A stretch of DNA of 35,808 bases, taken from contig JASHSB010000065.1 in NCBI GenBank assembly GCA_030036945.1, positions 1 to 35,808 of the forward strand. Reading direction: 5' to 3'. The notes under the pieces are model-generated. The model did no database searches. It saw only the letters and a list, made by a program, of their open reading frames with translations, and was not told the DNA's origin. The position numbers were made by a program, and so were the translations under genes. This document shows, piece by piece, positions 1 through 35,808 of the stretch. Within the stretch, counting starts at the first letter, position 1. Each line of letters starts with the position of its first letter. This DNA comes from Methylovirgula sp. (GTDB lineage Bacteria; Pseudomonadota; Alphaproteobacteria; Rhizobiales; Beijerinckiaceae).

Positions 1-11
1 GGTCGGTTAGA

Positions 12-395
12 TCAACCAACTGGTCCCTTGATTGCCGCTTCGCGAAACGGACAATGACGGCAGCCGTTTCCGCAGCAATAACCGCGGTGCAAAAGATAAG
101 TTGCCGTAAAAACGATAGCCGATCCCTCTCTATAGTAATCTTTGCCTTCCGTGAGAAATGGTCTCCGGCTTGCCTCGTCTTTTCCTACGGTCGCGAATTT
201 GCTTCTACCGTCTGAGAAACTGCGCAAACATGCCGGACAAAGGCAGTCTGCAGCTCCGCTAGGAGATATTGCCGGCACTGCCGCGCACCAACACTTCTTC
301 TCTTTGCCCTGTGGCCCGCAAATAAAACTCCCGCCGCATATCCAGCAATTCTTTGGCGTGGGTTGATCGGGAAATGGACAGGAGGTCGTCGGCAT
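12..395 (-). CDS. Cysteine-rich CWC / DUF5522 protein
   Basis: Small soluble protein of 127 residues with 13 cysteines. The N-terminal half (about residues 15-60) has the spacing of the cysteine-rich CWC family, with CWICG, KKCWC and CLCPAC motifs. The C-terminal half (about 85-120) matches DUF5522, with a YREG..VFTATYLLHRGYCCG core followed by CRHCPF. The two families usually occur as separate small proteins, so this looks like a fusion. The cysteine clusters suggest Zn or Fe-S binding, but no function is known to me. The ORF track opens further upstream at 638, but that part would overlap the preceding gene; the ATG at 395 begins just before the first conserved cysteines. It lies 25 nt downstream of the BtuF-like gene on the same strand, so the two are probably cotranscribed. 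Confidence 0.8.
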   Translation of the reverse strand: MPTTSCPFPDQPTPKNCWICGGSFICGPQGKEKKCWCAAVPAISPSGAADCLCPACLRSFSDGRSKFATVGKDEASRRPFLTEGKDYYREGSAIVFTATYLLHRGYCCGNGCRHCPFREAAIKGPVG

Positions 396-420
396 TGTAG
401 TTCGTTTTTCGTTCGCCAGA

Positions 421-1410
421 TCAGCGCTGCGCCGCAAGGGGGCGCGCCACGGGCTCCGTGATCGGGAAGGATTCCAGCCTCCGAAAGGCATGCTCGGATC
501 CTCTCCAGTCAAAGACGGAGGGATGGAGGAGATGGGCCAGAAGCTGCGTTCCTTCGACGACTCTCGGCCCCGGCCGTGCGAAATAGGAGTTGGCATCCAC
601 GGCGTAGACGCGGTTTTCTCGGACGGCTGGGAGATCAAGCCAACCGGAGTAAGAGAATAAGCTTCGCGCGTGATTTGCGCTCTTCTCCAGATCGCAGCCG
701 CAAGGCATCACGAGCAGGATTTCAGGCGCCCAATTGAGAACTTGCTCCCATGGAATGCGGACGGAATCGGCGCCCTCGCGGCCCAATTCGTCGATACCGC
801 CGGCGATCCGCACCATCTCAGGGACCCAGTGACCGCTGCAGTAGACCGGGTCGATCCATTCCATGCAAAAAACCCGAGGCCGGCGTGACAACCCGCGCAC
901 CACGGCAGCGATCTCGTCCAATTTGGCGCGGCCGGTGGCGATCAAGGCTTCAGCCTGCCGCAAGCGGCCCGTCGCCTCGCCAAGCTCGCGAAGATTATCT
1001 TCTATCCCGCCGAGAGATTTTGGTGTCATCCAGAGAATCTGCGGCTTGCCCGGGAGCTGCTTCAAAAGCTGCGACACCTCGTTGCCTGAAGGTGCGCAAA
1101 CTTGGCAGAGATCCTGAGTCAGGATCAGGTCGGGAGCGATTTTCCGCATCAGCGCCTCGTCCACCTGGTAGAGGCTGAGGCCGTTGCGCAGCCGCTCGGC
1201 GACGGCCGAGTCGATCTCCCGTTGGCTCATAGTTTCAGTTGGCAGGACGCCGCGAACGACAATCGGCTTGCCTTTGATCTCCGGCGGATGATCGCACTCG
1301 TGGGTAACGCCCATCAGCCGGTCGCCCAATCCGAGCGCGCAAACCATCTCGGTAGCAGACGGGAGAAGCGAGACGATGCGTAGCGTAGTTATGGTGACTG
1401 GCGGCGTCAT
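421..1410 (-). CDS. BtuF-like cobalamin/metal receptor family protein
   Basis: Helical-backbone metal receptor fold (COG0614, BtuF/TroA-like) of 329 residues. The N-terminus RIVSLLPSATEMVCALGLGD is the hallmark first beta strand and helix of this superfamily. No signal peptide or lipobox precedes it and no btuCD permease genes are adjacent, so it is unlikely to be a standard periplasmic uptake receptor. It carries CQVC (C102, C105) and PCGC (C237, C239), which could bind a metal. An upstream TTG at 1482 would add 24 residues without resemblance to the family, so the ATG at 1410 is preferred; neither start has a strong Shine-Dalgarno. I saw no cobalamin-riboswitch box upstream. The substrate is unknown; cobalamin is only the family label. 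Confidence 0.8.
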   Translation of the reverse strand: MTPPVTITTLRIVSLLPSATEMVCALGLGDRLMGVTHECDHPPEIKGKPIVVRGVLPTETMSQREIDSAVAERLRNGLSLYQVDEALMRKIAPDLILTQDLCQVCAPSGNEVSQLLKQLPGKPQILWMTPKSLGGIEDNLRELGEATGRLRQAEALIATGRAKLDEIAAVVRGLSRRPRVFCMEWIDPVYCSGHWVPEMVRIAGGIDELGREGADSVRIPWEQVLNWAPEILLVMPCGCDLEKSANHARSLFSYSGWLDLPAVRENRVYAVDANSYFARPGPRVVEGTQLLAHLLHPSVFDWRGSEHAFRRLESFPITEPVARPLAAQR

Positions 1411-1641
1411 GTTTTGAGGATGCCGTTTAGGATCAATATCAACAGTTCGGATCGAGGCTTGAGCATGTCCATGCTCTTTCAAAATAGGGCCCTAAAAAAT
1501 AAACTTTTGAGTTCATCCTTTTGTTCGAAGGCGTCAAGTGGTTTCCGTGAAGTACCGCGCGACGTCGCCCGTTTTCTGGAAGAAGCGCCAAAGGCCTAAG
1601 CCGCAGGGGAACAGGCGACGCACAGGCAATCTTTCATGCCT

Positions 1642-1938
1642 TCATTTTGCGATAACGGTGCACCTTGCTCGTCGTGCACCCACGTCGCTTCGCAGCCGTT
1701 GAATTACGTTTCCGCGCTCGTCGATAACGAAGCGAAGGCGCCGGCCGGCGGAGAAAAACGTAAGCCGATAGCGGCCGCCGTCTCGGTCGACGCCGCGTTC
1801 GCATATGCTTGTGATCCGGCCTCCCCGCAGGCTCTCTCGCAGCAGAGACGGCGTTATCCCGAAACCCTCAGCGACGATCGTTGCATCGATTTGAATTGCG
1901 TCGCGCTCGATTTCGACCTTCGGCATCGGGTCAGTCAT
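1642..1938 (-). CDS. DUF6522 family protein
   Basis: Small soluble protein of 98 residues beginning MTDPMPKVEIERDAIQIDA. It resembles DUF6522 proteins, which occur beside denitrification and NO-response genes; the function is unknown. The region around GITPSLLRESLRGGRITSICERG looks like a small helix-turn DNA- or ligand-binding segment, followed by a beta-rich YRLTFFSAGRRLRFVID stretch. The ORF track extends to 2049, but that part overlaps the nnrS end; the ATG at 1938 lies 23 nt after the nnrS stop, so it is probably the second gene of an nnrS operon. A second in-frame ATG at 1926 is possible. Confidence 0.7.
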   Translation of the reverse strand: MTDPMPKVEIERDAIQIDATIVAEGFGITPSLLRESLRGGRITSICERGVDRDGGRYRLTFFSAGRRLRFVIDERGNVIQRLRSDVGARRARCTVIAK

Positions 1939-1961
1939 CTTCGCGCTCGCACGGTGGAAAG

Positions 1962-3191
1962 TCACGTCGGCGCATCGATTGCGGGCCTGCGTAGAGCGAC
2001 GAGCATCGGCCCGTAACGGCCGGCAAATATGGCGAAGCTCGCGATCCATAAAATCGCCGAGAAGGCCAGCAGCTGCAGCTGCGGTTCTCCATCGACGAAC
2101 GCGGCCACGATCCGCGTTACCGCCGAGACATTGATCGTTACGTAGAGCAATATCGTGAGTCCGTCCGCTTCGAGGGGCCGGCCGGTGTGGGCGAGAGAGA
2201 CCCGCGTCATTATTGCGAGCGCCATCGTGCCCATCGCGCCGGCGGTAAAGGCGTGGATGCCGGCGGCTAAGGGGAGCGCCGCGTCAAGAAGCGCCGCGCC
2301 GAGCAGCGCCGCGCCGATAACGATCCAAAGATAGCCGACGTGCAGGATAAGAAGCAAAGGCTCGGCGCGCGTCGCGTAGCCGTGCCAGTGCGTGACGTGG
2401 ATGAAGTTGAGCACAGCCGCCAGGAGCAACACGGCGCCGAAAATAGGCTGTCCGGGCGCGACGGCCCAGCCGATCAGGCCGGCGTGGAGCGCTCCTAACG
2501 CAACGCGGTCGAGCAACCCGTGCGTGGCAGGCGGCTTGGCGATGCCGCGTGCCAGCAGCCAGTTGCGCGTGAAGAGCGGAACGATCTTGGTGCCGACGAC
2601 GGAGATCAGAATAACGATCGTCGAAAGGCCCAGGCGCCAACCGAGACCCCGCGGCACGTCGAATCCGCCAACCTGAAGAAACATCAGCAGATCGGCGACG
2701 CACAGCAACGCGACGGGCATCGGCAGGAGGAGGTTGTGCCAGCTTCGCGCCGCAACGATATCCCGAGCGACGACGATACAAAGTGCAGCGGGGAAGGCGA
2801 TATCGAGGACGGCCGCGAGCCAGAGTGGAACGAAAGTTGAGAAGAGACAGGCAATGCGTCCGACGAGCCAGAATGTGACGAGGCACGCAAGCGGCTTGCC
2901 TTGCAGCGGCGCACGACCGGTCCAGTTCGGGATGGCCGTAAGCAGGAAGCCGGCAATCGCCGCGCCCACGTAGCCGAACAGCATTTCGTGGATGTGCCAA
3001 GTCAGTGGATCGAACCGGCTCGGCACGGCGAAGCCGGAGACCAGTATCAAAATCCACAGAAGAACTGTAAGCGCGGACCAAATGCCGGCGGCGAGAAAGA
3101 ACGGCCGAAAGCCCAAGGAAAGAATCGCCGACCGCTCATTCCGCCGCATGCCGTAGCGGGAAATCGACCGGCCGTCCGTAACGTCGCTCAT
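1962..3191 (-). CDS. nnrS: NnrS family haem-copper membrane protein
   Basis: Integral membrane protein of 409 residues with about twelve hydrophobic helices. NnrS proteins protect against nitric oxide and nitrosative stress and are reported to bind haem and copper. Family signatures seen are LSLGFRPFFLAAGIWSAL near the N-terminus, WHIHEMLFGYVGAAIAGFLL (residues about 65-84) with conserved histidines, IPNWTGR, and THWHGY and GAMGTMALAIMTR in the C-terminal half. A palindrome resembling the NsrR operator lies about 94 nt upstream of the ATG. DUF6522 follows by 23 nt. Together with the divergent nsrR-like gene and the sNOR operon this indicates a job in NO tolerance. Confidence 0.93.
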   Translation of the reverse strand: MSDVTDGRSISRYGMRRNERSAILSLGFRPFFLAAGIWSALTVLLWILILVSGFAVPSRFDPLTWHIHEMLFGYVGAAIAGFLLTAIPNWTGRAPLQGKPLACLVTFWLVGRIACLFSTFVPLWLAAVLDIAFPAALCIVVARDIVAARSWHNLLLPMPVALLCVADLLMFLQVGGFDVPRGLGWRLGLSTIVILISVVGTKIVPLFTRNWLLARGIAKPPATHGLLDRVALGALHAGLIGWAVAPGQPIFGAVLLLAAVLNFIHVTHWHGYATRAEPLLLILHVGYLWIVIGAALLGAALLDAALPLAAGIHAFTAGAMGTMALAIMTRVSLAHTGRPLEADGLTILLYVTINVSAVTRIVAAFVDGEPQLQLLAFSAILWIASFAIFAGRYGPMLVALRRPAIDAPT

Positions 3192-3284
3192 ATTGTCCCA
3201 TCAAACGCCGGCCTTTCCGGCGCAACTTCTCAACGTCCATTCCGATTTATGAGCGGCGCATCCAGCCCGCCGACCGCGGCTCAA

Positions 3285-3307
3285 TAGGTATATATAAAAT
3301 GCATCTT
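3285..3307. promoter_or_regulatory. Putative NsrR operator upstream of nnrS
   Basis: The right arm AAATGCATCTT (3297-3307) is identical to the half-site of the known NsrR consensus (AAGATGyATTT-N-AAATrCATCTT). The left arm TAGGTATATAT matches it at 7 of 11 positions. The site is in an AT-rich stretch 94 nt before the nnrS start and shares ATGCATCTTAT with the site before norS. Assignment rests on consensus match only. Confidence 0.6.
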
Positions 3308-3339
3308 ATTGGAAATATGTCAAGCCTGGGCCGCTCGTC

Positions 3340-3723
3340 TTACTTTTCGGGAGAGTGAGAATTCTTGACCGCGTGGTCGCGTAGATAATCGGCGAGCGCG
3401 ACGGCATTGTTACGTTGACGATCGCGCGCCGCAAAAAGTAAGGTGAGGCGTTCGTGCTTCGCCATTTCAACAAGATCTCGGATCAATACGCTCTGTGCGT
3501 CAAGTTCGCGGCGATAGCGGCGGCAAAACTCGTCCCAGCGTCCCGGTTTATGCCCGAACCACTGGCGGAGCTCGGCGCTGGGCGCGACATCCTTCAGCCA
3601 GACACGCAGCGCAGCGGTTTCTTTCGCGACGCCGCGCGGCCAAATCCGATCGACCAACACACGGGCGCCGTCTTCGGAATCAACCGGATCGTAGATGCGT
3701 TTGGTACAGATTTCGATGTGCAT
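3340..3723 (-). CDS. DUF488 family protein
   Basis: Soluble protein of 127 residues starting MHIEICTKRIYDP. It has the DUF488 core: a KRIYDPVDSEDGARVLVDR strand-helix, IWPRG, WLKDVAPSAELRQWFGH, and a C-terminal LTLLFAARD followed by a NNAVALADYL helix. The biochemical role of the family is unknown. The longer ORF opening at 3882 would run over the nsrR promoter region, so the ATG at 3723 is preferred. It is divergent from the nsrR-like gene (144 nt shared intergenic region) and lies upstream of nnrS on the same strand, but nnrS seems to have its own promoter and operator in the gap. Confidence 0.85.
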   Translation of the reverse strand: MHIEICTKRIYDPVDSEDGARVLVDRIWPRGVAKETAALRVWLKDVAPSAELRQWFGHKPGRWDEFCRRYRRELDAQSVLIRDLVEMAKHERLTLLFAARDRQRNNAVALADYLRDHAVKNSHSPEK

Positions 3724-3867
3724 CCGAGTGTGTGGCCGGCGGATAATTGCGTCGCGGCGCGGCGATCCCGTGACGATGGTAATAGATACACTTACGATAG
3801 TTCTTATACATTGCCGTTGGCGCCGGCAAGCGATAAGCTTGCCGAATACGGTTCCGGAGATAGAGGC

Positions 3868-4311
3868 ATGCGACTCACCCACTATACGGACTATTCCCTA
3901 CGTGTCCTCATCTATCTTAGCCTTCAGCAGGATCGATTGAGTTCGATCCGGGAGATCGCGGACGCCTATGAAATATCCGAAAGCCATCTGATGAAGGTGG
4001 TTCAAGCGCTCGGCCAATTCGGCTACGTGGCGACACTGCGCGGCCGCGGCGGCGGTCTCAAGCTTGCCAAGCCGCCAAGCGAGATCAATCTCGGCGAGGT
4101 CGTACGCAATACAGAAGACGATCTAGCTCTGGTCGAATGCTTCTCAAGCGCCTCGGAGTGCAAAATTGCCGGCCCCTGTCGGCTCACACACGTGCTAAGA
4201 AAAGCACTCGAAGCGTTCCTGCAGGTCCTCGATGAATATACGGTGGCCGATCTTCTGCGGCCAAAATCGAGTTCCTTGAAGGCGAGTCTCGGATTGATAG
4301 CCGCTTCCTGA
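3868..4311 (+). CDS. nsrR: Rrf2 family regulator, NsrR-like
   Basis: Rrf2-type winged-helix transcription factor of 147 residues. The N-terminus MRLTHYTDYSLRVLIYLSLQ and the recognition region ISESHLMKVVQALGQFGYV are typical, as is GRGGGLKLA for the wing. Three cysteines, C91, C98 and C104 (C-x6-C-x5-C), occupy the place of the NsrR Fe-S ligands, and D8 matches the aspartate ligand known in Streptomyces NsrR. An NO-sensing 4Fe-4S repressor is therefore likely. GGAG lies about 11 nt before the ATG. The ORF track opens far upstream (3454) across the DUF488 gene, which is spurious. Context supports the call: nnrS on one side, an NO reductase-like operon on the other, each preceded by an NsrR-type palindrome. 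IscR/RirA-type identity is less likely. Confidence 0.85.
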   Translation: MRLTHYTDYSLRVLIYLSLQQDRLSSIREIADAYEISESHLMKVVQALGQFGYVATLRGRGGGLKLAKPPSEINLGEVVRNTEDDLALVECFSSASECKIAGPCRLTHVLRKALEAFLQVLDEYTVADLLRPKSSSLKASLGLIAAS

Positions 4312-4353
4312 GCGGTCTCGACAAATAGCTTGATCGCCGCACGTCCGTATTAT

Positions 4354-4376
4354 AACATGCATACCGTATGCATCTT
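4354..4376. promoter_or_regulatory. Putative NsrR operator before norS operon
   Basis: AACATGCATAC-C-GTATGCATCTT: the core ATGCATA-CCG-TATGCAT is a perfect inverted repeat. The arms match the NsrR consensus half-site AAGATGCATTT at 8 of 11 (left) and, reading the complement, 9 of 11 (right). It ends 13 nt before the ATG of the operon and overlaps a TATAAC stretch (4351-4356) that could be a -10 element. That position fits repression by promoter occlusion. Confidence 0.7.
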
Positions 4377-4389
4377 ATAGGGGGACGCG

Positions 4390-4923
4390 ATGATCCAAGA
4401 CGTGGTGTGGGACGTTTCAATCGCGCTCATGGGATCGCTCGCCGCGGTGTTTGCCGGCGTGGCGGCGGGCGCCGAAGTTCCCCTGACGAATTACGGCCCG
4501 GCGATCGCATCCGCCTATCGCCTGCGAACCTGGCTCTTCGCGTTGGCGGTCGTCGTTCTCGTCGGCGTGAATTATCGCGCCCTTGGTGCGCTGCCTTACA
4601 TAGCGAACCCCGCCGAACAATTGGGCTTGGCGGTAAAGCGCGCCGATGCGAGCGGTCAACAATGGTCGTGGACGGTTCAGCCCAATAGTTTCGTGGTCGG
4701 CCAGACCGTCGAATTCTACGTCACCAGCAAGGACGTGAACCACGGCTTCGGACTTTACGATCCGCACATGCACCTGGTCGCCCAAACGCAGGCGATGCCG
4801 GGTTTTACTAACGTCCTGCGCTACACGTTCACCGAGGCCGGAACTTATCAGGTTCTGTGCCTCGAATATTGTGGGCTCGGACATCACCTCATGAACACGC
4901 AGATCAACGTCGCCGCGCACTAA
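4390..4923 (+). CDS. norS: CuA subunit II of sNOR-type nitric oxide reductase
   Basis: Membrane-anchored cupredoxin of 177 residues, much shorter than cytochrome c oxidase subunit II. One or two N-terminal hydrophobic segments (about 8-28 and 47-62) precede a periplasmic domain. The CuA ligand set is complete: H118 in KDVNHGFG, then C157, C161, H165 and M168 in CLEYCGLGHHLM. It would accept electrons from cytochrome c and pass them to subunit I. It opens the five-gene operon downstream of an NsrR-type site; the next ATG follows 24 nt after its stop. The order CuA subunit, subunit I, SenC, membrane protein matches, from memory, the norSY-senC-orf1 cluster of ammonia oxidisers. A B-type oxidase subunit II is the alternative. 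Confidence 0.78.
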   Translation: MIQDVVWDVSIALMGSLAAVFAGVAAGAEVPLTNYGPAIASAYRLRTWLFALAVVVLVGVNYRALGALPYIANPAEQLGLAVKRADASGQQWSWTVQPNSFVVGQTVEFYVTSKDVNHGFGLYDPHMHLVAQTQAMPGFTNVLRYTFTEAGTYQVLCLEYCGLGHHLMNTQINVAAH

Positions 4924-4947
4924 GCCGGTGCGGCCGGGGAGGACGCC

Positions 4948-6402
4948 ATGACCGGTATCGAAGCTGTCGGAAGCCGCAGCAGGATCAATGCAACCGCCGC
5001 GGTACGCGCCTATCTCGCGACCTGCGGGATCGTTCTCTTGCTGATGATGTTGCTCGGACTGACCATGCGGCTCGCGCAGGCGCAGTGGATCGATGTCGAG
5101 CCAAATTTATTCTACGTCGTCATGACGATGCATGGCGCTGGAATGGTCGGCATTGCCGGCCTCGGGGGCGCCGCCGTGATGTGGCACTTCGTTCGTCGCT
5201 ATGTCCCGGTCAGCACCGCTATTTTCGTCGCCAATCTTGTCTTCTTCCTGATCGGCGCGGCGCTGATTCTCGGCGCCGGGTTCATCGGTGGCTTCGCCGG
5301 CGCGTGGACCTTCCTGTATCCGCTGCCGGGCCATTCCGGCGGCCTGTGGTCCGCGAACGGCGCGGCCGCCTATATGGCGGGCCTCCTGGTCATCGGCGTC
5401 GGCTTCCTGCTGCTCCATCTCGACATCGCGCGCGGCATCATCTCCATCTATGGCGGTCTCGGCGCCGGGCTCGGCGTCAAGCAAGCCTTCGGCTTCGCGC
5501 CGGAGAAGGATGGGCCGCCGCCGGCGGTCGCCGCTGCGACCATGGCGGCAATCTCTAACGTCATCGGTATTGTCGTCGGCGCTGTCGTGCTGATTCTGTC
5601 GCTCGTCAATCTCTATGCGCCGAGCTTCACATTCAACACGTTGGCAGCGAAGAATTTGATCTATTATTTCGGTCACACGTTCATCAACGTGACGATCTAC
5701 ATGGCGGTTATCGCTGTATATGAAATTCTGCCCGTCTACACGCATCGGGCCTGGAAAACGAACCGCGTTTTCTACCTCGCTTGGGTGCTTTCGACGTTGA
5801 TGGTGCTGACTGTCTATCCGCATCACTTACTGATGGACTTCGCCATGCCGACCTCGATCCTCGTCGCCGGCCAGATCATCTCCTGGCTGAGCGGCCTGCC
5901 GGTGCTACTCGTCACGGCTTTTGGAGCTTTGACCAACGTTTATCGATCCGGCCTCAAATGGGACGCGGCGGCGGGGTTGGTCTTTATGGGCGTCGCCGGT
6001 TGGGCGATCGGCATCATTCCCGCCGTTGCCGACGGAACTATCCCGGTGAACAGCGTCATGCACAATACGCAATGGGTACCCGGTCATTTCCATACCTATC
6101 TCCTGCTTGGCATGATGGCGATGATGCTCGGTTTCATGACCTATTTGGCCGGTCCGAAATCGCCTTCCCACCTGGCGCCGGCAGGGGTGTGGCTTTACCT
6201 CATTGGCGGCACGACCTTCGTCCTTGCCTTTCTCGCCGCCGGCAGCGCCAGCGTCCCGCGTCGCTATGCGGTGCACTTGCCCGCGTGGCTTGCCTATGAT
6301 CGCGCCGGATCGATCGGAGCGAGCCTTGCGGTCGCGGGCGCATTGATCCTGATCGTACGATTTCTCGTTTCGTTGCGATCGCCAATCGACGCCACGCCGT
6401 GA
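4948..6402 (+). CDS. norY: Heme-copper subunit I, sNOR-type NO reductase
   Basis: Polytopic heme-copper superfamily catalytic subunit of 484 residues with about twelve helices. All six metal histidines can be placed: H62 in MHGAGM and H382 (low-spin haem), H380 in NTQWVPGHFHTY (active-site haem), and H243 in FGHTFINVTIY plus H292/H293 in YPHHLLMDF (copper B). In oxygen reductases the helix VI motif is GHPEVY, with the catalytic Tyr four residues after the His; here position 247 is Asn. Loss of that Tyr argues for NO rather than O2 reduction. NTxWVPGHFH resembles B-family enzymes. Its TGA overlaps the GTG of senC. The gene probably forms with norS a cytochrome-c-dependent NO reductase under NsrR control. 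Name from gene order and active site; activity is untested. Confidence 0.78.
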   Translation: MTGIEAVGSRSRINATAAVRAYLATCGIVLLLMMLLGLTMRLAQAQWIDVEPNLFYVVMTMHGAGMVGIAGLGGAAVMWHFVRRYVPVSTAIFVANLVFFLIGAALILGAGFIGGFAGAWTFLYPLPGHSGGLWSANGAAAYMAGLLVIGVGFLLLHLDIARGIISIYGGLGAGLGVKQAFGFAPEKDGPPPAVAAATMAAISNVIGIVVGAVVLILSLVNLYAPSFTFNTLAAKNLIYYFGHTFINVTIYMAVIAVYEILPVYTHRAWKTNRVFYLAWVLSTLMVLTVYPHHLLMDFAMPTSILVAGQIISWLSGLPVLLVTAFGALTNVYRSGLKWDAAAGLVFMGVAGWAIGIIPAVADGTIPVNSVMHNTQWVPGHFHTYLLLGMMAMMLGFMTYLAGPKSPSHLAPAGVWLYLIGGTTFVLAFLAAGSASVPRRYAVHLPAWLAYDRAGSIGASLAVAGALILIVRFLVSLRSPIDATP

Positions 6403-6983
6403 CCCGCGGCTTTGCCCTTCTTCTCGGCCTCGTGTTGTGTGTGGGGGTTGGCGCGCTTGCCTGGGCTACGGAAGGATTTCGCGTCATCACGAGCCAAGGC
6501 GCGCGGCAGCTTTCGATCGCGCGCCATCCGATTCCAGTCCCGAACGTGCGGCTCGTCGATCAGGACGGACATACATTCTCCTTCGCCGATTATCGCGGCA
6601 GAACAATTCTTGTCGATTTCATCTATACGCGCTGCCCGAGGCTTTGCGGCGTGCTCGGCGACGATTTTCGCCAGGCCTTCTCGCGATCCGATGCCAAGAA
6701 CGACCGCGTTGCGTTCCTCAGCATCAGTTTCGATCGGGCCGACGACCGTGACACGCTGCGATTTTATGCCGATCGCTATGCGGCGAAGACGCCGGGCTGG
6801 CGCGTCGCGATGCCTTGCGACGCACACGGTCTTTCGACATTGTTGCAAACATTCGGGATTACCGTCATCTCCGACGGCATGGGCGGATTCGTGCATGACG
6901 GCACGATCTATCTCGTGGACGAAAGCGGACGCCTTGCTCGTATCCTCGATCCCGGTACACGCATTGCGGCAGGGCATCCATGA
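6399..6983 (+). CDS. senC: SenC/Sco copper chaperone
   Basis: Thioredoxin-fold copper chaperone of 194 residues. One N-terminal hydrophobic segment (about 4-22) would export or anchor it in the periplasm. The copper site is complete: C79 and C83 in RCPRLCG, and H166 in GFVHDGTIYLVD. Sco proteins insert copper into, or reduce, the CuA site of subunit II, which fits its place after norSY. The GTG start overlaps the norY stop by four bases (GTGA), and its own stop overlaps the next start (ATGA). Translational coupling is likely. Confidence 0.88.
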   Translation: MTRGFALLLGLVLCVGVGALAWATEGFRVITSQGARQLSIARHPIPVPNVRLVDQDGHTFSFADYRGRTILVDFIYTRCPRLCGVLGDDFRQAFSRSDAKNDRVAFLSISFDRADDRDTLRFYADRYAAKTPGWRVAMPCDAHGLSTLLQTFGITVISDGMGGFVHDGTIYLVDESGRLARILDPGTRIAAGHP

Positions 6984-7591
6984 ATACGACGCGCGCGTTG
7001 GTCCCCGTCGCTTGGGGGATGCTGTGGATTGCGCGCGCGCCGCTCGAACACGAAATGGCGCTGCATATGGCCGTGCAGCTGCCCTTGCTGATCGGCGTTG
7101 GCTATATGCTCGCGACCTTTTTGCGCCCGTATGAACCGCGCTGGTTCGCCGAGTCCGACTGGCTCGGTATTCCCGGGCTGCTGCTCGTCGTTTTTGCGAC
7201 ATCCTTCTGGATGTTGCCGCGCATGCTCGACTTGGCGCTCTCCGAGCCTTGGATCGACTCCGCCAAGTTCGCAAGCTTGCCCTTGCTTGCCGGCTTGCCT
7301 TTGGGCTCGAGCTGGCCCCGGATGCCGGGACTTGGCCGCGCCTTCCTGTGGGCGAATTTTATTCCGAAGCTTGGCGCCATCGGCGGCCTTTACCTTGCCG
7401 CCCCGACGCGACTTTGCGCCTACTACCGACTGGACCAGCAGGCGGCCGCCGGCATTGCACTGATCGCGGTCGCGATCGTGCTTGGGACTTGCTGGTCTGT
7501 CATCGTGTTTGTCGGATCGCCGCCGTTCTGGTCGCGAGCCGGCATACGGCGGCAACGCGCGCGGCACGAAATTCTCGAGGCCGGCGAATGA
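6980..7591 (+). CDS. Membrane protein of sNOR operon (orf1-like)
   Basis: Predicted membrane protein of 203 residues with about five hydrophobic segments (roughly 5-20, 29-48, 62-80, 97-110 plus 120-142, and 157-180). The region LEHEMALHMAVQLPLL recalls the histidine-containing first helices of CtaG/Caa3_CtaG assembly factors, so a role in metal-centre assembly is possible but unproven. It starts within the senC stop (ATGA) and ends within the start of the haemoglobin gene (ATGA). Position suggests it corresponds to the orf1 that follows senC in norSY clusters. No catalytic motif recognised. Confidence 0.72.
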   Translation: MNTTRALVPVAWGMLWIARAPLEHEMALHMAVQLPLLIGVGYMLATFLRPYEPRWFAESDWLGIPGLLLVVFATSFWMLPRMLDLALSEPWIDSAKFASLPLLAGLPLGSSWPRMPGLGRAFLWANFIPKLGAIGGLYLAAPTRLCAYYRLDQQAAAGIALIAVAIVLGTCWSVIVFVGSPPFWSRAGIRRQRARHEILEAGE

Positions 7592-8040
7592 CGAACGATG
7601 CTCTTGCCGCGGCGGCGCGCCGCGCGGCACTTACCGCGCAAATCCAGACGGCGACCGGAATCGACGAGCCGACGATTGCGCGCCTTGTCCGCGCCTTTTA
7701 CGCGCGCGTACGCGAAGACTCAGAAATCGGTCCCATTTTCGCGGAGCGGATCGAGGATTGGGAACCGCACCTCGAGCGGATGTGTGCCTTCTGGTCTTCC
7801 GTGGCTTTGATGAGCGGGCGTTACCATGGCAGCCCCATGCAGAAACATTTGCCGTTACCGATCAGGGCGCGGCATTTCGATCGTTGGCTGGCGCTGTTCG
7901 AAACGACCGCGCAAGAACAATGCCCGCCGGAAGCGGCGAAACATTTCATCATGCTCGCCCATCGGATCGCCGAGAGCCTGGAACTCGGTCTCGCCGGCGC
8001 CAAAGGAGTGATTTTGGAACGCGGCCAGCGCTTCGTCTGA
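7588..8040 (+). CDS. Group III truncated haemoglobin
   Basis: Truncated haemoglobin of 150 residues, group III (Campylobacter Ctb-like). Family features seen are LVRAFYARVREDSEIGPIF (B helix with Tyr/Phe), DWEPHLERMCAFWSSVALM, a GRYHGSPM segment, and the proximal-side HFDRWLALF, with H96 the likely haem ligand. Ctb-type globins are NO-inducible and lessen nitrosative stress. The ATG overlaps the orf1 stop, so it is the fifth and last gene of the operon. The longer ORF in the track (7249) starts inside orf1 and is spurious. Confidence 0.88.
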   Translation: MTNDALAAAARRAALTAQIQTATGIDEPTIARLVRAFYARVREDSEIGPIFAERIEDWEPHLERMCAFWSSVALMSGRYHGSPMQKHLPLPIRARHFDRWLALFETTAQEQCPPEAAKHFIMLAHRIAESLELGLAGAKGVILERGQRFV

Positions 8041-8209
8041 GCGCCGGGACGACATGATCTCCGGACTGCGTCAAATCATACTTCCGATCGCATAGATGGC
8101 ACGGGCGTGGAGTCCGCTTGCGCGATCGCTTGCTCCGTGAATTGCAATGTGATCGCTTTGGACAACCGCCGGCGAAGACCACGCGGGAGCGATTCGGTTA
8201 TCGCCGGCC

Positions 8210-8227
8210 GGGCGGCCCCGCCCATTT
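8210..8227 (+). terminator. Possible terminator after NO operon
   Basis: A GC hairpin GGGCG-GCCC-CGCCC followed by ATTTT sits in the convergent gap between the haemoglobin gene and the minus-strand amidotransferase gene, 170 nt after the former. The T run is short, so this is a weak call. Confidence 0.35.
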
Positions 8228-8240
8228 TACATGCGCGACA

Positions 8241-8942
8241 CTAAAATATCAGCTTTCCCAGCCATTCGGAGAACATCGCGGTCGCCGCCTTGCCCAGCTT
8301 GAGGTCGATTTCGACGGCCTCGGCCCGCAACCGACGCGGATCGATTCCAGCACCGGCAAGTTCGGGGGCATATTCGGTCAGCCAGCGTTCCAGTTCGGCC
8401 GCACCGACTTCCCCGTGGAACTGCAACCCCATGACGTTGGCCCCGCGGGCAAAGGCTTGGTGCGCGCATAATTTCGTCGACGCCAGATGCGCCGTTCCTT
8501 CCGGGAGGTCGAACGTGTCTCCGTGCCAATGCAATACAGAAACGCCCGCAAGATGCCGTAGCGGTCCTTCGTGCCCGGCCTTGGTGAGCGAAAGCGGAGA
8601 GAAGCCGATTTCCTTAGCCCCAGAAGGAAAAACCTTTGCCCCCGTCGCCGCTGCCAGGAGCTGCGCGCCGAGGCAGACGCCGAAAGTCGGACGGTTCGTT
8701 TTAAGACGCGCCGTCAGAATATCCCGTTCCCGCTTCAAAAAGGGATATGCTTTCTCTTCGTAGACGCCCATCGGACCCCCGAGCGCGAGCAATAAATCCG
8801 GCCTGAGCGGATCCAAGGATTGCAGGTGGGGCGAACCCGCCTCGCAATAGCGGACCTTGTAGCCGTGATCTGCCAGCACGGCAGCGAACGCGCCGAGATT
8901 CTCAAAATCGACGTGTCTTATGGCTACCGCCGTTTTCGTCAT
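8241..8942 (-). CDS. Class I glutamine amidotransferase-like protein
   Basis: Stand-alone GATase1-fold protein of 233 residues similar to GMP synthase amidotransferase-like proteins. The catalytic triad is visible: C90 in FGVCLGAQLLA, H176 and E178 in GLQFHGEV. LLALGGPMGVYEE is the conserved glycine loop. The acceptor substrate of such stand-alone proteins is generally unknown; hydrolysis of glutamine or related gamma-glutamyl compounds is a family expectation. The ORF in the track starts at 9089, but homology begins at MTKTAVAIRHVDFENLG (8942); an ATG four codons upstream (8954) is also possible. It is on the same strand as the PCu(A)C gene, 163 nt downstream of it. Confidence 0.85.
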   Translation of the reverse strand: MTKTAVAIRHVDFENLGAFAAVLADHGYKVRYCEAGSPHLQSLDPLRPDLLLALGGPMGVYEEKAYPFLKRERDILTARLKTNRPTFGVCLGAQLLAAATGAKVFPSGAKEIGFSPLSLTKAGHEGPLRHLAGVSVLHWHGDTFDLPEGTAHLASTKLCAHQAFARGANVMGLQFHGEVGAAELERWLTEYAPELAGAGIDPRRLRAEAVEIDLKLGKAATAMFSEWLGKLIF

Positions 8943-9105
8943 TGCCGCCCGCATCCCGTTCAATCGCGATCGGCTTGGGCGAAGGCAAGTTCGAGACGCC
9001 GGCCGGCGGCGCACCTCGTCGCGGCCCGGTAGTCCGCCTCGATACGCGACGGCTCTTCGCGAAGCACCGCGAAAGCGTACCGGGCGCAAACGCCCGTCCG
9101 CACCG

Positions 9106-9618
9106 TCATTGCATCTTCATGCCGCCCATCCCGCGCATCGCTCCGCCTGGGCTCATCGCGCCCATGCTACCGGCGGCCTTGAAGGCGATGTCCACTTTCC
9201 CGGCTTTCTCGAACGTCAGCGTCGCGTGAATTACGTCGCCGGATTTCACGGGATGTTTGATATCGACGAACATGATGTGATCGCCGCCGGGTTTCAGCGC
9301 GACGGTTTTGCCGGCCGGAATGGCGAGCCCCTCGGGCAGCTCGCGCATTTCCATCACGCCGTTTTCCATCTTCATCGTGTGGATCTGCGTCTTGGCGGAA
9401 ATATCGGAAGTGACCGAGACAAGCCGGTCGGACACGTCGCCGGAATTGACGATCGTCACGTAGCCGGCGGCGACGGTTGAACCGCCCGGCGTCGGCCGGG
9501 CGAAAGCGTTCTCGATCTTCAGCGATCCGAGGCTGACGGCGTTCGCCGCCAGCCTCAATGAAACCGGCGCCGCGACGAGAATTAAGGCGAGCGTGCAGCC
9601 GGCCAACGTTTGTTTCAT
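9106..9618 (-). CDS. PCu(A)C periplasmic copper chaperone
   Basis: Periplasmic Cu(I) chaperone of the PCu(A)C/DUF461 family, 170 residues. A signal peptide (about 1-26) precedes a cupredoxin-like domain beginning IENAFARPTPGG. Copper ligands follow the family pattern: H80 in QIHTM, M91 in MEMRE, and H114-x-M116 in GGDHIMFVD. The C-terminal tail is Met/Gly rich (SMGAMSPGGAMRGMGGMKM) and could hold further copper. PCu(A)C proteins pass copper to CuA or CuB sites, often with Sco; a link to the nearby SenC/CuA genes is inference. It starts 9 nt after the mipZ stop, so the two are probably cotranscribed. Confidence 0.92.
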   Translation of the reverse strand: MKQTLAGCTLALILVAAPVSLRLAANAVSLGSLKIENAFARPTPGGSTVAAGYVTIVNSGDVSDRLVSVTSDISAKTQIHTMKMENGVMEMRELPEGLAIPAGKTVALKPGGDHIMFVDIKHPVKSGDVIHATLTFEKAGKVDIAFKAAGSMGAMSPGGAMRGMGGMKMQ

Positions 9619-9627
9619 GACATTCTC

Positions 9628-10557
9628 TTATGCTTTCATTTCGCGATAATAGCGCGAAATGCGGTCGAACCATTCGTGCCGCGCCTGCAGATGCACCATG
9701 CCGAGGCTGCGCTGCGGCAACTGCAGCGACGCAAGCAGCGCATCGACTTCACGGCGCGCCGAAACCTGCGAGGCGGAGAGTGCGTTGCTGCGCATCGCGC
9801 CCTCGATCGGGTCGAGCGGGGTCAAACCGATCGGAAACAGCTCGCGGAAGATGACACGGTCGTGCAGGCCTTCGGTAGTGCGGAACTGCAATTCGAGGGC
9901 GAGCCGCGACAGGCTCGTCTGGATCTGCCGCGCGTTGTTCGATTGCGTCGAGGATATGCGGTTGCGCACCAGCACCCAATCGATGATGCCTTGGTCGACG
10001 AGCCTGCGCTTGCGCCGCGCCTCGAGCACGAGATCGGCGTAATGCGCGACTTGACCGCGCTGCGAACGGTCGTGGTGCACGCGCGAGAACACGTCGACGT
10101 CGATGAACGAATCGTTGATCGGCGAGACCAGCGTGTCGGCGAGCGAATGGGCGAGCCGCATCAGATAGGAGTCGGTCGCCGGTGTATCGATGATGACGAA
10201 CTCGTATTCGTGCTCCACTTCGGCGATCGCCGTCGCGAAGGCGCCAAATTCGGCGGTCTCGTTGTCGCGCAGGTTCTTCGAATTGCCGCGGTCGAGAGCG
10301 TGATGATAGGGCAGTTCGACGTTCCACGGCGCGTCGGCGGCCCAGGAGGCGCGATTTTCGAAGAACCGCGTGAGGGTGCGCTGCCGAGTATCGAGGTCGA
10401 TGGTGGCAACGCGAAACCCCGCCTTCAGAAGTGCGACGCTGACGTGGATCGAAAGGGTCGATTTGCCGCTGCCGCCTTTTTCATTGGCAACGACGATGAC
10501 GTGCGCGGTGCGCAAATCGGGCGGCTCGTAAGCCATGGCATGCGCGGTCATTCCCAT
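9628..10557 (-). CDS. mipZ: ParA-like division-plane ATPase MipZ
   Basis: ParA/MinD-superfamily ATPase of 309 residues. HVIVVANEKGGSGKSTLSIH contains the deviant Walker A motif (KGGSGKST); DLDTRQRTLTRFFENR and FVIIDTPATDSYLMR follow as switch I and Walker B regions. MipZ forms gradients from the chromosome poles and inhibits FtsZ assembly in alphaproteobacteria. The C-terminal part with SRRALELQ-like and GLHDRVIFRELFPIGLTPLD regions agrees with MipZ rather than with plasmid ParA. The ORF in the track opens at 10671; ATGs at 10557, 10551 and 10536 all fit, and 10557 follows a GGGAG stretch. It appears to lead an operon with the PCu(A)C gene. Confidence 0.88.
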   Translation of the reverse strand: MGMTAHAMAYEPPDLRTAHVIVVANEKGGSGKSTLSIHVSVALLKAGFRVATIDLDTRQRTLTRFFENRASWAADAPWNVELPYHHALDRGNSKNLRDNETAEFGAFATAIAEVEHEYEFVIIDTPATDSYLMRLAHSLADTLVSPINDSFIDVDVFSRVHHDRSQRGQVAHYADLVLEARRKRRLVDQGIIDWVLVRNRISSTQSNNARQIQTSLSRLALELQFRTTEGLHDRVIFRELFPIGLTPLDPIEGAMRSNALSASQVSARREVDALLASLQLPQRSLGMVHLQARHEWFDRISRYYREMKA

Positions 10558-10782
10558 TTCCCGCTCCCGGCCGACCGCGCAGAATCGCTTCGACACAGAG
10601 TCTGCATATGCAAGACCTAACGGCCGGCAAAGATGCTGGCAATGGCGTGGCCCATCCGCAGGCGCCGGCACGTTCTAAGCTCGGTGGAAAAATGGCGGAA
10701 ATTGCGACGCCGATGCAAAACAGCCATAAAACCGGCGAAATCGTCCATGCCTTCGCGGCAGTTCTTCTTGCGTGGCAGGATC

Positions 10783-12003
10783 TTAAGAGAACCGCCGATT
10801 TTTGCCGGCGTCGCCGACCGGCGTGCCGCCGTAAAGCCAATCGTAGCGCGCCACCATCCGCTCTTCGCCCAGGGCGCGAATGGCGAGATCGCGGCATGCC
10901 GCGGGCACGCCGGAGAGATGATAGAGCAAGCCTTGACGGCGCGATTCGCGCTGCACGCGCTCGATCCGCACGCGCCGCGCCGCGCCGAACTCGGCAAGCG
11001 CCGCGGGGACGTCGCAATTCGGCTTGAGAAAGATGGCGAGCGCAGCTGCGTCTTCGATTGCCTGTGCCGCGCCTTGCGCGAGGAAAGGCAGGATCGGATG
11101 CGCGGCATCGCCGAGCAACGCGACGCGGCCGGCGCTCCAATTTACCGGCGGGGAACGTTCGATAAGCGGCCAGATGCGCCATTCCTCGGCCGTCGCGATC
11201 AGCGCGCCGACGCGGCGGTCCCAATCCGCGAAGCGCGCCGCGATCTCGCGCGGATCGCCGGGCTCGGCCCAAAGGTCGGCGTTCGCCTCGAACGCATTCG
11301 GGCCGCCGAATACCGCTACGATGTTGGTAATCCTGCCGCCGCGCAGCGGATAATGCACGATATGTGCGCCGGCGCCGAACCACAGCGTGCTCTCCGGCTG
11401 GCGTAGGTCGAGCGGCAGACGATCCGATTTGACAAGTGCCCGCCACGCGAAGTCGCGCGCAACGTGCGGCGTCGCATCGGCCGGGTTCAGGCGCTCGCGA
11501 ACCAAAGAGCGCGTGCCGTCGGCGCCGAGCAGGCAATCGGCGGCGAAGCTCGCCGATTTCGCGCCTCGTAATGCGGTGACCATGACGCCGCTTTCCGTCG
11601 CAGAAAAGTCGGTCAGCGCGCATTCAGTTTCGATGCGGATCGACGGTAACGCGGCGACGGTGTCGAGGAGTGCGCTTTGCAGATCGCCGCGGTGCGCGAG
11701 CAGGTAGGGTGCGCCCCAGCGCCGTTCGGCATTTGCGAGCGGCAAGCGAGCGATCGTTGCTCCGTCGCGGCTGCGCCGGATGTGGATGGCGCGCGGCGCC
11801 AGCGCCGCCGTGCCAAGGCGCGGCAAAACGTCGAGCTCGCGCAAAATCGCGCTGGCATTGGGCGAGATCTGCAGACCCGCGCCGACCTCCTTTTTCAGTC
11901 GGCTGCGTTCGAGGAGCGTGATGCTCCAGCCCGCTCGCGCCAAGGCCAGGGCGGCGGTCAGGCCGCCGACCCCGGCGCCGTCAATCAGCACGTGCCCGCT
12001 CAT
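10783..12003 (-). CDS. FAD-dependent monooxygenase
   Basis: Class A flavoprotein monooxygenase of 406 residues, similar to salicylate/3-hydroxybenzoate hydroxylases and the UbiH family. The dinucleotide-binding motif GAGVGGLTAALALARAGW is at residues about 9-26, the GADGTRS motif near 160, and ALLGDAAHPILPFLAQGA (flavin ribityl binding) near 290. The aromatic substrate cannot be told from sequence. It is 23 nt downstream of the zinc-finger gene on the same strand, probably in one operon. A role in ubiquinone ring hydroxylation is possible but not shown. Confidence 0.9.
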   Translation of the reverse strand: MSGHVLIDGAGVGGLTAALALARAGWSITLLERSRLKKEVGAGLQISPNASAILRELDVLPRLGTAALAPRAIHIRRSRDGATIARLPLANAERRWGAPYLLAHRGDLQSALLDTVAALPSIRIETECALTDFSATESGVMVTALRGAKSASFAADCLLGADGTRSLVRERLNPADATPHVARDFAWRALVKSDRLPLDLRQPESTLWFGAGAHIVHYPLRGGRITNIVAVFGGPNAFEANADLWAEPGDPREIAARFADWDRRVGALIATAEEWRIWPLIERSPPVNWSAGRVALLGDAAHPILPFLAQGAAQAIEDAAALAIFLKPNCDVPAALAEFGAARRVRIERVQRESRRQGLLYHLSGVPAACRDLAIRALGEERMVARYDWLYGGTPVGDAGKNRRFS

Positions 12004-12025
12004 CGCGGCGGGCGCCGATCAGGCG

Positions 12026-12268
12026 CTAGACGGTTGCCGCGAAGGCGCATTCGGGCGGAACACATGCGTCGTGCTCCAGCAAAGGATCGTAGATATAATG
12101 CGTCGAGCAATACGGGCATACGACGTCGTCGACGTCGCCCATGTCGATGAAGATGTGCGGATGGTCGCCGGGCGGCAGCGCGCCGATGCACATGAACTCC
12201 TTGGCGCCGATGCGCACGTACGCGACGCCCGGCTGGTTGTGGAAATGCGGCGTGCCGTGATCCGCCAT
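12026..12268 (-). CDS. Zinc-finger (CHCC-type) protein
   Basis: Small protein of 80 residues with a zf-CHCC domain, related to the mitochondrial complex I subunit NDUFS6. The metal site is visible as CIG..., H in DHPHIFID, and CPYCSTHYIYDP at the C-terminal half. In bacteria it is a short stand-alone protein, sometimes linked to complex I assembly. GAGG lies 9 nt before the ATG at 12268; an ATG two codons upstream (12274) is too close to the SD. The ORF track start (12352) lies upstream of the homology. It precedes the FAD monooxygenase gene and is divergent from the hydrolase gene. Confidence 0.85.
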   Translation of the reverse strand: MADHGTPHFHNQPGVAYVRIGAKEFMCIGALPPGDHPHIFIDMGDVDDVVCPYCSTHYIYDPLLEHDACVPPECAFAATV

Positions 12269-12389
12269 CGTCATAAGCCTCAATGATAAGCCCCGGAGCA
12301 TAGGGGCGCGCGCCTTGTTTGGGTAGCGGAAATATGGCGCCGCCGGCGCCACGCCCGTGCATTTGCAACGCGCGAACCTGCTGCTATTT

Positions 12390-13151
12390 ATGCGGCGAAT
12401 GCGGGAATTCTTCTCGGACGGCGTGCGGATCGCTTACCTCGACGGGGGGCAGGGGGAGCCGATCCTTCTTCTCCACGGGTTTGCATCGAACCTTTCCGTC
12501 AACTGGGTCTTTCCGCAATGGCTAAAGACATTGAACGGCGCGGGCCGGCGGGTCATCGCCTTCGATGCGCGCGGCCATGGACAGAGCGAAAAGCTCTACC
12601 GCCCCGACGACTACGGTATTCCGCGGATAGCCGAGGATGCGCGCAATCTGCTTGACCGTCTGGGCGTCGAGCGCGCCGACGTCATGGGCTATTCGATGGG
12701 AGCGCGCGTCGCCACGGTTCTCGCCCTGACTCATTCGGCGCGCGTGCGTTCGTTGATCCTCGGCGGCATGAGCGACAAACTTGTCACCTCGGCGGGGCTT
12801 GGGCCGGAGATTGCCGCAGCGTTGGAGGCGCCTTCGGCAGCGGACGTGAAAGCGGACGGCGAAAAGATGTTTCGAGTCTTCGCCGAGGCGACGCGCAGCG
12901 ATCTCAAGGCGCTCGCCGCCTGCGCGCGCGGCGCGAGGCTAAGGGTCGCCGCCGCCGAGCTCGGCGGTCTTCGCCTGCCGGTATTGGTCGCCGTCGGCGG
13001 CAAGGACGACATTGCTGGCGATCCGCGTCGACTCGCCGCTTTGATCCCCGGCGCCCAAGCGCTTTCCATTCCGGACCGCGACCACAACCGCGCCGTCGGC
13101 GACCCGGTCTTCAAAAATGGTGTCCTTGCCTTCCTCGAAAGCCGCCCCTAA
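12390..13151 (+). CDS. Alpha/beta hydrolase
   Basis: Alpha/beta-hydrolase fold protein of 253 residues. The nucleophile elbow is GYSMGARV, the oxyanion loop LLLHGFASN, the acid is probably in VGGKDDIAG, and the histidine in PDRDHNRAV. FDARGHGQSEK is the strand-4 motif. The substrate is unknown; it is an esterase/peptidase-like enzyme of the common alphaproteobacterial type found beside cysE. The start is uncertain among GTG 12357, ATG 12390 and ATG 12399 (MREFFSDGVRIAYLD). Confidence 0.88.
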   Translation: MRRMREFFSDGVRIAYLDGGQGEPILLLHGFASNLSVNWVFPQWLKTLNGAGRRVIAFDARGHGQSEKLYRPDDYGIPRIAEDARNLLDRLGVERADVMGYSMGARVATVLALTHSARVRSLILGGMSDKLVTSAGLGPEIAAALEAPSAADVKADGEKMFRVFAEATRSDLKALAACARGARLRVAAAELGGLRLPVLVAVGGKDDIAGDPRRLAALIPGAQALSIPDRDHNRAVGDPVFKNGVLAFLESRP

Positions 13152-13230
13152 ACCCGCGGCTGGGATCCCGAAAGGCGCTGCGGCGGCTCTTAAACCATGC
13201 TAGGAGAAGACGTTCTTTCGGGAGGGTTTC

Positions 13231-14061
13231 GTGATTCTCGGCAATGCGCCGCTGGCAAGACGGACAAGCCTCGATCGGATGGATTCGCTCTTTGCGCGCG
13301 TTCGATCCGAGGCCGAGGAGATCGTGCGCCGCGAGCCGCGCATCGGCGGCTGGGTTTCGGTGACCGTTCTCGACCAGCCGAGCCTCGAGGCGGCGATCGT
13401 CCAGCGCGTGGCGGCGCGGCTTGGCAACGACGAAATGTCGGCCGAATTTCTCCGCCAGACCTATCTCGACGTTGTTGGCGAGGATCCAACGATCGGTGCC
13501 GCCTTCCGCGCCGACATCATGGCGACGCTGGACCGCGATCCGGCCTGCACGCGGCTTATCGAGCCGGTGCTCTATTTCAAGGGATTCCACGCCATCGCCA
13601 CGCATCGGCTCGCGCATGTCCTATGGAACGCCGGACAGCGCGACTTGGCGCTTTATCTGCAAAGCCGCTCGTCCGAGGTCTTCCAGACCGACATTCATCC
13701 GGCGGCGCGGATCGGCAAAGGCATCTTTCTCGATCACGCGACGGGACTCGTCATCGGCTCGACGGCGGTGGTCGAGGACGACGTATCGATGTTGCAGGAC
13801 GTGACCTTGGGCGGCACCGGCAACGAAGGCGGCGACCGTCATCCGAAGATCCGGCACGGCGTGCTGATCGGCGCCGGCGCCAAGATCCTCGGCAATATCG
13901 AGGTCGGCCATTGCGCGCGCGTCGCCGCGGGCTCCGTGGTGCTGCGCTCGGTGCCGCCCAACAAAACCGTCGCCGGCGTGCCGGCGCGGGTCGTGGGCGA
14001 AGCTGGCTGCGCCGAACCGGCGCGCACCATGGACCAGATTCTAGCCGCGAAGCGCGAATAG
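13231..14061 (+). CDS. cysE: Serine O-acetyltransferase
   Basis: CysE, 276 residues, acetylates L-serine with acetyl-CoA to O-acetylserine, the first step of cysteine synthesis. The N-terminal helical domain (about 15-140, with ETAD-like region and IATHRLAHVLW) is followed by the left-handed beta helix of hexapeptide repeats (HPAARIGKGIFLDHATGLVIG to about residue 250). H and D of FLDHATG and the GGTG loop are the active-site region. GGGAGGG is 6 nt before the GTG start. The next gene, a DUF3126 protein, follows at 40 nt, a neighbour arrangement usual in this order. Confidence 0.95.
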   Translation: MILGNAPLARRTSLDRMDSLFARVRSEAEEIVRREPRIGGWVSVTVLDQPSLEAAIVQRVAARLGNDEMSAEFLRQTYLDVVGEDPTIGAAFRADIMATLDRDPACTRLIEPVLYFKGFHAIATHRLAHVLWNAGQRDLALYLQSRSSEVFQTDIHPAARIGKGIFLDHATGLVIGSTAVVEDDVSMLQDVTLGGTGNEGGDRHPKIRHGVLIGAGAKILGNIEVGHCARVAAGSVVLRSVPPNKTVAGVPARVVGEAGCAEPARTMDQILAAKRE

Positions 14062-14101
14062 GCGGCTGCGTGCGCGACTCGGCACGGACGGAGGCGTAAC
14101 C

Positions 14102-14497
14102 TTGGACAAGATCGAATTGCGCAAACTGCAGGCGTTTTTACGCGCCTCTTTCGGCAACGACGGCCTTCGGGTGCTGCCGGCTCAGCGCAATCCAGACCGT
14201 GCGGAAGTGCATCTCGGCGAGCGCAGCATTGCTTCGATCGTCGTCGACGACGAGGACGGCGACCGTTCCTTCGCGATGGCAATGAAGATCCCGGTCGAAC
14301 GTCACGTCCTTCAGGACTATCTGCGCCACCTATTCGAGAACGACAAACTCACGGTCGTGCCGCGACCGCGCAAGCAGGATTCGGTCGAGCTGAATTCGGG
14401 CGACGACCATCTGGGCGTCATTTCTGTCGACGATCCGCAGGGCCGCAGCCACACGCTGCAAGTGGCGATCCTCGATTTCGACCTCGAGGATTATTGA
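14102..14497 (+). CDS. Tandem DUF3126 protein
   Basis: 131-residue acidic protein made of two DUF3126-like units. The first (about 3-68) reads LRKLQAFLRASFGNDGLRV ... SIASIVVDDEDGDRSFAMAM; the second (about 69-131) repeats the plan as LQDYLRHLFENDKLTVVPRP ... HLGVISVDDPQGRSHTLQVA and ends ILDFDLEDY. Family members are usually single units of about 70 residues. Function unknown. It starts at TTG 14102, with GGAGG 7 nt upstream, and follows cysE. It converges with the PilZ gene (20 nt gap). Confidence 0.82.
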   Translation: MDKIELRKLQAFLRASFGNDGLRVLPAQRNPDRAEVHLGERSIASIVVDDEDGDRSFAMAMKIPVERHVLQDYLRHLFENDKLTVVPRPRKQDSVELNSGDDHLGVISVDDPQGRSHTLQVAILDFDLEDY

Positions 14498-14517
14498 AGG
14501 CGCGGTTCGCGGCCGCG

Positions 14518-15123
14518 TCAGAGCTTGATATTTTCGTCGAAGTTTTCCGCCGTGATCATCTCGTCGAAGCTGACCGCGAATCCGCCTTCGAAAATGCGCA
14601 CGACGTGGCCGCTCGTCTTGCCGAGCATGACCCGCGTGCCGACCGCCGGCTTGGCCGGCGTGCTGACTGCCGCTCCCGACATCGAAACGTCGATGAGCTT
14701 GACGACGTGTTCGCGGTCGCCCTCGATGGTCAGGATGGCGTGGCGGAGATGCGGCACGATGCGTTCGTGGCGGCGGTCCTCGGGCATGCCGAGCGCGTCG
14801 CGGTTGATGAGCCAGGTTAGCTGGTTGGCGATCTTGTCGCGCTTGACGAACGGCAGGTTCAACTGCAAGGCGAAACCGCGCTCCGTATGGCGCACGATCT
14901 TGCCTTCGATGCGGCCGATCTGTTCGAGATAGGCGACGACGCGCTCGCCGATTTCGCCGCGCACCGGCGCAACGAGCGCCACTCCGCCGGGCGACATATC
15001 GATCGTCTGGCAAGAGAATTCACGCTTGTCTTCAAGCATGTAGCGCCCGACGAGGGCGATCGCGACACGCTGGTGGCGGCGCCGCTCTAGCGGTTTCTGG
15101 AGAGGTTTGAGCTTCAGTGTCAT
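14518..15123 (-). CDS. Double PilZ-domain protein
   Basis: 201-residue cytoplasmic protein with two PilZ-like domains. The first has ERRRHQRVAIALVGRYML and TIDMSPGGVAL (residues about 12-90); the second has EDRRHERIVPHLRHAIL and LIDVSMSGAAV (about 112-195). RxxxR and [DN]xSxxG motifs are the c-di-GMP-binding elements and both are recognisable in each copy. It is probably a c-di-GMP-responsive effector; the target is unknown. The ATG at 15123 (MTLKLKPLQKPLERR) is preferred to the longer ORF. Confidence 0.85.
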   Translation of the reverse strand: MTLKLKPLQKPLERRRHQRVAIALVGRYMLEDKREFSCQTIDMSPGGVALVAPVRGEIGERVVAYLEQIGRIEGKIVRHTERGFALQLNLPFVKRDKIANQLTWLINRDALGMPEDRRHERIVPHLRHAILTIEGDREHVVKLIDVSMSGAAVSTPAKPAVGTRVMLGKTSGHVVRIFEGGFAVSFDEMITAENFDENIKL

Positions 15124-15235
15124 GACGCGCCGCGACCACGCCCCATCCGAACCGGAGCAAGCCCGTAAGGTGAACGCCACGAGTTAAGGCCGTCTTAGCG
15201 GATTCCCACAGACCGCGGGTTTCGGCGCCCAAATG

Positions 15236-15826
15236 TCACTTGCCGCCGGGGAAAACCCTTAGGTGTGCGCGGGTTTCCGCCGCATCGCGCCGTTCCACGG
15301 CAAGCGGCTGTAATTCGGGGGGATTCGGCAGTTCGCCATCATCGATCGCGCGCAGCGTGCGCAACGCGAATTGATCGACCGGCAGAAGGCCGAGCCAGGT
15401 CGGCCGCGCCGCCGCCGTCATGAGTCCTAGAATGCGCGCTTGTGCATAGCCATTGTGACGCAACGGCAGGAGAAGAATTTCCAGATCGGCCTTGGCATAG
15501 CCTTCGGGCCTCGCCTCGGCGCAAGCGACGACCGGGCAGGCGGCGTCGATTACGGTCAACAGCACGGCGGCGACGTTATGCATGTCGCGCGGCGACCAAA
15601 GATCGAGAAACGAGCGATTCTTCTGCTCGGCGCAGAACAGCGCGTTGACGCGGCTGCCGGACATGAGGAACGGAAAACGATGCGCGACGTCGATGTCGAG
15701 CAGGAACGTGTCGGCGAGCACCTTGCTGATCGCCGCGAGATCGACCTCGGAACGTTCCGGGGCGCCGCGTTTGCCGCGCAGCCGGTTCCAGTAGTCGAAA
15801 AGCTCGCGCGTCGCTGCCTGTCTCAT
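15236..15826 (-). CDS. PAS-domain protein (PAS_5 type)
   Basis: 196-residue protein of the alphaproteobacterial PAS_5 family. ATRELFDYWNRLRGKRGAPE at the N-terminus and DIDVAHRFPFLMSGSRVNAL, then SFLDLWSPRDMHNVAAVLLT, are typical. No output domain is attached, so the role is unknown. GAGG lies 6 nt before the ATG at 15826; the track ORF begins upstream at 15961 without support. The gene is divergent from dusA. Confidence 0.82.
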   Translation of the reverse strand: MRQAATRELFDYWNRLRGKRGAPERSEVDLAAISKVLADTFLLDIDVAHRFPFLMSGSRVNALFCAEQKNRSFLDLWSPRDMHNVAAVLLTVIDAACPVVACAEARPEGYAKADLEILLLPLRHNGYAQARILGLMTAAARPTWLGLLPVDQFALRTLRAIDDGELPNPPELQPLAVERRDAAETRAHLRVFPGGK

Positions 15827-16020
15827 TTCGGTCCTCGTTGCCCATTCCGGGAGGAAACGAGGCGGCGTTGGTTCCAAATGGCACGCCGGTTCCCGGAATT
15901 TCCGCCTTCGCGCGGAATCGAGCAGCGGCCGTGCCAGGCGGCCGGCGTAACCCGGCCGCACTTGGGGGAACGATCGAAGGGCGAGGCGAAGAGCCTATGC
16001 AGATCTGCTATAACGCGCCG

Positions 16021-17010
16021 ATGAATACTTACCGCTTCGCGATCGCGCCAATGATGGAATGGACGGACCGGCATTGCCGCTTCTTCCATCGCATTCTCAC
16101 GCGCCGTGCACGGCTCTATACGGAAATGCTGACTCCCGCCGCGGTGCTGCGCGGCGATCGCGCGCGCCTGCTGGGATTCGACGCGGCCGAGCATCCACTC
16201 GCCGTGCAGCTCGGAGGCTCCGAGCCTGCCGACTTGGCGCGGGCCGCAGCGATCTGTGCCGACTTTGGCTACGACGAGATCAACTTGAACGTCGGCTGCC
16301 CTTCCGAGCGCGTGCAAAGCGGCACGTTCGGCGCTTGCCTGATGCGCGAGCCCGCTCTCGTTGCCGAATGCGTCGCGGCCATGAAAGTGCGGGTGAAGAT
16401 CCCCGTTACGGTGAAATGCCGGCTGGGCGTCGACGAGCAGGAGGAAGACGCGCTTTTTGCGTTTGCGGAGCGCGTGGTCGCGGCGGGTGCCGACGCGTTG
16501 TTCGTGCATGCCCGCAAGGCGTGGCTGAAAGGCTTGTCGCCGAAAGAGAACCGAACGGTTCCGCCGCTCGATTATGCGCTCGTGCACGCCCTGAAACGCG
16601 CCTACCCGGCGACGCCGATCGTGCTCAACGGCGGCCTCGCCGCCATCGCGCAAATGCAAGCTGAGCTTGCTTTTGTCGATGGCGTCATGGTCGGTCGTGC
16701 CGCCTACCATAATCCGGCGCTGTTGATGGAAGTCGATCCCACGCTTTTCGGCATGCCGCCGCCGGTCGAAAGCCGCTGCGCCGCGATTGAAGCGTTCCTT
16801 CCTTATGTGGAAGCGCGTTTACGCGAAGGCGCGCCGTTATCGGCGACGACGCGCCACATCATTGGGCTTTTCAACGGACAGCCCGGTGCGCGCGCTTTCC
16901 GCCGGCATCTGGCGACCGAGGCGGTCAAGCCCGGCGCGGGGGTTGCTGTGCTGCGCGAGGCCGTGGGGCTGGTGCAGGAGGCGAGCGAAAGAGCGGAGGT
17001 GGCGGCGTGA
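16021..17010 (+). CDS. dusA: tRNA-dihydrouridine synthase A
   Basis: FMN-dependent enzyme of 329 residues that reduces uridines in the D-loop of tRNA with NADPH. MNTYRFAIAPMMEWTDRHCR opens the TIM barrel; INLNVGCPSERVQSGTFGAC carries the conserved DusA signature with the catalytic cysteine in the GTFGACLM loop; VTVKCRLGVDE and FVHARKAWLKGLSPKENR are further DusA-specific blocks; VMVGRAAYHNP is the phosphate-binding end. The ATG at 16021 is preferred; an in-frame ATG at 15997 and the track start at 15838 lack homology. Confidence 0.95.
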   Translation: MNTYRFAIAPMMEWTDRHCRFFHRILTRRARLYTEMLTPAAVLRGDRARLLGFDAAEHPLAVQLGGSEPADLARAAAICADFGYDEINLNVGCPSERVQSGTFGACLMREPALVAECVAAMKVRVKIPVTVKCRLGVDEQEEDALFAFAERVVAAGADALFVHARKAWLKGLSPKENRTVPPLDYALVHALKRAYPATPIVLNGGLAAIAQMQAELAFVDGVMVGRAAYHNPALLMEVDPTLFGMPPPVESRCAAIEAFLPYVEARLREGAPLSATTRHIIGLFNGQPGARAFRRHLATEAVKPGAGVAVLREAVGLVQEASERAEVAA

Positions 17011-17174
17011 TACGCCGCCTGCTAATTCGCCCTTCTTCGCCGCGCATGACAAAGTGTCGCGCCTCGGCGATCCCTCCGCGTCGCGCCACCCAATGAAAAT
17101 ATCGTCCTCCGCGGCGGAATCGGGAACGCTCCTCGGTCTCAAGACGTTTTCGTTGCGGGGATAGGAGGAACGGC

Positions 17175-17687
17175 ATGGCAAAGATCAATCGCGTTCTCAT
17201 CGGCGAAGCGCTTGTCGGCGACGGCAACGAGGTGGCGCATATCGACCTCGTCATCGGGCCGCGGGGAAGCCCGGCGGAAACCGCCTTCTGCATGACGCTG
17301 ACCAATCAAAAGCGCGGCGACAACGGCCTGCTTGCGCTTGTCGCGCCCAACTTGATGGCCAAGCCGGCGACGGTGATGTTCAACAAGGTCGAGATCAAGG
17401 ACGCCGATCAGGCGACCCAGATGTTCGGTCCCGCGCAACGCGGTGTTGCGAAAGCCGTGGTCGATTCGGTCAAGGCCGGCGTGATCCCGAAGGCCGAGGT
17501 CGAGGATCTCTTCATCTGCGTCGGCGTCTTCATCCATTGGGCGGCCAAGGACAATGCCAAGATCCAGGATTGGAATTACCAGGCGACCAAGCTGGCGATC
17601 TCCCGTGCGGTCAACGGCGAACCGCGCATCGACGACATCATCTCCAAAGAGGAAGTGACGCAGCATCCGCTGGCCGCGCACGCTTAA
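17175..17687 (+). CDS. fae: Formaldehyde-activating enzyme
   Basis: Fae, 170 residues, condenses formaldehyde with tetrahydromethanopterin to methylene-H4MPT in the C1 oxidation pathway of methylotrophs. The sequence is close to the family throughout: [20 protein letters not shown] (with the catalytic His, here H22), [42 protein letters not shown] and [18 protein letters not shown] is 6 nt before the ATG. Other H4MPT-pathway genes are not in the window, so it is a detached copy here; it could be the main fae or a paralogue. This gene is the chief sign that the organism uses C1 compounds. Confidence 0.95.
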
Positions 17688-17699
17688 GGGCCTCCCTGC

Positions 17700-17798
17700 G
17701 GGGAAAGGGTTAGGGTGAGGGGCCGGGGGATTTGCTTCAACGTCGCAGCCAATCACCTTACCCCTCTCCCCATTCGCTTTGCTCATGGGGAGAGAGGG
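17700..17798. repeat. Intergenic palindromic repeat (CTCTCCCC type)
   Basis: The gap after fae holds GGGTTAGGGTGAGGGG (17707-17722) and, further on, CTCTCCCCAT (17764-17773) paired with ATGGGGAGAG (17785-17794), a perfect 10-bp inverted repeat with an 11-nt loop. The CCCTCACCCTAACCCTCTCCCC type is a widespread REP-like repeat in Proteobacteria. It may also act as a terminator between the convergent fae and DUF815 genes. A related element lies inside ileS. Confidence 0.7.
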
Positions 17799-17826
17799 CA
17801 CCGCAAGCTGGAAGAAGGCGCAATGT

Positions 17827-18738
17827 CTACTCCACCGCCTTGCCGCTGCGGCCGACCAGATCCTGGATAAACTGCCAGGCGGTGCGGCCGTTGCGCGAGC
17901 CGCGCGTCGTCGCCCATTCGAGCGCCCCGGCTTCGAGCGCGGCGGAATCGAGATCGACGCCGAAATGCCGCGCGTAACCGGCGACGATGGCGAGATAGTC
18001 TTCCTGGTTGCATTGGTGGAAGCCGAGCCATAGACCGAAACGATCGGAAAGCGCGACCTTTTCGTCCACAGCCTCGCCGGGATTGATCGCGGTCGAGCGT
18101 TCGTTGTCGATCATGTCGCGCGGCAGCAGATGGCGGCGGTTCGAGGTCGCATAGAAGAGGACGTTCGCCGGGCGGCCTTCGATGCCGCCTTCGAGCACCG
18201 CTTTCAACGATTTATAGTTCGTATCTTCGGCGTCGAACGAAAGGTCGTCGCAGAATAGTAGGAAACGATGCGCGGATTCGCGTAGCAACGCCATCAGCGC
18301 AGGCAGGCTCGCGATGTCCTCGCGGTGGATCTCGATCAGCTTGAGGGGTCGAAAACCCGGCGTGCCGGCGAGCCGGGCGTTGATCTCCGCATGCACGGCC
18401 TTGACGAGCGACGACTTGCCCATGCCGCGCGTCCCCCAGAGGAGCGCGTTGTTGGCCGCAAAGCCGCGCGCGAAGCGCTCGGTGTTCTCGGCCAGAATAT
18501 CGCGCACGCGGTCGATGCCGCGCAGCAGCGCGAGTTCGACGCGGTTGACCTTCGTAACGGGGGAAAGGGCGCTCCGTTCGGCATGCCAGATAAAGGCGTC
18601 GGCCCGATCGAGATCGGCGGCCGGCGCGCTTTCCGGCGCGAGACGTTCCAAAGCCCGGGCAATGCGCAGCAAAGCCTCGGCGGCGCCCGGCGCGGCAAGC
18701 GCCGCGAGAATGTCTTTATCGTGGCTGGTCATCGTCAT
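17827..18738 (-). CDS. DUF815 family AAA-type ATPase
   Basis: 303-residue ATP-binding protein of the DUF815 family. The P-loop is LLWGTRGMGKSSLVKAVHAE, Walker B is FLLFCDDLSFDAED, and the arginine-finger region is LLPRDMIDNE; LSDRFGLWLGFH and RNGRTAWQFIQDL complete the family pattern. Function is not established. The ATG at 18738 or 18732 begins near MTSHDKDILAAL; the track ORF to 18882 has no homology. It is divergent from yajC and converges with fae. Confidence 0.88.
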   Translation of the reverse strand: MTMTSHDKDILAALAAPGAAEALLRIARALERLAPESAPAADLDRADAFIWHAERSALSPVTKVNRVELALLRGIDRVRDILAENTERFARGFAANNALLWGTRGMGKSSLVKAVHAEINARLAGTPGFRPLKLIEIHREDIASLPALMALLRESAHRFLLFCDDLSFDAEDTNYKSLKAVLEGGIEGRPANVLFYATSNRRHLLPRDMIDNERSTAINPGEAVDEKVALSDRFGLWLGFHQCNQEDYLAIVAGYARHFGVDLDSAALEAGALEWATTRGSRNGRTAWQFIQDLVGRSGKAVE

Positions 18739-18919
18739 CCCGCAAGAAGATCCCGATGTAGCCGGTCGGGCAGGCGCCGTCCAGACGGCGCAATTGCTTG
18801 CCGCGCCGGCGAATTTTGCCGGTCGACGCGGCCGGCCAGCGGCATTGCTTTCGTGCCCGCGCCCGCTATAGTCCGCCCGCAATCCCGAGGGTTTAAAAGA
18901 CCCGCCAAGGAGTAGATCG

Positions 18920-19261
18920 GTGTTTACCCCGGCCTTCGCTCAGGCGGCCGGCTCCGCTTCCGGCGGAACCGGCGACATGCTCGTCCAATTCGCGCCGTTC
19001 GCGATCATCATAGCCATCATGTATTTCCTGATCATGCGGCCGCAGCAGAGAAAGGCGCGCGAACATGCCGAACTCATCAAGAACGTCCGCCGCGGCGACA
19101 CGATCGTGATGACCGGCGGCCTCATCGGCAAGGTGACGCGGGTCGTCGACGACGCGGAAGTCGAGATGGAGATCGCGCCGAACGTGAAAGTGCGGGCGGC
19201 GCGTACGATGATCTCCGACGTGCGCGCCAAGGGCGAACCGGTGAAAGATGCGGCCGGATAA
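18920..19261 (+). CDS. yajC: Preprotein translocase subunit YajC
   Basis: Small inner-membrane protein of 113 residues with one membrane segment (about 20-42, FAIIIAIMYFLIMRPQQRK) and the cytoplasmic domain GDTIVMTGGLIGKVTRVVDD. YajC associates with SecDF. The start is GTG, with AAGGAG 7 nt upstream. It leads the yajC-secD-secF operon. Confidence 0.96.
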   Translation: MFTPAFAQAAGSASGGTGDMLVQFAPFAIIIAIMYFLIMRPQQRKAREHAELIKNVRRGDTIVMTGGLIGKVTRVVDDAEVEMEIAPNVKVRAARTMISDVRAKGEPVKDAAG

Positions 19262-19298
19262 AAGCAGCGCGGTTGCTCATTGAGATGATGGTCTAGCC

Positions 19299-20891
19299 AT
19301 GCTGCGCTTCGCACCCTGGAAAATCGTAGCGATCTTGTCGATGACGGCGTTCGCCTTGCTGGTCATCGTCCCGAGCCTGTTGCCGCCCGGGGCGCGTGCC
19401 GCGCTCGTCGACCATTTGCCCGATTTTATCCCGGTGCGCACGATCGTGCTCGGCCTCGACTTGCAAGGCGGCTCGCACGTGCTGCTCGAAGTCGATTCCA
19501 ACGAAGTGATCAAGACCGAGGTCCAAAACTTGCGCGACGATGCGCGCCGCCTGCTGCGCGAGGAAAGGATCCCGATTACCGGTGGCATTGGCGTTTTGCC
19601 GCGCGGCATTCAACTGCACGTCAACCCCGAGGAGCGCGACAAGATTCTGCCGAAACTGCAGCAGCTGGCGGCACCGATCGGCAATTCGCTGCTGCGCGGC
19701 TCGGCGTCGCAGGCGCTTTATGTCAATGACACGGGCAACGGCACAATCCAGATTCTCGTAACCGACGCAGGGATCACCGACCGTATCCGGCGCGCCGTCG
19801 AGCAATCGATCGAGGTCCTGCGCCGCCGCGTCGATGCATTGGGTACCACCGAGCCCAACATCCAGCGCCAGGGCGACGACCGCATTCTCGTCGAAGTGCC
19901 GGGCCTGCAGAACCCCGAGAAGCTCAAGGAGATCCTCGGCACCACGGCGAAACTCGAATTCCGCCTGATCGCCAATCCGGGCGAAGACGCAAGCAATTAC
20001 GAGATGCTCGACCAAACCGATCAGCCGGGCAAATTGCCGGTCGAAAAGCAGGTGATGGTGCAGGGCGAGGATTTGACCGACGCGCAACCCGGATTCGATC
20101 CGCGCACCAACGAGCCGGTCGTCAACTTCCGCTTCAACATCCTCGGCGGCCAGCGGTTCGGCGACGTCACCTCGGAGAACGTCGGGCGCCTGTTCGCCAT
20201 CGTGCTCGACGGCAAAGTGATCTCGGCGCCACGCATCCTTGGTCCGATCACCGGAGGCTCGGGGCAGATCTCCGGGCATTTCACGGTCGAGTCGGCAAAC
20301 AACCTGGCGATTTTGCTGCGCGCCGGCGCGTTGCCCGCCAAATTGACGATCGTCGAAGAACGCACCATTGGCCCCGGCCTCGGCCAGGATTCGATCGCCG
20401 CCGGCAAACGCGCCGCCTTCGTCGGCGCTGGGCTGGTTCTCTTCTATATGCTGATCACCTACGGCACGTTCGGTATTTTCGCGAACATCGCGCTGTTGGT
20501 GCACATCGCGATCATTTTCGCGGCGCTGATTCTGCTCGGCGCGACGCTCACTCTGCCGGGCATCGCTGGCATCGTGCTCACGATCGGCATGGCGGTCGAT
20601 TCGAACGTGCTCATCTATGAGCGCATCCGCGAGGAGAACCACGCCGGCCGCTCGATCATCTCGTCGCTGGACGCGGGCTTCAAGCGTGCGTTCGCGACGA
20701 TCGTCGATTCGAACGTCACGATGTTCGTCGCTGCGGCGATCCTTTACTTCCTCGGTTCCGGCCCGGTACGCGGCTTCGCTGTGTCGCTGGCGATTGGCAT
20801 CCTAACGACGATCGTCACGGCGGTGACCATGACGCGCATGATGATCGCGCTCTGGTATCAATATGCCCGTCCAAACAAGTTGCCGATCTGA
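19299..20891 (+). CDS. secD: Protein translocase subunit SecD
   Basis: RND-superfamily SecD of 530 residues, using the proton gradient to aid protein export at the SecYEG channel. The N-terminal membrane helix, GLDLQGGSHVLLEVD (P1 start), the FTVESANNLAILLRAGALPA region and six C-terminal helices with GMAVDSNVLIYERIREE are typical. It follows yajC at 37 nt and precedes secF at 15 nt. Confidence 0.97.
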   Translation: MLRFAPWKIVAILSMTAFALLVIVPSLLPPGARAALVDHLPDFIPVRTIVLGLDLQGGSHVLLEVDSNEVIKTEVQNLRDDARRLLREERIPITGGIGVLPRGIQLHVNPEERDKILPKLQQLAAPIGNSLLRGSASQALYVNDTGNGTIQILVTDAGITDRIRRAVEQSIEVLRRRVDALGTTEPNIQRQGDDRILVEVPGLQNPEKLKEILGTTAKLEFRLIANPGEDASNYEMLDQTDQPGKLPVEKQVMVQGEDLTDAQPGFDPRTNEPVVNFRFNILGGQRFGDVTSENVGRLFAIVLDGKVISAPRILGPITGGSGQISGHFTVESANNLAILLRAGALPAKLTIVEERTIGPGLGQDSIAAGKRAAFVGAGLVLFYMLITYGTFGIFANIALLVHIAIIFAALILLGATLTLPGIAGIVLTIGMAVDSNVLIYERIREENHAGRSIISSLDAGFKRAFATIVDSNVTMFVAAAILYFLGSGPVRGFAVSLAIGILTTIVTAVTMTRMMIALWYQYARPNKLPI

Positions 20892-20906
20892 TTCGGGGTT
20901 CGTTTA

Positions 20907-21914
20907 ATGAAACTTCTGCGCCTCGCCCCCGAGAATACGAAGTTCCCGTTCATGCGCTTCCGGCGCGTGAGCTATCCGTTCTCGGCAGTGATGTCGATCG
21001 TATCGGTGGTGCTATTCCTGACGCTCGGTATGAACTTCGGCATCGACTTCGCCGGCGGCACGCTGATGGAGCTACGCGCCAAGACGGGACACGCCGACAT
21101 CGCCGCGGTGCGCGCTGAGATGCGCAAGCTAACGTCGGGCGACGTCGAGGTACAGGGTTTCGGCACGCCGGCCGACTTGGTGGTGCGTTTCGGCGTCCCC
21201 AAGGAGCAAGCCACCGCGCAGGAGGAGACCGTCGCCAACATCAAGCAGGCGCTCGGCGCGGATTATGACTTCCGCCGCGTCGAGGTGGTCGGGCCGCGCG
21301 TCTCCGGCGAGCTCGTGCAATCGGGCACGCTCGGCGTGGTGATCGCGATCATCGCGGTGCTCTGCTATCTCTGGTTCCGGTTCGAGTGGCAATTCGCGAT
21401 CGGCGCGATCATCGCGACGATGCACGATCTTTTACTGACGGTCGGCTTCTTCGCGATCACCCGGCTCGAGTTCAATACGACATCGATCGCGGCGATCCTG
21501 ACGATCGTCGGCTATTCGCTCAACGAGACCGTGGTCGTGCTCGACCGGATCCGCGAAATGCTGAAGAAATATCGGCGCATGCCCACCGATCAATTGATCG
21601 ACGTTTCGGTCAACGCAGTCCTGCCGCGCACCATCATGACGGCGACCACCGTGTTCCTCGCGCTGCTGTCGCTGGTGGTATTCGGCGGCGAGGTAATCCG
21701 CTCCTTCTCGCTGGCCATGATTTGGGGCATTTGCGTCGCGACCTATTCGTCGGTGTTCATCTGCTCGCCGATGCTGATCTACCTGGGGCTGCGCAACAAC
21801 AGCGCCGTGGCGGCGCCCGAGCCGGCCGACAAAGACATAACGCCGACGGCTATGACGCCGGCGCAGCCCGCGGCGATAAAGAACGCGGCGATAAAGAACA
21901 AGGCGCGGGCCTAG
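20907..21914 (+). CDS. secF: Protein translocase subunit SecF
   Basis: 335-residue partner of SecD. The sequence GMNFGIDFAGGTLMELRAK follows the first helix, and SLNETVVVLDRIREMLKKYR is the conserved SecF block in the membrane domain. The C-terminal tail ends in a short KNAAIKNKA repeat after an Ala/Pro-rich stretch. Start ATG at 20907. The next gene follows after a palindromic repeat, so readthrough transcription is possible. Confidence 0.97.
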   Translation: MKLLRLAPENTKFPFMRFRRVSYPFSAVMSIVSVVLFLTLGMNFGIDFAGGTLMELRAKTGHADIAAVRAEMRKLTSGDVEVQGFGTPADLVVRFGVPKEQATAQEETVANIKQALGADYDFRRVEVVGPRVSGELVQSGTLGVVIAIIAVLCYLWFRFEWQFAIGAIIATMHDLLLTVGFFAITRLEFNTTSIAAILTIVGYSLNETVVVLDRIREMLKKYRRMPTDQLIDVSVNAVLPRTIMTATTVFLALLSLVVFGGEVIRSFSLAMIWGICVATYSSVFICSPMLIYLGLRNNSAVAAPEPADKDITPTAMTPAQPAAIKNAAIKNKARA

Positions 21915-21954
21915 TCCGCATCGGCCTTTAGCTCACGCGATCGTTTGCCCCACT

Positions 21955-22045
21955 CGACGCTTGCTTCGCGAGCTCCTCAGGGTGAGGGTGGCCGCTGTCT
22001 CATGCTGAGGAGGCGCCGCAGGCGCCGTCTCGAAGCAGGGGAGCC
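21955..22045. repeat. Intergenic palindromic repeat (CTCCTCAGG type)
   Basis: The gap after secF contains CTCCTCAGGGTGAGGGTG (21973-21990) and CTGAGGAGGCGCCGCAGGCG (from 22005) then CCGTCTCGAAGCA. These are the two arms of the element found inside ileS at 25696-25788, here in the opposite order, with an inner GGCGCC-GCA-GGCGCC hairpin. It resembles the intergenic repeats abundant in Rhizobiales genomes. Confidence 0.7.
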
Positions 22046-22070
22046 ATTCCGAAATTCGGGAACGGTTTTC

Positions 22071-22457
22071 GTGCCGACCGCCAAATATCCCGGCTTTCTT
22101 CCCGGCAGACATGCGATCGAAGGCTATGGCGCCGGCGGCTTTCGCTTTGCCGGCATGTCGCATCGCGGCTCGATCCTGGCGCTGCCTTCCGGCATCCGCG
22201 CCTGGGAGGCGGTCGCATTCGAGGACATCACGATCGCCTCGCTCGCGCCGGTCTTCGCGGAGGCGCGCGGCGCGATCGAGCATCTGCTCATCGGCACGGG
22301 TGGCGAGCTCCGGCCGATCGAGAGAAGCCTGCGCGACGAGCTGCGCGCCGCGGGCATTCGCATCGAACCGATGGCGACCGCCGCCGCGGCGCGCACCTAT
22401 TCGGTGTTGCTTGCCGAGGACCGGCGCGTCGCCGCGGCGCTGCTCGCCGTGGCATAA
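22071..22457 (+). CDS. Mth938-like domain protein
   Basis: 128-residue protein of the Mth938/DUF498 (NDUFAF3-like) family. The core reads GAGGFRFAGMSHRGSILALP, then LLIGTGGELRPIERSLRDEL and a C-terminal AAAARTYSVLLAEDRRVAAA. The eukaryotic relative NDUFAF3 assists complex I assembly. The GTG at 22071 is the best start since the upstream ORF extends into the palindromic repeat. Its TAA overlaps the next ATG (TAATG), implying coupling with the NDUFAF6-like gene. Confidence 0.85.
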   Translation: MPTAKYPGFLPGRHAIEGYGAGGFRFAGMSHRGSILALPSGIRAWEAVAFEDITIASLAPVFAEARGAIEHLLIGTGGELRPIERSLRDELRAAGIRIEPMATAAAARTYSVLLAEDRRVAAALLAVA

Positions 22458-23266
22458 TGGCGGCGATGGAAACGCTCGCAGCCGCTTATGCGCATTGCGA
22501 CGCGCTGCTGAAGCGCGACGATCGCGACCGCTGGCTTGCGAGCCTGTTCCTGCCGGTGCGCTTGCGGCCGCATGTGCACGCGCTTTATGCTTTCAGCTTG
22601 GAAATCGCCCGCGTGCGGCAACGCGTCTCCGAGCCGGCGCTCGGCGAAATCCGCTTCCAATGGTGGCGCGAGGTCCTGGCGGGAGACGGCGAAACCGCGC
22701 ATCCCGTGGCCGCCGCGCTGCTCGATACGATGGTCCGGTTTCACCTGTCGCGCGAATCTTTCCTCGACCTCATCGACGCGCGCCTGTTCGACCTCTACGA
22801 CGCCCCGATGCCGTCTGTCGCGGCGCTCGAAACCTATGCGAAGGCGACGGCCGGTGGCCTCTTTCGCTGCGCGGCGGCGATCCTGCGAACTGCCGCCAAC
22901 CGAGCCGAACATGCGGGGATCGGCTATGCCGTAACCGGGCTGCTGCGCGCTCTGCCTTGGCATCTCGCCGCGGGGCAGATCTACGTTCCGCTCGATCTTC
23001 TCGCCGCGCACGGGCTCGACGCGCCGGCGTTGCGCGCCGGCCGCGACAAACCGGCGATCCTGGCGGCGCTCGCTGATCTGCGCGGGCTGGTGCGCCAGCA
23101 TCTTGGCGCATGCGCAAGAGGCGGCGCCGCCGATCTGCCGCTCGCGCTCTGCGAGCCTTATCTGCGGCAGATGGAGAAGCCGGGTTACGATCCATTCGCA
23201 AGCCGCATCGAACTGCCGGAATGGCACCGCCTTTGGCTCCTTTGGCGCGCGGCGCGCAAGACGTAG
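22457..23266 (+). CDS. Squalene/phytoene synthase-fold protein, NDUFAF6-like
   Basis: 269-residue protein with the trans-isoprenyl synthase fold. LASLFLPVRLRPHVHALYAF, FQWWREVL, GLLRALPWHLAAGQIYVPLD and LPEWHRLWLLWRA align with mitochondrial NDUFAF6, a complex I assembly factor. Both aspartate-rich DxxxD motifs of real synthases are absent: EIARVRQRVSE and ALPWHLAAG stand in their places. A carotenoid or squalene synthase role is therefore unlikely. It overlaps the Mth938-like (NDUFAF3-like) gene, so two relatives of complex I assembly factors are paired here. Confidence 0.85.
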   Translation: MAAMETLAAAYAHCDALLKRDDRDRWLASLFLPVRLRPHVHALYAFSLEIARVRQRVSEPALGEIRFQWWREVLAGDGETAHPVAAALLDTMVRFHLSRESFLDLIDARLFDLYDAPMPSVAALETYAKATAGGLFRCAAAILRTAANRAEHAGIGYAVTGLLRALPWHLAAGQIYVPLDLLAAHGLDAPALRAGRDKPAILAALADLRGLVRQHLGACARGGAADLPLALCEPYLRQMEKPGYDPFASRIELPEWHRLWLLWRAARKT

Positions 23267-23356
23267 GCGGGTTTCCTCTTCGCTGCGAAATGTTTTAGAA
23301 CGTGGCGCGCACTTGGAGATTTTCGCGGCGAAACCGCCCTCGATCAGGCCTTTGAC

Positions 23357-26300
23357 ATGAACGACGAGACGGCCGGAAAGGGCCCCGATTATTCCAAGAC
23401 GCTGTATCTGCCGCGCACCGATTTTGCGATGCGCGCCGGCCTGCCGCAGAAAGAGCCCGAGTTGCTTGCCCGTTGGCAGGCGATCGACCTCTATCGGCGG
23501 CTGCGCGAGCAAGGCCGGGGCAGGGCGAAGTTCGTCCTTCATGACGGCCCGCCTTATGCCAACGGTCACATTCACATCGGCCACGCGCTGAACAAGATCC
23601 TCAAGGATCTCGTCACCCGCTCGCAGCAGATGCTTGGCAAGGATTCGAATTACGTGCCCGGCTGGGACTGCCACGGCCTGCCGATCGAATGGAAGATCGA
23701 AGAGGAGTATCGCGCCAAGGGCAAGAACAAAGATGAAGTGCCGATTATCGAGTTCCGCCGCCAATGCCGCGCGTTTGCCGCGCATTGGGTCGACGTGCAG
23801 CGCCAGGAGTTCAAGCGGCTCGGCGTCATCGGCGATTGGGATCACCCCTATGAGACGATGAATTTCTTCGCCGAGGCGCAGATTGCCCGCGAAATCATGA
23901 AATTCGCCGCCAACGGCACGCTCTATCGCGGCTCGAAGCCGGTGATGTGGAGCGTAGTGGAAAAGACCGCGCTCGCCGAGGCGGAGGTGGAGTATGAGGA
24001 TCACGTCAGCGATACGGTCTGGGTGGCTTTTCCGATCAAGTTCGTGCGCGACGTGTGTTGCGAAGGGCGCAACATCGATCCCGAACGAAAGCGCGAACTG
24101 CTGGAGCAAGCGAGCATCGTAATTTGGACCACGACGCCTTGGACGATTCCGGCCAATCGGGCGGTTTCCTATTCGCATAAGATCGCTTACGGACTTTATC
24201 GAGTGACCGCCGCGCCGCAAGATAATTGGGCAAAGGTTGGATCGCTTTACGTCCTTGCAGATGCGCTGGCCGAGAGCGCGTTTAAGGCCGCCAAGGTCGA
24301 GCGCTACGAGAAGGTCCAGCCGGTGGACGCGACGGAGTTGCAGGGGGCAGTCGCCGCGCATCCGCTGGCGCGTACAGTCAGCGGCTACGGCTTTCCGGTT
24401 CTGCTCTTCGATGGCGAGCACGTCACCGAGGATACCGGCACGGGCTTCGTCCATACCGCGCCGGGCCATGGCCGCGAAGACTTCGAAATCTGGATGGCGC
24501 ATCGCGCCGAGCTCGAAACGCGCGAGATCGATACGCGCATTCCTTATACGGTCGATGCGGACGGTTTCTTCACGAAAGAGGCGCCGGGCTTCCAAGGCAG
24601 GCGCGTAATCGACGACAAAGGCGACAAAGGCGACGCCAACGAGGCGGTGATCGAAGCGTTGAAGGCATCCGGCAATCTCGTCGCGCGTGGCCGGCTGAAA
24701 CATCAATATCCGCATTCCTGGCGCTCGAAGAAGCCGCTTATCTTCCGCAATACGCCGCAATGGTTCATCGCGATAGATAAGGCGATCCCGACCCTCTCCC
24801 AGAGGGAGAGGGTGGCCACAGGGCGGTCGAGTGAGGGGTTACCTTCGCCATCGCAACCCCTCACCCCGGCGCTTCGCGCTGACCCCCTCGCTCTGGGAGA
24901 TGGTACACATACCCTCCGCCAGATCGCGCTTACCGAGATTGTGCGAACGGAATGGTATCCGCCAGCCGGCGAGAACCGCATCACCGGCATGGTGGCCAAT
25001 CGTCCCGATTGGGTGGTGTCGCGGCAACGCGCCTGGGGCGTGCCGATCGCGATTTTCGTCAAAAAGGCGACAGGCGAAATCCTCGTCGACGAGCGCGTGA
25101 ATGCGCGCATTGCCGAGGCTTTCGAGGGCGAGGGCGCCGATGCCTGGTTTCAACCGGATGCCGCGGCGCGCTTTCTCGCGCCCGACTACACGCCGGCCGC
25201 CTACGAGAAGATCGACGACGTGCTCGACGTCTGGTTCGATTCCGGTTCGACGCACGCCTTTACGTTGGAAGATCCGGCGCATTTCCCCGGCCTCGCCGGC
25301 ATCGAGCGCATCCGCGACGGCGGCCGCGACGAAGTCATGTATCTCGAAGGATCGGATCAGCATCGCGGCTGGTTCCAGTCTTCCTTGTTGGAGAGTTGTG
25401 GGACTCGCGCGCGCGCCCCCTTCGACGCGGTGCTGACGCACGGCTTCGTTCTCGACGAGAAGGGCCAGAAGATGGCCAAGTCGTTCGGCAACGTCGTGGC
25501 GCCGCAGAGCGTCATCGCCGACGCCGGCGCCGACATTTTGCGCTTCTGGGTCGCCGCGTCCGATTATTCCGACGATCTGCGCATCGGCGCGGAGATCCTC
25601 AAAACATTTGGCGAAACCTATCGCAAATTGCGCAACACCATCCGTTGGATGCTCGGCACACTCGCGCATTACGACGCGCTGTTGTCGCGCAATCTCCCTC
25701 ACCCTGAGGAGGCGCGCAGCGCCGTCTCGAAGGGCGAGGAACACTCATCCTTCGAGATGCCCGCTTCGCGGGCTCCTCAGGATGAGGGTGCGTACGATAC
25801 GGAGTTTCCTGAGCTTGAACGGCTGATGCTGCATCGCCTCGCCGAGCTCGATGTCGAGATCCGAGACGCCTACCGGGCGTTCGATTTCAAGCGCGTCGTC
25901 GCGCGTCTCGCGGCTTTCCTGAACGCCGATCTCTCTGCCTTCTATTTCGACATCCGCAAGGACGTGCTCTATTGCGATCCGCCGTCGAGCGCGCGACGCC
26001 ACGCGGCGCTCGCAACGATCGAGCGGATCTTTCACGCCGTGACCTTGTGGCTCGCGCCGATTCTCGTCTTTACTTGCGAGGAGGCGTGGCTGTCGCGCTA
26101 TCCTGACGCGACCTCGGTGCATCTCGAAACTTTTCCGGAAATCCCCGCCGCCTGGCGCGACGACGCGCTCGCCGCGAGATGGAAGATAATCCGCAATATC
26201 CGCGCTGTTGTTACCGAGGCGATGGAAATCGAAAGAGCAGAAAAAAAAATCGGCTCGTCGCTTGAAGCGGCGCCGATTGTCTATGTGGCTGATGCAGAAT

Positions 26301-26557
26301 TGTGCCGCGCCCTAGAAAGCATCGACTTCGCGGAAGTTTGTATTACTTCGGACATCACAATTAAGAACGAAAGTGGGCCGCCGGACGCCTACGGGGTTCC
26401 GGAGCTTTCCGTCAAAATCCGCCGGGCCGATGGCCGCAAATGCGCGCGTTCGTGGAAAATCTCGCCGCTCGTCGGAACCGATCCGGAATTTCCCGACGTG
26501 ACGCCGCGTGACGCCGCGGCGCTGCGCGAATGGAAGGCGCTGGGGCTTTGGCCGTGA
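23357..26557 (+). CDS. ileS: Isoleucyl-tRNA synthetase
   Basis: Class I synthetase of 1066 residues that charges tRNA-Ile. HIGH motif in [10 protein letters not shown]; editing domain (CP1) with [19 protein letters not shown] and [13 protein letters not shown]; second signature [10 protein letters not shown] at K705 (KMAKS in place of the usual KMSKS). The tRNA-binding helical domain and C-terminal domain follow. The protein is longer than usual for the family because two palindromic repeat elements are translated inside it, about residues 478-517 and 780-811. Both keep the frame. A run of nine A (26241-26249) lies near the 3-prime end. The lspA start overlaps the stop. Confidence 0.96.
24788..24903. 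repeat. Palindromic repeat inside ileS, copy 1
   Basis: Nested inverted repeats interrupt ileS: TCTCCCAGAG (24795-24804) with CTCTGGGAGA (24891-24900), ACCCTCTCCC (24791-24800) with GGGAGAGGGT (24804-24813), and an inner GTGAGGGGTT (24831-24840) with AACCCCTCAC (24855-24864). It is translated in frame as about 40 residues between WFIAIDKAI and LRQIALTEI, which are adjacent in ordinary IleRS. The CCCTCTCCC motif relates it to the element after fae. Confidence 0.8.
25696..25788. repeat. Palindromic repeat inside ileS, copy 2
   Basis: A 93-nt element, exactly 31 codons long. CCCTCACCCTGAGGAG (25696-25711) and CTCCTCAGGATGAGGG (25773-25788) are inverted repeats with one mismatch; TCTCGAAGG (25725-25733) pairs with CCTTCGAGA (25749-25757); GCCCGC-TTC-GCGGGC forms a further hairpin. 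It is translated as [20 protein letters not shown] and onward, just before the conserved [13 protein letters not shown]. Its arms recur in the gap after secF. Confidence 0.85.
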
Positions 26558-27063
26558 AAGACGCGGGAATGTCTAAGCGCGCCGCGCCGCCACGCGTCTG
26601 GGGAGCGCGCGCTGCGCTTGCCGCGTTTGCCTTGGACCAGGCCAACAAGCTTTGGCTCATTTACTTCTACCATCTCGGCCTGCGCCAGCCGGTGCGGCTG
26701 ACGCCGTTCTTGGATCTTATCCTCGCCAAGAACTCGGGGATTTCTTATTCGCTGCTCAGCGCGCACGGCGCGGTCGGCCGTTGGTCGCTTTTTGCTTTGG
26801 CGATCGCCGCGACGGCTCTTCTGGCGCTATGGCTCTGGCATACCGGCACACGGGCGAGTGCGCTCGGGCTCGGGCTCATCATCGGCGGTGCGCTCGGCAA
26901 CGCCTGCGACCGTCTCTTCCATGGCTATGTTGCCGACTTCTATCATTTTCACCTAGGTGGATTTTCCTGGTACGTTTTCAACCTCGCCGACGTGGCGATT
27001 TGCGCCGGTGTCGCACTGCTTCTGCTGGAGCCGCTGATCAAGCCGGCGAAAGACTTTTCCTGA
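26554..27063 (+). CDS. lspA: Lipoprotein signal peptidase (signal peptidase II)
   Basis: Inner-membrane aspartic protease of 169 residues that cleaves prolipoprotein signal peptides after lipidation. [39 protein letters not shown] and [11 protein letters not shown] are the conserved blocks, with the catalytic aspartates in NACDR and NLADV. Four membrane helices are visible. GTG at 26554 overlaps the ileS TGA and would couple translation; ATG at 26569 ([12 protein letters not shown]) is the alternative. Confidence 0.93.
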
Positions 27064-27127
27064 CGATGCCTACAAATTGCCGTGAACTATGGCATGATGG
27101 CGCTTAGGTTCGAGGAGAGATCCCGAT

Positions 27128-27847
27128 TTGCAAACGCGCCGGACTCACGGACTTGCACTGACCGCAAGCGCGGCGTGGCTCGCCTTGGCCTTGCCGAGCA
27201 CGGCTCGTGCCGACGACTGGTGGAATTCCGTGCTCGGGTTCGTCGGGTGGGGCCCCAACAAGACGGACCAGGGCATCGATTATACGGCGCGCCCGGCGTT
27301 GGTCGTGCCGCCCAAGATGGATCTGCCGCCGCCCCAGACGGCGGCTGCCAAGCCCGCCGATTGGCCGAACGACCCGGATGCTGCGACGCGCCGCGCCGCC
27401 GAGGCGGATTCGCGCCGACCCGCGCCGCCAAGCCCAGTCGCCGACGCGACCGATAACGACGACGATACGGGGGATCAGCCCGCTTCAAAGGCGCAGAAGC
27501 CGGCGGCCGGCAAGGACGCCAAAAATCTCGATTGGATCGGCTCCAAGAGCGCCGGATTGAGCGGCGCCGGAACCTCAGTTTTCAGCGGCGGCTCGGGGGG
27601 GCTGAGCATGCCGAATTTCGATATCACCAATATCTCCACCTGGAATCCGTTCAGCGCGCACGACGACACGAAGGAGGTGCGAACCTTGAAAGTAGGTGTC
27701 GAGCCGCCGCGCGAATATCTCACTCAGCCGCCGGCCGGCTATCGCTCGCCGGTTGCCGTCGATACGGATTCCGACACGTCGCAGGACGCGAGCACCACAA
27801 ACGCCGCGGCGGCTTCCGTGAGTGCCGCTTCGGCGACCGGCAAGTAG
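27128..27847 (+). CDS. Secreted Pro/Ala-rich protein
   Basis: 239-residue exported protein of unknown function. A signal peptide (about 1-28, ending ARA-DD) has no lipobox cysteine. The segment RPALVVPPKMDLPPPQ followed by WPNDPDAATRR resembles the motif of alphaproteobacterial DUF3035/BamF-like envelope proteins, which is a tentative link. The middle is low-complexity and acidic (TDNDDDTGD), then GSGGLSMPNFDITNISTWNP and EPPREYLTQPPAGYR. The start is TTG with GAGGAGAG upstream. It is 64 nt after lspA, probably in the same operon, and converges with the fliO-like gene. Confidence 0.7.
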   Translation: MQTRRTHGLALTASAAWLALALPSTARADDWWNSVLGFVGWGPNKTDQGIDYTARPALVVPPKMDLPPPQTAAAKPADWPNDPDAATRRAAEADSRRPAPPSPVADATDNDDDTGDQPASKAQKPAAGKDAKNLDWIGSKSAGLSGAGTSVFSGGSGGLSMPNFDITNISTWNPFSAHDDTKEVRTLKVGVEPPREYLTQPPAGYRSPVAVDTDSDTSQDASTTNAAAASVSAASATGK

Positions 27848-27867
27848 CCGCGCAGTTTCGGCGCGGC
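27847..27867. terminator. Hairpin between convergent genes
   Basis: GCCGCGC-AGTTTCG-GCGCGGC is a perfect 7-bp stem with a 7-nt loop in the 26-nt gap between the secreted-protein gene and the fliO-like gene. It could end transcription from both sides, but no T run follows, so the call is weak. Confidence 0.35.
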
Positions 27868-27873
27868 GCAGCT

Positions 27874-28734
27874 TCACGGCTTATTCGGACCGCGGCCGAG
27901 CAGCTTGGCCATTTCCTCTTCGAGCGATTCCATGGGATCCGGCAGCTGCGGCGGCTCATGGGGCGCTCCTTCAGGCGCCGGGGGCGGCGGAATAATGTCC
28001 GTGGAAGGTTTGAAGGGAGGAGCGGGACGCGCTGGCCAACGCAAAAAGCCTGGCGCGATCGCCGGTGCGGCGGGTTTCGGCGGCGGATTGAAAGCTGCCG
28101 CGGGGGAGTCGGGCTCGAGTCTCGCCGGCGGCTCGGCAAGCGGTTTGCTGTCGGGGCGCGGCGGCGTGCGACGCGAGGGCGCGGCAGTGGGCGCCGGAGC
28201 GCCGCGGCTCACGGGCTGCAGCCGCAGGGCCGCGGCGATTTCCGGCGCGGCCGGTTGCTGCGGTTCGGGAATCACTGGCCCGAGCGGCAGCGGCATGACG
28301 GGCGGCATCGGAGTTGCCGGCGGAAGTTTAGGCTCCGCCGGTTTCGGCGGCGTGACCGACTCCTTGCTGTCCTTGTCGCGGATCTCTTTAGCGTCTTTAT
28401 CGCGCGGCTCCTTTTCGCGGCCGCGCGTCTCCCGCGAATCGCGCGCTTCGGCGCGGACGATCTGCGATTCGATCAGAACGTCGTTAGGCCCGCCGATCAT
28501 GATGAGATGTTCGGTGTTGTCGCGACGCACGATCACGAGCTGGCGCTGCCGATCGAGGTCGAAGGCATCCACGATGCCCAGCCGGAGCTGCCTTCCTCTG
28601 CCGCCGGCCATCCGCAGCCGGCGTCCGAAAGCGAGCCGAAAGATCAACCAGATAAGCACTGCGGCGACAAAGAAACAGATCGCCACGGCGGCAATAATGC
28701 CGGGTTTTTCCCCAAGGCTGCTCAACACCGACAT
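27874..28734 (-). CDS. fliO: FliO-like flagellar export protein with Pro-rich tail
   Basis: 286-residue protein. One membrane helix (about 12-36) is followed by a FliO-type domain: RLGIVDAFDLDRQRQLVIV and VRRDNTEHLIMIGGPNDVL. FliO helps assemble the FliPQR core of the flagellar type III export gate. The remainder (about 90-286) is a charged RDKD-repeat stretch and a long Pro/Ala-rich region, ending in a short LEEEMAKLLGRG helix; this tail is far longer than in enteric FliO. No other flagellar gene is in the window. A CtrA-type box lies 160 nt upstream, which would suit cell-cycle control. Confidence 0.75.
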   Translation of the reverse strand: MSVLSSLGEKPGIIAAVAICFFVAAVLIWLIFRLAFGRRLRMAGGRGRQLRLGIVDAFDLDRQRQLVIVRRDNTEHLIMIGGPNDVLIESQIVRAEARDSRETRGREKEPRDKDAKEIRDKDSKESVTPPKPAEPKLPPATPMPPVMPLPLGPVIPEPQQPAAPEIAAALRLQPVSRGAPAPTAAPSRRTPPRPDSKPLAEPPARLEPDSPAAAFNPPPKPAAPAIAPGFLRWPARPAPPFKPSTDIIPPPPAPEGAPHEPPQLPDPMESLEEEMAKLLGRGPNKP

Positions 28735-29177
28735 GGAACGCTCGCTTAAACCTTACCTTACCTAAAGATACGCCCGCACCGACCGCAGCCGGTGGGATCA
28801 TCGCATTTTGATCTATCGCATTTGGACATAACAGGCCAGCTTTTGGGCCGACCCGGGTATCCTAGCACGGCTTCCTGCGAGGCACCGTTCAAGGTTAAGA
28901 AATAGTTAAAGGCCGAGCGGCATGGAAGCCAGGCTCGCCTTCGGCGGCCTCGGAGACAAAAGAAATATCTCGATTGCAATGCAAGAACGAGCGCCCCATC
29001 CTGCCGAATCGAACGTGGCTGCGGCACTGCCGAGGCGAAGGCGGGTGAATTGCCTCTACGCGGACGGCCGATATCGGAACTCGCTTGTCTTAGAATGGCT
29101 TTACGCATCATCTTAGCAAAGAGCTTGACGTTTCGGATCAGTGCCGTCTGGCGCCACTTGCGACGGAAGTGAGCCGA
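28735..29177. other. Divergent intergenic region fliO-like / cckA
   Basis: 443 nt without a credible gene. The 64-codon ORF at 28922-29116 has no recognisable homology and atypical composition. The region contains a CtrA-type box (28895-28909) and should hold the promoters of both the fliO-like gene and cckA. No RNA gene was recognised. Confidence 0.6.
28895..28909. promoter_or_regulatory. CtrA-type binding box
   Basis: TTAA-GAAATAG-TTAA is an exact match to the TTAA-N7-TTAA core of the CtrA consensus, in a GC-rich context where two TTAA at this spacing are not expected often. It lies between the fliO-like gene and cckA, which heads the CtrA phosphorelay. Confidence 0.6.
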
Positions 29178-31685
29178 ATGACCGACCAGCCGCTTGCCTT
29201 CGATCGCACCGCACGCGCGGGAAGCCCGGCGCTGGTTTTGCTTTTCGCCGCGTGTCTCGTGGTGCCGGTTGCCGCCTTCTCGGTTCTGCCGAAGGAAACC
29301 GCGGGCACGCTGGTCATCGGCCTTTTGACGCTGCTCGCGGTCATCGGGATTTTCGGGCTCTTCGGCTACGCCGTCGGATTCCTGCAATTCTCCGGGCGGG
29401 CGCTGCGCAACGATCTCACCAAACTCGTCTGCGACAGCGGGCCCGAAGGTCTCCTCGTCTGCGATGCCGACGGCAAGATTCTGTATGCCAACGAAATCTA
29501 TACGCGACTCTCGGGCGCCGCCGATGCCAGTCAGTTGAGGACGGTGGAGCGTCTCTTTTCCGGCCCGGCCGACGTTTCGGAAGCGATCTACCGGCTCGCC
29601 GAGGCGGCGCGGGAGGGCAAGCGCAATTCCGAGGAACTGCGGCTAGCCCCGCCGCTGAGCGGCGATGCCGAGGTCGGCTGGTATCGCATCCGCGTGCGGC
29701 CGCTCAACTATCGCGGCGGCAAACGCACGACCCTGTGGTCGGTCGCCGACGTTACGCGCGAGCGCGAACGGCACGAAAACGTCTTTCAGGAACTGCAGCA
29801 CGCCATCGACTTCCTCGATCATGCGCCGGCCGGCTTTTTCTCGTGCGACGCGTCGGGCGGCGTGTCCTATATGAACGCGACGCTCGCGCAATGGCTCGAT
29901 TACGACCTCGCGCAAGTCGGCTCTGGCGGCGTGGAACTCGGCGATTTCGCGGCGGGCGGCGGCGCGGTGCTGCTTTCGAGCCTGAGCGGTGCGCCGGGAG
30001 AAGTAGTAACCGAGCAGTTCGACATGGAGTTCCGGCGCCGCAACGGCCAGAGCCTGCCGGTCCGGCTTCTGCATCGCGTCGCCTTCGGTCAAGACGGCGT
30101 GCCGGGCGCGTCGCGCACGCTCGTTTTCAACCGCGCCCCCGGCGAAGAGCCGAGCGAGGATCTGCGCGCGGCGGAGGTACGATTCGCACGGGTGTTCAAT
30201 GCCACGCCGATGGCGATCGCCATCGTCGATCGGGACGGGCGCGTCAAACGCTCGAACGCCGCTTTTGCCAGATTGATGCCGGAAGCGCTCAAAGGCGCCG
30301 AGCAGCGCAGCATCTATGCCGGCGTGCTGGAGGGCGACCGCGCCTCGCTCGAAGCGGCGATCGCCGCCGCCGCGACGGCAAAAAGCGATGTCGCGCCGGT
30401 CGACGTCGGCCTCAAAGGCGAGCGCGGCCGCTCGGCGCGGCTATTGATTTCGGCCGCCGACGAGGGCGACGGGCCGGGCGCGACGATCTATGCGCTCGAC
30501 ACGACGGAGCTGCGCACGCTCAAGGAGAATTTCGCGCAATCGCAGAAAATGCAGGCCATCGGCCAGCTTGCCGGCGGCGTCGCGCACGATTTCAACAACG
30601 TCTTGACGGCGATCATTGGCTATTCCGACCTGCTGCTCGCCAACCATCGGCCGACCGATCCGTCCTTTCAGGACATCATGCAGATCAAGCAGAATGCCAA
30701 CCGCGCCGCCGGATTGGTGCGCCAGCTGCTCGCCTTCTCGCGCCGCCAGACGCTGCGTCCCGAGATCATTCAGCTCGGCGATGCGCTCTCCGAACTGTTG
30801 ATCCTGTTGCGCCGCCTGGTCGGCGAGAAGATCAGCCTCGATTTGCGCCACGGGCGCGATCTGTGGCTCGTCAAGGCCGATCTCAATCAGCTGGAGCAGG
30901 TGGTCATCAATCTGGTGGTCAATGCCCGCGATGCGATGCCGGAGGGCGGCCGGATTGAATTGCGCGTCAACAATCTTGCCGCGGCGGAATGCGCCCAGCT
31001 CGGCGAAGAAGCCCTGCCAGCGGCCGAATACGTGATGATCGAAGTCGAAGACACCGGAACCGGAATCGCGGCCGGGGTGCGCGAGAAGATCTTCGAGCCG
31101 TTCTTCACGACCAAAGAGGTCGGCAAAGGCACCGGGCTCGGGCTTTCCATGGTCTACGGCATCGTCAAACAGACCGGCGGCTTCGTATTCTGCGATTCGG
31201 AGCCGGGGGCGGGCACGACGTTTCGCATCCTCTTGCCGCGCTACGTCGCGCGCGCCGAGGAGGAAGAAGCGCGCAGGGAACCGGCCAGGAAAGCCGCCGC
31301 GGATCTCACCGGACACGGCACCATCCTGCTCGTCGAAGACGAAGAGGCGGTACGCGCCTTCGGTGCGCGGGCGCTCGCGGCGCGCGGATATAGCGTACTC
31401 GAGGCGGCGAACGGGGCCGAGGCGCTCGATCTGGTCGACAGGAATCCCGATAAGATCGACCTCATCGTTTCCGACGTGGTGATGCCGGAAATGGACGGGC
31501 CGACAATGTTCGGGGAATTGTGCAAGCGCGGCGTGGCGGCCAAGGTGATCTTCGTTTCGGGCTACGCCGAGGAGGCGTTCGCCAAGAATTTGCCCGAGGG
31601 CCAAGACTTCGGGTTCCTCGCCAAGCCGTTCACCCTGAAGCAATTGATCGAGGCGGTCAAAAACGCCGCCGCGCCGGCTGCCTAA
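29178..31685 (+). CDS. cckA: Cell-cycle hybrid histidine kinase CckA
   Basis: 835-residue membrane hybrid kinase that feeds the ChpT-CtrA phosphorelay. Two N-terminal membrane helices (about 18-38 and 45-68) are followed by PAS-like domains (about 80-190, 200-310, 325-435), a HisKA domain with H470 in [20 protein letters not shown], an HATPase domain ([36 protein letters not shown]), and a C-terminal receiver with D766 in [18 protein letters not shown] lies 8 nt before the ATG at 29178; a GTG three codons upstream (29169) is the alternative. The position before recA and the domain plan are as in other Rhizobiales. Confidence 0.93.
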
Positions 31686-31727
31686 GCGCAGTGGGAACCG
31701 GATTATGAGGCTTTGTCAAAAGGAGGC

Positions 31728-31755
31728 TTGCGGAATAGAACAAAAGGAGTACAAT
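31728..31755 (+). promoter_or_regulatory. recA promoter with LexA-type SOS box
   Basis: TTGCGG (31728-31733) and TACAAT (31750-31755) are spaced by 16 nt. Within the spacer lies GAAC-AAAAGGA-GTAC (31738-31752), one mismatch from the alphaproteobacterial LexA direct repeat GAAC-N7-GAAC. A LexA dimer there would block RNA polymerase. Transcription would start about 50 nt before the recA ATG. Confidence 0.65.
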
Positions 31756-31810
31756 TCTAGAGATCGGCGGCCTGCCATTGTCCGCTTCAAACGCCCGTGT
31801 CAGAAGGATC

Positions 31811-32896
31811 ATGTCGATGACCCAAGCGAATCTCCGCCTTGTGGAAGGAACGTCAGTGGACAAGACCAAGGCGCTGGATGCGGCCTTGTCGCAGATCGAA
31901 CGCAACTTCGGCAAAGGTTCGATCATGCGCCTCGGCAAAAGTCAGAAAGTGGTCGAGATCGAGACCATTTCGTCGGGCTCGCTCGGCCTTGACATCGCGC
32001 TCGGCGTCGGCGGCCTGCCGCGCGGCCGCGTGATCGAGATTTACGGGCCCGAATCCTCCGGCAAGACGACGCTCACGCTGCATGTAATCGCCGAAGCGCA
32101 GAAGCGGGGCGGGGTTTGCGCCTTCGTCGATGCGGAACATGCGCTCGATCCCGTCTATGCACGCAAACTCGGCGTCAATCTCGAAGATCTTCTGATCTCG
32201 CAGCCCGATACCGGCGAACAGGCGCTGGAGATCACCGACACGCTGGTGCGCTCCGGCGCCATCGACGTGCTGGTCGTCGATTCGGTCGCCGCTTTGACGC
32301 CGCGCGCCGAGATCGACGGCGAAATGGGCGACAGCCAGCCCGGCCTTCAGGCCCGCCTCATGAGCCAGGCGCTGCGCAAGCTCACCGCCTCGATCTCCAA
32401 GTCGCAGACCATGGTGATCTTCATCAACCAGATCCGCATGAAGATCGGCGTCCTCTACGGCAGCCCGGAAACCACTACGGGCGGCAATGCCCTGAAGTTC
32501 TACGCTTCGGTCCGTCTCGACATCCGCCGGATCGGCTCGATCAAGGAGCGCGAGGAGATCATCGGCAACCAGACCCGCGTGAAAGTGGTCAAGAACAAGG
32601 TCGCCCCGCCGTTCAAACAGGTCGAGTTCGACATCATGTATGGGGCGGGAATTTCGAAGATGGGCGAACTTGTCGATCTTGGCGTCAAGGCCGGCGTCGT
32701 CGAGAAATCCGGCGCCTGGTTCTCCTACGATAGCCAGAGGCTCGGCCAGGGCCGCGAGAACGCCAAAGCCTATTTGAAGAGCAATCCGGAAATCGCCGCG
32801 CGGATCGAACAAGCGATCCGGGAGAATTCCGGGCTCATCGCGGAACGCATTCTCGACCCCGGCGAGAGCGAGGAAAGTAACGAAATGGACGCCTGA
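31811..32896 (+). CDS. recA: Recombinase RecA
   Basis: 361-residue recombinase for homologous recombination and SOS co-protease activity. Walker [10 protein letters not shown], Walker [11 protein letters not shown]1/L2 regions ([19 protein letters not shown] and [20 protein letters not shown]) and the acidic C-terminus ([11 protein letters not shown]) are all present. ATG at 31811 ([13 protein letters not shown]) or 31817 is likely; the track start at 31778 lies beyond the homology. Upstream SOS-type promoter; alaS follows at 115 nt. Confidence 0.97.
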
Positions 32897-33011
32897 GGCG
32901 AGCCCGTCGGCGCTCGACAGGCCGAATGGAGCGGGTTAGAAGAAAACCTCTCCCTTTTGGACTGATCGTCGCGGCATTAAGTTTGCCGCCGCGCCAACGG
33001 ATGCAACGTTT

Positions 33012-35699
<2,688 letters not shown>

Positions 35700-35808
35700 A
35701 CGGCCCAAAAAGCGGCAAGCGGACAAGGCTCCGCAAATTCCTTCCTGTGTACGGAACCGGGCGGCCGCCCAACGGGTTTAAGCACGACCGTAGGCAATCC
35801 GCCGCGAA

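Follow-up and report, generated by a model that had tools for sequence, protein, structure and literature searches.

A probable sNOR-type nitric oxide reductase operon, with asparagine at the site of the cross-linked tyrosine, in a Methylovirgula-like alphaproteobacterium

Heme-copper oxygen reductases carry an active-site tyrosine on helix VI, or on helix VII if they belong to the C family. What, then, does a heme-copper subunit I reduce when it has its metal ligands but asparagine (N247) at the first position and valine (V286) at the second? The question is raised by a norY-like gene at 4948–6399 (+) of the window, the whole 35,808-nucleotide stretch of DNA analysed here. Its 484-amino-acid product matches the COX1 Pfam family at 153 bits, and inspection of the open reading frame revealed no in-frame stop. 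Helix VI reads GHTFINVTIY (5671–5700, G242 to Y251 of the translated frame), as the original prediction had it. The CuB motif within it, H243-T-F-I-N247-V-T-I-Y251, occupies 5674–5700 (+), with H243 at 5674–5676, N247 at 5686–5688 (AAC) and Y251 at 5698–5700; the span first given, 5674–5701, starts correctly at the H243 codon and ends one base beyond that of Y251.

N247 lies four residues after the CuB ligand H243, at the position of the cross-linked tyrosine in oxygen reductases. Three alignments uphold the earlier claim that asparagine has replaced this tyrosine: N247 pairs with the His+4 tyrosine of ba3-type oxidases in an alignment to Thermus ba3 from the PDB, falls on the tyrosine column again in a profile–profile comparison with a ba3/bNOR profile, and occupies that column in a multiple alignment that includes ba3, bNOR, eNOR and A-family rows, where all the ba3-type and A-family rows examined retain tyrosine. 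Conservation was assessed in 91 sequences from several phyla, comprising the window protein and relatives from order-, class- and collection-wide searches. N247 is identical in all 91, as is each of the six metal-binding histidines that the original prediction had described as retained: H62 (5131–5133, +; low-spin heme ligand on helix II, by homology), the CuB ligands H243 and, on helix VII, H292 and H293 (5821–5826, +), and, on helix X, H380 and H382 (6085–6093, +; active-site and low-spin heme ligands, respectively, by homology). Because N247 never varies in these sequences, the substitution is an old family trait.

The subunit I gene belongs to a four-gene operon (4390–7591, +) encoding a CuA subunit II, subunit I, a SCO/SenC protein and Orf1. 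The norS gene (4390–4923, +) has a COX2 Pfam match above cut-off and a complete CuA motif, CLEYCGLGHHLM; the pattern CxxxCxxxHxxM is present in 93 of 93 subunit II sequences, and the closest solved relatives of NorS are ba3 CuA subunits. The senC/SCO1 gene (6399–6983, +; SCO1-SenC Pfam, 49.2 bits) encodes a copper assembly protein. The membrane protein encoded by orf1 (6980–7591, +) is conserved in sNOR operons and gave no match in a Pfam search; homologues lie 3′ of norY in nearly all relatives, including Nitrosomonas europaea. The order norS-norY-senC-orf1 recurs in nearly all loci examined, among them those of N. europaea (L080), N. eutropha (L077), Nitrosospira (L045), Nitrococcus (L071) and Neobacillus (L061), and matches the published sNOR operon of ammonia oxidisers, norSY-senC-orf1 (PMC4940428).

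Subunit I is approximately 50% identical to N. europaea NorY and groups with it in trees, in a clade with the NorY proteins of Nitrosomonas, Nitrosospira, Nitrococcus and Neobacillus that stands apart from the ba3, bNOR and eNOR rows. The window protein sits on a divergent sub-branch with proteins from Beijerinckiaceae, Xanthobacteraceae and Acetobacteraceae MAGs (71–94% identity). Within its own genus, two members have the gene (81% and 94% identity), and the nearest relative, at 94%, is a Methylovirgula MAG (L020), which makes the host a Methylovirgula-like bacterium of the Beijerinckiaceae. A published comparison (Table A4 of PMC8756737) tabulates the residue: Y in oxygen reductases, E in cNOR and qNOR, Q in eNOR, D in gNOR, and N in both sNOR and CuANOR. 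Asparagine at this site is thus an already published sNOR hallmark rather than a new feature. With family definitions for sNOR and eNOR as relayed by papers citing Murali 2024 (PNAS), the residue, operon and clade identify the window protein at the sequence level as an ordinary member of the described sNOR family: it has asparagine for the cross-linked tyrosine, six histidines, an upstream CuA subunit II, the gene order and a place in the NorY clade, all shared with the NorSY-SenC-Orf1 systems of N. europaea, N. eutropha, Nitrosococcus oceani and Ruegeria pomeroyi. Unlike these named sNORs, the window operon lies in a divergent sub-branch and is followed by a globin gene.

The genes around the operon point to nitric oxide. 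Directly after orf1 comes a gene for a truncated-hemoglobin-like protein (7588–8040, +; Bac_globin Pfam, 34.2 bits), and upstream lie a gene for an Rrf2-family regulator (3868–4311, +; Rrf2 Pfam, 129 bits) and the divergent nnrS (1962–3191, −; NnrS Pfam, 351.5 bits), encoding a nitric-oxide-response membrane protein. An Rrf2 gene adjoins the sNOR operon of R. pomeroyi as well, and NsrR is encoded close to that of N. oceani (PMC3772326). The window regulator has three cysteines in the cluster-binding region of its sequence and appears NsrR/RirA-like; its NCBIfam scores are 141.7 bits for RirA and 130.2 bits for NsrR, both under their own cut-offs, and the slightly better RirA score counts against a role in NO metabolism. 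Between nnrS and the Rrf2 gene, overlapping the start of the latter, is an open reading frame (3340–3882, −) that is conserved in L020 and L091 and presumably encodes a DUF488-like protein. A gene for a DUF6522 protein (1642–2049, −) adjoins nnrS; in L035 and L084, too, homologues are found close to sNOR operons, a hint that this family is linked to nitric oxide metabolism.

Two predicted NsrR-type operators lie on either side of the Rrf2 gene. With the consensus gATGyAT-N5-ATrCATc (PMC1274295), a site reading CATGCAT-ACCGT-ATGCATC (4356–4374, +; one mismatch) ends 15 bp ahead of the norS start codon, near the Rrf2 gene, and a second site (3287–3305, +; two mismatches) lies upstream of the divergent nnrS. 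These are the only matches with at most two mismatches in the 35.8-kb window, where 0.29 would be expected. Among relatives, 21 of 88 norS upstream regions contain an NsrR-like site at the same threshold, versus approximately 0.6 in dinucleotide shuffles, although close relatives are not independent, so that separate cases are fewer than this count. These sites commonly lie about 20–25 bp before the estimated norS start, often near an Rrf2 gene. In the close relative L020 the operator differs in sequence (CATGTATAATAAATACATC) and keeps its palindrome, which suggests selection. The predicted operators offer new support that favours a role of sNOR in NO metabolism.

We consider it very probable that the product of the operon, NorSY, is an sNOR, a copper-containing enzyme of the heme-copper superfamily that would reduce and thereby remove NO in this Methylovirgula-like alphaproteobacterium. 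The substrate, electron donor and regulation that we infer are as follows. A c-type cytochrome probably donates electrons to CuA in NorS, from which the low-spin heme (H62, H382) would relay them to the high-spin heme (H380) and CuB (H243, H292, H293) of NorY, where two NO would be converted to N2O at the binuclear site. To cleave O2, an oxygen reductase normally takes an electron and a proton from the cross-linked tyrosine, and NO coupling does not; because it needs no such tyrosine, the position would be free to hold asparagine, with the polar side chain of N247, which is not redox-active, in its place. SenC probably loads copper, and SenC and Orf1 may together aid assembly of the copper sites or of the complex. 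An NsrR-like repressor from the adjacent gene would release the operon and nnrS once NO damages its Fe-S cluster. In 2024 sNOR was counted among the proposed, not biochemically characterised, families (PMC11388526), and we found no purified sNOR described in the literature examined.

A transcriptomic study of N. europaea prefers a different role for sNOR, that of a high-affinity O2 reductase, having found its transcripts up 2.7- to 10.8-fold under O2 limitation (PMC6967387). Such a terminal oxygen reductase would have to manage without the cross-linked tyrosine; its B-type relatives have high O2 affinity (PMC6967387), and the CuB, heme and CuA ligands are oxidase-like. For the window operon we regard this role as improbable. 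Its regulator, operators and neighbours are linked to NO, the ba3-type and A-family rows examined keep the tyrosine that is gone here, and no replacement is found at the C-family position. That position lies six residues ahead of the HH pair on helix VII, where Ruegeria CcoN reads YLWAGSHH; by comparison with this sequence, the window protein has V286, and all 91 sequences have V, T or A, which rules out a C-family-type tyrosine as replacement. The original prediction had named a tyrosine placed in the manner of C-family oxidases as the observation that would count against it, and in the sequences none was found. Y290, two residues ahead of the HH pair, is Phe in 22 of the 91 sequences. For both subunits, the solved structures nearest in sequence are those of the ba3-type (B-family) cytochrome c oxidase of Thermus thermophilus, which differs in having the tyrosine and in most residues of its K channel. 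We take the ba3 K-channel positions to be Y244, Y248, S309, T312 and T315; most are changed in the window protein, where a pairwise alignment gives V254 for Y244, V319 for S309 and G326 for T315, with T312 and Y248 retained as T323 and Y258.

Reduction of O2, or of both O2 and NO, without a His-Tyr cofactor could also be imagined with Y251 as a relocated redox or proton-relay tyrosine, and this we judge quite unlikely. Y251 is invariant in the 91 sequences and lies one helical turn past N247. In an AlphaFold model of subunit I (pLDDT 86.4), which among solved folds most resembles heme-copper oxidase subunits I, a continuous helix (residues 231–265) holds both H243 and Y251. Structure prediction had been proposed as a check on whether Y251 could occupy the site; because Y251 is eight residues, or approximately 12 Å along the helix axis (1.5 Å per residue), from H243 in this cofactor-free model, it probably does not reach the cross-link position.

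That the enzyme is an eNOR or a bNOR rather than an sNOR is very unlikely. All three kinds are heme-copper nitric oxide reductases that have CuA and lack the tyrosine, and bNOR likewise has asparagine, as an earlier Bacillus study reported (PMC3475470). In the rows examined here, to which we assigned bNOR and eNOR labels by residue, length and tree position, eNOR carries glutamine (GHSSQQ) and forms its own clade, so that N247 and the tree rule it out. Of the helix VI comparison with NorY and eNOR originally suggested, the NorY side fits, with asparagine, and the eNOR side does not. The bNOR or qCuANOR type I enzyme of Bacillus azotoformans shares the asparagine, a CuA subunit and SenC, but bNOR rows (L114–L117, GHTLVN) are 562–566 amino acids long and cluster with ba3 oxidases, whereas the 484-residue window protein falls outside that clade and with NorY. 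The asparagines of bNOR and sNOR may be of separate origin: the tree places two changes, and a single origin is weakly rejected at a marginal AU-test p = 0.046, a reading kept tentative by long branches. Three Bacillus genomes (L106, L107 and L108) have a second, sNOR-like paralogue (45–46% identity, GHIFANCTIYM) in addition to sNOR and bNOR, giving three Asn-type subunits I per genome. In Thermomicrobium roseum (L119:2317-3801), a deeply branching subunit I of the Asn type (GHTLVNLNIYL) lies beside a formate/nitrite transporter gene, and the R. pomeroyi sNOR cluster also holds such a gene.

Finally, a decayed or non-catalytic oxidase subunit, which loss of the catalytic tyrosine taken alone might suggest, is already contradicted by conservation, as the original prediction had argued: the frame is open, all ligands and the four-gene operon are intact, and the invariance of N247 and the six histidines across 91 sequences from several phyla excludes sequencing error and leaves decay with next to no probability.

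The nearest relative shows a larger nitric oxide gene cluster around the same operon. Homology between the window and L020 runs from 3362–7534 (2024–6182 in L020) and resumes at 7618–8056 (10484–10922), and a block of approximately 4.3 kb in L020 is missing from the window between 7534 and 7618. In L020, genes for a CRP/FNR regulator, a CopD-like protein and a qNOR with COX1 and NorB cytochrome-c-like domains lie between orf1 and the globin gene (L020:6350-10124). From the aligned sequences, the difference is an insertion or deletion inside the cluster, whose qNOR and CRP/FNR regulator add to the NO-related context. Apart from NorY, the window's 85%-complete genome yielded one heme-copper subunit I, that of a bo3 ubiquinol oxidase, which leaves sNOR as the sole nitric oxide reductase of the superfamily detected in that genome. 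A search of the same 85%-complete genome found no NirK, and the source of NO may therefore be external; a search with PF02239 (cytochrome d1) gave weak partial matches only, which say little either way.

These results bear on how sNOR genes are read in genomes. KEGG names bNOR and sNOR coxA (PMC11388526), and in public plasmid records the Asn-type subunits I of R. pomeroyi (SPO_RS20755, L118:3971-5401) and T. roseum are annotated 'cbb3-type cytochrome c oxidase subunit I'. Such labelling of sNORs as cytochrome c oxidase is routine, and through it an ability to use up NO and produce N2O goes unnoticed. Whether NO or O2 is the substrate of sNOR is disputed in the literature for Nitrosomonas, and the recurring NsrR-type operators provide a testable argument for NO.
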